Shown: piece after piece, positions 1 to 64,000 of the stretch | Layout of the letters: the number at the start of each line of letters is the position of its first letter | How positions within the stretch are numbered: the first letter of the stretch is position 1 | Assembly (NCBI RefSeq): GCF_023238625.1 | Contig: NZ_CP096670.1 | Location: forward strand, 3,018,501 to 3,082,500 | Source: Agarivorans sp. TSD2052 | Lineage (GTDB): Bacteria; Pseudomonadota; Gammaproteobacteria; Enterobacterales; Celerinatantimonadaceae | DNA length: 64,000 bases | Reading direction: 5' to 3' | Notes under the pieces: generated by a model | Told to the model about the DNA's origin: nothing | Seen by the model: only the letters and a program-made list of their open reading frames with translations | Database searches by the model: none | Made by a program: the position numbers and the translations under genes

Positions 1-2
1 AG

Positions 3-1103
3 CAAATCAATCGGGGAGAAAGTACCCCATGGGATAGCCACCCAACAGATTTAGATAGAATTAAATTTGTCACTCGGCGTAACGACAAAGGTATTTTTAG
101 TTGTGAGTTACCAGCAGACCAGTTAATCACAGAAATAGACACTTTATGTGAGTCTGTCAGTGCCTTTTTCTACACTATCCAAGGGATCAAAAAACCCAGC
201 AATCATATGGTTAACAACGACCAACTGATTGAAAATGAACAGCATAAACAGCAAACAGCTGAGCACTTAAAAGCGTTTTTTGGTGACATATACAGTGGCC
301 GCTTTTTCCATCTTTCAACCTTGGTGGATAATAAACCTAATGATTTAGCAGACTGTATAAAACAAATAGACAGCCAACACGCTCTGATTAAAGCGCAAGA
401 AGATAAATACTTTAAGCAGTTAGACACCTTAAGGCTAAGTTCGCTGGTAAAAGTTTACTATGAGGCAAACCTTAATGTAGACCCAAAAGACTTTGATTTA
501 GCCGCTAATAGTCGCATTGACATTACCAATCTCATTAGCCAATCAACCGCTAGCATTAAGCAGATGCAAAACGAGTTGAAGCACTTTGATAAGCTATTGC
601 ATCATCGTGTTTTTCTGTCGCGTTCATTTATGCCTCACCAGCAAGCGACCCGGCTTGATAGCCTATTAAGTGCCTTGCAGGGCATGGTAAAACTAGAACC
701 TATCATTAACAACCTAGAGCGCTATCACTTTATTTTAGAAACCCTATTAAATGTAGAGGAAGAATGGCAATCAAAAATTCAATCAAGACTGTTTGAACAA
801 ACTAAGCGTTGCGCCCTAGAAGTGAACCATTTGTCTAAAGAGGCTAAAAACATCCTCTTAGCCAATCCCAAATACCCTAATCTCGCAGAGTTTATCGAAA
901 GCTGGAGTGGCGGCACATTAGATTACTCGCCAAGCACACCTGTATCGCAATATTTGTTCATCGCCGAGCAAAGTATTAACGCCACCAAGTACCAGTACTA
1001 TTGGCTATGCGCTGAACTGAGTAAACTATGTATAGAAGCACAACCACAAAACCATCGGCCCTTAGTAGCGACATCCTCATCCGACAGCTTGGTGATGAGC
1101 TAA
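3..1103 (+). CDS. Hypothetical protein, 5' end outside window
   Basis: The reading frame is open from base 3 without any stop to TAA at 1101-1103, so the gene starts before the window; the first internal Met is at 207 but there is no reason to take it as the start. The visible 366 residues are rich in Gln, Leu, Lys and His with long predicted helical stretches (for example around LIENEQHKQQTAEHLKAFF and the segment with KQMQNELKHFDKLLHHR), suggesting a soluble helical or coiled-coil protein. No signal peptide, membrane segment or catalytic motif is visible in this part. I do not recognise the family. It is followed by a 367-base gap, so it is not clearly part of the following operon. Confidence 0.7.
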   Translation, partial: QINRGESTPWDSHPTDLDRIKFVTRRNDKGIFSCELPADQLITEIDTLCESVSAFFYTIQGIKKPSNHMVNNDQLIENEQHKQQTAEHLKAFFGDIYSGRFFHLSTLVDNKPNDLADCIKQIDSQHALIKAQEDKYFKQLDTLRLSSLVKVYYEANLNVDPKDFDLAANSRIDITNLISQSTASIKQMQNELKHFDKLLHHRVFLSRSFMPHQQATRLDSLLSALQGMVKLEPIINNLERYHFILETLLNVEEEWQSKIQSRLFEQTKRCALEVNHLSKEAKNILLANPKYPNLAEFIESWSGGTLDYSPSTPVSQYLFIAEQSINATKYQYYWLCAELSKLCIEAQPQNHRPLVATSSSDSLVMS

Positions 1104-1470
1104 TCACCGGCCGCTAGAGCGATGAACCGCCAATGATGACCACTTAGATAAGCCAAAAAACGCTGCCAATGCCTAAAACTATTGGTAGTACTTTGGCTGT
1201 ATACAGCGCCACACCCGCGCGATTATAGTTGGAAGGTGTCGCTCTCATAACTGTGATCTCAAGTTAACATAAGTGGTTAAACATTGATCTAAATCGCCCA
1301 GCAAATTGAGCAACAATGCTAAATTTTTAGTAGTTTGCTTTTCTTATGATTTGGTTTGGGTGCTGAACCGTTAAGCTCCAAACACCTTGGCATAACAACG
1401 CTTTGACTGTGAATCGCGCGCCAGCGCATTTACTCACAGCCAAGCTATGCCCAAAGATTAAGGACGCGCT
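1104..1470. other. Intergenic region before the nifJ operon
   Basis: No convincing gene. It separates an unknown gene from the redox operon and should contain that operon's promoter. The only recognisable element is an FNR-like half-palindrome at 1284-1297, listed separately. A minus-strand open frame overlapping the start of the next gene is a shadow. Confidence 0.6.
1284..1297 (+). promoter_or_regulatory. Possible FNR/CRP-family box
   Basis: TTGATCTAAATCGC matches the FNR consensus TTGAT-N4-ATCAA fully in the left half and in three of five bases in the right half. It lies about 175 bases ahead of the GltD-like/NifJ operon, whose product is an oxygen-sensitive fermentative enzyme, so anaerobic control is plausible. 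A single imperfect match can occur by chance. Confidence 0.3.
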
Positions 1471-3165
1471 ATGAAAGCAAAACCGGTTGATCTGTCTACC
1501 CCCCCCGACCTTACCCAAAGTCACGGTACTGGCGCCATTGCTGGTCACCTGCCAATCTATCAATCCTTGCTTCCCCCTTGTAATGCAGCTTGCCCTGCGG
1601 GTGAAAATATCCAAGCCTGGTTATCTTTGGCGCAACAGGGCGAGTTTAAACAAGCATGGCAAATTCTGGTTAAGGACAATCCCTTCCCCGCCGTGCACGG
1701 GCGAGTGTGTTATCACCCTTGCGAAACGGCCTGTAACCGCAGCGAAGTAGACCAAGCCGTATCAGTGCATGCTATCGAGCGCTACTTAGGTGATTTAGCC
1801 TTACAAGAAGGCTGGGTACCAGAGCACGATAAACCGAGTTCGGGCAAAAAAGTACTGGTAGTGGGTGCAGGCCCCAGCGGTTTATCCGCCGCTTACCATT
1901 TATGTCGTCTAGGCCATAGCGTAGAAATTAGAGATGCTGGCAGCAGCGCCGGAGGTATGCTGCGCTTTGGTATTCCAGCCTATCGCTTACCAAGAGATAT
2001 TCTAGACGGCGAAATTTATCGTTTAGTCAGAATGGGCGTAACCATTACCCTTAATCACAATGTAAACAATCTACTGGAAGAAAAACAGCAAGGCGGATTT
2101 GATGCCGCTTTTGTCGCTATTGGAGCCCACCTAAGCAAAAAGACTGATATTCCTGCCCAACAAGCCAGTAAAATTATAGATGCAGTCAGCTACCTAGAAG
2201 CCATTGAACAAGGCACCCCACTAAACTTAGGCCGCAGAGTCGCCATTTATGGTGGTGGTAATACCGCCATGGATGCTGCCCGCAGCGCGAAGCGCCTCGG
2301 CGCAGAACCGATAATCATCTACCGCCGTGATTTAGCTAATATGCCCGCTCATCAATTTGAAGCCTATGAAGCGATTGAAGAAGGCGTGCAAATTAATTGG
2401 CTACGCACCATTAAAGACTTCTCAAACCAGCAGATCACCGTAGAAAAGATGGAATTGGATGAACAAGGGCGTCCCCAACCCACAGGTAAGCTTGAAACCC
2501 TAGAGGCCGACAGCCTAATTTTAGCCATAGGGCAAGAGGTAGATGCCAGCTTGCTAGATAACATTGCTGAAATCCGCTATCACGATGGTGTAGTGGTAGT
2601 GAACGCGCAGATGATGACTGGCGCAGAAGGGATTTTTGCCGGTGGCGACATGGTGCCCTCACAGCGTACCGTTACCATGGCAACGGGGCACGGTAAAAAA
2701 GCCGCCCGCTGCATTAATCATTGGTTGACCGAGCCAGGTTTGTCCGGGACAAAGTTATCGGAACAAGGCCAGTTTGTTCAAGAAAATTCTCTCAAAAATC
2801 AACCATCTAAGCATAAACCTGAGATTATCAAAGCCGATAAACTACACCTTTGGTATCAAATAGATGCGCCAGCATCAGCCGAACACCAATTGGCAGCCCA
2901 GCAACGGGTTGATGATTTTAGTGAAGTCACCCAAGGCCTTAACGCCGAACAAGCCCACTTTGAAGCACAACGCTGTTACTCCTGCGGTAATTGTTTTGAA
3001 TGTGACAGTTGTTATGGCGCCTGCCCACAACGTTCCATTAGCAAACAAGGTAAGGGCTTAGGTTATGCCATTGATTACCAAACCTGCACCGGTTGTGAAG
3101 CCTGCGTGAATCAATGTCCCTGTGGTGCAATGACCATGACTGATGTAGTGGAGAACCAACAATGA
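1471..3165 (+). CDS. GltD-like NAD(P)H/FAD oxidoreductase with C-terminal ferredoxin domain
   Basis: This 564-residue protein belongs to the glutamate synthase small-subunit-like flavoproteins. The N-terminal part has the two cysteine clusters of the family (CNAACPAGENIQAW near residue 37 and CYHPCETACNR near 80), expected to bind Fe-S clusters. A dinucleotide site VVGAGPSGLSAAYHL (about 130) binds FAD, a second AIYGGGNTAMDAA (about 265) binds NAD(P)H, and AGGDMVPSQRTVTMA closes the FAD fold. The C-terminal 80 residues carry a cysteine-rich stretch and CTGCEACVNQCPCGAM, a bacterial ferredoxin-type 4Fe-4S domain. Its stop overlaps the nifJ start by four bases (ATGA), so the two are translationally coupled. 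I infer that it passes electrons between the pyruvate oxidoreductase, or ferredoxin, and NADP(H). It is not a glutamate synthase subunit here, because no large subunit is adjacent. Confidence 0.88.
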   Translation: MKAKPVDLSTPPDLTQSHGTGAIAGHLPIYQSLLPPCNAACPAGENIQAWLSLAQQGEFKQAWQILVKDNPFPAVHGRVCYHPCETACNRSEVDQAVSVHAIERYLGDLALQEGWVPEHDKPSSGKKVLVVGAGPSGLSAAYHLCRLGHSVEIRDAGSSAGGMLRFGIPAYRLPRDILDGEIYRLVRMGVTITLNHNVNNLLEEKQQGGFDAAFVAIGAHLSKKTDIPAQQASKIIDAVSYLEAIEQGTPLNLGRRVAIYGGGNTAMDAARSAKRLGAEPIIIYRRDLANMPAHQFEAYEAIEEGVQINWLRTIKDFSNQQITVEKMELDEQGRPQPTGKLETLEADSLILAIGQEVDASLLDNIAEIRYHDGVVVVNAQMMTGAEGIFAGGDMVPSQRTVTMATGHGKKAARCINHWLTEPGLSGTKLSEQGQFVQENSLKNQPSKHKPEIIKADKLHLWYQIDAPASAEHQLAAQQRVDDFSEVTQGLNAEQAHFEAQRCYSCGNCFECDSCYGACPQRSISKQGKGLGYAIDYQTCTGCEACVNQCPCGAMTMTDVVENQQ

Positions 3166-6100
3166 CAACTAGCATGCTAACCCTAGACGGCAACGAAGCG
3201 GCAGCCCGCATCGCCTACTTATTCAGTGAAGTGTGCGCCATCTACCCAATTACCCCCTCCTCCACCATGGCCGAACTAGCCGATGAATGGGCCAACCAAG
3301 GTTTGGTCAATTTATGGGGGCAAGTTCCCGAAATCTTTGAAATGCAAAGTGAAGGAGGCGCAGCCGGAACCGTGCACGGGGCATTACAGGGTGGCGCCTT
3401 AGCGACCACCTTTACCGCCTCTCAAGGCCTAATGTTAATGATTCCCAATATGTACAAAATTGCCGGTGAATTAAGCCCAACCGTATTTCACGTTGCGGCC
3501 CGCTCGTTAGCGGCACAAGGCTTGTCGATATTTGGCGACCATCAAGATGTTATGGCGGTTAGAGCAACGGGCTTTGCTTTGTTGGCTTCAGCATCAGTAC
3601 AAGAAGCGCAAGATATGGCAGTAGTGGCGCATATTGCTAGCCTGCGTAGCCGAGTTCCCTTCCTGCACTTTTTTGATGGTTTCAGAACATCGCATGAAGT
3701 AAACAAAATTAACGCCTTGTTTGCAGAAGATATCCGAGAGTTGGTTGATGATAACTGGGTGTGGCAACACCGCGAGCGAGCGCTATCGCCAGAGCGACCT
3801 AAAATTCGCGGTACTGCGCAAAACCCCGATGTCTACTTCCAAGCGCGCGAAAGTGTCAATCTTTACTATCAAGCCACCCCAGACATCGTAAGCCAAAGCA
3901 TGCTAGCACTGGCCAAAATATCTGGTCGACACTACCAACCGTTTGACTACAACGGCGCTACCGATGCTGAACGAGTCATCGTGGTGATGGGCTCTGCCAG
4001 TATTACGGTTAAAAAGTTGGTCGATTATCGCTGCCAACAGGGTGAAAAAATTGGCGTGATCACGGTGCGTTTATACCGTCCATTTAGTGCCAAACACTTA
4101 TTAGCTGTGTTACCGGCATCGGTACAACATATCGCCGTGTTAGATAGAACCAAAGAACCGGGTGCTTATGCAGAGCCATTACAACTAGATGTAGAGTCAG
4201 TTATTCACGGCAACCCCACTCGTCGTCACATTAATATCATTGGCGGCCGCTATGGTTTATCCAGTAAAGAGTTTACTCCCGCTATGGTCGATGCGATATT
4301 TAACGAACTCAGCAAAAACGACACCAAAACGCGTTTTACCGTGGGGATAAATGATGACCTCAGTAATTTAAGTTTAAGTTATGACGCTAGCTTTGTGTTA
4401 CCCGAAGATGGCGTAAAAAGCGCACTATTTTATGGCTTAGGATCTGATGGCACCGTAGGCGCAAACAAGAACACCATTAAAATTGTTAACCAACAAGCGG
4501 ACTATCACGCACAGGGTTACTTTGTTTACGATTCTAAAAAGTCCGGCTCTACCACTATTTCTCACCTGCGTTTTGCTCAGCAAGCAATCGACGCCCCCTA
4601 TTTGGTAGAGCAAGCAGAGCTACTGGCGGTGCATCAGCCGCAGTTTTTGCAGCAAATAGCGCTAGCAAATAAGCTAAAACCCAAGGGCATATTGCTGATT
4701 AATACCCCGCTGAACGACCAACAATTGTGGCAATCATTAACCTATGATACCCAACGCAGCATTGTTGATAAGGCTTTGAAAGTCTATGCGATAGATGCCT
4801 CGGCCGTCGCAAAAGCGGGCGGTATGGGACAGCGGATCAATACCATTATGCAGGCCTGCTTTTTTGGTTTAGCGCATATCATGCCGCTAGAAAAAGCCTT
4901 TAGCGCGATGAAACAAGCCATCAGCAAAAGTTACCATAACAAAGGCGACAACGTGGTGGCTGCCAACCATGCAGTGGTCGATGCCAGCATCGCGGCAATG
5001 CGGCAAGTCACCATTGGTGAAGCCGACTCTGAGTTGGGTTTAGCCGCAGCAGTAAGCGCCGATGCCCCCGCCTTTATTAAATCGGTGACGGCCAAAATGA
5101 TCCGCGGTTTGGGTGATCAAATACCGGTATCACAGCTGCCTGACGACGGCACTTGGCCCAGTGGATCTAGCCAATATGAAAAACGTAATATTGCAGCGTC
5201 TCTTCCTCAATGGGATAGCGAAACCTGCATTCAATGTGGTAACTGTGTAATGGTATGTCCCCACGCGGCGCTGCGCTCACGCTTCTACCATCAAGCGTAT
5301 TTGGAGCAAGCCCCCAGTAGCTTTGAGTCAGCCCCGTTATCAGCAAGAGGTTACCCCGATACCCGCTACACCTTGCAATTATATGCTGATGACTGCACCG
5401 GCTGCGGGCTCTGCTTTGAAGCCTGCCCAGTGCGTAACCAGCAACAGCGCGCGCTAAATATGCTAGATAAACCCAGCCAACAACAGCCACTGCGCGATAA
5501 CTTAGCCTTTTTTGAAAGCTTACCAGTTAACGACCGCAGTAAAGTTGATTTTTCTACGGTACATGGTGTGCAGTTCTTAGAACCTTTGTTTGAGTTTTCT
5601 GGGGCTTGCCGTGGCTGTGGAGAAACGCCCTATCTTAAATTAGCCACCCAACTCTTTGGCGACCGAATGTTAGTGGCCAACGCAACCGGTTGCTCATCTA
5701 TTTATGGCGGCAATCTACCCACTACCCCATGGTCGAAAAACGCCGAAGGACAAGGCCCCGCGTGGGCAAACTCATTGTTTGAAGACAACGCCGAATTTGG
5801 CTTAGGCCTGCGCCTTAGTGCCGATCAACAACAGGGACAAGCAAAGCAACTGTTAAGCCAGTGGCAAACTAAAATTGGAGAGGAGCAAGTAGAACAAGTG
5901 CTGCAAGCCCCACAACAATTTGAGAGCCAATTAAGAGCACAGCGGCAACGGCTGAATAAGATTAAACGGCAACTTCAAGCCCAAGAACACGCCCAGCCGC
6001 TGCTGTCGGTGCTGGACTATTTGTTGCGCCGCTCGGTATGGATAGTGGGCGGGGATGGCTGGGCCTACGACATTGGTTTTGGAGGCTTAGACCATGTACT

Positions 6101-6710
6101 CGCCTCTGGTCGAGACGTGAATATTTTGGTGATGGATACTGAAGTTTACTCCAACACTGGCGGACAAATGAGTAAATCTACGCCGCTTGGCGCTGTCGCC
6201 AAATTTGCTGCGGGCGGTAAAACTATGGCTAAAAAAGATGTCGCTATGCAAGCCATCGCCTATGGCAATGTATATGTAGCAAGAATTGCCCTAGGGGCAG
6301 ATCCTCAGCAAAGCCTATTGGCCTTTCGCGAAGCCGAAGCCTACCCTGGCCCCTCATTAATCATTGCCTATTCACATTGCATTGCCCATGGCATAGACAT
6401 GCAAAAAGGACTAGAGCAACAGCAAAATGCCGTATTAAGTGGTCACTGGCCCCTTATTCGCTATAACCCGATACTGCGTAAAGCTGGACAAAACCCCTTT
6501 ACCTTAGACAGCTTAAGGCCAAGCCTGCCGCTAAGACACTACCGTGAGCAAGAAAACCGCTACCAAATATTAGCCAAGAGTAACCCACAAGAAGCCGAGC
6601 GTTTAATTAAGATTGCAGAGCAAGTGGCACAACAAAAATGGGCTAGTTATGAAGAAATGGCTAATCGAGACGCCAGCCATTATCACCCAGATGCCCGCCG
6701 CGATAGCTAA
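3162..6710 (+). CDS. nifJ: Pyruvate:ferredoxin (flavodoxin) oxidoreductase
   Basis: The product is 1182 residues, the usual size of the homodimeric single-chain enzyme that converts pyruvate and CoA to acetyl-CoA and CO2 and reduces ferredoxin or flavodoxin. The N-terminal pyrimidine-binding domain is seen in AIYPITPSSTMAELADEW and ASQGLMLMIPNMYKIAGE. Two 4Fe-4S motifs, CIQCGNCVMVCP (about 687) and CTGCGLCFEACPV (about 745), lie in the ferredoxin domain. The distal cluster and thiamine diphosphate site follow: CRGCGETPYLKL, NATGCSSIYGG, GGDGWAYDIGFGGLDHV and DTEVYSNTGGQ. The start overlaps the upstream flavoprotein gene by four bases. A hairpin terminator follows the stop. In a facultative anaerobe the enzyme probably serves fermentation or redox supply rather than nitrogen fixation, since no nif genes are visible. 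Confidence 0.95.
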   Translation: MTTSMLTLDGNEAAARIAYLFSEVCAIYPITPSSTMAELADEWANQGLVNLWGQVPEIFEMQSEGGAAGTVHGALQGGALATTFTASQGLMLMIPNMYKIAGELSPTVFHVAARSLAAQGLSIFGDHQDVMAVRATGFALLASASVQEAQDMAVVAHIASLRSRVPFLHFFDGFRTSHEVNKINALFAEDIRELVDDNWVWQHRERALSPERPKIRGTAQNPDVYFQARESVNLYYQATPDIVSQSMLALAKISGRHYQPFDYNGATDAERVIVVMGSASITVKKLVDYRCQQGEKIGVITVRLYRPFSAKHLLAVLPASVQHIAVLDRTKEPGAYAEPLQLDVESVIHGNPTRRHINIIGGRYGLSSKEFTPAMVDAIFNELSKNDTKTRFTVGINDDLSNLSLSYDASFVLPEDGVKSALFYGLGSDGTVGANKNTIKIVNQQADYHAQGYFVYDSKKSGSTTISHLRFAQQAIDAPYLVEQAELLAVHQPQFLQQIALANKLKPKGILLINTPLNDQQLWQSLTYDTQRSIVDKALKVYAIDASAVAKAGGMGQRINTIMQACFFGLAHIMPLEKAFSAMKQAISKSYHNKGDNVVAANHAVVDASIAAMRQVTIGEADSELGLAAAVSADAPAFIKSVTAKMIRGLGDQIPVSQLPDDGTWPSGSSQYEKRNIAASLPQWDSETCIQCGNCVMVCPHAALRSRFYHQAYLEQAPSSFESAPLSARGYPDTRYTLQLYADDCTGCGLCFEACPVRNQQQRALNMLDKPSQQQPLRDNLAFFESLPVNDRSKVDFSTVHGVQFLEPLFEFSGACRGCGETPYLKLATQLFGDRMLVANATGCSSIYGGNLPTTPWSKNAEGQGPAWANSLFEDNAEFGLGLRLSADQQQGQAKQLLSQWQTKIGEEQVEQVLQAPQQFESQLRAQRQRLNKIKRQLQAQEHAQPLLSVLDYLLRRSVWIVGGDGWAYDIGFGGLDHVLASGRDVNILVMDTEVYSNTGGQMSKSTPLGAVAKFAAGGKTMAKKDVAMQAIAYGNVYVARIALGADPQQSLLAFREAEAYPGPSLIIAYSHCIAHGIDMQKGLEQQQNAVLSGHWPLIRYNPILRKAGQNPFTLDSLRPSLPLRHYREQENRYQILAKSNPQEAERLIKIAEQVAQQKWASYEEMANRDASHYHPDARRDS

Positions 6711-6730
6711 TCGTGGGGCCTAAACAAAAA

Positions 6731-6758
6731 AAGGGTGTGACTTTAAAGCCACACCCTT
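6731..6758. terminator. Bidirectional terminator between nifJ and fasciclin gene
   Basis: Perfect 9-bp stem AAGGGTGTG / CACACCCTT around an AT-rich loop, preceded by an A run and followed by a T run about ten bases later. The two flanking genes converge on it. Confidence 0.8.
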
Positions 6759-6771
6759 ACATGTCATTTTT

Positions 6772-7269
6772 TTACTGAGGTAGTAACACCGTATCTACTA
6801 CGTGAATCACGCCATTTTTGGCTTTCACATCGGCCATCACTACTTTGGCATCGTTAATCATCACGCTACCATTATCAACCTTCACCATGACTTCTTGCCC
6901 TTGGACCGTTGCGGCACTAGTAATGTTAACCACATCAGCGGCCATCACTTTTCCAGCCACTACGTGATAAGTAAGCACAGCAACCAATTTATCTTTATTT
7001 TCAGGCTGCAATAACATTTCTACAGTGCCTTCAGGCAGTTTGGCAAAGGCTTCGTCTGTTGGTGCAAACACTGTAAACGGTCCTTCACCTTTGAGGGTGT
7101 CCACTAAACCCGCGGCTTTAACTGCAGCCACTAAGGTGGTAAAAGAACCATTTTCGGCAGCAACATCTACGATGTCTTTTTTCATACCATGATGGTTTGC
7201 ATGAGACATAGAACTGAACGCTAAACTCGCCACCACGATAGACAATACTGTTGCGATTTTCTTAAACAT
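6772..7269 (-). CDS. Fasciclin (FAS1) domain secreted protein
   Basis: 165 residues: a signal peptide of about 24 residues ending SMSHA, then one FAS1 domain. The hallmark H1 and H2 boxes are visible: FTTLVAAVKAAGLVDTL, GPFTVFAPTDEAFAKLP and LTYHVVAGKV, with a final MADVKAKNGVIHVVDTVLLP. Proteins of this kind are exported and are thought to take part in adhesion or surface contacts; bacterial single-domain versions are often of unknown role. The gene is monocistronic, with a ribosome binding site (GAGAGGAAATTATA) ahead of the ATG and a shared terminator after it. Confidence 0.92.
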   Translation of the reverse strand: MFKKIATVLSIVVASLAFSSMSHANHHGMKKDIVDVAAENGSFTTLVAAVKAAGLVDTLKGEGPFTVFAPTDEAFAKLPEGTVEMLLQPENKDKLVAVLTYHVVAGKVMAADVVNITSAATVQGQEVMVKVDNGSVMINDAKVVMADVKAKNGVIHVVDTVLLPQ

Positions 7270-7550
7270 TATAATTTCCTCTCAAGACATAATTACATTT
7301 GCTGGGTCGCAAATATTAACGAGGAGCCCTGAGTTTTCGATCACCCAAAAGCGAGTCACTAAACATACGGTTTTTAGGGTTTTCTCTTTTTTACTAAAAT
7401 TTATATATCATAAAAATGTGAAAAAACATCATTGTGAAAATTAAATATCGATTTACAATCAGATGCTTAACCTCTATTAACCAAAGTAACATTAAAAATA
7501 TTAAGCACCTTCACAAAGTAAGTGACTTGGGTGAATAAAAAGGAAACTAA

Positions 7551-8012
7551 ATGAAAAACTCGTTATTGGCTGCGGCTATCACTGTCACCTTTTTATCTGG
7601 CTGTTCTTCAGTACCCATGGAGTCGAGTGAAAAAAACCAAGCCGCTTTATCCTTTAGTCAGCCCGCAGAGGACACCGCTGTAATCTATGTCTATCGAAGA
7701 AACACCATGGCGGGAGCGGCACTGAAGAAAGATGTACTAATTGATGACCAATGTATCGGAGAAACCGCGCCTGGCATCTTCTTCTATCATGAAGTGGCAG
7801 CAAATACCGAGCATAAAATTTCTACTGAATCAGAGTTTTCACCTAATGATTTACTCCTTGATACTGAGGGTGGTAAATCTTACTTCGTCGAACAATATAT
7901 CAAATTTGGCGTGTTAGTTGGCGGTGCTGGATTAGAGCAAGTTGATGAAGAGACAGGGAAAAAGGAAGTATCAAAACTAAAGCTAGCCTCAAAAGGCAAG
8001 TGTAGCGTTTAA
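7551..8012 (+). CDS. Lipoprotein, DUF2846-like
   Basis: 153 residues with a lipoprotein signal (lipobox LSGC, Cys18), so it is predicted to be anchored in a membrane facing the periplasm. The mature part has the pattern of DUF2846 proteins: AVIYVYRRNTMAGAALKKDV, then a G-rich turn, a short His-containing strand and a final YFVEQYIKFG. RBS AAAGGAAACTAA precedes the ATG. The function of this family is unknown. No neighbour gives a clue, since the next gene is 260 bases away and encodes an antiporter. Confidence 0.75.
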   Translation: MKNSLLAAAITVTFLSGCSSVPMESSEKNQAALSFSQPAEDTAVIYVYRRNTMAGAALKKDVLIDDQCIGETAPGIFFYHEVAANTEHKISTESEFSPNDLLLDTEGGKSYFVEQYIKFGVLVGGAGLEQVDEETGKKEVSKLKLASKGKCSV

Positions 8013-8273
8013 CCCCCTAGTTATCATTACCACACTGATAGCATAAGTGGTCAGAGTGGTCATGACGTTTATAGCGCCTAAGGCTCCCTTTGATTTAGTC
8101 TTTCGCTTCACATTCGCTTACTTTCTGTTGTCATCCCCATAGCTTAGCCACCTGTGAGCGCGATGCGTTATTTTGCTGTCTTATCCCACCATAAGCTTGA
8201 GTAGATTATTCCGCCTAAACTAATACAATGTTTACCCTAGCAGTTAGTTAGCGCAGCCCAAAAAAGGTCTTTC

Positions 8274-9986
8274 ATGGAAGCTGATAGTTTTTTCCCATTT
8301 GCTACGCTTGTTCTCGCCACGGTCACCTTATGTATCGCGATTTCCTCAACACTCCGTTTAGGTACAGTGGTAGGTTTTATTATCGCCGGCATCGCCTTAG
8401 GGCCTTATACCCCGGGCTTGGTAGCCGCCACGAACGTTGAACTACTTCAGCAAATTGCCGACTTTGGCGTAGTATTATTCCTGTTTACTATCGGTTTAGA
8501 AATTAAACCTATCGACCTATGGGGAATGAAGAGAAGCCTTATAATTCAGGGCTTGGGGCAAGTTTTAGTCACCGCGAGTGTGTTCTCATTATTGGGTTAC
8601 ATTTTAGGCTTTGCTTGGGAAACAGGCTTTACTCTGGGTTTGATTTTTGGTCAATCATCTACCGCAGTAGTGATGACCATGCTTAAAGAGAACAATGAAC
8701 TCAATACTTCTCACGGCAAAAACATCTTCACTAATTTAATGGGGCAAGACATCAGCATTGTGCCCATCATGGCTATATTTCCTATTCTTGCCCATCAATC
8801 TAACCCTGCATCAAACGGTGCGCTATTAAGCACTCTGCTGCTGGTTCTCGTGGTTCTGTCCATTGTAGCTATTGGGCTATATTTACTACCAATTGGGCTA
8901 CGCTTAAGTGCCAAAGCGCATAGTAAAGAAGGCTTCATGTTATGCCTTTTTGTGTCTATTTTTGCCACCGTATGGATCGTAGATGAAGTTGGGCTTTCGG
9001 CTACTTTAGGGGCTTTTTTACTGGGGATTTGCTTATCTAACTCTAGTTTTCGTTTTACGGTAGAAAACATCATTAATCCTTTTAAAGGCATTTTAATGGG
9101 CTTGCTTTTTATCTCAGTTGGCATGTCGATAAACCTCGATTTAGTGTTAAGCAACTACCAAGACTTAGTTATTTTGCTGATACTAGTGATTAGCCTTAAA
9201 TTATTGGTGTTTTATACGCTGGCTCGGTGTGACAGCCAAACCAACGCCACCAGTATAAAGACGGCTTTTGCCTTAGGCCAAGTGGGAGAATTTGCCTTTG
9301 TATTGCTAGGGCTTGCCGCAAGTTTAAATGTGCTAAATAGCGCTTATGCCGCACTAGGGATTATGGTTGCCAGCATCAGCATGGTACTTACCCCTTGGAT
9401 ATACAAATTGGGTAATCATCTCGCTAAGCGGGTACTGCAAAAAGAGCAGTCTACACAAGCTGTATCGAGCAAACCGCTTGAAAGCGATGATAGCCAATTA
9501 GTCATCATTGGGCTTGATGAAGTGGGCCGGCTAATGGCAAGGCTGGCTAAAAGGGCGCAAATCCCCTACATCGCTTTTGATTCAGAATTTAGCTGCGTTG
9601 AAAACGGCAAAAAGCTAGGCTTAAACGTGCACTATGGCGACATAATGCAACCCAGTATTCAAGAGCGAGCAAAGCTACAGCAAGCCAAAGCGGTATTTGT
9701 GTCTGTGGACCATTCCGGCTCTTTGCGAAAGATTTGTTTAATGTTATCTAAATACCCCTCTTTAGAAACTTACGCGCGAACCAAATCCAGAGCCGATGAG
9801 TTTTTCTTAAAAGAGCACGGCGTTCAATACGCCGGTTCTGTCTACATCGAAAGTACCTTATTGAGGGGCCGCGATCTGCTGTTAAATTTTGGCCTTGAAG
9901 AAGAACAGGTTTTTCAACTTATCGATGACCTAAGGTCAGATCTATTTGCGAGCGACTACCTAAGCTTTAAAAGCCACCAGTCATAA
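8274..9986 (+). CDS. CPA2-family cation:proton antiporter with RCK/TrkA-N domain (Kef/YbaL type)
   Basis: 570 residues. Residues 1-385 form about 12 membrane segments of a Na+/H+ exchanger domain; typical stretches are GFIIAGIALGPYTPG, DFGVVLFLFTIGLEI and FGQSSTAVVMTML. Residues about 405-540 form a TrkA-N (RCK) nucleotide-binding domain, as in KefB, KefC and YbaL, which expel K+ or other monovalent cations in exchange for protons. The dinucleotide loop reads IIGLDEVGR, with Asp where most relatives have the middle Gly of GxGxxG, so nucleotide binding may differ. No KefF/KefG-like flavoprotein partner is adjacent. The gene appears to be monocistronic. Confidence 0.88.
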   Translation: MEADSFFPFATLVLATVTLCIAISSTLRLGTVVGFIIAGIALGPYTPGLVAATNVELLQQIADFGVVLFLFTIGLEIKPIDLWGMKRSLIIQGLGQVLVTASVFSLLGYILGFAWETGFTLGLIFGQSSTAVVMTMLKENNELNTSHGKNIFTNLMGQDISIVPIMAIFPILAHQSNPASNGALLSTLLLVLVVLSIVAIGLYLLPIGLRLSAKAHSKEGFMLCLFVSIFATVWIVDEVGLSATLGAFLLGICLSNSSFRFTVENIINPFKGILMGLLFISVGMSINLDLVLSNYQDLVILLILVISLKLLVFYTLARCDSQTNATSIKTAFALGQVGEFAFVLLGLAASLNVLNSAYAALGIMVASISMVLTPWIYKLGNHLAKRVLQKEQSTQAVSSKPLESDDSQLVIIGLDEVGRLMARLAKRAQIPYIAFDSEFSCVENGKKLGLNVHYGDIMQPSIQERAKLQQAKAVFVSVDHSGSLRKICLMLSKYPSLETYARTKSRADEFFLKEHGVQYAGSVYIESTLLRGRDLLLNFGLEEEQVFQLIDDLRSDLFASDYLSFKSHQS

Positions 9987-10006
9987 CTTGGTAAATAGCG
10001 AGTGGT

Positions 10007-10027
10007 CATTTATAGGTGCTATAAATG
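10007..10027. repeat. Hairpin after the antiporter gene
   Basis: CATTTATAG-GTG-CTATAAATG is a perfect 9-bp inverted repeat with a 3-base loop, 21 bases after the antiporter stop codon. It lacks a T run, so it may be a weak terminator or a mRNA 3'-end structure. Confidence 0.5.
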
Positions 10028-10168
10028 AGTTTGTCAGCCCGCAAGCGGCGAGAAAACCACCTTAAAGGCTGATTAAACAAAACGACCAAAAGCCAATTTT
10101 GTACAAAACCTTATGGGTAAACTACGTTATGATGAGCCATCAATAGCGTTAACACGGAGGTAAGCAAT

Positions 10169-10993
10169 ATGGCAATAGAACAAGCACGATATCAGCTTGC
10201 CGAAGAGCTTGGCGGTATAGAGATATTAAATGCCCGCTATGAGAAGCAACACTTCTCGCGCCACAGCCACGAGGGCTACACCATTGGCGTAATTAAAACT
10301 GGCGCACAACAGTTTTACCGTACTGGCGGCAACCATATCGCCCCGCAAAATAGCATTATTTTGGTTAACGCCGACGAAGTACATACCGGCTGTTCAGCCT
10401 CTGAGGGCGGCTGGTCGTATCAAGCTATGTACCCTACACCCGAGCAGTTTGAACAGCTAAGCCAAGACTTAGGCATTAAGCAGCAAGGCGCGCCCTACTT
10501 TAACCAAGCAGTGGTACAAGATGCGGTGCTAGCAAACTCGCTGCGTAATACCATGGCAATCCTTGAGCAATCAAGCAACCGCTTGTTACGCGAAAGTATG
10601 GTCTATTCTAGCCTTAGCTTATTAATGGCTCGGCACAGTAAAAGCCGCACTGCCAGCCCTTCCCTCGGCTTTGCCAAAAACAGCCTGAGTTTGGTCAAAC
10701 AGTTTTTAGATGAACAACCTGAAGCCGATATATCACTCACCGAGCTGGCAAACCTGGTTAATCTTAGCCCTTGTTACTTAGCAAAACGTTTTGTCAAATT
10801 GTACGGTATTCCACCGCACGCTTATCAAATTCAAGCCCGAATACGGTTGGCTAAACGCTTGTTGCGCCAAGGTCAAAAACAGCTAGACGTAGCACTAGAT
10901 TGTGGCTTTCATGACCAAAGCCATTTAAGTCGCCATTTCAAACGTGCCTTAGGTATTACGCCTGGCCGCTACGCCAAAGAATTTCAGGCTTAG
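10169..10993 (+). CDS. AraC-family transcriptional regulator
   Basis: 274 residues. The N-terminal half is a cupin-like AraC ligand-binding domain (FSRHSHEGYTIGVIKTGAQQ, NADEVHTG). The C-terminal 100 residues hold the double helix-turn-helix of the family (ISLTELANLVNLSPCYLAKR, then DVALDCGFHDQSHLSRHFKR and the closing GITPGRYAK). A good RBS (CACGGAGGTAAGCAAT) precedes the ATG. It lies 37 bases upstream of azlC on the same strand; regulators of this subfamily often control a linked AzlCD exporter, so that is its likely target, with an amino acid as the inducer. Confidence 0.9.
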   Translation: MAIEQARYQLAEELGGIEILNARYEKQHFSRHSHEGYTIGVIKTGAQQFYRTGGNHIAPQNSIILVNADEVHTGCSASEGGWSYQAMYPTPEQFEQLSQDLGIKQQGAPYFNQAVVQDAVLANSLRNTMAILEQSSNRLLRESMVYSSLSLLMARHSKSRTASPSLGFAKNSLSLVKQFLDEQPEADISLTELANLVNLSPCYLAKRFVKLYGIPPHAYQIQARIRLAKRLLRQGQKQLDVALDCGFHDQSHLSRHFKRALGITPGRYAKEFQA

Positions 10994-11030
10994 GCCAGCA
11001 TCACTTACCAGCATTCACTCAAGGACCATT

Positions 11031-11753
11031 GTGACCCCAACAGACACTATTCACCACTTATCTTGGTCGAGCAAAGGTAAAGCCTTTGCCAAGGGCACTC
11101 TCGCCGTATTACCCCTTACCATTGCAGTAATCCCCTGGGGGATCTTAGCAGGATCATACGCAGTAGAAGCAGGTTTAAGCCCATGGCAAAGCCAAGCTAT
11201 GTCGGCAATTTTATTCGCCGGTTCCGCCCAGTTAGTGGCGACTGGAATGTTTAAGTTAGGCGCTAGTTTACTGAGCATATTGCTCACAACGGTATTGATC
11301 ACTTCACGGCACTTTTTATATAGCATGGCCATGCGCCCTAAAATAAGCCCATTACCCTTAAAATGGCGTTTACTGTTGGGCTATTTACTGACCGATGAGT
11401 TGTTCGCTATTGCCAATAAAGACAAAGGTAAAAAATTTGATCCTTGGTATGCGTTAGGCGGAGGCTTAAGTTTTTATATCGGTTGGAACATCGCCTCGGC
11501 GGTGGGTATTGTGGCGGGCGCAAGCATTGAAAACCTCGACAGTTGGGGCCTAGATTTTGCCATAGCCGCCACTTTTATTGCCATTGTGGTGCCCAATATA
11601 AAACAGGCTTCAGGCTTGTTATGTGTGTTAATTGCCTTGGTAAGCTCGGTAGTATGCGAGTTGTTTGCTATACCCGGCGGCTTATTGGTGTCGGCGCTAT
11701 TGGCAATGGGTTTAGCCACCGCTTACGCCAAATGGCGAGGAGAGGCGCAATGA
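11031..11753 (+). CDS. azlC: AzlC-family branched-chain amino acid exporter, large subunit
   Basis: 240 residues with about seven predicted membrane segments. Family features are GILAGSYAVEAGLSPWQSQ, SAILFAGSAQLVATGM and TSRHFLYSMAMRPK, the last being the conserved region in the AzlC/YgaZ group. The start is GTG, supported by AAGGA five bases upstream. The stop overlaps the azlD start in ATGA. Together with the small subunit it should export branched-chain or related amino acids across the inner membrane. The upstream AraC gene probably regulates it. Confidence 0.9.
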   Translation: MTPTDTIHHLSWSSKGKAFAKGTLAVLPLTIAVIPWGILAGSYAVEAGLSPWQSQAMSAILFAGSAQLVATGMFKLGASLLSILLTTVLITSRHFLYSMAMRPKISPLPLKWRLLLGYLLTDELFAIANKDKGKKFDPWYALGGGLSFYIGWNIASAVGIVAGASIENLDSWGLDFAIAATFIAIVVPNIKQASGLLCVLIALVSSVVCELFAIPGGLLVSALLAMGLATAYAKWRGEAQ

Positions 11754-12052
11754 TTTGGTTGAGTATTTTTGCCATGGCAGCCATTGTATTTGCCAGCCGC
11801 TATTTGTTTTTAGAGCCTAAAATTCCCTTACGTTTAAGTAAGACCGCACTGCAATTTTTAAGCTATTCGGCACCCGCTGTGCTTACCGCTATTTTTGCGC
11901 CCATTGTATTTGTGCGCGAAGGTGAGCTGGCAGTAGGCTTAACTAACCCTTATTTATTGGCGGCGATATTAGCCACGGTGTTAGCGGTATTCACCCGCAA
12001 CGCTCTTATTACCACGGTACTGAGCATGGCGGTATTCTTTCTTATTAAGTAG
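11750..12052 (+). CDS. azlD: AzlD-family small subunit of amino acid exporter
   Basis: 100 residues with three or four hydrophobic segments, the usual size of AzlD/YgaH. The ATG at 11750 overlaps the azlC stop (ATGA) and is preceded by GAGGAGAGG. The conserved pattern FASRYLFLEP followed by LSYSAPAVLTA is present. A longer frame starting inside azlC exists, but the overlapping ATG is the expected start of this pair. It acts together with AzlC as the second component of the exporter. Confidence 0.88.
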   Translation: MIWLSIFAMAAIVFASRYLFLEPKIPLRLSKTALQFLSYSAPAVLTAIFAPIVFVREGELAVGLTNPYLLAAILATVLAVFTRNALITTVLSMAVFFLIK

Positions 12053-12134
12053 CCCACACTGAAAAATGGCCGTTTACTCTGCAAGGTAAAAGGCCAGCGT
12101 AAACTGCGCTAGCTTTAACTATTTGGTTACTTTT

Positions 12135-12515
12135 TCACTGCTCTAGCCAAACCAATGCATCTTGCTCTTGTTCAAATATTTTCACTTCGCCGGCGATAAA
12201 CCATTGGCCTATTTTGGAGGCTAATTCTAACCACTGTTGATTGCCCAGAATGGCGATTTTCTCAAAGCTTTTACCATGTTTTAAACCTAACTTTAAATCA
12301 TCCCAAGCGGCTCGTAGCTCCCAACCTTCCAATTCGCTGGCATCAAAAAAGCCACGAATACGGGGGTGATCCACCTCGGCCAAGGCAGATTCAAGCATTG
12401 GAGTAATTGCTTGGTAGTCTTGATGAGTGAGTTTGCCATAAGCTCGAAATGACACAAGTAAACGCGTTTCTACACGCTCTATACCTACAGTTATACCATG
12501 TCGACGAATGCTCAT
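12135..12515 (-). CDS. SpoIIAA-like (STAS/DUF3478) protein
   Basis: 126 residues from the ATG at 12515, which has AAGGA ten bases upstream; a longer frame begins further upstream but lacks such a site. The pattern fits the SpoIIAA-like family with a CRAL-TRIO/STAS-like fold: YGKLTHQDYQAITPMLESAL, then IRGFFDASELEGWELRAAWDD and a closing FEQEQDALVWLEQ. These small cytoplasmic proteins are widespread in marine gammaproteobacteria and have no settled role. It converges with azlD and stands alone. Confidence 0.82.
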   Translation of the reverse strand: MSIRRHGITVGIERVETRLLVSFRAYGKLTHQDYQAITPMLESALAEVDHPRIRGFFDASELEGWELRAAWDDLKLGLKHGKSFEKIAILGNQQWLELASKIGQWFIAGEVKIFEQEQDALVWLEQ

Positions 12516-12965
12516 TGTATGCTTCCTTGTTAACGCTAAACTTGCTCTACCAGTATGGTAGAGATTGACACATTTAATCACTGTATTTATCCAAAGCTTG
12601 TCTTTTGTCAAAGCCTGAGATAAAAGGTAAGCGCTGACTATTGATAAAATTGAAAGAAAACATCAAAGTAGACAACAAGTTAAAGAAAGAGCATCAACCG
12701 ACCTGCCGCTTTTCGCTAGGTCGCATTTTTAGAGATAGGAAGCCGATCAGGGCGCCCGCATGAAAGGTTCAATATGATTTAGGCAACAACGCCGCCTTTA
12801 TCTGCAAAGCGCCAGCTGAATTCCAGCTTGAGCTACCGTTCTCCAGCCCCCGCTGCACCCCGCGTGCGGAACGTTTCATGAAGCATGGCAAAGTAGAGGC
12901 CATCGCGAAGCGCAAATAGGCCTTAGTATTTGATGTTTTAGCAAAGAGCGTGCACTATTCGGCGA
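12516..12965. other. Intergenic region, no gene recognised
   Basis: No supported gene in about 450 bases. A hairpin with arms CGACCT / AGGTCG at about 12700-12724 is followed by CATTTTTAG and could terminate transcription. The GC-rich stretch 12780-12900 has no open frame of meaningful length and may be the relic of a lost gene. Confidence 0.5.
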
Positions 12966-13358
12966 ATGAGCGACAAGCACTTAACTATTCCACTGCCCTC
13001 TTTGATTCGTCGAATTGGTGGCGACAATACTAAAATAGCAAAGCAAATGGCCCTAGAATGCGGCTGTTTAATAAAGCGTGTTCGCCGCTCAAGAAACTGG
13101 CAACTGATCGGCGAAGAGCCGGCCATTATCAGCTTGAATAACAAGCTGAAAGCGCTAGACATAGAAGCTATGGCTTACCTATGCCTAAAACTTGAAGAAC
13201 ACCTAAAGGCCTACCAAGAACAACAAGAGCCAAAACAAGAGAGGCTTAAGCGACTCATTGACCAAAGCCCTAATATTACCCTCGCTGAATTGATACATAT
13301 CACCGACTGCACCTTAGCCGAGGCTAGGCAAGCACGCTTTGATAGTGACTCGCTGTAA
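12966..13358 (+). CDS. Conserved small protein of the 'ribosome recycling factor family' type
   Basis: 130 residues, charged, no signal peptide. The start MSDKHLTIPLPSLIRRIGGD and the following KRVRRSRNWQLIGE resemble small proteins from Vibrio and relatives that carry the automatic label 'ribosome recycling factor family'. The real function is unknown and it is not Frr itself, which is larger. The C-terminal half (ALDIEAMAYLCLKLEEHLKA) is helical, and the end ITLAELIHITDCTLAEARQA looks like a small helix-turn-helix. It converges with the recQ-like gene 40 bases away. The family match is from memory. Confidence 0.6.
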   Translation: MSDKHLTIPLPSLIRRIGGDNTKIAKQMALECGCLIKRVRRSRNWQLIGEEPAIISLNNKLKALDIEAMAYLCLKLEEHLKAYQEQQEPKQERLKRLIDQSPNITLAELIHITDCTLAEARQARFDSDSL

Positions 13359-13397
13359 GCGTACAGCCATTCAACACGCTACTTTTTGCATTAGCCC

Positions 13398-15359
13398 CTA
13401 GCTTAATTGCCCCCACAAACGCTGCACTTGCTGCAGGGTATTAGCATAAGGAAGTTGTTCGCAACGGCCAAAACCCGCCAATTGGCGTAACTTAAGTTTG
13501 GTTGACCAAGGGCTAGTAATCCCGGTTAAGAAGCGGCACGCCAAAATTGGGCTCAGACTCAGCGTTTTGCTGCCCCCACATTGCGCTTTTAGCGCCTGTA
13601 AATCACTTAATAATTGGCTGTCATTGATCTCAATAGGGCGATTAGAATAGCTAAGTTTAGCCGCTTGCCCGCGGCATACGCTGCAGTGGCCACATTGCTG
13701 AGGGGCGTTGTGATCATCAAAGTAACGCGACAATTGGTAACTTAAACATGAGTCTAATTCGAAAAAACGCACCAGCTGCGCAATACGTTTAATCTCTTTT
13801 TGTTGGTTGTCATTAAAGTAATTAGATAAACGCTCAGCCAAGCTTGCATCGGCGATGCCTGCTGTCTCTACTTGATATACTTCGGTGATTTTCTTAGTTT
13901 CTAATTCTATCAAGCCTTGTTCAGCCAAATACTCTAAGGCGGCAACCACCCGTGACCGCTCGGCTTGGTAGCTATGGTATAGACCATTAAAATCAAGAGT
14001 TCCCCACACCTTCTTCATCTGTGTATGGCGAAATATGGCTTGAATAAAGGCTAAACGCTCCCCAGTGAAGCGCGCTAACACTGCATTTTTGTCTTGTAAG
14101 AATTTGTATCTAAAATCAGCGTAATAGGCGTACAAAGGCTTAACTAATCCTTGAATTTCTAACTGAACTAATAAGGTTTTTAGCGGTAGTTGGCGAATAT
14201 TAGTTAGGCTAGACAGGCTGTTTATTTGTACTTCCCATTGGTCTATTTTCCCTACTAGTTGACTGTCAGTTCGAATATTATTTAGTAAGGTTTCAATACC
14301 ACTTTGTTCTGGCGTATCACCATATACAAAGTTTTCAACGGTTGTTAAGCCATCTAAATTGGCTAAGGTTAAGCAGTTTGATCGATTGCCATCGCGCCCT
14401 GCTCGACCGATTTCTTGGCTGTAGTTTTCAATCGATTTGGGTAAGTCATAATGAACCACAAAACGAATATTGCTTTTGTCTACGCCCATGCCAAAGGCAA
14501 TGGTAGCCACTACCACTTGCACTTTGTCGTTCATAAAATCATTTTGGGTTTGTTGACGCTGCTCATTGGCAAAGCCCGCATGATAGGCCACCGCGTTCAG
14601 CCCTTGGCTTTGCAAGTACGCAGCGACCTCTTCGGCGGTGTGCTGTAAGGTGACATAAACAATGCCTGCGCCAACCTGTTGGCCAATGAAGTTAGCTAGC
14701 CGCTGATTTCTTTGCGCGCTGCTACAGGCCTCTACAGTTAAATCTAAATTTGACCGATAAAACCCCGTTTGCACAATGTCGCTTTCACCAATGGCAAAAC
14801 GCTCGGCCATATCTAATTTTACTTTTTTAGTGGCGGTGGCCGTTAGCAACAACACGAGGGGAATGTTTAGCTCTTGGCGATATTGAGGAAGCTTTAAATA
14901 ATCGGGGCGAAAGTTATGCCCCCATTCTGAAATACAGTGGGCCTCATCAACCACTAACATCGACATCGGTACTGACTGAATAAATTGCCGAAATCGCTCA
15001 TTTTTAAAACGCTCGACCGAGACCATCAATATTTTAGTTTTGCCGCTACGTACGTCGCTCATCACCTGCTTGCTTTGCTCAGCACTTAGGGTGGAATCTA
15101 AACTAGCAGCAGCAATCCCTTTAGACTGCAAAAACTCTAGTTGGTCTTTAATTAAGGCCAATAAGGGCGAAACCACCAAGGTTAGGTGTGGCAATTGCAA
15201 GGCGGTAAACTGATAACACAAAGACTTACCCGAACCGGTGGGAAATATCGCTAAGCAGGAGCGTTGCGCCAGTAAACGTTCAACCACTGGTGCTTGCCCA
15301 TGACGAAAGCTGGTAAAGCCAAAGGTTTGGCTTAACTGGGTTAATAAAGCATCGCTCAT
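13398..15359 (-). CDS. RecQ-family ATP-dependent DNA helicase
   Basis: 653 residues. The helicase core is clear: motif 0 and I (FRHGQAPVVERLL, FPTGSGKSLCYQ), motif II VVDEAHCISEWGHNFRP, motif III LLLTATATKK, and motifs V and VI (VATIAFGMGVDK, QEIGRAGRDG). A RecQ zinc-binding region follows with CLSYQLSRYF and CGHCSVC near residue 560. The last 100 residues are divergent and do not show a clear HRDC domain, so this is a RecQ paralogue rather than the standard RecQ. It unwinds DNA 3' to 5' in repair and recombination. The gene starts 42 bases after the DUF3307 gene and may be cotranscribed with satD. Confidence 0.9.
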   Translation of the reverse strand: MSDALLTQLSQTFGFTSFRHGQAPVVERLLAQRSCLAIFPTGSGKSLCYQFTALQLPHLTLVVSPLLALIKDQLEFLQSKGIAAASLDSTLSAEQSKQVMSDVRSGKTKILMVSVERFKNERFRQFIQSVPMSMLVVDEAHCISEWGHNFRPDYLKLPQYRQELNIPLVLLLTATATKKVKLDMAERFAIGESDIVQTGFYRSNLDLTVEACSSAQRNQRLANFIGQQVGAGIVYVTLQHTAEEVAAYLQSQGLNAVAYHAGFANEQRQQTQNDFMNDKVQVVVATIAFGMGVDKSNIRFVVHYDLPKSIENYSQEIGRAGRDGNRSNCLTLANLDGLTTVENFVYGDTPEQSGIETLLNNIRTDSQLVGKIDQWEVQINSLSSLTNIRQLPLKTLLVQLEIQGLVKPLYAYYADFRYKFLQDKNAVLARFTGERLAFIQAIFRHTQMKKVWGTLDFNGLYHSYQAERSRVVAALEYLAEQGLIELETKKITEVYQVETAGIADASLAERLSNYFNDNQQKEIKRIAQLVRFFELDSCLSYQLSRYFDDHNAPQQCGHCSVCRGQAAKLSYSNRPIEINDSQLLSDLQALKAQCGGSKTLSLSPILACRFLTGITSPWSTKLKLRQLAGFGRCEQLPYANTLQQVQRLWGQLS

Positions 15360-15401
15360 TGATATGGTCTCATTGGGTGGTGGCGAATAATAAAATAAGG
15401 C

Positions 15402-16145
15402 TTATGCAAGCGCATGATACAAAGCATGGGCAGCCAAGCCGGTAAGTACGCTAATAGCCACACTTAATAAGGTGCCTAACATTACGTATTCGGTCAGTTG
15501 TCGGTCTGATTGGCCGGTTAAATCGCCAAACCGAAAAATCGATTTAGCCGCCACTATAAAACCTATTGCGGAAAATTGATGCAGCAGCACACAAGTAAGT
15601 ACCAAACTACGCTCAACCATACCAATTGCTTGACCCGCCATAGGCAAGTTTTGTGCGGGTTGCTGGGTAACAGGGCTCCAACGCTGCAATACTAAAGCAA
15701 GTATCTTAGATGTTGGAGTTAAAATGATCAGATACGCCAACCCAACCACCATCACCTTAGGCTGCATAAGCTGCTGACGAAGCGGCTCAACGATGTGCCA
15801 AGCGTGGCTAAGGTCTACCACCAGCAGCAAAAACACCAGCACTTGCGCCAACTGGCTGCCAATAAAGTAACGCGCAGTGTCGGGTAAATAGGTACTCAGT
15901 AGCTTAATTAAAAAAGAGGCAAATAGTAAGGCGATACTGGCCACCAGCAATTGGCTGCTAGCGCCGACAAAAAACCAAGCAATAGCGGCAAATGTAAGGC
16001 TAATGATTAGCGCCCGCCAATATAAACGCGGTGTAGCCAATTTTGCACGGCGAATACTTACCGACCACTGCAAGGGCAAACAATAAAACTCAAGTACTAG
16101 GTAAGCTACGCCAACGCTAAGGGCAAACTGGGCCAGTTGTTCCAT
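15402..16145 (-). CDS. DUF3307-like integral membrane protein
   Basis: 247 residues with about seven hydrophobic segments (for example VGVAYLVLEFYCLPLQW, VLVFLLLVVDLSHAWH and VMLGTLLSVAISVLTGLAA). Proteins of this type (DUF3307) are commonly encoded beside SatD-like proteins, as here; the two genes overlap by 29 bases, so they are translationally coupled. The function is unknown; it may be the membrane partner of the SatD protein. Confidence 0.75.
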   Translation of the reverse strand: MEQLAQFALSVGVAYLVLEFYCLPLQWSVSIRRAKLATPRLYWRALIISLTFAAIAWFFVGASSQLLVASIALLFASFLIKLLSTYLPDTARYFIGSQLAQVLVFLLLVVDLSHAWHIVEPLRQQLMQPKVMVVGLAYLIILTPTSKILALVLQRWSPVTQQPAQNLPMAGQAIGMVERSLVLTCVLLHQFSAIGFIVAAKSIFRFGDLTGQSDRQLTEYVMLGTLLSVAISVLTGLAAHALYHALA

Positions 16146-16779
16146 AGTAAAACTCTTCCATAAGTTGTTTAAAATACTGTTTATATTCTTCTAACAGCTG
16201 ATACTGGCTCTGGTTAAGTAGCTTAGTGGCATTAACCCGCGAGCTATTAAGCTGCTTAGCGAGAGCTGCATGGCTAGGCTCTGGCAAATGCCAATATAGG
16301 GCCAGCGCATTCGCTTGTTTGGTGGTGAGCTGTTGAATTTGTAAATCGGCAAACTTGGTGAGCAGATCCATGCGCTGACTAAATACAGGGCGATCACTAA
16401 AAATCCCTAAATAGTGCCTTTTTAAACTATCTAAGCCTCGCCCAGACAACACAAAAGCCTCGCCATTTGAGCGTGAAATAAGCTCAGCCAAAGGGTCAAT
16501 CACACCAATGCCGATACCAATACGCGCATCATAGCTTTTACCATGACTTTGCACAGACCGAAGTGCCAAACGAATATTGAGCGCACACTCTACCGCCACA
16601 GTTGGGTTAGTGAGTACCAACTGAAATGCATCACCACGAAATATTTCATAGCGACATTGGTAGCGTTCACTTTGATCCGCCAAGGTTCGGCTTAAGGCGT
16701 GTATTAGCGTAGCAAAGTGTTGGCTGTCTAGCTCACTAGAACCGACCAAGTCACCGGTAAGCACTGCGACTTGCTGCAT
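16117..16779 (-). CDS. SatD-family protein
   Basis: 220 residues from the ATG at 16779 (AGAGGG upstream); a longer frame starts at a TTG without an RBS. The start VAVLTGDLVGSS and the later RYEIFRGDAFQLVL and ARIGIGIGVID are typical of SatD proteins, which resemble nucleotide-cyclase folds. Residues about 165-205 (QANALALYWHLPEPSHAALA, then KQLNSSRVNATKLLNQSQY) look like a helix-turn-helix, so the protein may bind DNA. Upstream lies a cluster of GTAAC half-sites that could be its own operator. It overlaps the membrane-protein gene and is followed by recQ-like. Confidence 0.8.
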   Translation of the reverse strand: MQQVAVLTGDLVGSSELDSQHFATLIHALSRTLADQSERYQCRYEIFRGDAFQLVLTNPTVAVECALNIRLALRSVQSHGKSYDARIGIGIGVIDPLAELISRSNGEAFVLSGRGLDSLKRHYLGIFSDRPVFSQRMDLLTKFADLQIQQLTTKQANALALYWHLPEPSHAALAKQLNSSRVNATKLLNQSQYQLLEEYKQYFKQLMEEFYYGTTGPVCP

Positions 16780-16797
16780 AATTAGCCCTCTGAAAAA

Positions 16798-16859
16798 GTA
16801 ACCCAATTTAGTTACATTTTAAAATGTAACCTATTTTGGTTACAATGTTAAGTGTAACC
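16798..16859. promoter_or_regulatory. Array of five alternating GTAAC/GTTAC half-sites upstream of satD
   Basis: Half-sites occur at 16798 (GTAACC), 16811 (GTTAC), 16826 (GTAACC), 16838 (GGTTAC) and 16854 (GTAACC), alternating in orientation about every 12-16 bases. The central pair forms a perfect 20-bp palindrome at 16811-16830. This is the 5' region of the minus-strand satD operon and looks like a multi-site operator. Confidence 0.65.
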
Positions 16860-17359
16860 GTTTCTCTAACAATAAATATATCAATATCTGACGAACTAAA
16901 CTGCCGAGCCACGCTAAATCTTCAACATGCGTCATCAATAATATCCTCGCGCCACATAGCCCAATAAGCGCAATGTAAACGCCAGCGGACACTGTCACTA
17001 AGGTTTTTAAGGGCTAAATCACCCCGCAATTTTAGCTGTACTACGCTCTAGTCAGTGCTTTGCCACTAAAATACCGTGATTTAATCAACCTTGAGCTTCG
17101 CGATGAATCAAGCAATCAAACTGCAGCTACTATTGGCTAAAAAGTCGGCCAGAAACTGCCGCACTGATGGCAGTTGCCCGATAGTTTCAACGATCATCTT
17201 CACGGCTATTAGCCGCTTGACTGCTCCCCCTCTAAACCCACACTGCGGGTGGGTTCAAGGTTTCACTCACAACACGCTTTACCGCTGGGCTCGGACAGCC
17301 AGCAAAGCACTGATACCGCTATTCCCCTCTACATAAGTAAAAAAGTTAAGGAGAGCATC
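16860..17359. other. Intergenic region between satD and the Tle1-like gene
   Basis: About 500 bases without a supported gene between two divergent genes. A plus-strand frame at 17091-17336 has no RBS and no family resemblance. The segment should hold the promoter of the DUF2235 gene; its RBS is AAGGAGAG at about 17348-17355. Confidence 0.5.
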
Positions 17360-18910
17360 ATGAACAAACTGTTATTTTTTCACTTTGATGGCACCTGTAA
17401 CGAACCTGAAGACGGTGACCAAGCCATCCAAGGTTATAAACAAGAGATTGAAGATTGCAGTATTACTAATGTGTTAAAACTACACCTAATGCTAGGTGGT
17501 AAGCTAACCAAACAAAACGGCAAAACCAACTTAGGAAACGACAGTTACTCTTTCTACTATCAAGGTGTAGGCACGCGAGGCGGCTTTTTCAAACGGCTAA
17601 TCAACAAGGGCCTGTCTCCCTCTAAAGGCGATGTAAAAACCATTATTAATGCCGCGCTTAACGACTTTAAGCAACACTATAATCCAGACAAACACCAATA
17701 CCTGGTGCTGACTGGTTTTTCCCGTGGGGCAGCATTAGCGAGGCGCTTTGCTAAAGTATTACTGGATAAAGGCTACTTAAAAGACAGCGATAAAATCGTC
17801 GTAGAGTTGGTGTTTGATACGGTAGCGTCTATAGGCTTGCCGAACACTAAACAAGATGATCGCCCCAAATCTAAAGTGGTATTTGAAGACGGCTTCACCC
17901 TGCCTAGCACCGTAAAACAAGCCTTACATTTAGTCTCTCTCGACGATAAACGCGATGCCTTTCAACCCACCTTAATGAACCACGAGAACCGAGTAGAAGA
18001 GGTATGGTTTAGTGGTGCGCATAGTGATGTAGGCGGTGGCTATAACTTTGATGGCTTGTCTGACATTACTTTGTGTTACGCCAAGGATTGGATAGAGCAA
18101 TTAGACTACTTAGCTATAAGCTTGAAAGCGCCAAGCCAAATTGAATATGGGTCATTATTGCCCCCCGGTAAACCTGCGCCTATTGGCCTTGATGACTTGC
18201 TAATAGACCCTTGCCCGTTTGGTGTTAACCACCAACAAGAGCAAAATATAGCGAGCATCTTTCTGCATAATGATCGTCGTTGCTGTGTGATTCAACACGA
18301 TAAAGTAGTGGCCGAGTTAGCGCCTAAAGTACACCTGTCGGTTGCCCAGCGTATTGCAGGGATGAGAGAGTATCGACCCAACTCATTAAAAAATGTTGAT
18401 CACTACTTAGTGTTTAGCCCTTGGCTGAGCAACCCCAATTTGGCAACCGGTGTTGCAGTGCATGAGTTAGGTTTTTACTCCAACTTAGTGATGGCAAAAA
18501 CACCGATTACCACGCGAGTCGTCGCACACCGTAAAAATAACCATAGTGGCGTATTGGTTGAACGCGGCCATAAGTACCGAATAAAAGTGCTGGAAGGCCC
18601 CCGCTGGAACGACTCCACCATTAAAGAGTTAGACGGTGAAGGCTGGGATAGAGCCAAACAACACTTTAGCTTCTTTAAAAATATACCCATCGCCTCGATG
18701 GAACATCGTAAACGTGTTGTGGCTGATAAGGCCCAGTGGTTCACCTTGTGTGGCAATATTGACGAAGACGATAGCAAAGCCTTTGTGATAGGCAATGAAA
18801 CGATTTATACCGCCAGCGACACCGGAGAATTGTGTTTATTTGCTAATGACCTAGATGGCTTTTACAGCAATAACAGTGGCCATTTACTGGTTAGCGTCGT
18901 AAAGCAATAG
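17360..18910 (+). CDS. DUF2235 (T6SS Tle1-like) alpha/beta hydrolase
   Basis: 516 residues from the ATG at 17360, chosen because of the strong AAGGAGAGCATC upstream. Family features: LLFFHFDGTCNEPEDGD at the start, the nucleophile elbow LVLTGFSRGAALARR (GFSRG, about residue 120), an acidic region VFDTVASIGLP, and the hallmark FSGAHSDVGGGY with the catalytic-site His/Asp. Tle1 proteins are phospholipases, several of them type VI secretion effectors. The C-terminal 200 residues are not recognised. No vgrG, PAAR or immunity gene is adjacent, so an effector role is only a possibility; a housekeeping hydrolase is the alternative. Confidence 0.82.
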   Translation: MNKLLFFHFDGTCNEPEDGDQAIQGYKQEIEDCSITNVLKLHLMLGGKLTKQNGKTNLGNDSYSFYYQGVGTRGGFFKRLINKGLSPSKGDVKTIINAALNDFKQHYNPDKHQYLVLTGFSRGAALARRFAKVLLDKGYLKDSDKIVVELVFDTVASIGLPNTKQDDRPKSKVVFEDGFTLPSTVKQALHLVSLDDKRDAFQPTLMNHENRVEEVWFSGAHSDVGGGYNFDGLSDITLCYAKDWIEQLDYLAISLKAPSQIEYGSLLPPGKPAPIGLDDLLIDPCPFGVNHQQEQNIASIFLHNDRRCCVIQHDKVVAELAPKVHLSVAQRIAGMREYRPNSLKNVDHYLVFSPWLSNPNLATGVAVHELGFYSNLVMAKTPITTRVVAHRKNNHSGVLVERGHKYRIKVLEGPRWNDSTIKELDGEGWDRAKQHFSFFKNIPIASMEHRKRVVADKAQWFTLCGNIDEDDSKAFVIGNETIYTASDTGELCLFANDLDGFYSNNSGHLLVSVVKQ

Positions 18911-18958
18911 TTAATCATGGTTAAACATGGCGTAAACGTTACTTGAACAATAAGCCCT

Positions 18959-18988
18959 GCGACCAATATCCATAAGGATATTGGTCGC
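18959..18988. terminator. Hairpin between convergent genes
   Basis: Perfect 13-bp stem (GCGACCAATATCC and its complement) around an ATAA loop, placed between the ends of the DUF2235 gene and the histidine kinase gene. There is no strong T run, but the stem is long. Confidence 0.7.
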
Positions 18989-19013
18989 CTCAAGCCATAT
19001 AGGCTGAGATTAA

Positions 19014-20507
19014 CTACATAGGCTTATCTAAATCAAAGCTAAAGCGAGTGCCCTCGCCTAAGGTAGATTTCACGCTAATGCTAGACCGGTGCAACTGCAC
19101 AATACGTTTGGCAATGGCTAAACCTAAGCCGCCATGTGAGCTGCGATCTTTAGCTCGATTAGCAGCTCGATAGTGGGCATCAAAAATATAGGGTAAATCA
19201 TCAGCCGGAATGCCAGTGCCTGTATCACTCACGCTAATCTGCAGTTTTTCAGTGTGCGCTACTGGGCTAATCACGACCTTGATTTCATCGCCTTCACTAC
19301 AATGGCGAATCGAGTTTTCCAGTAGATTAGTGAATACCCGCTCAATTTTTTGAATATCGGCACACGCCAATAATGAGGGGTCTTGCGGCTCAACCCGCAT
19401 AAGTACCTGTTTTTTCTGGGCTGCAAGTGCGAGTTTTTGAATCACGTCTTGCGCTAATTCGGCAATGGCTACTGGCTCTTCATTGATGGTCGCAGAGTCA
19501 CTATCTAAATGGGCTAATTCAAATAATTGCTCTACCAAGCTAGAGGTTTTGCGAGCACTGCTTAGCGCCACTTTTATCAGTTGTTCGCCCTCTTCGGGTG
19601 ATAAATCACGGTGCTTAAGCTGCCAAGTTTCAAGGTAACCCTGCAAGGATGCCAGCGGCGTGCGTAAATCATGAGAAACATAAGAAATAAGCTCGCGGCG
19701 TAATTGGTCGGTATCTTTAACCTTTTGATATTGCCCCTTAATGGTGGTGGCCATATCACTAAACGCCGCCCCTAGCTTTTGTACTTCGTCATGCGAATTA
19801 TTTTGCCAGTGCCCCGCAATGTTAGAGCTTTTCTCTAAACCAACATGCTGAAACTGATCAATATCTTTGGCTAAGCGACGCAGCGGTTTAGTGAGTAAAC
19901 CAAAAATGAGAAACACCACTAACAGGCTAAACCCTAAGATAAACAATAAACCCAACAGGCTTAACTTCATTATGTGGCTACTTTGTAAAAGCTCGGCCAC
20001 ACTGTCGTAAATCTCGCCACCGATAATGATGTACAAATAGCCTTTAACTTGTGCCCCTTCATGTATTTCTGCCACCGAAAAAATCTTGCGGCGAGAGCTT
20101 GAACGCGGATCATCGCCAATAATTGGCATCACGCTATCACCCGTAATAAATTGGCGTATCGGCGTTAAATCGACTTGTTCACGTTTAATTTTACTGGGAT
20201 CGGCTGAATAAGTGACCACCTTACCGGCGGTATCGAGAATATAAAACTCAAAGCTTGGACCAAGGATCATCATCGAGTGAAAGGCTTGTTTAATTCCTTT
20301 AGGGTCTAACTCACCGTCTTTAAACAATTGGCTATCGTGTACTAAGTGTTCGGCTAGTTGCAGGTGCAATTTCTGTTCGATTTCATTTTGGTATTGCTGA
20401 GAGCTTTGATGGGCCAAACCCAGTAACAAGCCACCGGCAAGAATAAAGCACACCACTACCGCCAACATTAATTTGCTGTAGAACGAACTAATCAACTTAA
20501 ACATCAT
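19014..20507 (-). CDS. Sensor histidine kinase
   Basis: 497 residues. An N-terminal membrane segment (LMLAVVVCFILAGGLLLGLA) is followed by a periplasmic sensor region of about 130 residues, a second membrane segment (LLGLLFILGFSLLVVFLIFG) and a HAMP linker. The HisKA box is LISYVSHDLRTPLASLQGY with the phospho-accepting His, and the ATP site has NLLENSIRHC, DTGTGIP and GGLGLAIAKR. The ATG at 20507 overlaps the response regulator gene by 11 bases, so the pair is translationally coupled. With the regulator upstream and two spondin-domain genes further upstream on the same strand, I infer it senses an envelope or surface signal. Confidence 0.92.
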   Translation of the reverse strand: MMFKLISSFYSKLMLAVVVCFILAGGLLLGLAHQSSQQYQNEIEQKLHLQLAEHLVHDSQLFKDGELDPKGIKQAFHSMMILGPSFEFYILDTAGKVVTYSADPSKIKREQVDLTPIRQFITGDSVMPIIGDDPRSSSRRKIFSVAEIHEGAQVKGYLYIIIGGEIYDSVAELLQSSHIMKLSLLGLLFILGFSLLVVFLIFGLLTKPLRRLAKDIDQFQHVGLEKSSNIAGHWQNNSHDEVQKLGAAFSDMATTIKGQYQKVKDTDQLRRELISYVSHDLRTPLASLQGYLETWQLKHRDLSPEEGEQLIKVALSSARKTSSLVEQLFELAHLDSDSATINEEPVAIAELAQDVIQKLALAAQKKQVLMRVEPQDPSLLACADIQKIERVFTNLLENSIRHCSEGDEIKVVISPVAHTEKLQISVSDTGTGIPADDLPYIFDAHYRAANRAKDRSSHGGLGLAIAKRIVQLHRSSISVKSTLGEGTRFSFDLDKPM

Positions 20508-21198
20508 TAAACTTATACCCCACACCCCACACAGTGAGTACGTACTTTGGATCAGAGGGATCGCTTTCTAACTTAGTACGCAAGCGATTAATATGCGAGT
20601 TCACGGTATGTTCGTAGCCACTGTGTTTATAGCCCCAAACTTGGTCTAGCAACTGGGTGCGACTAAAAACTAGCCCCGGCGATTTAGCCAGATGAAACAG
20701 CAAATCAAACTCGGTAGAGGTAAGCTCAACCGCTTGGTCGCTAATTGATACTTGGCGACGAGCCACATCAATCTTCAAATCTTGCAACTGCATAACACTG
20801 TGTTGCGCTGGCTGCTGGCTTTGCAACAACATGTCTACTCGGCGCAGCATCGCTTTCACTCTGGCTTGCAGTTCGCGCACACTAAAAGGTTTAGTTAAAT
20901 AATCGTCGGCCCCCATTTCTAGGCCAACCACCCGGTCGGCTTCCGAGTCTCTGGCGGTAAGCATTAATATCGGAGTATTCAGCTTTTGAGCGCGTAATTG
21001 TCGACAAATATCTAAGCCATCCATACCAGGCAACATTAAATCAAGCACAATTAAGTCGTAATCATCTTGGCTAGCCTTGGCAAAACCTTGGCTACCATTT
21101 TCACAACTATCTACCTGATACAACATATCGCTTAGGTTCATGCTGATCAGATTATTAATATCGTGGTCGTCTTCAATAACCAAGATCCGTGATGACAT
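20497..21198 (-). CDS. OmpR-family response regulator
   Basis: 233 residues. The receiver domain shows the acidic pair (EDDHD), phospho-acceptor in LIVLDLMLPGMDGL (about Asp54) and the conserved Lys in DDYLTKPFSVREL. The C-terminal winged helix (about 135-230) has VELTSTEFDLLFHLA and GYEHTVNSHINRLRTKLE, as in OmpR/PhoB. It is the first gene of the pair with the histidine kinase. The spondin-domain gene ends 75 bases upstream and may be cotranscribed or regulated by it. Confidence 0.94.
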   Translation of the reverse strand: MSSRILVIEDDHDINNLISMNLSDMLYQVDSCENGSQGFAKASQDDYDLIVLDLMLPGMDGLDICRQLRAQKLNTPILMLTARDSEADRVVGLEMGADDYLTKPFSVRELQARVKAMLRRVDMLLQSQQPAQHSVMQLQDLKIDVARRQVSISDQAVELTSTEFDLLFHLAKSPGLVFSRTQLLDQVWGYKHSGYEHTVNSHINRLRTKLESDPSDPKYVLTVWGVGYKFNDV

Positions 21199-21274
21199 AA
21201 AGGCTCCTTGTGCTGAGTAGCCGCCACTAATAGCTAGGCCCGCACCATGGTACGGGCATATTTAGCTAACAGTA

Positions 21275-21982
21275 TTAGTTGGTACGGGTAATAACTAACC
21301 GCCCTACTTGGCCTGCAATTCGATGTTCAGCCATCAAAACTGATTCTGAATCATCTGCTTGAGTAACTAGACCGGGATGACGCGAAACTTTATTCAATAC
21401 ATCGTCTCGTGCAGCATTAAAGCCTTCACCACTGTCGGCAGGCCCAGGAATAGAGCCCATGGCTTCGCTATTCTCTTCGGTACCCGCATCATACGCAGGT
21501 AAAGCATAGCTCATACTGTCGCCGACCATTAAACCCGAAATATCCATTGCATTTAGACCCGTAAAGGCATCGTTGGTATTGACCAACATACTGGCTACCG
21601 ACAACTTCATATCAACGCTTTCTGACGCGCTAATCATGATGGTTTCGGCATTGCCCGGCATTAATACACCAGCCCCTGTTACCGCCACACGGTCATCGGT
21701 GAACATGGCGGCTAAATCAGCGGTGTTGCCACTTTCAGCCATAGTTTCTAAAGGTACGCTCGCCGATAAACCTACCGTCCATAAGCTTAAAGTAGCACTG
21801 TGGATCCCCACCATTACCGGTGAGAAGGGTTGCGCTGAGGTATCGTTGTATACGGTGACTTCGTATTCAAGAATATCTGCCGGTTGAATAACAATGGTGT
21901 CGTCATCACTGCCGCATGCACTTAGTCCTGCCGCCAATACCGCTACGGCCAAGGCTCTTTTGGTTAATCTTAAGATAGCCAT
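21275..21982 (-). CDS. Spondin-domain lipoprotein
   Basis: 235 residues with a lipoprotein signal (lipobox LSACG, Cys23), so it is probably an outer-membrane or periplasmic lipoprotein. The mature part matches the bacterial Spondin_N pattern: YEVTVYNDTSAQPFSPVMVG, METMAESGNTADLAAM-like helix, VASMLVNTNDAFTGL and the YDAGTEENSE motif found in these proteins. It shares these blocks with the next gene upstream, so the two are paralogues that probably arose by duplication. Spondin domains are adhesion-type modules, but the bacterial role is not established. Only 13 bases separate the two genes. Confidence 0.85.
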   Translation of the reverse strand: MAILRLTKRALAVAVLAAGLSACGSDDDTIVIQPADILEYEVTVYNDTSAQPFSPVMVGIHSATLSLWTVGLSASVPLETMAESGNTADLAAMFTDDRVAVTGAGVLMPGNAETIMISASESVDMKLSVASMLVNTNDAFTGLNAMDISGLMVGDSMSYALPAYDAGTEENSEAMGSIPGPADSGEGFNAARDDVLNKVSRHPGLVTQADDSESVLMAEHRIAGQVGRLVITRTN

Positions 21983-21995
21983 AGATCCTCCTTAA

Positions 21996-22694
21996 TTACT
22001 TAACGGTTACAACCACTTTAGCCACAGGGTTTAACCAACGGTGAATACGGCTGTCTACATCACTAATGCCACCCGCTGTATCTCGGTCACCCACATTACC
22101 TGGGTGAATATGAATATTGGTATTAGCTGAAGAGCTGGTGACTCCACTTGCGCCAGTACCACCATTCATACCTGGGTTAGCAGGAATACCAGGGGCACCC
22201 GGTGCGCCGCCACCATTAACGATTTCGTCGTTGGCTTCGGTACCCGCATCATAGCCATTCATGTAGAAGGTATAGGTACCTGCAGCGCTAGGGATCTCCC
22301 AGCTATCTACTCCGACAAAACCATCGTTGGTGGGTAGCATCATCGCCACGATGCTTAAGTGGGTATTGGTGCCGGTGTCCATGTCTGTCACCATGGTGTA
22401 ATCGGTTGGCGCTAATAAGCCGGCGGCTGGGTTTTCTGCTGACACCGCTGAAATACTATTGGCGATACTCACTAAGCCTGAGATGTCACCACCCTCTGCC
22501 ATCGCTTGTAAAGCTGTGGAAGATGCTTGGCCGACTTCAAATAGATGGTTGTCGGCAGTATGCGCGGTAACTAATAACGGGGTGTAATAAATGCCCTGGG
22601 TTAGGTTAGTGATTTTAACGTCTACCATTGCAGCTTGGCTTAAGGTACTTACGGCAATCAATGGCATTGCCAACAAAGATGACTTGAGATCCAT
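21996..22694 (-). CDS. Spondin-domain secreted protein
   Basis: 232 residues with a signal peptide cleaved near SQA-AMVDV. The Spondin_N pattern is visible: VDVKITNLTQGIYYTPLLV, QAMAEGGDISGLVSI, MLPTNDGFVGVDSWEIP and YDAGTEANDE, with a conserved His-rich end (NTNIHIHPGNVGDRD) and an exposed Gly/Pro-rich insert PGAPGIPANPGMNGGTG. It is the 5' gene of a probable operon: spondin, spondin lipoprotein, response regulator, kinase. RBS AAAAGGAGCG precedes the ATG. Role inferred only as surface-exposed or periplasmic. Confidence 0.85.
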   Translation of the reverse strand: MDLKSSLLAMPLIAVSTLSQAAMVDVKITNLTQGIYYTPLLVTAHTADNHLFEVGQASSTALQAMAEGGDISGLVSIANSISAVSAENPAAGLLAPTDYTMVTDMDTGTNTHLSIVAMMLPTNDGFVGVDSWEIPSAAGTYTFYMNGYDAGTEANDEIVNGGGAPGAPGIPANPGMNGGTGASGVTSSSANTNIHIHPGNVGDRDTAGGISDVDSRIHRWLNPVAKVVVTVK

Positions 22695-22979
22695 GGTTCG
22701 CTCCTTTTGCGGTCCTTATTTAACAGTCACAACAAGCATAAGCAGTAGATGTCTCAGCCAATTCACAGAGTTATCACATTTTCATCACGGTGAGATTAAT
22801 TGTTAAAGAACAACAAGATAAAACCAAAATTAATTTTATTAAGAGAAGCAAAAATTAGCAATGTGACGCTTAAAGATATGTTCTAACCGTAACAGGGAGC
22901 AAGGAGGGAACTGACTAAATGCCGCTTGAGCATTAGCGTTGAGGCTCATAACTCTATTGAGATTTGTGCTTTATAAAAA
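22695..22979. other. Intergenic region upstream of the spondin genes
   Basis: About 285 bases holding the presumed promoter of the spondin operon. No gene is seen. The stretch 22780-22860 is AT-rich. Confidence 0.45.
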
Positions 22980-23007
22980 AACGCCGCTGAGATAACTCAG
23001 CAGCGTT
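22980..23007. terminator. Terminator of the 23.0-23.8 kb lipoprotein gene
   Basis: Twelve-base stem AACGCCGCTGAG / CTCAGCAGCGTT with one mismatch and a short ATAA loop. On the minus strand it is followed by a run of T (A run at 22975-22981 on the plus strand). Confidence 0.8.
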
Positions 23008-23034
23008 TAGGAAAGTCACAGCGAATAATTTGGC

Positions 23035-23760
23035 TCAGGCTTCGCTCATCAGTATCGCTTCAGATTCAGCGAAATAGTCTCTAGCATCTTTCATATCGCG
23101 GTACCGTGGGTATCCAGATTCGTCCTCCCAATTGCAAGAACGTCTTAGCTTTTCAACCCACATCAAGCCTTGTTGCTGCTGGTCTTGAATGTAGTCACTC
23201 ACAGATGAGTCTAACTGGTTGGCTTGTGAGTAAGATTGCTTTAACAGCTGATTAACCGCGACTTCTCGGCGCAGTTGTTTAGCGTGGTCCAAGTTACAAT
23301 ATTTGAGGGCATTGGGGCCTGACTCCGCCAACAGCGGTTTGCCCTCTAACTCATCTTTAACGATAACAGAATGTAAGCGAACACTTTCTAGATCAAACAT
23401 CTTCGTCGAGGCCTTGATCAGTGCCGAGTAACTCAACTCTCCTTTATTGATCACCACAGGGTAGTAATTAAAAGAGTGGCCTCCTTTCATAAAGCTTGTT
23501 TGTACTTTACTGGTAGCGGCAAGCTGATAGCTACCTTGCTCGTTTGACAGTACCGAATTTACCGGCGCCGAAGAATGGTAAATACTGACCTTATCTAGGG
23601 GGCTAAATGCGGGTTGTTCGCCGGGGGTAAACAGCACAACGGTACCTTTAACTTCGGGGGTTAAATACACCGTTTGACTGGTGGGCGCACAAGCGACTAT
23701 CTGGCTGAGTAAAATAGGCAAACCGATAAGGGATAGCCGAGCTGTAAATCTACGCATCAT
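23035..23760 (-). CDS. Lipoprotein of unknown function
   Basis: 241 residues with an N-terminal signal and a likely lipidation Cys in SQIVACAPTS. Residues about 35-125 resemble a carboxypeptidase-regulatory-like beta sandwich (VKGTVVLFTPGEQPAF, then SNEQGSYQLAAT), which is often a carbohydrate or protein contact fold. The C-terminal 100 residues are helical and Gln-rich. I do not recognise a family. The gene is monocistronic, with its own terminator just downstream. Confidence 0.6.
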   Translation of the reverse strand: MMRRFTARLSLIGLPILLSQIVACAPTSQTVYLTPEVKGTVVLFTPGEQPAFSPLDKVSIYHSSAPVNSVLSNEQGSYQLAATSKVQTSFMKGGHSFNYYPVVINKGELSYSALIKASTKMFDLESVRLHSVIVKDELEGKPLLAESGPNALKYCNLDHAKQLRREVAVNQLLKQSYSQANQLDSSVSDYIQDQQQQGLMWVEKLRRSCNWEDESGYPRYRDMKDARDYFAESEAILMSEA

Positions 23761-24081
23761 CCTTTCTCCACGTTTAGGCTGTGATGAATTTGCTTGGGAT
23801 ATTTAAGACACTATAAGGTTGCTTAAACATTTAAACAAAAAATGACTCAATGAATGTTGCACTACTGGTGTATAGAAATATCCCCTTAGCCATGAGCAAG
23901 ACGTAATTTAGTTGGGCGTTGAGCCTGTAGCCTTATTTATTCCCACAAAATGGCGTCTAAAACACTTGGTTATTTTTGCTTAATATGACTACGTAATGCT
24001 AAGGAGGCTAGATCAACCTAACTTAAATCAAATCACACTCTTCCTCTACTCTACCTCAAGATCTTCACCTAAATACCGCCA
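23761..24081. other. Intergenic region upstream of the ureide transporter operon
   Basis: No gene seen. Together with the following leader structure it forms a 579-base gap between a divergent lipoprotein gene and the ABC operon. Confidence 0.4.
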
Positions 24082-24170
24082 GAAACACCCCTTTAGAGGT
24101 ATTTTGTGCACCAATCAACAGCAATAGTTGGTGGATTTCGCACCAAAAAAGGGGTGTTTCAACACCCTTG
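24082..24170 (+). promoter_or_regulatory. Leader with long inverted repeat and competing hairpin
   Basis: GAAACACCCCTTT at 24082-24094 is exactly complementary to AAAGGGGTGTTTC at 24148-24160. Inside the loop CACCAA and TTGGTG form a nested pair. The right arm can instead pair with ACACCCTT just downstream (24162-24170). The two folds exclude each other, as in attenuators. It lies 170-258 bases ahead of the first gene of the ABC operon. The ligand and function are unknown. Confidence 0.45.
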
Positions 24171-24292
24171 AGCGCTGGCTCCCCCCAACCAAGCACCTAG
24201 ATAGCTCTATAAACCACTGTTATTTAACTAAAATAAATAAAGTGCTCATGCTAACTCCTTGTAGGCTCAATTGTTGCAAACAAGAACTCATA

Positions 24293-24309
24293 GATTCAAT
24301 CGTTTCATT
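24293..24309 (+). promoter_or_regulatory. Candidate operator of the ureide locus, copy 1
   Basis: GATTCAATCGTTTCATT, 31 bases ahead of the ABC binding-protein gene. It matches 16 of 17 bases of an inverted copy ahead of alc (28153-28169). The core TGAAACGA is present twice here on the minus strand. It is a good candidate site for the RpiR-family regulator encoded in the locus. Confidence 0.55.
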
Positions 24310-24339
24310 CGTTTCAACAACAATCGCTAAGGAAGCATT

Positions 24340-25125
24340 ATGTTTAAACTAAAATCGCTCATCGCCAGTACCGTATTAGTACTGAGTATGTTTGCCAGCA
24401 CCATTGCCCAAGCCGACCAATTAGCAACGGTGATGGAGCGCGGCGTACTGAAGGTTGCTGTACCACAAGATTTCCCACCTTTTGGGTCGGTAGGTAGTGA
24501 CTTGCAACCACAAGGCTACGACATAGATATGGCCAGCTACCTTGCTAAAGAGCTAGGTGTAAAGCTTGAATTAGTGCCAGTAACCAGTGCCAACCGCATC
24601 CCTTACCTGCAAACCCGTAAGGTTGATTTGGTCATTTCTAGCTTGGGTAAAAATGCTGAACGTGAAAAAGCTATCGACTTTAGTGATGCTTACGCACCGT
24701 TCTTTCTTGGGGTATTTGGCGCAGAAGAAATTAAAGTGGCCAGCGCAGCTGAGCTAGCCGGTAAAACCATTGGGGTAACCCGTGGGGCCGTAGAAGATAT
24801 CGAACTGAGCAAATTGGTTGATGAATCTACCACTATTAAGCGTTTTGAAGATAACAACACCACCCTATCGGCTTATTTGTCGGGTCAAGTTGAGCTCATT
24901 GCCACCGGCAACTTAGTCGCAACCGAAATCGCTAAACGCGTGCCTACCCGTAAACCTGCCGCTAAGTTCATGCTGAAAAATTCACCGTGTTATGTCGGTG
25001 TATTAAAAGGTGAAGAGGCTTTGGTGGCTAAAGTGAATGACCTAATTGCTAAAGCAAAAAGCGATGGCGACTTAGAAAAGCTTTCACTGGCTTGGTTTAA
25101 AACCTCACTACCAGCAGGCCTGTAA
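24340..25125 (+). CDS. ABC transporter periplasmic substrate-binding protein (polar amino acid type)
   Basis: 261 residues: a signal peptide of about 26 residues ending IAQA, then a family-3 extracellular solute-binding fold. Typical blocks are GVLKVAVPQDFPPFGSVG, GYDIDMASYLAKELGVKLEL, VDLVISSLGKNAEREKAIDF and AGKTIGVTRGAVED. The RBS AAGGAAGC precedes the ATG. It is the first gene of an importer operon with two permeases and an ATPase. By sequence type it would bind an amino acid, but the position beside allantoicase and ureidoglycolate lyase suggests a ureide such as allantoate; this is an inference. Confidence 0.9.
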   Translation: MFKLKSLIASTVLVLSMFASTIAQADQLATVMERGVLKVAVPQDFPPFGSVGSDLQPQGYDIDMASYLAKELGVKLELVPVTSANRIPYLQTRKVDLVISSLGKNAEREKAIDFSDAYAPFFLGVFGAEEIKVASAAELAGKTIGVTRGAVEDIELSKLVDESTTIKRFEDNNTTLSAYLSGQVELIATGNLVATEIAKRVPTRKPAAKFMLKNSPCYVGVLKGEEALVAKVNDLIAKAKSDGDLEKLSLAWFKTSLPAGL

Positions 25126-25182
25126 TCCATTTCACTAATCAACGACCACGATGAATAGAATTGGTATAACTTGGAGACACTA

Positions 25183-25851
25183 ATGAGTTATCAACTGGAT
25201 TTTTCAGGCTTGCTACCTTACCTACCAGAGTTAGGTAAAGGTTTGCTAACGACTGCTGAATTAACCTTATATTCTACCTTTGGTGGAATACTGCTAGGTA
25301 CTGCAGGCGCTGCCGGTCGAATAAGCCAAAAACGCTGGTTGCGCTGGCTCATTAGTAGCTATGTAGAGTTAATTAGAAACACCCCATTTATTGTGCAATT
25401 GTTTTTTATATTTTTTGGCTTACCGGCGCTTGGGATGAAGCTTAGTGCATGGCAGGCAGGTTGCTTGGCCATGGTGATTAACTTAGGTGCTTATCTCACC
25501 GAAATTATCCGCGCAGGCATTGAGGCCACGCCTAAAGGCCAATGGGAAGCAGGGCGAACCTTGGGCCTGAGTTATTGGCAAATATTTAGTCGAGTGGTGT
25601 TACCTACTGCCTTTCAGCGCATTTACCCAGCCCTTGTTAGCCAATGCATCATTGTGATGTTGGGCTCGGCAGTGGTGTCGCAAATATCGGTAGAAGAGCT
25701 GACCTTTTCCGCCAACTTTATTCAGTCGCGTAACTTTTTAAGCTTTGAGTCTTATTTAGTCGTCACCCTCATTTATTTGCTACTGGCGGTGGCCATGCGC
25801 CAACTTTTTGAGTTAGGTGCACGCCGCATGTTTAGAAACCCGAGCTTATAG
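25183..25851 (+). CDS. ABC transporter permease (HisM/GlnP type), first
   Basis: 222 residues from the ATG at 25183, preceded by TTGGAG; an upstream TTG is less likely. About five membrane segments. The EAA loop GIEATPKGQWEAGRTLGLS is the signature of amino-acid ABC permeases; an ELIRNTPFIVQLFFIFFGLP block precedes it. It pairs with the second permease 11 bases downstream to form the membrane channel of the importer. Confidence 0.92.
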   Translation: MSYQLDFSGLLPYLPELGKGLLTTAELTLYSTFGGILLGTAGAAGRISQKRWLRWLISSYVELIRNTPFIVQLFFIFFGLPALGMKLSAWQAGCLAMVINLGAYLTEIIRAGIEATPKGQWEAGRTLGLSYWQIFSRVVLPTAFQRIYPALVSQCIIVMLGSAVVSQISVEELTFSANFIQSRNFLSFESYLVVTLIYLLLAVAMRQLFELGARRMFRNPSL

Positions 25852-25862
25852 GAGCCCCAATT

Positions 25863-26513
25863 ATGATGCAATTTACCGATTGGGACATACTGCGCAACTT
25901 ACTGCTGGCCGCGCGCTGGACAATACTGTTATCACTTATCGCTTTTGCCAGCGGTGGTTTAGTGGCCTTGCTGTTAACCTTTATGCGCTTAAATCGCAAT
26001 CCACTGCTGGGCGTATTGGTGAAAGGCTATGTTGAGTTGTTTCAAGGCACCCCCTTGTTAATGCAGCTGTTCTTAACCTTCTTTGGCTTGTCGTTATTGG
26101 GTATAGATGTCAGTGCTTGGACGGCGGCGATTATAGGCTTAACCCTCTTCACCAGTGCCTTTTTATGTGAAATTTGGCGTGGTTGTATTGAATCTTTACC
26201 TAAAGGGCAATGGGAAGCTGCCAGAACCGTTGGTTTAAGCTTTGTTCAAACTATGCGTTACATCATTTTGCCGCAAGCGTTAAAAGTAGCCATTGCCCCA
26301 ACCGTTGGCTTTTCGGTGCAAGTGGTTAAGGGCACTGCCCTCACCTCGATTATTGGGTTTATTGAGCTCACCAAAGCAGGCACCATGCTGAATAACGCAA
26401 CTTTTCAACCATTTAAAGTATTTGCCTTAGTCGCTGGGCTTTATTTCTTACTGTGTTTCCCGCTATCGCTGTACAGCAAGTATCTGGAGAAAAAACTCAA
26501 TGTCGCTGGTTAG
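25863..26513 (+). CDS. ABC transporter permease (HisM/GlnP type), second
   Basis: 216 residues with about five membrane segments, the family block ELFQGTPLLMQLFLTFFGLS and the EAA loop CIESLPKGQWEAARTVGLSF. It is a paralogue of the permease just upstream. The start may be either of two adjacent ATG codons (25863 or 25866). Its end overlaps the ATPase gene by 14 bases, showing tight coupling in the operon. Confidence 0.92.
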   Translation: MMQFTDWDILRNLLLAARWTILLSLIAFASGGLVALLLTFMRLNRNPLLGVLVKGYVELFQGTPLLMQLFLTFFGLSLLGIDVSAWTAAIIGLTLFTSAFLCEIWRGCIESLPKGQWEAARTVGLSFVQTMRYIILPQALKVAIAPTVGFSVQVVKGTALTSIIGFIELTKAGTMLNNATFQPFKVFALVAGLYFLLCFPLSLYSKYLEKKLNVAG

Positions 26514-27228
26514 TATTGAAAAAATTCATAAGTATTATGGCCAACACCATGTGTTAAAAGGGGTTGACCTTAAAGTAAACGCCGGAGAAGTGATCTCTAT
26601 TATTGGTCGTAGCGGCTCGGGTAAAAGCACCTTGTTACGCTGCATAAACGGGCTAGAGCCGTTTCAAGGTGGCGCTATCATTGTAGATAAGCAGGCAGTA
26701 AGTGAAGACGAAAAACAACTGCGCCAACTGAGTCGCAGTGTGGGAATGGTGTTTCAAAACTTCAATCTCTTTCCGCATATGACCGCCGGTGAAAACATTA
26801 TGCTGGCCCCTAAATTGGTGCTTAAGAAAACAGCCGAAGAATGCCGAGCCTTAGCTGAAGCGGTATTAGAAAAAGTAGGCTTAGCCGACAAATTTGACCA
26901 ATACCCCACCAGCATGTCGGGCGGCCAACAACAGCGTGTTGCCATCGCCCGCTCGTTGGCTATGTCGCCAAAGGTGTTGTTATGTGATGAGATTACCTCA
27001 GCACTTGACCCCGAGTTAGTGGGCGAAGTGTTAAAGGTGTTAGAGCAACTTGCCGCAGAAGGTATGACGCTAATTTTGGTCACCCACGAAATGAACTTTG
27101 CACGAGACGTAGGTGACAGAGTAGTATTTATGCACCAAGGAAAGGTGTGGGAAACGGGCGATAGCAAACAAGTATTTGCCCAGCCACAAACCGCTGAACT
27201 GCAAAGCTTTATATCGGCGGTATTGTAA
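26500..27228 (+). CDS. ABC transporter ATP-binding protein (GlnQ/HisP type)
   Basis: 242 residues with all ATPase motifs: Walker A GRSGSGKSTLLR, Q-loop MVFQNFNLFPHMT, signature SMSGGQQQRVAIARSLAM, Walker B VLLCDEITSALDPE and switch His in LVTHEM. It drives the importer formed with the two permeases and binding protein. The Walker B region has EITSALDP, the usual variant in this subfamily. A regulator of the RpiR family follows 46 bases later. Confidence 0.94.
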   Translation: MSLVSIEKIHKYYGQHHVLKGVDLKVNAGEVISIIGRSGSGKSTLLRCINGLEPFQGGAIIVDKQAVSEDEKQLRQLSRSVGMVFQNFNLFPHMTAGENIMLAPKLVLKKTAEECRALAEAVLEKVGLADKFDQYPTSMSGGQQQRVAIARSLAMSPKVLLCDEITSALDPELVGEVLKVLEQLAAEGMTLILVTHEMNFARDVGDRVVFMHQGKVWETGDSKQVFAQPQTAELQSFISAVL

Positions 27229-27274
27229 GCGTCACCAGAGATAGATAACGACTAAGCAAAGGATCAACAGAGTT

Positions 27275-28099
27275 ATGAGTAAATTGGTGTGTGCGTTTAA
27301 TCAGCGTATTGTTGAAAACTATCCGCAACTTTCTACCAAAGCGCGCTTAGTGGCCGACTACCTGCAGCATCACCCCGATAAAGTACTGATACAGTCTACC
27401 TCTGAAATTGCCGGTGCGTGCCAAGTATCTAAAGCCAGCGTGAGTCGTTTCTTTCGCCAGTTAGGTTACCAAGACCACCAACAAGTGTGTGACGAATTAC
27501 GCCAAGAACGAGAGTGGGGTCAGCCTTTGCTGACCAGTGAACCCAGTGACTCAAGCCAGCAAGGCGACATAGCAGCCATTGCGCAAGTATTTAAGCAACT
27601 GGAACAATTAGATTGCGCGGCTTTAGTACAACAAATTAGCGAGGCTAAACGCATTACCATTATTGGTTATCGCAATAGCTACCCGCTGGCGATGCATTTT
27701 CGCCAACAACTAATGCAGTGCCGCTCTCAAGTAAACCTGTTACCAGTGCCGGGGCAAAGCATTGGCGAAGAACTGCTACAGCTGAGCGCCGAAGACTTAG
27801 TGATTGTGATTGGGATCCGCCGTCGCCCAAAAATATTTGCCGCATTAATCGAGCAACTACAAGGCTTTAATTGTTTATTGATTACCGACCAAAGCGGCCA
27901 ATGTTATGCGTCGCAAGTGAGCCAATTATTGGTATGCCCAATGAGCAACCATTTAGCCTTAGACAGCTACGCCGCGCCAATGAGCTTACTCGCTCATTTA
28001 AGTAACAAGGTCTACGATTATTTGGCCCACACAGCACAAACCCATAGCAATCAGGTAAGCGAAACTTACCAACACTTAGACGAATTAGAATCACATTAA
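27275..28099 (+). CDS. RpiR/MurR-family transcriptional regulator
   Basis: 274 residues. N-terminal HTH_6 domain (LSTKARLVADYLQHHPDKVL, then IAGACQVSKASVSRFFRQLG) and a C-terminal SIS domain (about 110-250) for a phosphorylated or otherwise small ligand (ITIIGYRNSYPLAMHFRQQL). It sits between the importer genes and the allantoicase gene, so it most likely controls the locus; a shared 17-bp motif ahead of both gene blocks may be its operator. Whether it represses or activates cannot be told from sequence. Confidence 0.9.
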   Translation: MSKLVCAFNQRIVENYPQLSTKARLVADYLQHHPDKVLIQSTSEIAGACQVSKASVSRFFRQLGYQDHQQVCDELRQEREWGQPLLTSEPSDSSQQGDIAAIAQVFKQLEQLDCAALVQQISEAKRITIIGYRNSYPLAMHFRQQLMQCRSQVNLLPVPGQSIGEELLQLSAEDLVIVIGIRRRPKIFAALIEQLQGFNCLLITDQSGQCYASQVSQLLVCPMSNHLALDSYAAPMSLLAHLSNKVYDYLAHTAQTHSNQVSETYQHLDELESH

Positions 28100-28152
28100 A
28101 TAAATACCCGTCTAACTAAAGCGGCGCTTTGGATAGACAAGTTACATGCCAC

Positions 28153-28169
28153 AATGAAACGATTGATTC
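28153..28169 (-). promoter_or_regulatory. Candidate operator of the ureide locus, copy 2
   Basis: AATGAAACGATTGATTC, the inverted form of the motif ahead of the ABC operon (16 of 17 identical after reverse complement). It lies about 100 bases before the alc start, between the regulator gene and the catabolic genes. The element has a TGAA-N8-TTCA inverted half-site arrangement. Confidence 0.55.
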
Positions 28170-28254
28170 AGCAAATCAAAGAGGCAATCAAACGCCTCAA
28201 TAACGGCGTATTTTGGCACTAAACATAAACAGACTTGAACCAGTAAGGATAACT

Positions 28255-29259
28255 ATGAGCCAAGTAATTATTGCCCAAGCTAGCCCCAATGCTCCGGCAT
28301 TCACTCAGCAATTTATCAACCTAGCCGATCACCGTTTAGGCAGCAAAGTAGTCGCCGTTAGCGATGATTTCTTTGCGTCTGCCGATCGCATGCTTAATCA
28401 TTTACCCGCTGAGTTTTACCCTGATAAGTATGACGATAACGGTAAGTGGATGGACGGATGGGAAAGCCGTCGTCGCAGAGATGCGGGCCACGATTGGAGC
28501 ATCGTAAAACTTGGTGTTAAGGGCTGCGTGAAAGGGATTCAAATAGACACTAGCTTTTTTACCGGTAACTTTGCACCGGCGGTCAGTTTAGAGGTGTGTA
28601 ACAGTGAACAGTCGTTACCCGATGCCAACACCCAATGGCAAGCTTTGTTACCCGCTAGCGCTTTAGCCGGAGACAGCAGCCAGTTTTTTGAAGTCACTAC
28701 CGATCAAACCATTACCCATATCAGGGTGAACATTTTCCCCGATGGTGGCATTGCCAGATTAAGGGTATTTGGCTTACCAAAGGCAGATCTTAACAAAGGC
28801 GAAAAAATCGACTTAGTGGCCTTAGTTAACGGCGGTCGCGTAGTCGGTTTTAATGATGCTCACTACGGCACCCCAAGCAACTTATTAGCACCAGGTAAAG
28901 GGGTAAATATGGGGGATGGCTGGGAAACCCGCCGCCGCCGTGAACCCGGCAACGATTGGTGTATTATCGCCTTGGGGCAAACTGGCAGCGTAGAAGAAAT
29001 AGAGATTGCCACGACCCACTTTAAAGGTAATTTCCCTGATAAGGTGTCTATTCAAGCTGCCAATATTAGCGACCCAAATGATTTAAGTTTGATTAGCCAA
29101 AGCATGTTTTGGCAAGAGCTATTAACGCCACAAGCCTTAAGCGCTGATCACGACCATTACTTTAAGCAGGTCAATGATCTGGGCAGCATTACCCATATTC
29201 GGGTTAATATATTCCCCGATGGCGGTATTAGCCGCGTCAGACTCTGGGGAAAAGCGTAG
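28255..29259 (+). CDS. alc: Allantoicase
   Basis: 334 residues from the ATG at 28255 (AAGGATAACT upstream). The two-repeat architecture of allantoicase is clear: the blocks DGWESRRRRDAGHDW and DGWETRRRREPGNDW, each followed by HIRVNIFPDGGIARLR or its counterpart HIRVNIFPDGGISRVR. The enzyme hydrolyses allantoate to ureidoglycolate and urea in purine breakdown. It is followed by allA after 7 bases, and the ABC importer and RpiR regulator lie upstream, making a ureide utilisation locus. Urease or allantoinase genes are not in the window. Confidence 0.96.
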   Translation: MSQVIIAQASPNAPAFTQQFINLADHRLGSKVVAVSDDFFASADRMLNHLPAEFYPDKYDDNGKWMDGWESRRRRDAGHDWSIVKLGVKGCVKGIQIDTSFFTGNFAPAVSLEVCNSEQSLPDANTQWQALLPASALAGDSSQFFEVTTDQTITHIRVNIFPDGGIARLRVFGLPKADLNKGEKIDLVALVNGGRVVGFNDAHYGTPSNLLAPGKGVNMGDGWETRRRREPGNDWCIIALGQTGSVEEIEIATTHFKGNFPDKVSIQAANISDPNDLSLISQSMFWQELLTPQALSADHDHYFKQVNDLGSITHIRVNIFPDGGISRVRLWGKA

Positions 29260-29266
29260 CCAACAC

Positions 29267-29767
29267 ATGGACATAATTAAGCTAAATATTGAGCCTCTTA
29301 GCCAAAGCGCCTTTAGCGCATTTGGTGACGTAGTCCAGACCGAAGGCGCTAAGCATTTCACTATAAATGGAGGCAGCACAGAGCGCTATCATGACTTAGC
29401 CGATTTGCAGTGCAGCGGTAGCCAAAGCAAAATGATTGCCTCCATCTTTAGGGGGCAAGCGTTCAGTTTACCTTTAACCATAAAGATGATGGAACATCAC
29501 CCCTATGGCAGCCAACTATTTATGCCCTTGTCCGCTCGGCCTTACGTTGTGGTAGTGGCCGAGGCAGGTCAGCTGCAACAGCAAAATATTCGGGCATTTT
29601 TGGCGCAAGGACATCAAGGCGTTAATTACCATAGCGGGGTGTGGCATCACCCCTTAATAAGTCTTGAGAGCAGCAGTGATTATTTAGTAGTAGACCGCAG
29701 TGGTAAAGAAGCCAATTGCGTAGAGCAGCAATTAGAGCAAGCTATTCAGTTACACTTAATCAACTAA
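29267..29767 (+). CDS. allA: Ureidoglycolate lyase
   Basis: 166 residues from the ATG at 29267; the frame is open further upstream inside alc but that part is not family-like. The family pattern is present: EPLSQSAFSAFGDVVQTEGA, MMEHHPYGSQLFMPLSARPY and the metal or active-site stretch VNYHSGVWHHPLIS. It converts ureidoglycolate, the product of allantoicase, to glyoxylate and urea. It is coupled to alc in the same transcription unit. Confidence 0.93.
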   Translation: MDIIKLNIEPLSQSAFSAFGDVVQTEGAKHFTINGGSTERYHDLADLQCSGSQSKMIASIFRGQAFSLPLTIKMMEHHPYGSQLFMPLSARPYVVVVAEAGQLQQQNIRAFLAQGHQGVNYHSGVWHHPLISLESSSDYLVVDRSGKEANCVEQQLEQAIQLHLIN

Positions 29768-29840
29768 CAGTAGCGGTACACTGCCGCAAATGTTAGTTGA
29801 TTAGCGAAAGCCAAGCCTAACAACTGACGCTATATTGAAG

Positions 29841-30407
29841 TTAAGCGCTTAACATAACACCTATAGATGCCTGATACACCTCAGGCTCACCGCTTAAACA
29901 TTCTGCGACCACCCGTTGTAATAAAAAGGTTTCTCGCTCCACAGACATGCCCGCCTTAGGGTTATTTGCCATGGTGTCTAGATTGTGCTGAATAGCTGCA
30001 TGGATATTTAGCCAAACAGGCTTCATACCATTGTTAATCTCATGTTCTTCTAAGGCATTGTTACCCAGCTGATGGTCTATATTGCATAGGTAGCAATACG
30101 ACATCATATGTAAATAGTCGGCATTGTCTTTATGCCAAGGGCGGTATTCTTCGTAGCGGCCAAATGCCTCAATATCACGAATATTTAAGGCACCGGTTTC
30201 TTCGCTTAGCTCTCGCTGTAAACCTGTGATTAAGTCTTCACCTTGGTCAACCCCACCGCCGGGTAAGGTGTAATCATGATAACGCTCGGTATACATCAAC
30301 AATATCTCTTCTCCGCGCAACACAATGGCTCGAGCAGCAATCCGCTCTAAGCCTTTGCCTTTGACTAGGCCTAAATCAGGGTGAACGGTTGAGTTAAGTA
30401 AACGCAT
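29841..30407 (-). CDS. Nudix hydrolase
   Basis: 188 residues from the ATG at 30407; a longer frame starts at a TTG with no clear ribosome site. The Nudix box reads GGVDQGEDLITGLQRELSEE followed by TGA, matching GX5EX7REX2EEXG. The protein is predicted to hydrolyse a nucleoside diphosphate linked to another group, but the substrate cannot be deduced. Following the box, the region with SVERETFLLQRVVAECLSG is helical. It converges with allA and has no further partner. Confidence 0.85.
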   Translation of the reverse strand: MRLLNSTVHPDLGLVKGKGLERIAARAIVLRGEEILLMYTERYHDYTLPGGGVDQGEDLITGLQRELSEETGALNIRDIEAFGRYEEYRPWHKDNADYLHMMSYCYLCNIDHQLGNNALEEHEINNGMKPVWLNIHAAIQHNLDTMANNPKAGMSVERETFLLQRVVAECLSGEPEVYQASIGVMLSA

Positions 30408-30700
30408 AAATACCAAGGCTGAAACAAAAATGGTTGGCGAATTTATCAACTATTTAGCCAACAAGCAACTTACGCGTCTGCTGGCTAAAAAACCAGCACT
30501 ACAAATGAATGTTTTATTTATAGTTAGTTGTGTCGATAAATTTTACAGTTTTTTGATTGCACCTCACCCATAAAAACCTAAACCATTGAAAAACAACACT
30601 TTATTAGAAAGGCACGCTTTATGCTTATATAAACGCGAAAAAGAACTATAAAACAAACGCTTAACTAAACATTTTGTAACACATTTGAAGGAATATACTT
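30408..30700. other. Divergent promoter region
   Basis: Nearly 300 bases between the Nudix gene and the PEP-CTERM gene, AT-rich and without a gene. It should hold the promoters of both. The RBS GAAGGAATATACTT lies before the GTG at 30701. Confidence 0.4.
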
Positions 30701-31939
30701 GTGCAAAAGACTTCTTTGGCGGTCATCACCGCTGCCAGCCTATTAATGGGCTCTTTCGCGGCTAATGCGACGTTGCTAAATGGCTTCGGCGGAGACGCTG
30801 GCTACGGCGAACTTGCCATGCAACCCAATGACGACGGTTCTACTAACAGCCTAGATTTACCGTTTGAAATTAATTATTTTGGTAATACTTATAATAATTT
30901 TTTCATCAACAATAACGGTAACATCACCTTTGAAAGTGGTCTCGGTGGTTTTACACCACAGCCATTTCCTATTGCTCAACAGCCAATGATTGCGCCTTTT
31001 TGGGCCGATGTTGATACCCGCTGTGATGGCTGCGGTGAAGTATATGTGGGTAGCCCCGCAGATGGCGTAGTGGCAGTAACTTGGGACAGCGTTGGTTATT
31101 TCAGTAACTCTGCTGACAAAACCAATACCTTCCAAGCAGTGTTGATTAACCGCTCAGATACTGGCGCGGGTAACTTCGATGTTGAGTTTCGTTACGACCA
31201 ACTACAGTGGACCACCGGAAGTGCATCAGGCGGCGAAAATGGCTTAGGCGGAACGCCTGCTCAAGCGGGTTATGATGCAGGTGATGGCCAGAACTTCTTT
31301 GCACTGCCTGGCTCTTTTAGTGAAGATATTCTAGACCTAGTATCTAGCTCAAATACTGGTGAAGATGGCGTATGGCGTTTTGCTATCCGTGAAGGCGCCT
31401 TACCCGGTGCAACACCTGAGAACCCAATTATGCCAGTAGTAGTAGATGGTGGTTGGGAGTTTGATTTTAATGTACAAGCTGACGAATTGGTGTTTATTGA
31501 CCCAGACGTAGCCGTAGGTTACGACTACATTGTTGACCAAGGTCCAAACATTCAAACAGTAGTATTACCTGCTGGTTTTGATGATGACATGTTCTACATT
31601 TGGTTATGGAATGGCCTAGATTGGGACCAAGTCGCTAACGTAGCCGCTGGCGACGCATATGATTTTGGCCTAGGTGGTGTTGACCGCTTCCGTGTTACTG
31701 GCATTGATATCGCTAACGAAGTTGACCCAAGCAATACCTTAGCGTTTGTTACAGGCTTAACCTTTACCGATACGGGTGCAGTATCTATGCGTCAATTACC
31801 TATTGTTGAGTTTGTACCAGGACCAGGCGCGTCTGTTCCAGAGCCAAGCACTTGGTTATTGATGTTAATTGCAGCAATGTTATTGTTAGGTTCTCGCAAG
31901 CGTAAAAACGCCATGCCAGAAACGTTAATAGCAGCGTAA
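30701..31939 (+). CDS. PEP-CTERM nidogen-like extracellular protein
   Basis: 412 residues with GTG start, supported by AAGGA eight bases upstream. A signal peptide (ending near ANA-TLLNGFGG) is followed by a nidogen (NIDO)-like domain: YFGNTYNNFFINNNGNITF, PMIAPFWADVDTRCDGCGEV, then VEFRYDQLQWTTGSASG-type strands. The C-terminus is a PEP-CTERM sorting signal (VPEPSTWLLMLIAAMLLLGS followed by RKRK), which is processed by an exosortase encoded elsewhere. Hence it is predicted to be surface- or matrix-associated, perhaps tied to exopolysaccharide. Nothing adjacent encodes the exosortase. Confidence 0.9.
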   Translation: MQKTSLAVITAASLLMGSFAANATLLNGFGGDAGYGELAMQPNDDGSTNSLDLPFEINYFGNTYNNFFINNNGNITFESGLGGFTPQPFPIAQQPMIAPFWADVDTRCDGCGEVYVGSPADGVVAVTWDSVGYFSNSADKTNTFQAVLINRSDTGAGNFDVEFRYDQLQWTTGSASGGENGLGGTPAQAGYDAGDGQNFFALPGSFSEDILDLVSSSNTGEDGVWRFAIREGALPGATPENPIMPVVVDGGWEFDFNVQADELVFIDPDVAVGYDYIVDQGPNIQTVVLPAGFDDDMFYIWLWNGLDWDQVANVAAGDAYDFGLGGVDRFRVTGIDIANEVDPSNTLAFVTGLTFTDTGAVSMRQLPIVEFVPGPGASVPEPSTWLLMLIAAMLLLGSRKRKNAMPETLIAA

Positions 31940-31952
31940 TTGTTAACCTTAT

Positions 31953-31980
31953 AAAAAGGGAGCATTTCTCTCCCTTTTTT
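31953..31980 (+). terminator. Terminator of the PEP-CTERM gene
   Basis: AAAAAGGGAG and CTCCCTTTTT arms around CATTTCT, ending in a T run; a clear intrinsic terminator 13 bases after the stop. Confidence 0.88.
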
Positions 31981-31998
31981 GTTGTTACGGATAACCAC

Positions 31999-32457
31999 AT
32001 GAAAAAATTGAGCTTAGCCATATTTGCCATTTTGCTGTCATGCTCGGCATTAGCTAAAGACTTTGAAGCTTGGACGGTAAAATGCCCAGTAGCTAAACCT
32101 TGCGTTATCACCCAAATGATAATGAAGCAGCAAAATGACTCTGCCAATGTCATCGCTGGCGTGAGTTACTTCAATTACCAAGAACAAGCCGTTTTAAAAA
32201 TACGGATCAGTGCTCAAGCCGATCCAACTAAAGGTATTGGCTTAAAATTTGATGAGCAAAAGCCCTTACATTTACCTATTACTAACTGTGATAAAAAGTT
32301 ATGTGAAGTAAACGTTATTGCTGACCAGCAACTCATCAATGACTTGCAAAATGGTAAAGTAATGTCTGTGGCCTACTTGCTTAAAAGCAACCAACAGCAA
32401 ACCGCTTTTCCGGTTATTCTCACCGGGTTTAAACAAGCTTACTCGTCAATACACTAA
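31999..32457 (+). CDS. IalB-like periplasmic protein
   Basis: 152 residues with a signal peptide cut near SALA-KDFEAW. The pattern FEAWTVKCPVAKPCVITQM, the Cys pair PITNCDKKLCEVNV and the final AYLLKSNQQQTAFPVILTG match the invasion-associated locus B (IalB) family. These small periplasmic proteins are widespread in proteobacteria, with no firm biochemical role. It stands alone with a palindromic terminator after it. Confidence 0.75.
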   Translation: MKKLSLAIFAILLSCSALAKDFEAWTVKCPVAKPCVITQMIMKQQNDSANVIAGVSYFNYQEQAVLKIRISAQADPTKGIGLKFDEQKPLHLPITNCDKKLCEVNVIADQQLINDLQNGKVMSVAYLLKSNQQQTAFPVILTGFKQAYSSIH

Positions 32458-32463
32458 AAAAAG

Positions 32464-32479
32464 GCCTCGCATGCGAGGC
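32464..32479. terminator. Terminator with palindrome GCCTCGCATGCGAGGC
   Basis: Sixteen-base perfect palindrome with a run of A before it on the plus strand, so a run of T follows on the minus strand. It serves the minus-strand solute-binding gene and may also stop the plus-strand IalB-like gene. The same palindrome recurs at 33571-33588. Confidence 0.8.
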
Positions 32480-32535
32480 TCTTTAGTAATCAATAAATCC
32501 TTAATTAGCCATGTTAGTTAACCCCGTTTACCTGC

Positions 32536-33339
32536 TCATTCTATCGGCTCAAAATTAGCTTCTTTGGCGTAAATATGGCTGTATTTTTCCAGTAAAGACT
32601 CAACCCAAGGGTAATAACCTTGTTGTTGCATCTGCTTTTCAATCGCGGGTAATAAATACAAATAGTCTGATTTTTTCGACATAGATATATATAGCTCTCC
32701 GCTGAGTATCCGTGTAGGTAAAGCCACTATTTTATCCTCTGCAGAATAACTATATAGCATAGCTAAGCCGGCTGACCGGCCCATTGGAATATAATCAATC
32801 CGCTGATGTAGTAACTTATGAAAGTTCTGTCGAGAACTGGCGACTCTCTCAACCTCGCTATTGGCTTTGAGAAAGTTATCAAAGCGTTTACCTAAGCTAA
32901 CCCCCAGCACTAAACCTACCTTTTTGCCGATTAAATCAGACCAAGCGTTGAAAGAGAATTCATCCCCTTTTTTGACAAACACCGCATTTTCGTTAATCCC
33001 CATAGGTGTCATGATGAAGGCAGAATAAGCGTTACGTTCGTCGTTAATGAAAGAACAAATGTTAACATCAACCTGCCCCGTTTCAATGTAGAATTGACAG
33101 CGCTTCCACGGCCCTTGATAACTTAAATCTAACTCTACCCCTACCTCTTTAAATAGTGTCTTGGCGACCTCGGCACAGGCACCTTGTATTTGATTGCCTC
33201 TCTTCCAATTCCACGGTGCGTAATCATGATGGCCACAAGCTGTCAAAGTAATGGTTGATGAGCTCTCCACCTCATCAGCTAACAAGGTGCTGCTCCCTAA
33301 AAACACAGCAACAAGCGTCACTAAAACCATTTTTGCCAA
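32536..33339 (-). CDS. Periplasmic solute-binding protein (family 3, PBP2-like)
   Basis: 267 residues if translation starts at the TTG at 33339, which is preceded by AAAGGAG; the first ATG lies three codons later, and a longer frame upstream lacks an RBS. A signal peptide (to LLADE) leads to a type-2 periplasmic-binding fold (ACGHHDYAPWNWKRGNQIQG, then DVNICSFINDERNAYSAFI and VGLVLGVSLGKRFDNFL). No permease or ATPase is adjacent, so the protein is an orphan binding protein, maybe a sensor or partner of a remote system. The ligand is unknown. Confidence 0.8.
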   Translation of the reverse strand: MAKMVLVTLVAVFLGSSTLLADEVESSSTITLTACGHHDYAPWNWKRGNQIQGACAEVAKTLFKEVGVELDLSYQGPWKRCQFYIETGQVDVNICSFINDERNAYSAFIMTPMGINENAVFVKKGDEFSFNAWSDLIGKKVGLVLGVSLGKRFDNFLKANSEVERVASSRQNFHKLLHQRIDYIPMGRSAGLAMLYSYSAEDKIVALPTRILSGELYISMSKKSDYLYLLPAIEKQMQQQGYYPWVESLLEKYSHIYAKEANFEPIE

Positions 33340-33658
33340 GATAATATTCTCCTTTGAACAGCCAATGACAGCAAAATATCGGATAAACCTAAGCTTTGGC
33401 GCACAGCCCAAATAACGCTGTACGGTTATCTTAAATAATAGGTGAGTTTGTTCTATCTAGTGGGAGGATTAGACCAAAGTTGATCTTTAACAAGCCGACA
33501 GCAAATTAAAAAGAACAATCTACTGCCCCCTTGGCATAACTTAGCTGTTCACTAGCATTGGCCAAAAAAAGGCCTCGCATGCGAGGCCAAACACCACAGG
33601 GAATGTGGACTGTCAGAAACATTTATTGCTCATGCTTTTTCGCAAAAAATGAAAAGTA
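33340..33658. other. Intergenic region with a terminator
   Basis: Holds the promoter of the solute-binding gene and, at 33571-33588, the terminator of the oxidoreductase/GST pair. No gene is seen. Confidence 0.45.
33571..33588 (-). terminator. Terminator of the OYE-GST operon
   Basis: Perfect 18-bp palindrome GGCCTCGCATGCGAGGCC, followed on the minus strand by a T run. The central 16 bases equal those at 32464-32479. Confidence 0.85.
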
Positions 33659-34747
33659 CTAAGACGTGGCAGCGGCTAAGCTCGGGTAATCGGTATACCC
33701 TTCGGCACCGCCACCGTATAAGGTGTTTTGGTCGAGTTCATTAAGCGTAGCGCCCTGCTTAAACCGCTCGGGTAAATCTGGGTTAGCGATAAATGGAGCC
33801 CCAAAAGACACGACATCGGCCTTACCCTCTGCAATAGCTTGTTCTGCACTGTCGGCCGTATAGCCGCCATTGGCCATGTAGGCGCCGGCAAAACGGCTGC
33901 GCAGCTGCGCAAAGCTAAAACCTTCGCTACTCGCACCACCAAAGTTTTCAACCACATGTAGATAAGATAAGTTCATAGCGCTTAACTGTTCGGTTAAGTA
34001 ATTGAACAAGGCTTGTGGCTCACTCTCAGACATCGAGTTGAAGGTGCCGGTAGGTGAAATACGCACACCGACTCGACCACTGCCCCATACTTCGGCTACT
34101 GCTTGGGTGACTTCAAGGGTTAGGCGAGCCCGGTTTTCAATACTGCCACCGTAACTATCGGTGCGTTGATTGCTTCCCTCTTTTAAGAACTGATCAAGTA
34201 AATAACCATTTGCCGCATGCACTTCTACACCATCAAAACCGGCTTGTTTGGCATTGATAGCCGCTTGAGTAAACTGCTCAATAATAGATGGCATTTCAAT
34301 CGTTGCTAAGGCGCGAGGGGTTTCAAAGTCAACAAAACCTTGTTCGGTAAAAGCTTGACCCTCAGGCGCTATCGCAGACGGAGCCACTGGCAGCTCACCA
34401 TCTAACTGAAGGCTTGAGTGAGAGATACGACCAACATGCCAAAGCTGTAAGACAATTTTAGCGCCTTTAGCGTGCACTGCATCGGTGATAGTTTTCCAAC
34501 CCGCGATTTGTTGCTCGCTGTGGATCCCTGGGGTAAAAGCGTAACCTTTACCTTGCGGAGAAACTTGAGTGGCTTCGGTGATAATTAGGCCCGCACTGGC
34601 TCGCTGGCTGTAATAATCCACGTTTAACTGCTGCGGTACATCACCCGGTTGAGCAGAGCGAGAGCGTGTTAGCGGAGCCATTACCACGCGATGCTTTAGT
34701 GCTATTTCTGCCAAGTTTGTCGGTGAAAATAAGTGTTCTAGTGACAT
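33659..34747 (-). CDS. Old yellow enzyme-family alkene reductase (NemA-like)
   Basis: 362 residues. FMN-dependent ene reductase pattern: HRVVMAPLTRSRSAQPGDVP near the start, LQLWHVGRISHSSL, the active-site VEVHAANGYLLDQFL, then YGGSIENRARL and the closing ISPTGTFNSMS. Such enzymes reduce activated C=C bonds in electrophilic compounds and nitroesters. It is transcribed with the GST gene 46 bases upstream and divergently from an HxlR-type regulator; this grouping is typical of a response to electrophiles or quinones. Confidence 0.93.
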   Translation of the reverse strand: MSLEHLFSPTNLAEIALKHRVVMAPLTRSRSAQPGDVPQQLNVDYYSQRASAGLIITEATQVSPQGKGYAFTPGIHSEQQIAGWKTITDAVHAKGAKIVLQLWHVGRISHSSLQLDGELPVAPSAIAPEGQAFTEQGFVDFETPRALATIEMPSIIEQFTQAAINAKQAGFDGVEVHAANGYLLDQFLKEGSNQRTDSYGGSIENRARLTLEVTQAVAEVWGSGRVGVRISPTGTFNSMSESEPQALFNYLTEQLSAMNLSYLHVVENFGGASSEGFSFAQLRSRFAGAYMANGGYTADSAEQAIAEGKADVVSFGAPFIANPDLPERFKQGATLNELDQNTLYGGGAEGYTDYPSLAAATS

Positions 34748-34793
34748 AGTTGATCCTTTGAATCGTTAATTAGGCGTGATTCTGCTGCTTGGT

Positions 34794-35468
34794 TTAGGCG
34801 CTGACTAATACACTTTCACCCTTGCGCAAGTATTCGGCATACAGTTGGTTAAAATCTTCTACTACTGATTTTTGCACCGCAGGCAATGCGAGCAAGCGCT
34901 CACCCAAGGCCTTTAAGCGAGGAAAGTCAGCTAACAAATCCTTAGCAAATAGCTGCTTAATCGCGGCAAATCGAGTAAACAAGGGGGCTAAAGCGGTATC
35001 GACTAGAGCTAAATTGGCTCCGTTAAAGTAAGCGTGTTCACTGGTAAGCGATTCTAAACGGCTTAGTTTGTCATTTAACCCGAGTAAGCGGGTATCAAAA
35101 TCGGCTGGTGTTTTAGCTAAGCTCACTTGGTATTGCGCCATCAGTACTTGGCTAGAGTATTCTATCCACGCTCTGTCTTTAGCTTTTTGTAACGGATCAC
35201 TAGGCATCAGCGAATCAGCAGTGATTTCATCTAAAAACTCGTTAATTACTGCTGATTCAAATAATACTTCTTCACCATATTTTAATACTGGTACTTTTCC
35301 CAAGGGCGACAAGGCTAAAAACCAATCGGGCTTGTTGGCTAGATCAATATATTGGATATTAAAATCAATGCCTTTGTGCAGCAAGGTGATTACCGAGCGC
35401 TGCACAAATGGACACAGCTTAAAACTAATTAACTCGATGGTTTGATTAGCTTGATAGGTTTCGTGCAT
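34794..35468 (-). CDS. Glutathione S-transferase family protein
   Basis: 224 residues from the ATG at 35468 (CAAGGAAAAGCTTC upstream); an extended frame to 35543 is not family-like. Thioredoxin-like N-terminal domain with SFKLCPFVQRSVITLLHKG and the conserved cis-Pro block SPLGKVPVLKYGEEVLFES, then a helical C-terminal domain. The Cys-containing SFKLCPF active site suggests an omega- or beta-type chemistry rather than the tyrosine type. It is the first gene of the pair with the old yellow enzyme gene. Confidence 0.88.
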   Translation of the reverse strand: MHETYQANQTIELISFKLCPFVQRSVITLLHKGIDFNIQYIDLANKPDWFLALSPLGKVPVLKYGEEVLFESAVINEFLDEITADSLMPSDPLQKAKDRAWIEYSSQVLMAQYQVSLAKTPADFDTRLLGLNDKLSRLESLTSEHAYFNGANLALVDTALAPLFTRFAAIKQLFAKDLLADFPRLKALGERLLALPAVQKSVVEDFNQLYAEYLRKGESVLVSA

Positions 35469-35541
35469 GAAGCTTTTCCTTGTTGTTGTGAAACAAACTC
35501 TCATCTGGTCAAAAAATACAACTTCTGTATCCAAACGAAAC

Positions 35542-35562
35542 ATAGTATCTTAAGGTAACTAT
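35542..35562. promoter_or_regulatory. Candidate operator between GST and hxlR genes
   Basis: ATAGTATCTTAAGGTAACTAT is a near-perfect inverted repeat in the intergenic region of the divergent pair. Its TAAG-GTAACTA part recalls binding sites of redox-sensing HxlR regulators such as YodB, as I remember them. It lies 65-85 bases from the HxlR start. Confidence 0.45.
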
Positions 35563-35626
35563 AAGAACGCTTGCTGCGAACTACAAGTACGCACATATTA
35601 GATATTTAGTTTCCTAGAGGTGCCTA

Positions 35627-35995
35627 ATGTTGAATTCAGAGGCTTCGAGCCTAGAAAAAAAATCAGAACTTTCTGAAACAGCGCAGCAACACGACTGCCC
35701 CGTATCGACTGCCATTGAGGTGATTGGTGGAAAATGGAAGGTTATTATCTTGTATCAACTTCGCGGGAAGACTCTACGCTTCGGTGAACTAAAGCGAATG
35801 ATCCCCAAAATCACTCAAAAAACCTTAACTCAGCAACTGCGCGACTTAGAAAAAGATAAGCTGATTAAACGAGAAGTATTTGCTGAGGTGCCGCCACGCG
35901 TAGAATACACCCCGACTGAATTGGCAGAGCAATTAAACCCAGCCTTAGATTTGTTATGTGCATGGGGAACTCAATATCAGCAAGCTCACGAATAG
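35627..35995 (+). CDS. HxlR-family transcriptional regulator
   Basis: 122 residues. The winged helix of the family is clear: HDCPVSTAIEVIGGKWKVII, LRFGELKRMIPKITQKTLTQ and LIKREVFAEVPPRVEYTPTE. There is a Cys in the N-terminal HDCPV segment, the same place as the sensing Cys of YodB- and HypR-type regulators, so thiol-based sensing of electrophiles is possible. It is divergent from the GST/OYE pair, its likely target. Confidence 0.9.
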   Translation: MLNSEASSLEKKSELSETAQQHDCPVSTAIEVIGGKWKVIILYQLRGKTLRFGELKRMIPKITQKTLTQQLRDLEKDKLIKREVFAEVPPRVEYTPTELAEQLNPALDLLCAWGTQYQQAHE

Positions 35996-36186
35996 ATAGT
36001 CAGCTCGATCACTAAACAGCTTGCTGCATACAGCACCAAATGAGTTAAGTTCACGATTGTTTATTACGAGCTAAATATACAATTTGTAGCTTGAACTCAT
36101 TAGTCGCAATAGCCTAAGTTGTAGGTACACTGTTCTCGCGGATTTACCAATGCAATGATTAAAGCTAAACACTGTAATTGTGCTGC

Positions 36187-36561
36187 TTAGCTTTCGCATT
36201 TCATTTCACAAAATGTCCTTTCAAATATTCCTTTAGCATTGTACTTAGACGTCCCTGTTAGTTTTACTGAAATAACCACATGATCTTTGCGCACGATATG
36301 TAACTGTACATTATCAACAAAACCGTAATCTTTAAGACACGGAAAATTCTTTTGTACTTTGATCAAAGATTCCATATCAAGAAACTCGACAAAGTGTTTT
36401 CCTATTACTTCTGCTCTCTCATAGCCTGTTGCTTTTAACCAACCAGGGTTAACATCTATAATCGTGCCACTCAAGTCTAAGGAGTGGACAATACTTTGAT
36501 CGCTGGATAGGTCCATGCAATGGGTTCTTGTATTGATTAACTGTAATTTGTCGATGCCCAT
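36187..36561 (-). CDS. PAS-domain protein
   Basis: 124 residues, essentially one PAS domain: SIVHSLDLSGTIIDVNPGWL, then the conserved ATGYERAEVIGKHFVEFLD and a closing VISVKLTGTSKYNAKG. There is no output domain, so it would act as a stand-alone sensor or as an interaction partner. No partner kinase or cyclase is next to it. An AT-rich intergenic stretch precedes it. Confidence 0.75.
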   Translation of the reverse strand: MGIDKLQLINTRTHCMDLSSDQSIVHSLDLSGTIIDVNPGWLKATGYERAEVIGKHFVEFLDMESLIKVQKNFPCLKDYGFVDNVQLHIVRKDHVVISVKLTGTSKYNAKGIFERTFCEMKCES

Positions 36562-36895
36562 ATTCCCCTTACATTATTGATGCAGCCTATAGCTTATAAC
36601 CAGCCACTGCTGGCATGACTTACATTCCCACTTAAAGTATAGGGTTTATTCCACTTTTCTATCATACGAAGTTAAATTTTTTGATGTACTTACAAACCAG
36701 AATGCACAGTGCATTAAGGCTTAATAACACTAATATAGGCCTCAAAAATGGCTTCACCACACTTTATCGCGAGATGCAGCCAGCAAAGCCACCTGAGTAA
36801 TTACCTCGGCCTGTATTGCTGCTGCCAACACTCACATGTTGTTAGCCAAAACTCGGTGACAGCAAAAACATTAACAAAGATAACAATGCGGTTAA
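36562..36895. other. Intergenic region, no gene recognised
   Basis: About 330 bases between a PAS-domain gene and the acyltransferase gene, both on the minus strand. It holds the promoter of the PAS-domain gene. No open frame of significance is seen. Confidence 0.4.
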
Positions 36896-37426
36896 CTAAC
36901 AGATGTTTTCGTTAATTATTCTGGCAGGGTTGCCCACTACTACACTGTCTGCTGGTACGTTTTTAACCACAACGGCACCAGCTCCTACTGTTACGTTGTC
37001 ACCAATCGTTATATTCCCCAACAAAATTGCCCCCGCAGACAAGCGCACATGATTACCGATTGTTGGGCTTTTGATATCTTGGCTGGCACCGCCTTTTGCT
37101 CCAACTGTGACACCATGAAAAATGGTCAAATATTCCCCGTAGACAGCTTTTCTATTTAGCACAATGGTGCCGAAATGAGGTAAAAATAATCCTTTACCTA
37201 TTTTTGCCGCTCTAGGGATTTGCACGCCAGATAAGATACGTATAATTTTATATATCGGGATGGCACTGTATTTGACTAACTTTACCTTGTGATTAGATAG
37301 CCGATAAAATAGAACGACAATAAACGTTGTTTTAAACATTAACCAAATTAAGCGCTTAATCTTCGAAAAACACTCAATCTCATGTTCATCTACATAAACT
37401 AAATAATCGTCATGTAATTCTTCCAA
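36896..37426 (-). CDS. Hexapeptide-repeat acetyltransferase (CysE/SAT-like)
   Basis: 176 residues. The C-terminal half is a left-handed beta helix as in serine O-acetyltransferase: IFHGVTVGAKGGASQDIKSP, IGNHVRLSAGAILLGNITIG and VTVGAGAVVVKNVPADSVV, ending VVGNPARII. The first 75 residues are a short amphipathic and hydrophobic stretch (FKTTFIVVLFYRL) rather than the helical domain of true CysE. This type is commonly linked to sugar or exopolysaccharide modification, but no such cluster is adjacent, so its substrate is unknown. Confidence 0.82.
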   Translation of the reverse strand: MEELHDDYLVYVDEHEIECFSKIKRLIWLMFKTTFIVVLFYRLSNHKVKLVKYSAIPIYKIIRILSGVQIPRAAKIGKGLFLPHFGTIVLNRKAVYGEYLTIFHGVTVGAKGGASQDIKSPTIGNHVRLSAGAILLGNITIGDNVTVGAGAVVVKNVPADSVVVGNPARIINENIC

Positions 37427-37835
37427 TCGCTGTTACTCCTAGGGCAAATATAATCAAGCCACACAATATGCTTCAACAAGGAGTAATCCTCATGCTTAAC
37501 ACTGAGTGAATTATCAAGCTAACACGGTTCATCACAACAGGTTAAAATGATAAAAGTTAGACATAAATATATCATGAATTTCATTTACTTAGGAACGCGT
37601 CTAGCGCACATTTCAGAGGATCACATTATACAAAACAAGGGTTCTGTTCCATTGAGCGAATGTACAAGAGATGGCTGAAGCCTCAAGGCTGTACACCCAA
37701 TGGCATCAGCAATGACAGCGATGAATAAGGTCTGCGTATCAAGTTTAGCAGGCGTAAGTGAGCAGAAAATAGCTAAAGAGACCAAATACCAATGCCAGGA
37801 CTTTAGCCTCGATGACGACCTTCGGTTGATGACGC
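37427..37835. other. Intergenic region, no gene recognised
   Basis: About 400 bases with no supported gene. A short plus-strand frame near 37660 lacks an RBS and family likeness. The stretch could be relic DNA. Confidence 0.4.
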
Positions 37836-38120
37836 TTATTTGATAAGGCTTACACCGGCAATTTCTATCACGGTTTTAGCCTCAGCGCGCTCAATAACTT
37901 TTAGTAATGCCGTTTGAATAGCCTCGTCGTTTCTGGCATCGCCCTTACTGGCAAACTTTTGCTCTTGAGCGGCAACACCTTCTTCTGAAACAAAGCCCAT
38001 CACAACTTCACTGGCCCTAGTTGTTGCTTCGCCAAAATAGCTAAGTGAAATGAGCGGGTAGCCCTGAAATCCTTTTTTAACTCTTTTTGCGATACGTTTT
38101 GTCGATTTATCTAAATTCAT
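37836..38120 (-). CDS. Conserved small protein of unknown function
   Basis: 94 residues, basic at the N-terminus (TKRIAKRVKKGFQGYP) and acidic later, no signal peptide. A conserved-looking block LISLSYFGEATTRASEVVMG and the end AKTVIEIAGVSLIK suggest a compact cytoplasmic protein. I recognise similar sequences in Vibrio and Shewanella genomes but no assigned function. It is next to the SEC-C gene on the same strand, 31 bases away. Confidence 0.6.
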   Translation of the reverse strand: MNLDKSTKRIAKRVKKGFQGYPLISLSYFGEATTRASEVVMGFVSEEGVAAQEQKFASKGDARNDEAIQTALLKVIERAEAKTVIEIAGVSLIK

Positions 38121-38151
38121 AATTGGCCTCTACAAGAAATAAAAACGCGTT

Positions 38152-38493
38152 TTACCCGCAACACTTCTTATACTTTTTAGTACTACCGCAATGACAAGGC
38201 TCATTACGTGCAGGCACCTTATCGAGTTTAATCGGCTGTCTCTTATCAAGCAGCACTGTAAGCTCAGTGATCGATTCAACCGCATCTTCACTGCTATCAA
38301 CCATGACTTCAGCATATAACTGCGCTTCGGCTACCATAGCGTCTACCTCTTGCTTACGGGCCTCACTCGTTACCACTAATGACAGAGGAGACTTCTTACT
38401 GCCGGTTTTTAAGCGCGCCTTGGTTTCATAACCATACTGAATATGATTCTCGCGCGCATCTTGGCGACCTTTAAAAAAGAACTTATCTGACAT
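38152..38493 (-). CDS. SWIM/SEC-C metal-binding motif protein (PBPRA1643-like)
   Basis: 113 residues from the ATG at 38493; a longer frame upstream lacks support. The start MSDKFFFKGRQDARENHIQY and the C-terminal SEC-C motif (EPCHCGSTKKYKKCCG) fit the PBPRA1643-type family. The SEC-C motif binds zinc, as in SecA. The body is acidic. The role is unknown. It is probably cotranscribed with the small gene downstream. Confidence 0.85.
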   Translation of the reverse strand: MSDKFFFKGRQDARENHIQYGYETKARLKTGSKKSPLSLVVTSEARKQEVDAMVAEAQLYAEVMVDSSEDAVESITELTVLLDKRQPIKLDKVPARNEPCHCGSTKKYKKCCG

Positions 38494-38681
38494 TAGGTAT
38501 TCCAAACAGCTATAAAATGACAAACGGTGACCAGCAAAATGCTGGTCACCGTTAAAGACCTTGAGTTTAGCATGCTTACCACTGATATGGGGTAGCCGCT
38601 TTAACAAACACTACCTGAACAATGTATTTGACGAAGCGTAAGTGCCACTATCCGCTGAGTTAAATACCCATAAACCAAGGT

Positions 38682-39143
38682 CTATAGCCAAGCCGGCATG
38701 GGCCTTTTACTCCACTTAGCAAAGCCCATTTTTTCTGCTCGATAAAATTGCCGATAAGCACTAATCGCATCCCCGGTAATTTTGTATTCATTAGGCATGG
38801 CTTGAGCAAACTCGGTTAAACCGTGATTCATAAATCGTAAATCGTCAATCTGGGCCAAAACCGCCATCGATTTGTGATCAACGGTTTTGTTATAGCGGTA
38901 ACGATACTCACGATTAAGGGCTAGCGTCAGCTGTTTAAGCCAAATAAAATTCTCGTATGACTGCTCTACCCACAACACACAGGGGTGGTTAAGGTGTGTT
39001 GACTTGTAGGGCGTAGTAAAGCCTTTTTTATTTAATGCTGTACATAGCATCTGCACGCTTTCGAGTATCATTTTTACTACGTGCTGATCGCAATGGTATT
39101 GAGCGCAACGTTCAATATCTAAGTCGAGTACAAATATGTTCAT
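38682..39143 (-). CDS. Pyrimidine dimer DNA glycosylase-like / phage T4 DenV-related fold protein
   Basis: 153 residues. The block FVLDLDIERCAQYHCDQHVV, then MILESVQMLCTALN and the closing KWSKRPMPAWL, resemble a family of small proteins often annotated as pyrimidine dimer DNA glycosylase or related, found in phages and bacteria. His/Asp in the N-terminal block and the pattern EYRYRYNKTVDHKS may form the catalytic site, but this is not tested. A DNA-repair role is a weak inference. It stands alone, with its RBS in ATAACGTT-like sequence that is not strong. Confidence 0.55.
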   Translation of the reverse strand: MNIFVLDLDIERCAQYHCDQHVVKMILESVQMLCTALNKKGFTTPYKSTHLNHPCVLWVEQSYENFIWLKQLTLALNREYRYRYNKTVDHKSMAVLAQIDDLRFMNHGLTEFAQAMPNEYKITGDAISAYRQFYRAEKMGFAKWSKRPMPAWL

Positions 39144-39582
39144 AAGTTAACGATTATCCCTTTCAGCGCCGCCCATAGGTTGCTGTAGTTGAATATAGAT
39201 ACGCAGTACTCCGCTAAAAAGATTGATGTTCTGACTATTTACTTGTTACACCACCACTAATTAGCTCAAACAACACGTCGTCATACCCGCAGCGGCGTCG
39301 AACCGTGAACATTGTGGTTCAATATTGATAATCCATTGAAAATTAGGATATTCAATGCAACTATCATTAGCCAATGGTTAGCGCAACGTAGCCTGTCACC
39401 CCATTCAATGAGTAATGAGGTTCATCTATCAGCGAGGAAAATGGCGAAATTTCGCCATAAGTTACCGTCGCTTCTTACTCTATTGACAAAATGTATCACC
39501 CTGTTTGCATCCGTTTTAATCTGTAATAATGCTTAGATTATTCATGGAATTGCTATAAACAATAAGCTAAAGGAACAACAGC
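39144..39582. other. Intergenic region with an 18-bp palindrome
   Basis: About 440 bases with no supported gene; an open frame at 39312-39536 has no family features. A palindrome at 39441-39458 is given separately and lies about 125 bases ahead of the dehydrogenase gene. Confidence 0.45.
39441..39458. promoter_or_regulatory. Perfect palindrome ATGGCGAAATTTCGCCAT
   Basis: An 18-bp perfect palindrome of the kind bound by dimeric regulators, between the glycosylase-like gene and the dehydrogenase gene. No T run. Possible operator, but not linked to a known regulator. Confidence 0.35.
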
Positions 39583-40470
39583 ATGAGCACAGCCCCTCAA
39601 ACGATCGCATTTATTGGCCTAGGTACCATGGGGTTTCCTATGGCGGGTCATTTAAGTACTCAGGGTTATAAGGTGGTGGTATACAACCGCACCGACGCCA
39701 CTGCGAAAGCATGGTTAGATAAATACAGCGGCGTTCAAGCTAACACCCCTGCTGAGGCGGCAGCGATGGCTGATGTTGTTCTTACCTGTGTAGGTAACGA
39801 TCAAGACGTGAAACAAATCTACCTTGGAGTGAATGGCATTATGTCGGCGGCTAAACCCGGCACCCTATTGGTAGACCACACTACCGCCTCTGCTGAACTG
39901 GCTCGCGAGCTAGACAGCGCCGCTAAAGCATTACAATTACACTTTTTAGATGCGCCGGTTTCAGGTGGAGAAGCGGGCGCGATCAACGCTTGTTTAACCA
40001 TTATGGTTGGCGGTGAGCAAACGACCTTACACCAAGTGGAGCCGGTGCTTAACAGCTACGCCAAGGCAATAAACCTGGTTGGCTCAGCCGGTTATGGCCA
40101 AACCTGCAAGATGGTCAATCAACTATGTATTACCGGGATTTTACAAGGTTTATCCGAAGGTTTGCAGTTAGCCAAAGCCGCCAAACTAGACATTAATACC
40201 GTTATAGATGTTTTGCAGCACGGCGCAGCGGGTAGCTGGCAGTTAGCGAACCGCGCAAGCAGTATGGCTGATAATCAATTCGATTTTGGCTTTGCCATCG
40301 ATTGGATGCGCAAAGATTTAGCGATTTGTTTTAAAGAGGCCGAAAAATTGAAGGTTGAGCTGCCGTTGGCCAAGCAAGTGGATGCCGAGTACGCCAAGCT
40401 GCAGCAACGTGGCTATTCTCGCAGTGATACCTCGGTGTTGATCAAACAATTTGATAATGAAAATGGTTAA
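39583..40470 (+). CDS. Beta-hydroxyacid dehydrogenase family oxidoreductase (GarR/MmsB-like)
   Basis: 295 residues. Rossmann start IGLGTMGFPMAGHLSTQGYK with the NAD(P) motif GLGTMG, the substrate-binding block DAPVSGGEAGA, and the catalytic Lys in GYGQTCKMVNQLC. The family reduces or oxidises 3-hydroxy acids such as tartronate semialdehyde or 3-hydroxyisobutyrate. The exact substrate is not clear. The RBS AAAGGAACAACAGC precedes the ATG. Monocistronic, with a strong terminator. Confidence 0.9.
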   Translation: MSTAPQTIAFIGLGTMGFPMAGHLSTQGYKVVVYNRTDATAKAWLDKYSGVQANTPAEAAAMADVVLTCVGNDQDVKQIYLGVNGIMSAAKPGTLLVDHTTASAELARELDSAAKALQLHFLDAPVSGGEAGAINACLTIMVGGEQTTLHQVEPVLNSYAKAINLVGSAGYGQTCKMVNQLCITGILQGLSEGLQLAKAAKLDINTVIDVLQHGAAGSWQLANRASSMADNQFDFGFAIDWMRKDLAICFKEAEKLKVELPLAKQVDAEYAKLQQRGYSRSDTSVLIKQFDNENG

Positions 40471-40903
40471 TCATTTGGCAAAAAAAAACCTAAGGCCCTA
40501 GGCCTTAGGTTGGAGTCACGCGAGAACGTGATGTTTAGCTCAAAAAAAATTATGAAATGGAGCGCGACAATCTAGCACTGATAAATGACAAAGAAGGGAA
40601 GTAATTTCGTTGCCTTCATCCATGTAGGGCTGAGGTCATCTTGACTAGCTTCAGCGGCTCAAACTGACAACAACTTTGCTAGTACCCCCTTATACTAACT
40701 CATCCCAGCCAAAGTATGAGCAATCCAAGTTAGATGCCTGTAAGCATTACTATACAGATAGCCAATAGCACTGATACGCCGAGGGCTAGCGTCAGCTTTC
40801 ACTTGCGCCAAACCTCAAGCTAGACTAAGCTCGCGGGCAAGCGTAACGGCCTGTTAATTATTGTCGCTTCGCCACTCTTTAATACATATTATTAGGTATC
40901 ATT
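40471..40903. other. Intergenic region, no gene recognised apart from a terminator
   Basis: About 430 bases. The terminator at 40487-40511 closes the dehydrogenase gene; the rest should hold the promoter of the next gene. Nothing else is seen. Confidence 0.45.
40487..40511 (+). terminator. Terminator of the dehydrogenase gene
   Basis: Perfect 11-bp stem AACCTAAGGCC / GGCCTTAGGTT with loop CTA, preceded by an A run. The downstream side lacks a clear T run. Confidence 0.75.
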
Positions 40904-41281
40904 ATGACCCTTATCACCGTGCCAGAATTGGCAAAACCTGAAGTAAAAAGTCATCACAAAGCTCGCCACTTGAAAAAGATGGCGATAGGTCCGTTCGCAC
41001 AAACCTGTGCCGAGATCCGCTTTGTTGCTGATATTGAAAAATTTGATGAGGTTGATGCTGCCTTAGTGAACACTCAACAGCAGCAAGGTTGGGATTTATT
41101 CATTGCCTATTTTAATGAGCAATACCACGTTGCAATTAACTTTTTTACTGAGCAAGCAGAACTTGAAAGCGTGATTGAAACCGCTAAAGAAGCGATTGTA
41201 AGTGTACTGGGTGACACTGAATTACAGATTTTAGCGGGCGATGCCAACTACGGCGACTGGGATAGCTGCTACGCAGGCTAA
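40904..41281 (+). CDS. Hypothetical protein
   Basis: 125 residues, acidic, soluble, no signal peptide. The stretch LKKMAIGPFAQTCAEIRFVA and the acidic C-terminus (GDANYGDWDSCYAG) are not recognised. I have no family. The gene is flanked by gaps; it is followed 6 bases later by a 36-bp palindrome and then by the convergent transporter gene. Confidence 0.55.
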   Translation: MTLITVPELAKPEVKSHHKARHLKKMAIGPFAQTCAEIRFVADIEKFDEVDAALVNTQQQQGWDLFIAYFNEQYHVAINFFTEQAELESVIETAKEAIVSVLGDTELQILAGDANYGDWDSCYAG

Positions 41282-41287
41282 GCTTGC

Positions 41288-41323
41288 AGATATCACTATT
41301 GGCGGCCGCCAATAGTGATATCT
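41288..41323. repeat. 36-bp perfect palindrome
   Basis: AGATATCACTATTGGCGG and its exact complement with no loop, running 41288-41323, between the convergent ends of the hypothetical gene and the cation efflux gene. It may end transcription in both directions by forming a long hairpin, but there is no T run on either side. Confidence 0.85.
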
Positions 41324-41331
41324 AGCTTAAC

Positions 41332-42024
41332 TTAGTAGCTCACTTCAACACAGTGAATTTGGTTTAATTGCTTTAAAGCCTTAGAGGTCATTTTCAATGG
41401 CACCCAAATAAAATACATCGAAGCAACAACCACCATCACAGGGTCGGCATATACCGCCCAATCAGCAAAGCCAAATTTGTTGAGCATGACAGCAATAACA
41501 AAACCAATCATCACCGCCGCACTAATTACACAGTCCATCAACCACTGTTTCGCTTCGGCATCTAATAAAGCCGATTGCTTAGCGCTACGGCTGAGTACCC
41601 AATAGGTTAATACGCAGCCCACCACATTAATAAACCCAAACACCAGAGCCAAGCCTGTATCAACTTCTCTACCGCCCTGGCGTATTGCAACTAGTGCAGA
41701 CACAAAAGAAAACCCACACATTAAGCTAATAGCAAACCCTTTGAACGCCACGACTGCAGGTTCAATCATCGCAGCCGAATGAGGATTACTGTTAAAAAAA
41801 GGGTGTTTCTTTAAGGCCAAAGAACCTAAAGATATTAAGGTAAGTAATAAGCTAACCAATGAATAAGCGCCGTCAAACACAATCACTAACGAGCTAGCCC
41901 AAATACCTAAACTAATGCCTAGCAGTGCAAATAACAGCGACGAGCAACTTGAGAAGCTTAACAACGCCTTCTCTTTTTCTAAAAAACCAAACATATCACT
42001 AGATATGGCGAACTTTACCGCCAT
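41332..42024 (-). CDS. Cation diffusion facilitator family transporter
   Basis: 230 residues with five or six membrane segments. The pattern VIVFDGAYSLVSLLLTLISL corresponds to the first metal-site helix of CDF transporters, and the following MDCVISAAVMIGFVIAVML to the second. The usual C-terminal cytoplasmic domain is short or absent. CDF proteins exchange divalent cations (Zn, Fe, Mn, Co) for protons. The variant residues at the first metal site (FDGAYS rather than the usual VDSLVD-like) leave metal choice open. RBS GAGGTT is close to the ATG. Confidence 0.78.
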   Translation of the reverse strand: MAVKFAISSDMFGFLEKEKALLSFSSCSSLLFALLGISLGIWASSLVIVFDGAYSLVSLLLTLISLGSLALKKHPFFNSNPHSAAMIEPAVVAFKGFAISLMCGFSFVSALVAIRQGGREVDTGLALVFGFINVVGCVLTYWVLSRSAKQSALLDAEAKQWLMDCVISAAVMIGFVIAVMLNKFGFADWAVYADPVMVVVASMYFIWVPLKMTSKALKQLNQIHCVEVSY

Positions 42025-42153
42025 AACCTCTACAGATTAAAAAACAGTCGCCATTCTAGTGATGTAAAGTTCCACATTCAAGGGTTTAAACACTAACGTT
42101 ATAACACATGATGGTAGCGCTAGCGTGAAACACCAATCAACGCCACTGCACAC

Positions 42154-42372
42154 TTATTGGTTGTCTAATATTAAGGCCTTAATTTTGTGCGCTTTTTCAA
42201 AATGATCGAGCTGATGAGTAGAGATCCACCAGCTAGCGGCTTCCATAAGTAACTCTGGGTTATCATTCTTGTTGGCAAAAAAAGCATAAAACGATAAACC
42301 CACCGTTTCACCTTTCGCGGCGATTTTCTTGTCACACACCGCAAGCATGTGCTGCCTTAAACTTGCTCTCAT
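42154..42372 (-). CDS. DUF6500-like small protein
   Basis: 72 residues with the pattern AVCDKKIAAKGETVGLSFYA, then ASWWISTHQLDHFEKAHKIK. The match to DUF6500 is from memory. It starts immediately after the stop of the WYL-regulator gene (TAAATG) and is thus translationally coupled to it. The function is unknown. The link suggests that it might act with the regulator. Confidence 0.6.
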   Translation of the reverse strand: MRASLRQHMLAVCDKKIAAKGETVGLSFYAFFANKNDNPELLMEAASWWISTHQLDHFEKAHKIKALILDNQ

Positions 42373-43257
42373 TTAGCATTCCTGTTTTAGCGATTGCCAA
42401 CCAGGGGCAATGGCTAAGCCCTCTACACCGGCTAAAACAGAGCAATCTCTTAAGGCTAATTGATACTCGCCGCCACTTAAAGCGTGTTCAGCTGAACAAT
42501 CTACATTCCACTGACGTAATAAATATCCCGCCAAAGCGGCCCTCACTTCCAGTGTTAAGCTCCCCTCTTCCATTGCATAATCTAACTCAATCGCCTGCCG
42601 GTGAGCCAAACTAGGATGAGCGATAAGATTTAACTCTATGATTTGGTTCCATTGCTTATCATAGTCTCGTGCTTCAAGGGTTGAGATAGGCTGATCTAAT
42701 ACCGTTAATTGCGTAAAACGGGTACACACAAAATCTCTAAAACTACCACTAACGCGGTCATACGCACGAACGTGCCAACGGTGGCCGTTATTCACTAAGC
42801 TGTGTGGCACTATTTCTCGCGTGCTTTCACCTGAAGATATAGACCAATACTGACACAACAACGGTACTCGGTGATGAATAGCGCGCATGATGGCTGCAAT
42901 ATATTCAGCCTTTGGGTGAACCAACCGCACTGCGTCAAAACAGGTCGCACTAGGCTCTAAAGGAAAAGATAAACCATCACCAAAGCCATGCGATAAGCCG
43001 GTTAAGATTGCCTCGGGGTTATGCGAAAATAAAGGGCTGAACTGATCTCGTCGCAAATAACGACGCGCTTTATGATCGAGTAAGGCATTGTTTGGCGCAA
43101 ATTGTTTGTAGCTTGCTAAGTCGCGGGTGGCAGCCGCTAAGCCCGTTTTGAAGCGACTGATTAAATCAGCGCGACTCACCTCTCCAAAATATTCCAAACT
43201 AAAATCAATAAAAGCGAGCCTACTGCGTTGTCCGTGACTTAACTCATTTAGTTCCAT
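42373..43257 (-). CDS. WYL-domain transcriptional regulator, BrxR/CapW-like
   Basis: 294 residues. The N-terminal winged helix (LEYFGEVSRADLISRFKTGL then AAATRDLASYKQFAPNNA) is followed by DHKARRYLRRDQFSPLF, an arrangement that recalls the BrxR/CapW regulators of phage-defence islands. The WYL domain (about 125-200) has CQYWSISSGESTREIVPHSL and RWHVRAYDRVSGSFRDFVC. The C-terminal 90 residues resemble a WCX extension. It is immediately upstream of the DUF6500-like gene. No recognised defence genes are adjacent, so its target is open. Confidence 0.75.
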   Translation of the reverse strand: MELNELSHGQRSRLAFIDFSLEYFGEVSRADLISRFKTGLAAATRDLASYKQFAPNNALLDHKARRYLRRDQFSPLFSHNPEAILTGLSHGFGDGLSFPLEPSATCFDAVRLVHPKAEYIAAIMRAIHHRVPLLCQYWSISSGESTREIVPHSLVNNGHRWHVRAYDRVSGSFRDFVCTRFTQLTVLDQPISTLEARDYDKQWNQIIELNLIAHPSLAHRQAIELDYAMEEGSLTLEVRAALAGYLLRQWNVDCSAEHALSGGEYQLALRDCSVLAGVEGLAIAPGWQSLKQEC

Positions 43258-43641
43258 CTATTCGCGCCTTTGTTCATCCAGAAAGCAAAAATACTAGCAA
43301 GCACTCGCCAAGGAGGCAATCATTTTGATTAGGTATGTTAATTAGTTTGAAGCTCACTGAAATCAGCGTCAACCTCCCACTATTTCACTAATTTTTTTTA
43401 ACAGTGGCGTAAGCTATTTTTTTCAGCCAAACGCCCCATCTCTCAAAAAAAACAAACGCCATGAAACATTGCATCTCTTTTTTATCAACAACTTAGCAAA
43501 AAACCATGAACACAAATCACACACCTAGATCACATTCAGTAAAGTTCACGCCAGCCCTGCTCACTTTTTCTTCAGCACAAAATATACACTATTTCTGCTA
43601 GCGCCAACAAAAACAACAATGATCAATGGTAAGGATGAACA
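43258..43641. other. Intergenic region upstream of the GH8 gene
   Basis: About 380 bases with poly-A/T stretches, divergent promoters expected (WYL regulator and GH8 enzyme). No gene is seen. RBS AAGGATGAACA lies before 43642. Confidence 0.45.
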
Positions 43642-45021
43642 ATGACAGTTTTTTCGACTACGCGCCCACTACTTAGCTGTGCCATCATCGGCACCGCACT
43701 AATGCTAAACAGTACCAGCTTTTCCGCGAACGCGGCCCTAAGTAAGCAGAACTTACAAAGCTCTGGATATTGGGGGGGCATTTTACTCCCCGACAACGCC
43801 GCTATCAGCGCATCAGAACTCAATACCATTTACAATCGCTTCGTCAATAACTACATCGTAAATGTTGGCAGTGACAAAGCGAGAGTGAAATGGGGTTCTG
43901 GCGGTGCACTGCGTGATGGCAGTGGAAATGTCAGTAAAGATGCCTACGCTACCGCATCAGAAGGCATGGGCTACGGTATGTTAATTACCGCCTATGGTAA
44001 TGACAAAACCCGCTTTGATAAGCTTTACCGTTTTTACAAAAAGACCTTAGACGATAACAATGCCGACTTAATGCCTTGGTTGGTGTGGGATAACGCATCG
44101 CCAGTAACTAATCAAATATGTTATGGCATCGTTGGCCAAAACCAAACTTGCTTTGGCGCCGGTGGTGGTGGCCCTGCTACAGACGGCGACATTGATATCG
44201 CCATGGCGCTCTTTGTGGCCGCAGATAAATGGAGCGGAACCGGCATTGATTACCGCGCTGAAGCCATTCACATCGTTAATGAACTTCACGACAACTGGTT
44301 ACATTGGTGCGCTGATGATGGCGGTACCTGGGTGGTGAAGCCTTATCAAAAATCTAACTTCAACCCCTGTACTGATGAAATAGATGCTTCGTACTCTATC
44401 CCTGCCTTTTTCCGTTTCTTTGCTGAAGTCGCAGCATTAGATAGCAGTGTTAAAAATACCAATGACCGCTGGAATTCGGCCGCACGGGATTTATATAGCA
44501 GGTTATTAGACAAACAAAAAGCCGGTCCCAATGGCGATAAAACCTTTGTGCCCGACTGGATGAAATTAAATGGCAGCGCCGTTACCGGCAGAAGTACCAA
44601 TTATGGTTCAGACGCCTCGAGGATCCCTTGGCGCGTAACCATGGATTACGCTTGGTATGGCACCGACGCATCGCGAAACTGGACTCGCCGTTTAATTAAC
44701 GATTTGGTTAACAATGCCAATAACGGAGACATTAGTGGCATAGAAGCCGATATCAGCCAATCCAGTGGCAATAGCGCTGGCTATAACGGTCGCTCGTTTT
44801 CAGGTGGTTTTGCGGTGGCGGCTATGCTCTACGACTGGTACCCAGCGAATGCCAATAACTACACCAACCACTGGGTAAACGAAACCCTTAACGGCAGTTT
44901 ACCGTGGAATATTGGTGCAAACGGCTACGAAAATGCGAACAACGATTACTACGGTATGGCTTTGTCAGCACTATATGCCCTTACATTAACAGGCAATACC
45001 TACAAACCAGCGGCCAATTAA
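43642..45021 (+). CDS. Secreted glycoside hydrolase family 8 enzyme
   Basis: 459 residues with an N-terminal signal peptide (to about residue 31, SANAAL). The GH8 signature is clear: SGYWGGILLPDN, then ATASEGMGYGMLITAYGND with the catalytic Glu, and TDGDIDIAMALFVAADKW with the second acidic residue. Later FSGGFAVAAMLYDWYPANAN and the DYYGMALSALYAL end the (alpha/alpha)6 barrel. Members cleave beta-1,4 linkages in cellulose, chitosan or xylan; which one cannot be told here. No carbohydrate-binding module is present. It is not in an operon. Confidence 0.93.
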   Translation: MTVFSTTRPLLSCAIIGTALMLNSTSFSANAALSKQNLQSSGYWGGILLPDNAAISASELNTIYNRFVNNYIVNVGSDKARVKWGSGGALRDGSGNVSKDAYATASEGMGYGMLITAYGNDKTRFDKLYRFYKKTLDDNNADLMPWLVWDNASPVTNQICYGIVGQNQTCFGAGGGGPATDGDIDIAMALFVAADKWSGTGIDYRAEAIHIVNELHDNWLHWCADDGGTWVVKPYQKSNFNPCTDEIDASYSIPAFFRFFAEVAALDSSVKNTNDRWNSAARDLYSRLLDKQKAGPNGDKTFVPDWMKLNGSAVTGRSTNYGSDASRIPWRVTMDYAWYGTDASRNWTRRLINDLVNNANNGDISGIEADISQSSGNSAGYNGRSFSGGFAVAAMLYDWYPANANNYTNHWVNETLNGSLPWNIGANGYENANNDYYGMALSALYALTLTGNTYKPAAN

Positions 45022-45128
45022 AGCAACCAACACGACGCTATACGCCATAAAATACTAGCGAGAAAACTTAAGCTGTAAGCCAAAAGTTAAGAGCTAGAAG
45101 TTAAGTGCTAAGTGCTAACAGCAAAAGC

Positions 45129-45161
45129 CTGCGGTAAGCCTGAAACGAGGGCTTACCGCAG
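45129..45161. terminator. Hairpin between GH8 and MBL genes
   Basis: Perfect 12-bp stem CTGCGGTAAGCC / GGCTTACCGCAG around a 9-base loop, between convergent gene ends. No strong T run. Confidence 0.7.
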
Positions 45162-45189
45162 CTAAGCGGGCATAAACCTAAGCGCAAAC

Positions 45190-46200
45190 TTAATCAAGCA
45201 ACATGGTTTCGCCAATCGCCATGCTAACAAAGTCATCGCTTGAGGTTTGCTGCTTATTTAAGGCTTCTAAACGCTCGGCAGGCTCCATCACAGGTTCGGC
45301 AGTTAAGGGGTACGTTCCCCAGTGCATGCCTATCGACAGTTTTGAGCGCACATCTTGATGTATTTTCATCGCTTCAGAAACATTCACATGCTGGTCTTTC
45401 ATGAAATCGCGAGGGGCATAGGCTCCAATCGGAATAAAAGAGAGATCAATGCCATCGGCCCATTGGCCAATCTCTTTAAAATCGTAAGGGTTATAACCGG
45501 TATCTCCGGCAAACCATAAGCGCTTGCCTTCTAGCTCTATCAACCAACTAGCCCAATGGGTTTTATTGCGGTCAAATAACCCCCGCGCAGACCAATGCTG
45601 GCTGGGCGTTGCCGTTATTTGAACATTCGCAAATTGCTCTGAATCCCACCAAGCAAGCTCACTGATATTACTGCTAGCTACCCCCATGCTTTCAAACCAT
45701 GCCCCTAGGCCTTGAGGTACAAAATAATGGGTGGAATTACCTAGGTGCTTAATGGCCGCTTTATCTAAGTGGTCGTAGTGGTTATGTGAAATAACAACAA
45801 AATCGATGGTAGGTAGATCTTCGGGTTTAAAAGTAAAAGGGACTAAACGCTTCGGCCCGGCAAAACTAAAAGGAGAAACCCGCTCACTGAACACCGGGTC
45901 AGTTAAAAAGTTGACACCTTTGAGCTGTACCAAGAAGCTAGAATGACCTAACCACGTCACTTTGCCTACGTCATCATTATTGTTAATTAATTGGGTGTCG
46001 ACGGCTTGGCGAGGCACTTGATAAGCTTGAGCGGCTTGATCTGCCCATTCTTGCTCACCAAAAAAGCGAACATAGAAAAACTTAAAAGGATTTTTTTCAA
46101 TCGGTGCAATATGGTTATTTTGATACACTTTATCTGGCGAACTGCAGGCGGCAATAAAGCCCGCGCTGACAACCACTAACAATAAAACCAATAACTTCAC
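45190..46200 (-). CDS. Metallo-beta-lactamase-fold lipoprotein (NAPE-PLD/UlaG-like)
   Basis: 336 residues with a lipoprotein signal (lipobox IAACSS, Cys19) and a GTG start preceded by AAAGGA. The MBL fold is shown by TWLGHSSFLVQLKGVNFLTD, the metal site VVISHNHYDHLDK (HxHxDH), the following PSQHWSAR and the LWFAGDTGY block. The architecture resembles NAPE-PLD- and RomA-like phospholipase or phosphodiesterase enzymes. The substrate is unknown; it is likely anchored facing the periplasm. Monocistronic. Confidence 0.87.
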   Translation of the reverse strand: MKLLVLLLVVVSAGFIAACSSPDKVYQNNHIAPIEKNPFKFFYVRFFGEQEWADQAAQAYQVPRQAVDTQLINNNDDVGKVTWLGHSSFLVQLKGVNFLTDPVFSERVSPFSFAGPKRLVPFTFKPEDLPTIDFVVISHNHYDHLDKAAIKHLGNSTHYFVPQGLGAWFESMGVASSNISELAWWDSEQFANVQITATPSQHWSARGLFDRNKTHWASWLIELEGKRLWFAGDTGYNPYDFKEIGQWADGIDLSFIPIGAYAPRDFMKDQHVNVSEAMKIHQDVRSKLSIGMHWGTYPLTAEPVMEPAERLEALNKQQTSSDDFVSMAIGETMLLD

Positions 46201-46272
46201 TCACAGTATCCTTTGATATTGCTTAACACTAAATGCCACTCTAGGGTGAAAGGCCTAGTCATTGCAATAAAA

Positions 46273-46297
46273 AAGCGCTAGCCACAGGCTAACGCTT
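46273..46297 (-). terminator. Terminator of the GGDEF gene
   Basis: Stem AAGCGCTAGCC / GGCTAACGCTT with one mismatch and loop ACA, then a T run on the minus strand. Confidence 0.8.
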
Positions 46298-46319
46298 AGA
46301 CTCCAATCTAACTAATGGT

Positions 46320-49300
46320 TTAATCTAGTTCATACTCTTGGCTTAAGCTCATCACGCTAACGCGGCCTTTCCCTTCCGCTTTTGCTCGGTATAAGGCACG
46401 GTCGGCCTGTTTCAGTAACCAGTCTTCATTTAAGTCCGCATAAGCCACGCCACCGCAATCAGTAATACCGATAGAACAACTTAAATTGGGTAGGCTATCA
46501 ACCAATTCAGGCTTGTCAGCCCAAGTAGCTAACTCAGCCTTAAAGTAGTTTTTGTTTTGTAAATTAACTAATAAGCGCTCTGCAGTGTTCTTGGCCTGGG
46601 CATGATTAGCGCTTGGAAATACCACCACAAACTCATCGCCGCCCCAGCGCGCAACAATATCACCGGCGCGCATAGTGTGAACCAACAAATTAGCAAACTC
46701 TACCAACACCTTATCGCCGACATCATGACCGAGTAGGTCGTTTACAATTTTAAAGTTATCCAAATCGATATAAGCCAGTGAACAATGATAAGTGCCATTT
46801 TTTTGTTCAAACTGCCCTAATTCTTGGTCTAAGCGCGCTAACAAAGCTTGGCGATTAAACAGGCCGGTTAACGAGTCTGTCGTCGACATTTTTAGTAGGT
46901 TTTCACGGTGTTTAAGCTGTTGTAATTGGCTACCTAACTGGCGGCCAATTAAACTAAGCGTGTCTTGATCTTGGCGGTCAAAATAGCGATTACTATTAAA
47001 ATTACACAGCGTTAACGCACCGTATAAATGCTCATCAACAAATATCGGTAAACAAGCCACCGAGTTATAGGTAGCACGCTTACCATCTTCACCTTTAGAG
47101 CAAAAATTGTTTTTTACCCAAATAGTATGGTTGTCTTTAATGTGTGTTAAATATTGTTGGGTTTGCTCATTAGCCAAAACCTTGCCGACATTGGCCCACT
47201 CTTCCCACCCTTCTGCGGTGAGGTGGTGAATCATGCCAACTTGCACAGTGAAGTTACCGCATACCAATTTAAGGCTTTCTATAGCCAAGTCCATGGTGCT
47301 TTCAAAGCGCTCAGGTAAAGACTGCATACGGCTAATTAGCTGCATCTCGCGCAAACGTTGTTGCACCTGCCGCAGTTGAGTATCTTGCTTGGCATTACGC
47401 ACTAAATCCTGCAAATTTAGTTGCACAGGCGCTAACTGATACTTACCGATATCTTTGGCGTAAAAGGCTTTACGCTGGTCGATGGTCTGCTTTATACCAC
47501 TGAAAATTTCAGTAAATCGCGGCAAAATCAATACTTCACACATGGCTAAGCTGTTATTTAATAGGTGCTCACAGTCTTGCCACTTACCTTGACGGCTATA
47601 AACTTCTAATAGCTCGGTATTGCATTGCGGCAACAAGCGGCTGTCCATATCTACCACTTCACCCAATAACGCTGGCGCTTGTTCAAAAATTTGCTGCGCG
47701 TCTTGTAAGCGCCCATTTGCTGCATCCAACGTCCCTTGTAACAAGGCTTTTAAAAACTCACCAGTGCCCGAGGGCTTAAACGGTAGGCCATGCATTCGCT
47801 CTAAACACTGCTGCGCACGGGCTGGCTCACCGAGTTTAGAATGGCAAAAGCCCTTTAAACTAAATACATCGTACAAGTTACGAAATGGAAAGTGAGTCAT
47901 TTGCCTAATTCGACATATTCTCACTAATTGTTCAAGCACATCACAGGCTTGCTGATAATCACGGGTACAAAAATACAACCAAGCAAAATTGTATAGCGTA
48001 ACCACAATTTCAGAGTAATCACCGGTATGGCGGGCAATATTATAGGCGGCTAAATACTGCAGCTGTGCTTCAGGGTATTTTTCTAACAAGGTATTGAAAT
48101 AGCCAGTGCCGTTGTACATTCTCACCCGCTCACTGGCTTCGCCTAATTCTTCACGAATGCGTGAGCTAACACCAAAGCAACGAAAGGTGCCGTGGTAACG
48201 GCTAATGTAGGAGTAAATAATACCTTTACTGTGATAGCTCGCTGCAATGCCTTGGCGATGGCCAATTCGACGCGCCAAAGCCACGGCTTCTTGGGTGAAC
48301 GACAAAGCCACACTAGAATCTAACTGGTCGTAAAAACGTAAATAGGTGTAATAATTGCGTAAGGCGTACAGTCGTGAGCAATTCATTTCATAGAGTTGTA
48401 ACTCTTTATCTAGATACTCAAACTCGTCTAATTGTAGTGGCGTTGATGATTTGTCGTGGGCGTAAAAATTAACAAACAAAGATTGGGCCAATAGGTGCCC
48501 ATTAGACGCCTGCCCGGCTAACTCTAAGGCCGCTTCAGAGCATTGCATGGCTTCTTCAAAGCTTTGTTGCTGCACCAAAGTAACGCTGAGTAAGTTTAAT
48601 AAATGTACTTTGTTATAAGTCGTGTTCAAGGACTCTTGAAACACTTGCAATAACTCCAGCTCAGAGACCGCGGCGTTGAGTTCGCCCTGATATAACAAAG
48701 CCTCAGACAGCGATAGCTGCAAGCTTGCCTTTACCGAAATATCTAAGTCACTACTTTCTAAGGTTAAACGTGCAGCGGCTTCGGCTTCAGGCCAAGCCAT
48801 AAACGCCTTGTTTTCGGCCACTAAAATCTCGGCGCTTTTTACACAATCTCGGTATTGCCAATCAACCATCAACGGGGCTTGGCTCGGCGGCACAGCATGT
48901 AACAAGGTGGTGTCGTCTAACCAGTCTAGAAAAGCTTCCCATGCCTCGTCATCTTGTCGGTTCGCTAAAGCATATTGGGTATCAACCGATATCATTGCCA
49001 TTAGCGGGATATTAAGTTTACTGGTGACTAAAGATTTAAACAGCTTAATGGCCGATGCTGACGCAAAGTGCCAACCAGTAAGAACCACGACACAAGGATC
49101 TTTAAGTAATAGGCGTACTAAGCCAAGGACCGCCTTCTCTATAGATTGCTGCTCAAAATATAAGTCATCAACTAGCAACATCTCGCTACGCTGATAGCTG
49201 TCGCCCTTCAGCATTGAGCATATGTGTTTCTGCAAAGGAACATAATCTGTGACGTGTTGAGATAAGTCTTCAGCGGAGTAGTCAGACTCGGCAAAACGAC

Positions 49301-49520
49301 TCGCTAATAGAGAAAACAACGCACCATAAGGTGAATAAGCACTCAGGTTGTTAAGCGAGATCATATAGAGAGGAACGGCGTGCTGATTGGCAAAATCTGA
49401 AGCGCACCGGGCTAAATTTTCAGCATCAGAACATTGGTAAAAGCTAAAACTCGCTTCACCGTGAAGCGCTCTTTGCCAATCGAGCATTAATCGTTTAGAA
49501 AAGCTATCTGCTTGGGGCAT
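46320..49520 (-). CDS. Large TPR-GAF-GGDEF diguanylate cyclase
   Basis: 1066 residues from the ATG at 49520, chosen for AGGAGGG about 11 bases upstream; a slightly longer start at 49559 lacks one. Residues about 1-240 are reminiscent of the ATPase part of MalT/STAND proteins but no intact P-loop is seen. Residues about 250-700 are helical repeats (TPR-like, e.g. YNGTGYFNTLLEKYPEAQLQ). A GAF-like domain lies about 740-890, then GGDEF (about 905-1065) with RWGGDEFVVVF and SCSIGITDCGG. Full active-site residues suggest c-di-GMP synthesis, controlled by the sensor part. Confidence 0.87.
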   Translation of the reverse strand: MPQADSFSKRLMLDWQRALHGEASFSFYQCSDAENLARCASDFANQHAVPLYMISLNNLSAYSPYGALFSLLASRFAESDYSAEDLSQHVTDYVPLQKHICSMLKGDSYQRSEMLLVDDLYFEQQSIEKAVLGLVRLLLKDPCVVVLTGWHFASASAIKLFKSLVTSKLNIPLMAMISVDTQYALANRQDDEAWEAFLDWLDDTTLLHAVPPSQAPLMVDWQYRDCVKSAEILVAENKAFMAWPEAEAAARLTLESSDLDISVKASLQLSLSEALLYQGELNAAVSELELLQVFQESLNTTYNKVHLLNLLSVTLVQQQSFEEAMQCSEAALELAGQASNGHLLAQSLFVNFYAHDKSSTPLQLDEFEYLDKELQLYEMNCSRLYALRNYYTYLRFYDQLDSSVALSFTQEAVALARRIGHRQGIAASYHSKGIIYSYISRYHGTFRCFGVSSRIREELGEASERVRMYNGTGYFNTLLEKYPEAQLQYLAAYNIARHTGDYSEIVVTLYNFAWLYFCTRDYQQACDVLEQLVRICRIRQMTHFPFRNLYDVFSLKGFCHSKLGEPARAQQCLERMHGLPFKPSGTGEFLKALLQGTLDAANGRLQDAQQIFEQAPALLGEVVDMDSRLLPQCNTELLEVYSRQGKWQDCEHLLNNSLAMCEVLILPRFTEIFSGIKQTIDQRKAFYAKDIGKYQLAPVQLNLQDLVRNAKQDTQLRQVQQRLREMQLISRMQSLPERFESTMDLAIESLKLVCGNFTVQVGMIHHLTAEGWEEWANVGKVLANEQTQQYLTHIKDNHTIWVKNNFCSKGEDGKRATYNSVACLPIFVDEHLYGALTLCNFNSNRYFDRQDQDTLSLIGRQLGSQLQQLKHRENLLKMSTTDSLTGLFNRQALLARLDQELGQFEQKNGTYHCSLAYIDLDNFKIVNDLLGHDVGDKVLVEFANLLVHTMRAGDIVARWGGDEFVVVFPSANHAQAKNTAERLLVNLQNKNYFKAELATWADKPELVDSLPNLSCSIGITDCGGVAYADLNEDWLLKQADRALYRAKAEGKGRVSVMSLSQEYELD

Positions 49521-49792
49521 GGCTACAATCGCCCTCCTAGGCAAAATTTGTACGGCCATATGATAAAAGATTTGCCGAAAATTCTATGCCGAAATGGTCA
49601 CATAAACTCATTGATATTGAATTATAAAAACAAAATTTGATAAGTTGGTCAATATTATTGTTCGACAAATACAAGCTTGTATATTATACGAACACACCGC
49701 CGCAATGAAATGGTAAAAATAATAAGAAGAATGACGTTTTATCACATCAACTTGGCGTAACATTACTACAGGATTTATTGCGAATACACTTC
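49521..49792. other. Divergent promoter region
   Basis: About 270 AT-rich bases between the GGDEF gene and the kinase-like gene. No gene is seen. Confidence 0.4.
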
Positions 49793-50800
49793 ATGCCTTT
49801 AACAACAGAACAACAACACAAACTTTGCCAACTCAACCAAGCAACACAGCTTGAACACTGCCATTTAATCCAAACGCTATGGGGCGGTTATGGTGAGTTG
49901 TTACGCATTCATTTTAACCAGGCCATACACCCAAGCTTAATTGTAAAAAGTATTAGCTACCCTCGCGAGGCTGACCATCCACGCGGCTGGAATACGCCCT
50001 TATCTCATCAGCGTAAAGTGCATTCTTATCAGGTTGAATCGGCTTGGTATCAACACTATGCAAAACACTGCGATAAACGCTGCCCTGTTCCATCACTGAT
50101 AGACCTAAACAGTAGCCCAGAAGCACAATGGTTAGTGCTAGAAGATTTGCATAACCAAGGCTTTACTCAAGTTAAACAACACGTCAGTTATCAACAGGCC
50201 TTGGTATGTATTGGTTGGCTGGCTAATTTTCATGGTCGTTTTTTGCAAAGTAATGGCCAACATCTTTGGCCACAAGGTGGTTACTGGCACCTCGCCACTC
50301 GCCCTGATGAACATACCGCCATGGCAAATGAACCACTGAAACACGCCGCGAAAGCGATTGACCAAGCCCTGCATAATAGCCACTACCATTGCCTTATTCA
50401 TGGTGATGCTAAACTGGCAAATTTCTGCTTTAATGCGCCAGCCACCCGCGTTGCTGCTGTTGACTTTCAATATGTGGGTAAGGGTTGTGGCATGCAAGAT
50501 CTGGCGTTGTTTATGGGCAGTTGCCTAAGCCAGCAACAGTGCTTTGACCAGCAGGATGAAATACTGGATATCTATTTCGCAGAGCTACAGCAGGCCATTA
50601 AGCACTACCAAACCAGCGCCTCACTAACAGGCTTCGATTTTGCGGTACTCGAGCAACAATGGCGTGCTCGCTACCCCTTAGCCTGGGCCGATTTTCAGCG
50701 TTTTTTAAAAGGCTGGAGCCCAGGACATTGGAAGCTAAATGACTACAGCGAGCAACAAACTCAGCTAGCGTTACACTACTTGGCAGAGCAACGCCAATGA
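49793..50800 (+). CDS. Phosphotransferase/aminoglycoside kinase-like protein (EcKinase type)
   Basis: 335 residues from the ATG at 49793; a TTG five codons earlier has AGGA close by and could be the true start. The protein-kinase-like fold is seen in LIVKSISYPREADHPRGWNT, EAQWLVLEDLHNQGFTQ and the catalytic loop CLIHGDAKLANFCF, with VAAVDFQYVGKG as the metal motif. These proteins phosphorylate small molecules such as choline or steroids; the substrate is unknown. It overlaps the following IMPase-like gene by four bases (ATGA), which suggests joint action. Confidence 0.82.
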   Translation: MPLTTEQQHKLCQLNQATQLEHCHLIQTLWGGYGELLRIHFNQAIHPSLIVKSISYPREADHPRGWNTPLSHQRKVHSYQVESAWYQHYAKHCDKRCPVPSLIDLNSSPEAQWLVLEDLHNQGFTQVKQHVSYQQALVCIGWLANFHGRFLQSNGQHLWPQGGYWHLATRPDEHTAMANEPLKHAAKAIDQALHNSHYHCLIHGDAKLANFCFNAPATRVAAVDFQYVGKGCGMQDLALFMGSCLSQQQCFDQQDEILDIYFAELQQAIKHYQTSASLTGFDFAVLEQQWRARYPLAWADFQRFLKGWSPGHWKLNDYSEQQTQLALHYLAEQRQ

Positions 50801-51780
50801 ATAACCTACCCGTTATCTGCCCGTTCTCAACAGCAAGCATTAAGCACTTAAGCGCGCTTGCGATAAATGCAGCACAACAAGCTGGTCACTACATTGCTCA
50901 CTACCCGCGCGAGCAACTCAAGGTAAGCCATAAATCATCAAGCCTAAGCCTCAGCGCCCAAGTGGTTACCGAAGTAGATATTCACTGTGAAAAACTTATT
51001 CTGTCCCAGTTAAACAGCACCGTTGAGCAATACCAACTGGCAATATTGGCTGAAGAGAACACCCAACAAACTAGGCTAGACAATCACCCCAGGCTGACTC
51101 GCCAAGCTTTTTGGGCGATTGACCCATTAGATGGCACTTTACCCTTCATCGAAGGAAGCGAAGGCTATGCAGTATCTATCGGCCTGGTTAACCAACAGGG
51201 CCAGCCACTGATAGGCGTGGTGTATTTACCCTTTAGCGGTATTTTGTACCATGCTTATTTTAACCCCGAACTCCAAGATTATCAGAGCTTTAAACAGCAC
51301 CAAAGCGGTAAACTGCAACAAAATGTTACACAGCAAGGCTTGATGACAGCGCCAGCAGATTACAAGCCTTCACAGCTGCTTTTTTACTGTGATAGAAGCA
51401 GCGTAAACCTCGATTATTTTAACTCCTTAAAAGCGCAACTCAGTGCACTTGCCACACAGCTAGCGTATGACAAGTTCCAAGTCATCAGCAGTGCTGGCGC
51501 AGTAGTAAACGCTTGCTCGGTACTAGAAGGCAGTGATGCCATTTACCTAAAACTGGCTAAACGCGCCGACGGGGGCGGCAGTATTTGGGACTTTGCCGCC
51601 ACCGCCTGTATCGCCTTAGGGAGCCATGCATGGGTGAGTGACAGTTTTGGCCAAGCGCTAGCACTAAATCAGCAGGGTAATAGCTTTATGAATCATCGTG
51701 GTGTGCTGTATGCCAGCAACTCGCAACTGGCTAAACACATCTTAAAGCTTGACCTAAATCGACAGTTTAGTGATGTGTAA
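50797..51780 (+). CDS. Inositol monophosphatase-family phosphatase (CysQ-like)
   Basis: 327 residues. The Li-sensitive phosphatase motifs are present: LAILAEEN, WAIDPLDGTLPFIEG (motif DPLDGT) and the C-terminal SIWDFAATACIALG. CysQ-type enzymes hydrolyse 3'-phosphoadenosine 5'-phosphate; this one could equally act on a sugar phosphate. It is coupled to the kinase-like gene, so a phosphorylation cycle or paired pathway is possible. It is the last gene before the cassette region. Confidence 0.88.
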   Translation: MNNLPVICPFSTASIKHLSALAINAAQQAGHYIAHYPREQLKVSHKSSSLSLSAQVVTEVDIHCEKLILSQLNSTVEQYQLAILAEENTQQTRLDNHPRLTRQAFWAIDPLDGTLPFIEGSEGYAVSIGLVNQQGQPLIGVVYLPFSGILYHAYFNPELQDYQSFKQHQSGKLQQNVTQQGLMTAPADYKPSQLLFYCDRSSVNLDYFNSLKAQLSALATQLAYDKFQVISSAGAVVNACSVLEGSDAIYLKLAKRADGGGSIWDFAATACIALGSHAWVSDSFGQALALNQQGNSFMNHRGVLYASNSQLAKHILKLDLNRQFSDV

Positions 51781-52131
51781 GTCTACGCTCATCACCCGCT
51801 AAATAAGCAGGAGAGCCGCAGCAAACACTCGCGTAGATGATTAAAGGCTTAACAAATTTTAGACACATAAATCTATTGGGTGGTCACTGATGCAAAGGTG
51901 TTTCGAATCAAAGGATGTATCAAATAGTCAGAATTGCCGCTACTGAAGTGGACTAAAATTATTGATGATAAGGGACTGTCTCCGGTGCCGTGCGAAAAGC
52001 CGTTTAGTAAGAAACGTTACGTGGCTAGATCACTAGGGCTTACCACAGCGCGTAGGTTTGGCCGTGTTTTTGCTGGCTTTTTGTTTCGCAAAAACAATGA
52101 CAAGCCGTAATATCTCTAATTGATTTGCTTT
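51781..52131. other. Left flank of the cassette array
   Basis: About 350 bases without a gene. From about 52036 it contains hairpin arms (GGCTT...AAGCC and GTTTTTGC...GCAAAAAC) belonging to the first attC-like site. The outer part 51781-52030 is not recognised. Confidence 0.45.
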
Positions 52132-52138
52132 GTTAAAT
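52030..52138 (-). other. attC-like site 1 (left boundary uncertain)
   Basis: Right core box GTTAAAT at 52132-52138; its complement GAAATTTAAC is found at the far end of the same cassette (52638-52647). The nested inverted repeats are GGCTT/AAGCC and GTTTTTGC/GCAAAAAC. The left core box is not clear. Confidence 0.55.
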
Positions 52139-52627
52139 TCTGGACAAGGTATAAAGCCCTGACTTTTCAATAAGTTCCAGTAATGGTTTAAGGTTATCAT
52201 GGCACTCAAAATACAATAAATGAGTATCGTCATAATGTTGTTCATAAACCGCTCTCTGCTCTGGAAAAGCGAGAGTAATAAATGATTGATTCTTAGTTAG
52301 GTCAAGGCGCTTAGTCAACAGCTCGATACTTTTAGGTTCTTTAAAAACGACTCTGCCAGCAGATCTGTATTTGACTAAATATGGATTTAGTTCTGAGGCG
52401 AGTAATTCATTAAATTTTGCCCATTTACAATCAAAGTATTTTTGCTCATCTAACGTACGGTTATCAATATAACGAATAGCGTCATCTCGATGTAACCAAT
52501 GATCAAACACTGTAACGGCAACAAAATCCCATTCTTCTAACTTTCCATATTCATCGGTATCTAAAACAGGAAAAATTCCCACAAGCTCATCATGCTTCTT
52601 TTTAGAAATCGTTCGAAATACTCGCAT
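52133..52627 (-). CDS. Cassette-borne hypothetical protein
   Basis: 164 residues, soluble, no signal peptide. The stretch WDFVAVTVFDHWLHRDDAIR and the following DKYFDCKWAKF-type block are not recognised. The stop codon TAA overlaps the attC core GTTAAAT. It reads leftwards, like all cassette genes here. An unknown protein with no visible partner. Confidence 0.6.
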   Translation of the reverse strand: MRVFRTISKKKHDELVGIFPVLDTDEYGKLEEWDFVAVTVFDHWLHRDDAIRYIDNRTLDEQKYFDCKWAKFNELLASELNPYLVKYRSAGRVVFKEPKSIELLTKRLDLTKNQSFITLAFPEQRAVYEQHYDDTHLLYFECHDNLKPLLELIEKSGLYTLSRI

Positions 52628-52640
52628 ATATGCCTTAGAA

Positions 52641-52739
52641 ATTTAACGCTGCAAACAGCGAGCGTAGTCATTTGGTGTAGCTTTTGCGAGTGCAAAAGGT
52701 GTGACAAGTTGCAGAGTCTGATGCTTTGTCTTGTTATGC
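52641..52739 (-). other. attC site 2
   Basis: Left core ATTTAAC at 52641-52647, right core GTTATGC at 52733-52739. Inner arms CTTTTGC/GCAAAAG and CTGCAA/TTGCAG form a foldable imperfect stem of 99 bases in total. Confidence 0.75.
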
Positions 52740-52970
<231 letters not shown>

Positions 52971-52977
52971 GTTATGC
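52971..52977 (-). other. attC core box of site 3 (degenerate site)
   Basis: GTTATGC; the complement GCATAAC lies at 53424-53430, the other end of the same cassette. The remaining half of this attC is not clear. Confidence 0.5.
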
Positions 52978-53409
52978 ATTTAACCCTAAGAGATTCCAAG
53001 CCCCTTCCCACTGTTCAATACGTTTTTTGGATATTGAATGATGAGTTGAATCATTATTACTTGGACGATGACCTTTGTGTTTTTCTAAAAATTCACAATG
53101 AACTTTATGGATATCATTTTGAATCCACCATAATGGAGTTATATAAAACTTTGGTTCATTTAACGAGATATCGACAAATACCCAAAATTTAGTTTCATTT
53201 ACATTTTCACGACAAACTTCACCATAATTAATTGTTGTTTGCCATGTTCCTTTATTTTTAGCCCTAGTAGATACTTGATATTTTTTACCATTTAAAGCTG
53301 TAAAGCTAATGAAGCGTTTATTACCTTCTTTTATCTCAGATACATTAACTCCACCAAGATTAATAATTTTCTGGCTAACTGTTGCTAAACCAATTTCTCG
53401 AGTGCTCAA
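52972..53409 (-). CDS. Cassette-borne hypothetical protein, nuclease-like pattern
   Basis: 145 residues. The block KKYQVSTRAKNKGTWQTTIN followed by FWVFVDISLNEPKFYITPLW and a closing STHHSISKKRIEQWEGAWNL recalls the strand-helix pattern of PD-(D/E)XK-like proteins such as DUF4365, but the catalytic residues cannot be aligned reliably. The stop codon TAA is inside the attC core box. Cassette gene of unknown function. Confidence 0.55.
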   Translation of the reverse strand: MSTREIGLATVSQKIINLGGVNVSEIKEGNKRFISFTALNGKKYQVSTRAKNKGTWQTTINYGEVCRENVNETKFWVFVDISLNEPKFYITPLWWIQNDIHKVHCEFLEKHKGHRPSNNDSTHHSISKKRIEQWEGAWNLLGLNA

Positions 53410-53423
53410 TTAAACCTCCTGAT

Positions 53424-53510
53424 GCATAACGCTAACCACACCGGAAAACGAAAGCATAGAGAGCGAAGCGAACGACGCTTTTGGTTTTCCGGTGCTGGTT
53501 TTTGTTACAT
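53424..53510 (-). other. attC site 4
   Basis: Left core GCATAAC (53424-53430), right core GTTACAT (53504-53510). Between them is a strong imperfect hairpin: CACCGGAAAAC at 53438 pairs with GTTTTCCGGTG at 53484, and AAGC with GCTT further in. A clear 87-base attC. Confidence 0.88.
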
Positions 53511-53513
53511 TTT

Positions 53514-54122
53514 TTACCATACTTTCCACCAAGTTTTTTCAAAATTGGCCTCGGGATTTTTATCAAACTCAATAGCTTGAGATACCGCACCTGAAATAAA
53601 TGATTCAAGGCTATGCCAGCGGCCGACTTCTTTACCCTTTTTAAGCATAGCGACATACTCACCTTCAGGTGTTATGAAATAATTTACGTTTTCGTTTTGA
53701 CTCCAATGCGCAGAGCCAAAACAAAAATAGCCGTTTTTACCAATGGAAGCATGCTTAGTATGATTACATAGGTCTAAACAACTATTCTTTGGGGTTCTAT
53801 CTATCGTGGGCGGAGCTTCGAGCATAGATTTTGACAAGCCACAAACTCTCAAGCCAAGAACTTCGAACCCATTAGCGATAGATAAGAGCTCCTTAATCGA
53901 TGAAGGGATTTCAATTTCGTTGATTTGCTCATACCTTGCAATAGAATGCCTACTTATTGGCAGCCAAATTATCGCCTTGTAATACAACGGAGCAACTGAA
54001 GTATCATTACCTATAAGCAACGCACCATCCTCTTCTTTAGAGGAGTACTTCCCCAACAGCCCCATGGCGTATTCTTTAAACGCCATAAAGCTATTTGGCA
54101 ATGATTCTAGTTTATCCTTCAT
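53514..54122 (-). CDS. SMI1/KNR4 (SUKH) family cassette protein
   Basis: 202 residues. The SUKH-type block is INEIEIPSSIKELLSIANGF, with a later YFCFGSAHWSQNENVNYFIT and GEVGRWHSLESFISG-type ending. SUKH proteins often act as immunity proteins to secreted toxins, but many are free-standing. It is a cassette gene between attC site 4 and a disrupted site; no toxin gene is adjacent. Immunity function is therefore only a family-based suggestion. Confidence 0.7.
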   Translation of the reverse strand: MKDKLESLPNSFMAFKEYAMGLLGKYSSKEEDGALLIGNDTSVAPLYYKAIIWLPISRHSIARYEQINEIEIPSSIKELLSIANGFEVLGLRVCGLSKSMLEAPPTIDRTPKNSCLDLCNHTKHASIGKNGYFCFGSAHWSQNENVNYFITPEGEYVAMLKKGKEVGRWHSLESFISGAVSQAIEFDKNPEANFEKTWWKVW

Positions 54123-54134
54123 ATCTCTACCGAA

Positions 54135-54153
54135 ATGTAACGCCTTGCTCTAG
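54135..54153 (-). other. Left half of interrupted attC site 5
   Basis: Core ATGTAAC at 54135-54141, then CGCCTTGCTC. Its complement GTTACAT at 53504-53510 marks the start of the cassette to the left. The right half, ending GTTAACT at 54847-54853, lies on the other side of the IS10-like segment. Confidence 0.55.
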
Positions 54154-54826
54154 CGAATCCCCTCATAACCCTTTGGGATTCATATAAGTAGACGCGCCCC
54201 CCGTTGTTTAATCTAATTAATTTCGCCAAAAACAAATTCTATCAAACCTGCACGGAGACAGTCGGGATGCGCGAAATACAAATTCTACACCAAATGCTTA
54301 TTGAGCTGTGCCCTAATATTCACAAAAAACGCCTTAACTCTCTGATGGTTGCCACTACATCACTCTTGGATGGCGACAAATTATCTCTCACTGAACTCGG
54401 GCGCAATATAACCAGCAGGGTCTCACCTAAACACTGCATTAAACGCATGGACCGTTTGCTCGGTAATCATCATTTAAATCGTGAGCGTTTAGCGATATAC
54501 CAATGGCATGCTCGGCAGATTTGCGGCGCTAATCCCATGCCTGTGGTGCTGGTAGATTGGGCGGATGTGCGTGAGCAATTACGCATGATGACCTTGCGTG
54601 CATCTATCTCAATAAAAGGCCGTTCCATTTCCTTGTATGAACGCACCTTCGAGTTCAAAGATTACAATGCACCACGTAGTCATAATCAGTTCTTATCTGA
54701 GCTAGCCAGTGTGTTACCAACAGGCTGTACACCGCTCATTGTCACGGATCCTGGATATAGAAACACTTGGTTTAGAGAAGTCGCCTCTTATGGCTGGTAT
54801 TGGTTGGGTAGGTTACGGTGAGGTCA
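54153..54826 (+). mobile_element. Truncated IS10-like (IS4 family) element within an attC site
   Basis: The segment starts near GCGAATCCCCTCATAACCC, similar to the terminal repeat of IS10 (CTGATGAATCCCCT). It carries the first half of an IS10-type transposase and ends abruptly. There is no right terminal repeat. CGAATCC occurs at both flanks (54154 region and 54827 region), which may be a target duplication or chance. Confidence 0.65.
54267..54821 (+). pseudogene. IS10-like transposase, 3' truncated
   Basis: 184 residues from the family start MREIQILHQMLIELCPN, matching Tn10 transposase (MCELDILHDSLYQFCPE as I recall). Further blocks: ISRVSPKHCIKRMDRLLGNH, MPVVLVDWADVREQ (first catalytic Asp region) and TDPGYRNTWF (second). 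The full transposase is about 400 residues, so the C-terminal half with the catalytic Glu is absent. The protein is therefore inactive. It lies within a cassette array and reads against the cassette genes. Confidence 0.85.
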
Positions 54827-54853
54827 CGAATCCGCAACCCGTACTTGTTAACT
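54827..54853 (-). other. Right half of interrupted attC site 5
   Basis: GCAACCCGTACTT then core GTTAACT (54847-54853). The CAGTTA-type complement at the other end of the cassette is found at 55294-55299. Confidence 0.5.
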
Positions 54854-55273
54854 GTGGGCAAAGCACTCTTTGTATATTGCCTCATTCCACTCACGACCAA
54901 AACCACTTGTTCCAACTAGTGCTTTAGAAAAGCTCTTAGGTTCATTTGCGACAATCATCGCTACTGCCTCTCCTAAGAACATTACAGCAACTGAATCTCC
55001 ACTAGGTGCCCAATTGAGTTCAAACTGATCGCTAGAAGTAATACGTATGACCGAATTAGGGGACGCAAACTTATTTATAAGGGTTGGCGGTTTACCTGAT
55101 TCGATTTCTGTGCGATCAAGCACTTCGTTTGGTTGAATTGAGGAGAAAACAAAAGCATCTCTTTCTATTCCTTTACTACTACACAGATATAGCCAAGTGC
55201 TTTTATCTGACTGTTCAATCAAAGCAGTCTTTCCAGAAATCTCATGTGTAGTTTCAATTAGGATACTTTCCAA
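54848..55273 (-). CDS. Cassette-borne hypothetical protein
   Basis: 141 residues, soluble, Ser/Glu-rich, no signal peptide. Blocks such as SDQFELNWAPSGDSVAVMFL and EAVAMIVANEPKSFSKALVG suggest a beta-rich protein. Not recognised. The stop codon TAA lies in the attC core GTTAACT. It is bounded by the IS10-like and IS110-like remnants. Confidence 0.6.
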   Translation of the reverse strand: MESILIETTHEISGKTALIEQSDKSTWLYLCSSKGIERDAFVFSSIQPNEVLDRTEIESGKPPTLINKFASPNSVIRITSSDQFELNWAPSGDSVAVMFLGEAVAMIVANEPKSFSKALVGTSGFGREWNEAIYKECFAHS

Positions 55274-55293
55274 TGCTTAATCCAGTAATAATG

Positions 55294-55299
55294 CAGTTA
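55294..55299 (-). other. attC left core box of site 6, cut after CAGTTA
   Basis: CAGTTA (complement of the core at 54847) is followed by GACATAATG rather than ACGC, so the attC seems to be interrupted exactly at this position, where an IS110-like sequence begins. Confidence 0.45.
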
Positions 55300-55660
55300 G
55301 ACATAATGATCCCCAGGTGAAAGTGTCGACCTCCTGCGTTTACCGTGGGTTAGTCACACTAAAGCCACACTGTTAGATGCAAAGTCATAACAGAACAGGA
55401 GATAAACATGTCTACATCTAGCACGTTTTTCATAGGACTAGACGTTCACAAAAAGACTACCGATGTCGCTTATTGTGTTGATAATTAGAGAGATGAGCCA
55501 GATTTTCATGGCACTATCCTCATCCATATTCGTTTATCAACAAACTTATCAAAAAATACAAAGGCTTGGCTAGTCGTCTTTGTGTGGTTTATGACGCTGG
55601 GCTTTTTACATTGGGCTGATGTTGCTGCAAAACTTATCGCGCTCCAAGCCGACAACAATA
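55300..55660 (+). mobile_element. IS110-family remnant
   Basis: Only the start of an IS110-type transposase is left, plus about 100 bases of upstream element sequence. The insertion point coincides with an attC core box, an arrangement known from attC-targeting IS110/IS1111 elements. Borders are approximate. Confidence 0.55.
55408..55660 (+). pseudogene. IS110-family transposase fragment, stop and frameshift
   Basis: The start MSTSSTFFIGLDVHKKTTD has the typical IS110 GLDVHK motif. A TAG stop (55486-55488) follows after 26 codons. The frame then continues as DEPDFHGTI and, one frame over, FINKLIKKYKGLASRLCVVY then DAG, which match the LIRKL...FVYEAG region of the family. The later part is lost. 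RBS AACAGGAGATAAAC is intact. Confidence 0.75.
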
Positions 55661-55673
55661 ACAATATCGCTAC

Positions 55674-55775
55674 TCAGCTATGCCCTTGTAGCCAACACCC
55701 ATGCACTGCACAGGCCTTAGCCGAACGAGCTAGCCGGAAGGCGAACAGTATAAGGATAATGACAGGGCTTAACAT
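55674..55775 (-). CDS. Possible small membrane cassette ORF (truncated?)
   Basis: 33 residues, MLSPVIILILFAFRLARSAK followed by a Cys- and His-containing tail. It is in the direction of the cassette genes, ahead of an attC-like box. A hydrophobic N-terminus is all that is seen, and it may be the 5' end of a cassette gene cut by the IS remnant. Low confidence. Confidence 0.25.
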   Translation of the reverse strand: MLSPVIILILFAFRLARSAKACAVHGCWLQGHS

Positions 55776-55829
55776 GAGGATGAAAACACACAAAAAATAA
55801 CCACTTAGCACTACGCCAGACGGGTAAGG

Positions 55830-55995
55830 GCTTAACGCCATTCACCCCGTCTTAGCCAAACCCGCCTTGCGAAAACTAACAAGGCCTTGGCCCCGCCAAC
55901 ATCAACACCGTTATTTACTATAGAAGGGAGCATCGGGCTTGTTCAACACCCGAATAAGGTGCCGGCTGCGCGACACCTATTTTTATTTGTTAGGT
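55830..55995 (-). other. attC-like site 7
   Basis: Left core GCTTAAC (55830-55836), right core GTTAGGT (55989-55995). At 166 bases it is longer than most attC sites and the internal symmetry is weak, apart from a GGTG...CACC hairpin at about 55958. The right core matches ACCTAAC at 56638. Confidence 0.5.
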
Positions 55996-55997
55996 CT

Positions 55998-56618
55998 TTA
56001 TTTAAGTTCAAGTTGATTCATAAACTCACTTATTTGTGAATCGACATTTACAGTTTCAGGGTACGTAATTCGATATTTATATAGTGACTCACCAACTTGA
56101 AACAGATACAAGGAAGAGCGTAAATCCATAAACTCGCCAGCAAACCGTTCAGAATATTTAAACTCAGCAACCATACCTGGAGGCTGTAAGTTGTCTTGTG
56201 ACAAGTCAAATGGACCTTCAGACGTTAATTCAGCATTACTTTTGTTCTTTAGGATATAGTTTTTTGTGCCATTAAACCTGTTCATAAACAGTTGAAATCT
56301 CATACCCTCGACAACGTCATCTGGTGAACCAATTGAAATAAAGTCTGGTGCAGGGTAGCTATAAACAGTTAGTGCGACAGGTGTTGTATCTGAAAAGTAA
56401 TTGTAAGCAACACCAATATCAGTTCCAGTTTTATTATATTGAGTTACAGAAACAAGTTTAAAGCCAGCCAGAATTTCAGGGTACTCCGTGGAAGTAACAC
56501 TATGAACATAAGTTCCTTTTGTCTCGATAGCTTGAGGCCTAAAACTTGAGTCTTGAGTATTTGCGCAACTGATTAGCAAAAAGCTTGTTAAAACTATTAT
56601 AAATTTATACATGTACAT
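55998..56618 (-). CDS. Cassette-borne lipoprotein
   Basis: 206 residues with a lipoprotein signal (lipobox LLISCA, about Cys18). The mature part (FKLVSVTQYNKTGTDIGVAY, VALTVYSYPAPDFISIG) is not recognised and is likely a periplasmic beta-rich domain. It is bounded by matching attC cores GTTAGGT and ACCTAAC, so the cassette limits are well defined. No family assigned. Confidence 0.65.
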   Translation of the reverse strand: MYMYKFIIVLTSFLLISCANTQDSSFRPQAIETKGTYVHSVTSTEYPEILAGFKLVSVTQYNKTGTDIGVAYNYFSDTTPVALTVYSYPAPDFISIGSPDDVVEGMRFQLFMNRFNGTKNYILKNKSNAELTSEGPFDLSQDNLQPPGMVAEFKYSERFAGEFMDLRSSLYLFQVGESLYKYRITYPETVNVDSQISEFMNQLELK

Positions 56619-56637
56619 CCTTGTTGGTAACAGTGAG

Positions 56638-56644
56638 ACCTAAC
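56638..56644 (-). other. attC core box (junction) of site 8
   Basis: ACCTAAC, the complement of GTTAGGT at 55989. To its right the usual attC hairpin is missing, and the GTTAAAT box expected for the next cassette is not present, so this attC appears to have been lost. Confidence 0.5.
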
Positions 56645-56914
56645 GCCACAATTTGGACAAACACCGGAACTTTTTGGATAAAAATATGACTCGCCCCCCT
56701 TAGGACACAGAACGGGTTCGCCCATAGGCTTATAAGGCTCAAAACCCATTCTCAAATGATAAATTGCATGTGCCTCTTCGGGAGTACACGCTGTGAACTT
56801 GTGTAATAACTTTGCATCCCTACCGAGCAGTTCTTTATCCTGTTACCACTTGATTCCTTCAACTGTAGATAGTGTCACTGACTCTGAATCAACCCAAACG
56901 TCATATTCCTTCAT
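56645..56914 (-). pseudogene. Cassette gene broken by an in-frame TAA
   Basis: Reading from the ATG at 56914, 23 codons (MKEYDVWVDSESVTLSTVEG, then IKW) lead to TAA at 56843-56845. The same frame then continues open with QDKELLGRDAKLLHKFTACT, a central PEEAHAIYHLRMGFEP, and a zinc-ribbon-like SSGVCPNCG near the attC junction. A CAA to TAA change would explain the break. The fused reading frame runs on into the next cassette because its own attC is missing. Probably inactive. Confidence 0.65.
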
Positions 56915-56933
56915 ACTTTCGGATTCCTGTGAC

Positions 56934-56983
56934 ATTTAACGCCTCAAGCATCGCTGGCGTTCTGCTGACTTGACTTGTTAGCC
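56934..56983 (-). other. attC site 9
   Basis: Left core ATTTAAC (56934-56940), right core GTTAGCC (56977-56983), 50 bases with arms CTCAAG / CTTGAC-like. The stop of the next cassette gene lies within it. Confidence 0.75.
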
Positions 56984-57747
56984 CTTTCGAACAGTGATTT
57001 TCGACATAGCCAAAACACTATAGCTCCTAGTGGGACTGAAGCAGACAAAACCCACGGTGCTGCTAGGCCGCTAGCTATTGCAGATGCACCGAACAACTGA
57101 ACACTTACTAATTGAAAAGCATACGCGCCATTTGTCCAATGAACCTCTATTGCGCCAAACCCTAGTAGAATAAAGATAACCCATAACCACTTTTTTCGTT
57201 CAATAGGCGTACGCATACATACAATTAGAGTGAATAAAATAAAGAGCGGTACTAAAACAGCTGCACACAGCACAAAATACTGCATTCCTGACTTTGAAGA
57301 CAAACCAAAAGCGTTGAGCTCTTTTTGAGATGTTTCAGTTTGGTATACGTTTAGGCCTATAACTTGATAACCGCTATCAGTTTTCTTCAGTGCAGTATTG
57401 GCGAGATTCCAACCGCTCTCGAACTTATATTCGAATGTGAAGTTACCTTGCCATTGCCCCTTAAACACATTGACCTGCGAACCAATTATTTTTACTGACA
57501 ATGGTTCACCTTGCCTGAAATATCCCGCTATTTCCTCTAGTAGCTCATCGGTAACTTGAGCTTCTAGTTCTGGACTCAAGATGCTTTTGACGTACGTAAA
57601 GTCTCTACCTCGTAATTTCGATAAGTAATCTTCAGCAAAGCTGGACTCTTCTTTTGGGATAAACCTTTCACTCAATTCCTCTTGGCTGCAAGAAGAAAGG
57701 AAAAGCGTAAGGACTATCGAAATGATTACTATGTTTAGATTGTGCAT
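56944..57747 (-). CDS. Cassette-borne lipoprotein with membrane segments
   Basis: 267 residues with a lipobox LSSCS (about Cys20), an N-terminal soluble part of about 150 residues (FAEDYLSKLRGRDFTYVKSI, GNFTFEYKFESGWNLANTAL) and three hydrophobic segments at 160-250 (YFVLCAAVLVPLFILFTLIV, WLWVIFILLGFGAIEVHW, SASVPLGAIVFWLC). Not recognised. The stop codon lies inside attC 9, as in several neighbours. Confidence 0.6.
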   Translation of the reverse strand: MHNLNIVIISIVLTLFLSSCSQEELSERFIPKEESSFAEDYLSKLRGRDFTYVKSILSPELEAQVTDELLEEIAGYFRQGEPLSVKIIGSQVNVFKGQWQGNFTFEYKFESGWNLANTALKKTDSGYQVIGLNVYQTETSQKELNAFGLSSKSGMQYFVLCAAVLVPLFILFTLIVCMRTPIERKKWLWVIFILLGFGAIEVHWTNGAYAFQLVSVQLFGASAIASGLAAPWVLSASVPLGAIVFWLCRKSLFERANKSSQQNASDA

Positions 57748-57761
57748 GGTTTCCTTCTGAG

Positions 57762-57855
57762 GGCTAACGCCGTAAGCACGGGCAATGGCCAGCGGCTCCG
57801 CCGCGTCGTGGCACCAGTCCCCGCGAGGAGTACTTGATTAATTTGTTTGTTAGAG
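57762..57855 (-). other. attC site 10
   Basis: Left core GGCTAAC (57762-57768), right core GTTAGAG (57849-57855), 94 bases with a GC-rich internal hairpin. The right core is complementary to CTCTAAC at 58154-58160. Confidence 0.85.
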
Positions 57856-57864
57856 CTCAACAAG

Positions 57865-58140
57865 CTAAGATTCGCCTTCGAACTCTGATGTAAGGCTATT
57901 GGCAAATTCAATTGCATCTTCGACGGACTCGCCCTCATGGCACGATGTAAGAATGTAGCGACGTTCATCAGAACCGTCACCAACAACCAATTCGTCAATG
58001 ATGTCTTCGACTAGTGAACAATCCTTACCAACAACACCGACAAAGGAGACACCACGTGCTATGAAGTCTTCCACCATGCCATCCAGCTCTTGCTTGTAGC
58101 CATTTGGGCAGTGCAGCACGATTTTCTTTTTGTATTGCAT
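57865..58140 (-). CDS. Cassette-borne small cytoplasmic protein
   Basis: 91 residues, acidic, no signal. The pattern KKKIVLHCPNGYKQELDGMV, then VSFVGVVGKDCSLVEDIIDE and RRYILTSCHEGESVEDAIEF, suggests an alternating alpha/beta fold. Similar short proteins occur in Vibrio-type cassettes, but I know no function. It fills its cassette almost completely. Confidence 0.65.
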   Translation of the reverse strand: MQYKKKIVLHCPNGYKQELDGMVEDFIARGVSFVGVVGKDCSLVEDIIDELVVGDGSDERRYILTSCHEGESVEDAIEFANSLTSEFEGES

Positions 58141-58153
58141 AGGGTTAATTGAG

Positions 58154-58225
58154 CTCTAACGCCCGCAGCTGCGGATGACTTGGAGCGCAGCGGAAAGGTG
58201 TTCCGACAGCCTGCGCTTGTTACAT
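58154..58225 (-). other. attC site 11
   Basis: Left core CTCTAAC (58154-58160), right core GTTACAT (58219-58225), 72 bases, arms AACGCCCGCAG and CTGCGCTTGTT. Right core complementary to ATGTAAC at 58647. Confidence 0.85.
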
Positions 58226-58235
58226 GTTTTTGGTT

Positions 58236-58637
58236 TCATAGATCCCATAGCGAGTTAAATCCATTTTCCTTGATGCTTTTCAGAGTATTATTGTCTACAT
58301 GATGGTGCGGAATAAGACCCATATAGTTTTTCCCTGGCATTTTGGGCATGAAATCCTCACTTACGCGATATAAGTTCGTATAACACCATTCTTCGTCACG
58401 TTTATGCATTTCTTGCGTAAAGTCTGCCATTAGCTCCTTTGCGCTTTCCTCTGAATGATATGAAAACCCCTCGTGGTCCTCCGAGATATAAAGAGGGTAA
58501 CTCAGTGGGACGTCTTCAAATTTAAGTTTCGAAAGTTCCCCCTCAGAAATCTTCTGTCGGAAGTCATTCGCATGAGACTCCACCGCAAAGATACCTGCGA
58601 CAAACTCTCTAAAGTCTTTTGAAATGATGATGTACAT
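58236..58637 (-). CDS. Cassette-borne hypothetical protein
   Basis: 133 residues from the ATG at 58637, which lies just inside the cassette start; a longer frame reaches back over the attC and is not likely. Start MYIIISKDFREFVAGIFAVE, then LYISEDHEGFSYHSEESAKE and the end NYMGLIPHHHVDNNTLKSIK. Soluble and not recognised. The His-rich end is an oddity. Confidence 0.65.
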   Translation of the reverse strand: MYIIISKDFREFVAGIFAVESHANDFRQKISEGELSKLKFEDVPLSYPLYISEDHEGFSYHSEESAKELMADFTQEMHKRDEEWCYTNLYRVSEDFMPKMPGKNYMGLIPHHHVDNNTLKSIKENGFNSLWDL

Positions 58638-58646
58638 TCTTAGTCC

Positions 58647-58782
58647 ATGTAACGCCCGCGTAAGAGGCAGCAAAATTTAGCGGTGGTTTGTTAAACTTGG
58701 GCGGAGCACCAAACTAACCGCCGCGTAGTTTTGATGTCCCAGCCCCCGCTTTTCAGGGGGCGACTTGATGTGATTGTTATAT
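58647..58782 (-). other. attC site 12
   Basis: Left core ATGTAAC (58647-58653), right core GTTATAT (58776-58782), 136 bases with arms GGCGGAGC/CGCC-type and CCCCCGC/GGGGGCG. Its size is close to the Vibrio repeat type. Right core complementary to ATATAAC at 59166. Confidence 0.85.
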
Positions 58783-58998
58783 GGCTCTGACTATACGCAC
58801 AAGCCAAACGACACATGCAACGAACAAAAACACCTGAGCAAAACTTACTCCACCGAGCAACAACCAGTAACTCCAGTTGATTACACCCTCACAGTGGATT
58901 TCACACTGAGAGTTGTGTTGCCACGAAATATACATGACGACAAATGCCGCAATAAAACCAAGAGTGCACCCAACAATCACCCAAGCTTTCTTTAACAT
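58777..58998 (-). CDS. Cassette-borne small membrane protein
   Basis: 73 residues with two hydrophobic segments (AWVIVGCTLGFIAAFVVMYI and YWLLLGGVSFAQVFLFVACV) and a Cys-pair between them (CEIHCEG). Inner-membrane protein with unknown role. Its ATG overlaps the stop region of the upstream lipopeptide gene, so the two are coupled. Stop TAA lies in the attC core GTTATAT. Confidence 0.6.
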   Translation of the reverse strand: MLKKAWVIVGCTLGFIAAFVVMYISWQHNSQCEIHCEGVINWSYWLLLGGVSFAQVFLFVACVVWLVRIVRAI

Positions 58999-59150
58999 TG
59001 GTGATATTCCTTGAATTTATGGCTTTTCTCATAGTCACACTCGCACTTGTCATAGTTAAAACTGCCACCTTGATCCAAACAACGATCATTTTTTAACTCT
59101 GTACACGAGCAAGTCATTACCGAAATCATTAGTAGCACTGTGACTTTCAT
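58992..59150 (-). CDS. Cassette-borne small Cys-rich lipoprotein
   Basis: 52 residues, MKVTVLLMISVMTCSCTELK then a short Cys-rich tail (DRCLDQGGSFNYDKCECDYE), with RBS CAGGAGAG upstream. Two adjacent Cys (CSC) make a lipobox likely. The four tail Cys could bind metal or form disulphides. It overlaps the membrane-protein gene and shares its cassette. Confidence 0.6.
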   Translation of the reverse strand: MKVTVLLMISVMTCSCTELKNDRCLDQGGSFNYDKCECDYEKSHKFKEYHQC

Positions 59151-59597
59151 TGACTCTCCTGAGCCATATAACGCTAAGTAGGAAGCACGTGCTTCCTATC
59201 CCATTCAATGAGCACGCTTCCTATCATAGAAAGTGTGACCTAGCGCAAAGTCGCCAGTCTGGCGATGCTCTCTCTTTAACTTATTGTCTACTTTGAGGTT
59301 TTCTTTTAATTTTATCAATAGTCAGTGTTCAAATTTTGTAGACCTTTTTGACACAAGTAGCTTGAGAAATGTTGGGTCTGTAGATAATCACAGTGAAAAA
59401 GTGTGCAGCCCTAAACGTTCAGTTTTCCGCATGTATGGCAGAAGCACTGAGTAAAACGATTAGCTTTGCTAAGGGTGATGGCGGGTGTTTAAGCTGTTAT
59501 TAAACTACATGCCAAGCAAACAATGGGACAAAATGTGTTTGAGCAGAGAAGCCAGTGCTGCTTAGCTCTGCGCCGTACATTTACATTTTTGAAAAAA
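59151..59597. other. Right end of the cassette array, no integrase
   Basis: Starts with attC core ATATAAC (59166-59172), then a 20-bp palindrome (59179-59198) and no matching right core. No integrase gene, attI or other gene is recognisable between here and the opp operon. Confidence 0.5.
59179..59198. repeat. Perfect 20-bp palindrome next to the last cassette
   Basis: TAGGAAGCACGTGCTTCCTA, a perfect palindrome; CGCTTCCTATC recurs 15 bases further. It could be the remains of an attC hairpin. Confidence 0.6.
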
Positions 59598-59619
59598 AAG
59601 CCAGACGATTGTCTGGCTT
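59598..59619 (-). terminator. Terminator of the opp operon
   Basis: AAGCCAGAC-GATT-GTCTGGCTT, a perfect 9-bp stem with a T run after it on the minus strand, 20 bases beyond the oppF stop. Confidence 0.9.
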
Positions 59620-59638
59620 GTTAGTGGGCAAAAAACTC

Positions 59639-60628
59639 TTACACCGAAGTGTGTATACAACTTACCGCGTGCTCGTCTGAACCTTCTAGCTGCGGTTTCA
59701 CATTGGCACATTGCTCGGTAGCCATTGGACAGCGGGTGCGAAATACACAGCCCGACGGCGGGCTAATTGGCGAGGGTAAATCACCTTCTAGCAGCTGAAT
59801 GGTTTTATTGCGTTCTAGATCGGGGTCTGGCACCGGTACAGCAGACATCAGCGCTTTGGTGTAGGGGTGAGTCGGGTTTTCGAATAACGCCTTCGAGGTC
59901 GCCAACTCAACCGAATTACCTAAGTACATTACCAATACACGATCAGAAATGTGCTTAACTACCGATAAGTCATGGGCAATAAAAATAAGGCTTAGCCCCA
60001 TTTCTGCTTGTAGCTCTTTAAGCAAGTTAACCACTTGTGCCTGAATAGATACATCTAAAGCCGATACTGGCTCATCACAAATGATCATTTTTGGCTTAAG
60101 TATTAACGCGCGAGCAATACCAATACGCTGACACTGGCCACCAGAGAACTCGTGCGGGTAACGGTTGATAACGTTAGGCAGTAAACCTACCTTGGTCATC
60201 ATTTCTTTTACCTGCTGCTTTACCTCGGCTTTACTCAGCTTGGGGTAAAAGGTTTCTAGCGGCTCGGCAATAATATCGCCAATGGTCATACGTGGGTTAA
60301 GTGAGGCCAAAGGATCTTGAAAGATCATCTGGATTTGTTTGCGCTTCTCACGTAACTCTTTGTGTGGCAGCTTGGTTAGGTCTTGGCCTAGCCATACTAC
60401 TTTACCGGCTTCAGCTGGCACTAAGCCAATGACTGCACGAGCAAAGGTAGATTTACCACAACCAGACTCACCCACTACGCCCAAGGTTTCTCCTTGGTAT
60501 AGCTTTAGCGAGACACCGTCAACCGCCTTTAGCGTGGCGGCGGGTGTCCATGGTAAAGACTTGGCGTTTTTAATTTTGAAGTAAACTTTTAGGTCTACCA
60601 CGTCGAGTAATAATGGTTTGTCATTCAT
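59639..60628 (-). CDS. oppF: Oligopeptide ABC transporter ATP-binding protein OppF
   Basis: 329 residues from the ATG at 60628, with GGGAGGTC upstream; an extended frame to 60727 overlaps oppD and is unlikely. Walker A GESGCGKSTFARAV, signature FSGGQCQRIGIARAL, Walker B MIICDEPVSALDVS and a switch His in IAHDL. The C-terminal oligo_HPY region has the peptide-transporter cysteines (CVFRTRCPMATEQCANV), which in this family can hold an Fe-S cluster. It is the last gene of oppABCDF. Confidence 0.95.
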   Translation of the reverse strand: MNDKPLLLDVVDLKVYFKIKNAKSLPWTPAATLKAVDGVSLKLYQGETLGVVGESGCGKSTFARAVIGLVPAEAGKVVWLGQDLTKLPHKELREKRKQIQMIFQDPLASLNPRMTIGDIIAEPLETFYPKLSKAEVKQQVKEMMTKVGLLPNVINRYPHEFSGGQCQRIGIARALILKPKMIICDEPVSALDVSIQAQVVNLLKELQAEMGLSLIFIAHDLSVVKHISDRVLVMYLGNSVELATSKALFENPTHPYTKALMSAVPVPDPDLERNKTIQLLEGDLPSPISPPSGCVFRTRCPMATEQCANVKPQLEGSDEHAVSCIHTSV

Positions 60629-60629
60629 A

Positions 60630-61604
60630 TTATTGACCTCCCGGTAAATGGAAGTCGTCATGACAGGCGCGTTGGCGATCACTACCAAAGGTGCTAAGCG
60701 CCGGGCTTTGTTGGCGACAAATATCACTCACTCTGTGGCAACGTTCTTGGAACGGACAGCCCTGTGGCAATTTTAACAAGTTAGGCGGGTTGCCCGGAAT
60801 GGTGGGCAATATTGCGCCTTCCGTATCTAAGCGAGGGATCGCTTTTAACAAACCTTCGGTATAAGGATGGCTTGGCTTATAAAATACATCGCGCGCGGTG
60901 CCATATTCCATGGTACGGCCTGCGTACATAACTAACACCTTGTCACAAATACCCGCGACAACACCTAAGTCATGGGTAATCATAATAATGGCGGTATTAA
61001 ATTCGCTTTTTAGCTCGTTTAATAAGGTCATGATTTGTGCTTGTACTGTAACGTCTAATGCCGTTGTTGGTTCGTCGGCGATGAGCAATTGCGGGCGGCA
61101 TAATAAGGCCATAGCAATCATTACCCGTTGGCGCATACCACCAGAAAACTCATGCGGGTACATAGCCATACGCTTTTCGGCTTCGGGCATTTTTACCGCA
61201 TCTAGCATGCGTACCGCTTCAACATGGGCTTCACGGTTAGTCATGCCTTTATGCAAACGCAATACTTCTTTGAGCTGCTCACCCACTTTCATATAGGGAT
61301 TAAGCGAAGTCATTGGATCTTGGAAAATCATCGAGATTTTCTCAGCACGAATCGTATTTAGCGCTTTTTCTGGCAAGTTAAGCACTTGCTGACCGTTAAA
61401 CAAGGCTTCGCCAGTAATGGTACCGTTTTTTGCCAGCAGCCCCATTAAAGCAAAAGCGGTTTGGCTTTTACCCGAACCTGACTCGCCTACAATGCCTAAG
61501 GTTTGGCCTGCGTTCAGTGAAAAGGTTAAATCATTCACTGCAGTTACACTGCCTTCAGGAGTAGAAAACTCTACCCGAAGGTCTTTAACGTCTAATAAAC
61601 TCAT
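60630..61604 (-). CDS. oppD: Oligopeptide ABC transporter ATP-binding protein OppD
   Basis: 324 residues. Walker A GESGSGKSQTAFAL, Q-loop MIFQDPMTSLNPYMKVGEQ, signature FSGGMRQRVMIAMALLC and Walker B LLIADEPTTALDVT. The C-terminal region has the family Cys cluster (CPFQERCHRVSDICRQQ). It works as a pair with OppF. Its stop is adjacent to the oppF start and it begins 15 bases after oppC. Confidence 0.95.
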   Translation of the reverse strand: MSLLDVKDLRVEFSTPEGSVTAVNDLTFSLNAGQTLGIVGESGSGKSQTAFALMGLLAKNGTITGEALFNGQQVLNLPEKALNTIRAEKISMIFQDPMTSLNPYMKVGEQLKEVLRLHKGMTNREAHVEAVRMLDAVKMPEAEKRMAMYPHEFSGGMRQRVMIAMALLCRPQLLIADEPTTALDVTVQAQIMTLLNELKSEFNTAIIMITHDLGVVAGICDKVLVMYAGRTMEYGTARDVFYKPSHPYTEGLLKAIPRLDTEGAILPTIPGNPPNLLKLPQGCPFQERCHRVSDICRQQSPALSTFGSDRQRACHDDFHLPGGQ

Positions 61605-61619
61605 TGTTGTACCCTTGCC

Positions 61620-62528
61620 CTACCGATCTTTCGGATCTAAGGCATCACGTAAACCGTCGCCTACATAGTTAAAACTAAATAGTGTTACCACCATAAATGC
61701 TGCTGGGTATAGTAACTGCCAAATAGCAATTTCCATGGTTTGAGAACCGTCTTGCAGCAATGCGCCCCAAGATGTCATTGGCTCTTGCACCCCTAAGCCC
61801 AAAAAGCTTAAAAACGATTCGGTAAGAATCATTTGTGGCACTAATAAAGTGGCGTAAACCGCAACAATGCCCAATACATTAGGGACAATGTGGCGAGTGA
61901 TGATTTTCCATTTTGACACACCGCACACTTCGGCAGCTTCAATAAACTCTTTGTTCTTCAGGCTAAGTGTTTGACCGCGTACAATACGAGCCATGTCTAA
62001 CCAAGACACCGCACCAATGGCCACAAACACTAAGAAGATATTGCGCCCAAAAAAGGTCACTAACAAAATCACGAAAAACATGAAAGGAATGCCGTAAAGG
62101 ATTTCCAGCAAGCGCATCATTACGCGGTCAACGGTTCCACCCAAAAAGCCTGACGTTGCACCATATAGCGTACCAATAAGTACGGCTACAAATGCCCCCA
62201 TCACACCAACTAGCAATGATATTTGCCCCCCTAATAAGGTACGTACAAACATATCACGGCCCAGTGAATCAGTACCAAAGTAGTGGCCAGTTTCAATAGA
62301 CGGCCCTTGGTGCATGGCGCCCCAATCGGTATCGTCATAGGCAAATTCACTTAGGTAAGAGCCAAACACAACCAATAAGGTAATGAAGACCAGTATGCCT
62401 AAGCTCACCATGGCAGCACGGTTACGCATAAAACGCATGCGAGCATCTTGCCACAAGCTGCGGCCTTCAATTTCTAACTTATCAGCAAACTCGCTAAGCG
62501 CTTCGCTGTTCTGTTGATTATTTAACAT
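61620..62528 (-). CDS. oppC: Oligopeptide ABC transporter permease OppC
   Basis: 302 residues, the same length as in Escherichia coli. The N-terminal OppC_N segment precedes a first membrane helix (VSLGILVFITLLVVFGSYL). The family motif HYFGTDSLGRDMFVRTLLGG and an EAA-like loop EFIEAAEVCGVSKWKIITRH are present, with five or six membrane helices. It pairs with OppB to form the channel. Good spacing (9 bases) to oppB. Confidence 0.95.
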   Translation of the reverse strand: MLNNQQNSEALSEFADKLEIEGRSLWQDARMRFMRNRAAMVSLGILVFITLLVVFGSYLSEFAYDDTDWGAMHQGPSIETGHYFGTDSLGRDMFVRTLLGGQISLLVGVMGAFVAVLIGTLYGATSGFLGGTVDRVMMRLLEILYGIPFMFFVILLVTFFGRNIFLVFVAIGAVSWLDMARIVRGQTLSLKNKEFIEAAEVCGVSKWKIITRHIVPNVLGIVAVYATLLVPQMILTESFLSFLGLGVQEPMTSWGALLQDGSQTMEIAIWQLLYPAAFMVVTLFSFNYVGDGLRDALDPKDR

Positions 62529-62537
62529 GGCAGCCTC

Positions 62538-63458
62538 CTAGTAGCGAATTTTCGGGTCGATGAAGGCATAAAGTATGTCTACAATCGCGTTGAAAATGAT
62601 GGTGAATGAACCAATAAGAATGGTTAAGCCCAACACTAATGAATAATCTCGGTTAAGTGCGCCATTCACAAACAACTTACCAAAGCCCGGTAAACCAAAA
62701 ATGGTTTCAATCACTACCGAACCAGTAATAATGCCCACAAATGCCGGCCCCATATAAGACACAACAGGCAACAGCGCAGGGCGCAGCGCGTGGCGAGTAA
62801 CAATGTAGCCATAAGGCAACCCTTTGGCTTTGGCCGTTCGAATAAAATTAGAACTTAATACTTCAATCATGCTGCCGCGCATAATTCGCGCAAAAGACGC
62901 GACATAAAGTAGTGACATACCTAGCATCGGCAAAATGATGTATTGCCACTGGCCTCCATTCCAACCACCGGCGGGCAGCCATTGCAACTTAATGGCGAAG
63001 ATATACACCAGCGTGGGGGCTAATACAAAGGAAGGCATCACCACCCCGGCCATTGCCGTGGACATAATGGTAAAGTCCATCCATGTATTTTGTTTTAGGG
63101 CCGCTAAGGTACCTACCGATACCCCCATTAATACCGTGAAGATAAAGGCGATTGAGCCAATTTTAGCTGACACCGGCAAAGCCTGAGCGACCAGTTCATT
63201 CACGGTGTAGTCTTTATATTTAAATGACGGGCCTAGATCGCCTTGCGCCAAATTGCCTAAGTAAGTGAAATACTGTTCTAATACCGGCTTATCTAAACCG
63301 TATTTAGCTTCAATATTGGCCAGCACTTCAGGCGGTAGTGAGCGTTCACCTGAGAAAGGACTTCCTGGGGCAAAACGCATCATAAAAAAGGTGATAGTAA
63401 TCAATACCAACAAGGTTGGAATTGCTTCTAGCATTCGTTTTAAGATGAACTTAATCAT
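62538..63458 (-). CDS. oppB: Oligopeptide ABC transporter permease OppB
   Basis: 306 residues, the same length as in Escherichia coli. Starts MIKFILKRMLEAIPTLLVLI with the first membrane helix; the EAA-like loop is NFIRTAKAKGLPYGYIVTRH, and SVVIETIFGLPGFGKLFVNG is the family signature near the end. Forms the transmembrane pore with OppC. Separated from oppA by a strong hairpin that would set the lower expression of the downstream genes. Confidence 0.95.
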   Translation of the reverse strand: MIKFILKRMLEAIPTLLVLITITFFMMRFAPGSPFSGERSLPPEVLANIEAKYGLDKPVLEQYFTYLGNLAQGDLGPSFKYKDYTVNELVAQALPVSAKIGSIAFIFTVLMGVSVGTLAALKQNTWMDFTIMSTAMAGVVMPSFVLAPTLVYIFAIKLQWLPAGGWNGGQWQYIILPMLGMSLLYVASFARIMRGSMIEVLSSNFIRTAKAKGLPYGYIVTRHALRPALLPVVSYMGPAFVGIITGSVVIETIFGLPGFGKLFVNGALNRDYSLVLGLTILIGSFTIIFNAIVDILYAFIDPKIRY

Positions 63459-63512
63459 ACTATTTTCCAGCTTCTCTTGGTTGCCGTTACTTAAGTAAGC
63501 TTAGTAACAACA

Positions 63513-63546
63513 AAATAAGGCACCTCGATTAAAAGGTGCCTTATTT
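63513..63546 (-). terminator. Attenuating hairpin between oppA and oppB
   Basis: Perfect 13-bp stem AAATAAGGCACCT / AGGTGCCTTATTT around an 8-base loop. In other species such a structure reduces transcription past the abundant oppA message. Confidence 0.85.
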
Positions 63547-63558
63547 AACAAACATCAA

Positions 63559-64000
63559 TTAGTTAGCAATGATGTATAGGTCTTTGGTGTAAATTTTGTC
63601 TTCAGCGTTGTTCATTGGGTAGCCACCAACGGTAGGCTTAACCAAACGCGCATTTACATAGTGATAGATAGGTGCCAAAGGCATATCTTGTGCAAGCTGC
63701 GCTTCAGCTTGACGGTAGTTGTCACCACGAACTGCATCATCAACCGCCGCCATAGCACCATTCATAAAGCCATCATAAGCAGGGCTATTGTAGAATTGGT
63801 CGTTATTACCGTTATTGCTTTGCATCAGTGACAAGAAGGTTGACGCTTCGTTGTAATCACCACACCAGCCAGCACGTGTTACGTCGTAGTTGCCGTTGCG
63901 ACGGTTATCGAGGAAGGTTTTCCACTCTTGGTTTTCTAGGTTAACTTTAACACCCAGCGTTTTCTTCCACATTGAAGAAACCGCAATAGCGATTTTCTTA
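63559..64000 (-). CDS. oppA: Oligopeptide-binding protein OppA, C-terminal part
   Basis: The frame is open from the stop at 63559 through to the edge of the window, so the 5' part is outside. The visible 147 residues match the C-terminal part of OppA: LGVKVNLENQEWKTFLDNRR, RAGWCGDYNEASTFLSLM and the closing PIYHYVNARLVKPTVGGYP with the AEDKIYTKDLYI end. OppA is the periplasmic peptide receptor of the OppBCDF importer. Its position as the first gene of the operon fits. Confidence 0.93.
   Translation of the reverse strand, partial: KKIAIAVSSMWKKTLGVKVNLENQEWKTFLDNRRNGNYDVTRAGWCGDYNEASTFLSLMQSNNGNNDQFYNSPAYDGFMNGAMAAVDDAVRGDNYRQAEAQLAQDMPLAPIYHYVNARLVKPTVGGYPMNNAEDKIYTKDLYIIAN

Follow-up and report, generated by a model that had tools for sequence, protein, structure and literature searches.

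The window analysed here, a 64,000-nt stretch of Agarivorans sp. TSD2052 DNA, contains the satD gene with an alternating array of short half-sites ahead of it, a DUF3307 membrane protein gene overlapping its 3′ end and a RecQ-like helicase gene further downstream. The features of the locus are listed below in window positions.

16117..16779, minus strand: satD coding sequence, 220 aa (open reading frame, AlphaFold2 model, Foldseek and weak PF16264 match)
16390..16779, minus strand: class III nucleotide-cyclase-like domain of SatD, about residues 1−130
16210..16272, minus strand: helix-turn-helix (HTH) of SatD, about residues 170−190
about 16210−16239, minus strand: recognition helix SRVNATKLLNQ
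16798−16858: array of five half-sites, GTAAC at 16798, GTTAC at 16811, GTAAC at 16826, GTTAC at 16839 and GTAAC at 16854
16798..16815: operator unit 1, GTAAC-N8-GTTAC
16826..16843: operator unit 2, GTAAC-N8-GTTAC
16854..16858: fifth, outer half-site, unpaired, kept among Agarivorans relatives
16811..16830: perfect 20-bp palindrome GTTACATTTTAAAATGTAAC, at the junction of units 1 and 2
16823..16851, minus strand: sigma-70-like promoter candidate TTAACA-N17-TACATT within the array, 9/12, a consensus match only
15402..16145, minus strand: DUF3307 membrane protein gene, overlapping satD by 29 bp
13398..15359, minus strand: RecQ-like helicase gene, 42 bp downstream of DUF3307

The original prediction, made from the window sequence, placed five alternating GTAAC/GTTAC half-sites just ahead of satD, and this array proved real. 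Its start-to-start spacings are 13, 15, 13 and 15, and on the minus strand it reads GTTAC-N10-GTAAC-N8-GTTAC-N10-GTAAC-N8-GTTAC, leaving 18 bp before the satD ATG. With half-site spacings of 10−18 bp allowed, no dinucleotide shuffle of the window (n=300) had an alternating chain of more than three half-sites (reached in 4 of the 300), compared to five in the real window. The satD start was corrected from the upstream TTG at 16806 to the ATG at 16779, which gives the 220-aa protein. The operator repeats as GTAAC-N8-GTTAC units joined by a 10-bp linker. Six copies of this unit occur in the 4.6-Mb genome, two at satD and four elsewhere with no neighbouring alternating array; this isolation led us to reject a global GTAAC regulon.

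The array was present in all seven Agarivorans genomes examined, although the flanking bases diverge, and one half-site has decayed in the most distant of the seven. A strict four-half-site pattern was found in 9 of 326 genomes of the order, in every case beside satD, while the reversed-pattern control returned none in the same 326 genomes. Two of the nine genomes (G210 and G253) carry arrays of ~18−20 half-sites; these expanded GTAAC/GTTAC arrays (2610−2860 at locus L090 and 2220−2490 at locus L092) have a regular 29-bp period and resemble tandem repeats.

The AlphaFold2 model of SatD, built on a 63-sequence alignment (mean pLDDT 95.6), has an N-terminal domain of alpha/beta type followed by a purely helical C-terminal domain that includes an HTH, whose helices span 168−175 and 179−188 in the model numbering (offset by 2). 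The HTH-like segment originally proposed at the C-terminus was thus borne out by both profile and structure model. Sigma-70 region 4-like HTH profiles (Sigma70_r4/HTH) matched 22 of the 63 family members, and the HTH also resembles that of a DeoR regulator (7bhy, E 3.3e-4). Foldseek aligned the N-terminal domain with class III cyclases at a probability of 1.0 and E values of 5e-5 and up, the matches including Rv1900c, Ma1120, guanylyl cyclases and PycC (7r65). A profile search with SatD retrieved Ma1120 (E 2.4e-5) with both metal-site Asp motifs aligned, and the corresponding positions D10 and D50 (TGD, RGD) were invariant in the 63 homologues. The region of the cyclase Asn/Arg pair reads GEAFxLSGRGLD, where the expected Asn is absent and the Arg is not invariant; because this transition-state motif looks altered (SGxxxD), cyclase activity of SatD is doubtful. 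As modelled, SatD combines a class III cyclase fold with a sigma-region-4-like HTH. The window protein scored 14.6 bits (E 0.025) against PF16264, below the 29-bit gathering cut-off, but 30 of the 63 homologues, encoded in the same operon type, matched at E ≤ 0.01 (best 7.5e-10), thereby relating it to PF16264 through its relatives. A PF16264 scan of its own and control genomes returned no matches and was uninformative. Our literature search found no description of SatD as a DNA binder or autoregulator, of its operator arrays, or of DUF3307 function.

Homologues of satD were detected in 55 of 395 genomes of the order, 8 of 369 of the class, 21 of 399 of the phylum and 38 of 199 of an alphaproteobacterial family, and a first search of plasmids added nine carriers. 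Absence of the array from homologous operons had been set beforehand as a refuting condition for the original idea of self-repression, and the idea survived it; arrays with a 28/29-bp period and lineage-specific half-sites lie ahead of most of them. The same alternating geometry recurred in about a dozen lineages of Gamma- and Alphaproteobacteria and plasmids with differently spelled half-sites, including TTAGCC, GCGTAT, GCAAG, ATCAAG, GCAAA, ATCACA, GTCAACC, TTCGC, GCA(A/T)CC and more. A word-agnostic, de novo finder scored 47 of 71 satD upstreams above all 40 shuffles, and scores of at least 3.8 were reached by 56% of satD upstreams compared to 0.8% of 1034 windows taken as controls at those loci. 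No clear array was seen in the stretch searched at loci L064−L068, L078, L079, L101 and L120.

The finder permitted distances of 18−48 bp between half-sites of the same orientation, yet 130 of 147 intervals measured 28 or 29 bp, across many different half-sites. In the GTAAC, TAGCC and GCAAG classes, adjacent half-sites had an invariant inner spacing and the junction took two values 1 bp apart, the few outliers skipping a missing half-site or taking in an extra outer one. This combination of a fixed inner spacing with a variable junction points to the 18-bp inverted repeat as the likely dimer site. The 20-bp palindrome, to which the original prediction had given a central place, is exact at 16811−16830 but imperfect in the other Agarivorans, and is probably an inter-dimer junction at the linker rather than a core site.

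The spelling of the half-site followed the recognition helix of the adjacent SatD. GTAAC pairs with helices SRVN..T or QRVS.SR, TTAGCC with ATAT.SKSLK, GCGTAT with PQSRVSERLS, GCAAA with TRQN..HLKRSG, GCAAG with TRQNISERLRAAG and TRQAVQ, ATCAAG with SPQAV, and GTCAACC with SRQNIHK. In a partial Mantel test, restricted to 42 loci that share less than 80% identity, the similarity of half-sites correlated with helix identity when N-domain identity was held constant (r=0.446, 0 of 5000 permutations), whereas the converse, N-domain identity given the helix, yielded r=0.226. In a blind prediction on 22 new loci, fetched after the half-site word list was fixed, the half-site of the helix neighbour ranked first or second of 24 at 14 loci, with 1.8 expected by chance. 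At many of these loci the N-domain neighbour gives the same word; where the two neighbours disagreed on class, the helix was right six times and the N-domain twice, with one tie. The 12 half-site classes required 15 changes on an HTH-free tree, the minimum possible being 11. The correlation between helix and half-site is partly phylogenetic, as neither the Mantel nor the blind test removes kinship completely. On a P. fragi plasmid the predicted half-site TCAACC was the one found. The annotated satD on this plasmid (pPFL; L123, 3393−4142) has a 5′ end that spans the predicted operator array, and its start is therefore probably misannotated. This co-variation of half-site and recognition helix strongly supports SatD as the predicted binder of the array.

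The partner gene lies downstream of satD, often overlapping it; an automatic adjacency test was passed at 94 of 106 loci, and most of the remaining 12 have DUF3307 but exceed the frame limit or sit at contig ends. Among 149 genomes, the 24 with satD were also the 24 with DUF3307, and neither gene stood alone; two additional weak satD matches in this set sit in much longer, unrelated frames. PF11750 (DUF3307) matched 44 of 47 partner family members (best 4.8e-33), the window copy being divergent (14.9 bits compared to a cut-off of 23). The DUF3307 model is all-helical (pLDDT 92.8); a structure search with it found no PDB fold match, and no DNA-binding domain was found in the protein. DUF3307 is the sole other gene kept beside the array across lineages.

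The pair is patchily distributed and at times plasmid-borne. On the 10-kb P. fragi plasmid it travels together with integrases and toxin-antitoxin genes, and a 4.4-kb ColRNAI plasmid of Klebsiella pneumoniae (NZ_LR890364.1, locus L170) carries the operator array and satD-DUF3307 as its main cargo; the annotated satD begins there within a longer reading frame. On a Sphingomonas insulae plasmid (L120, among the loci with no array recognised) the pair adjoins a Pycsar anti-phage system with a TIR-domain gene near. PADLOC gave no match for SatD or DUF3307, so that a known defence system was rejected, and a phage origin was rejected as no phage match was found. Searching E. coli genomes with the Enterobacter satD module in a distant-mode nucleotide comparison returned nothing. 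The satD gene has been described as linked to acid tolerance, and in transposon screens of S. pyogenes no other accessory gene was rated essential (PMC11323703); that SatD is only distantly related to the one analysed here, and allele clustering in that pangenome could be an alternative source of the result. Such essentiality among accessory genes would be expected if satD restrains something harmful, and may be explained by it.

The RecQ-like helicase gene keeps its position across the seven Agarivorans genomes and has no close counterpart at satD loci outside the genus; it may share the satD-DUF3307 operon. Beyond it, on the plus strand, 12966−13355 encodes a 130-aa protein that matches PF12614 (RRF_GI), which Pfam labels ribosome recycling factor. 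Divergent from satD, the plus-strand gene at 17363−18910 encodes a protein with a T6SS Tle1-like phospholipase domain (PF09994, E 9e-31) and, at its C-terminus, a weak PA-IL lectin-like match. On the minus strand, 21275−22694 encodes two neighbouring proteins with Spondin_N domains, beside a two-component system at 19014−21198.

The candidate promoter TTAACA-N17-TACATT is the best sigma-70-like match in the window, and such matches in the region are no commoner than in shuffles. Across loci, promoter-like sites overlapped half-sites at 24 of the 30 having a candidate (16 expected), which is weak evidence in favour of repression. Taken together, our analysis makes it probable, with good confidence, that SatD dimers bind their own array cooperatively, repress the satD-DUF3307 operon and thereby keep the membrane partner low. 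We infer each of these steps, from binding and one dimer per unit to cooperativity and repression, as well as the role assigned to the cyclase-like domain. The C-terminal HTH would read the half-site, two HTHs of one SatD dimer occupying each 18-bp inverted repeat, here GTAAC-N8-GTTAC. Successive dimers, 28 or 29 bp apart, would form a row overlapping the satD promoter, and this placement would lead to cooperative binding and repression of the operon, holding DUF3307 at a low level. The cyclase-like domain would serve as dimeriser and as a nucleotide sensor that relieves repression. More speculatively, DUF3307 left unrestrained would be harmful, making the pair toxin-antitoxin-like.

The array might instead be bound by another transcription factor, with satD merely among the genes regulated, given that many regulators bind alternating inverted operators. 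This reading is very improbable, since the half-site follows SatD's own recognition helix beyond overall relatedness, strict GTAAC arrays occur only beside satD, and DUF3307, the one other conserved neighbour, lacks a DNA-binding domain. SatD on the array could also activate the operon, or a nucleotide ligand could toggle SatD between activating and repressing it. In several lineages the array does reach past the best promoter candidate on its upstream side, and the cyclase-like pocket retains both metal-binding Asps; however, the predicted −10 or −35 commonly shares bases with half-sites and coupled gene pairs usually regulate themselves negatively, and we regard activation or toggling as unlikely.

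It is highly improbable that the array serves as a centromere-like site or a nucleation point on which SatD polymerises in a ParB- or ParR-like manner, with DUF3307 as membrane anchor, for DNA positioning or partition. Most arrays comprise 4−6 half-sites, sit no more than about 200 bp from the satD start and coincide in part with promoter-like sequences, most satD loci are chromosomal, this genome has a single such array, and no partition ATPase was seen beside it, even though the two genomes with about 18−20 half-sites in a regular 29-bp period, the joining of an HTH, a nucleotide-cyclase-like domain and a membrane partner, and the carriage of the pair on small plasmids would all suit such a site. 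The palindromes could finally function as RNA, in the form of hairpins, an attenuator or a terminator, as the transcript of the array region folds better than shuffles (z=−2.7) and contains a terminator-like match. Any inverted DNA operator folds, however, and the 28/29-bp alternation, the up to about 20 half-sites and the co-variation with the HTH suit DNA binding; Rfam gave no family above threshold for the array region, on which ground the RNA-element reading, an extremely improbable one, was rejected.

With autorepression by SatD as the preferred reading, a toxin-antitoxin-like or defence-like role of satD-DUF3307 appears plausible because of the obligate pairing, patchiness, plasmid carriage and essentiality of satD in S. 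pyogenes. A broader proposal, which we put forward as a tentative possibility, is that satD-DUF3307 constitutes an undescribed mobile module of this kind, in which a catalytically altered cyclase-fold, nucleotide-gated repressor would chain on its array and restrain a harmful membrane protein, the code of its operators having been rewritten at least 11 times with the 28/29-bp geometry kept. SatD and DUF3307, families without known function, gain from this analysis a concrete, testable job as a pair that controls itself and whose DNA target can be predicted. The arrays also offer a natural experiment in the co-change of regulator and site, with about a dozen spellings, one geometry and a short helix that predicts the spelling.

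Among known systems, the PF16264 SatD family of the Streptococcus mutans sat operon is homologous to the SatD homologues studied here in its N-terminal half, but the streptococcal operon is ylxM-ffh-satCDE, whereas the Agarivorans satD is followed by DUF3307 and the RecQ-like helicase gene. The class III cyclases Ma1120, Rv1900c and PycC share the N-domain fold and both metal Asp positions with SatD, which differs from them in its C-terminal HTH fusion and apparently altered Asn/Arg motif. Type II toxin-antitoxin operons (Phd-Doc, CcdAB, Xre-RES) are cooperatively autorepressed by operator-bound dimers, and satD-DUF3307 resembles them as an obligate pair of overlapping genes with a DNA-binding-type (HTH) first gene, several alternating operators in the promoter region, a patchy distribution and plasmid carriage; in contrast to them, it has no known toxin or antitoxin domain, and its partner is a multi-helix membrane protein. 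Pycsar (PycC with a membrane effector) likewise places a cyclase-fold protein next to a membrane protein, but SatD has an HTH and an operator array, its partner is DUF3307 rather than a Pycsar effector, and PADLOC was negative. Finally, CTP-gated ParB and iteron-type multimeric binders combine an HTH and nucleotide-domain protein with arrays of inverted sites as satD does; compared to them, SatD has an unrelated nucleotide-binding fold, no Par ATPase was seen at its loci, and its arrays are promoter-proximal.
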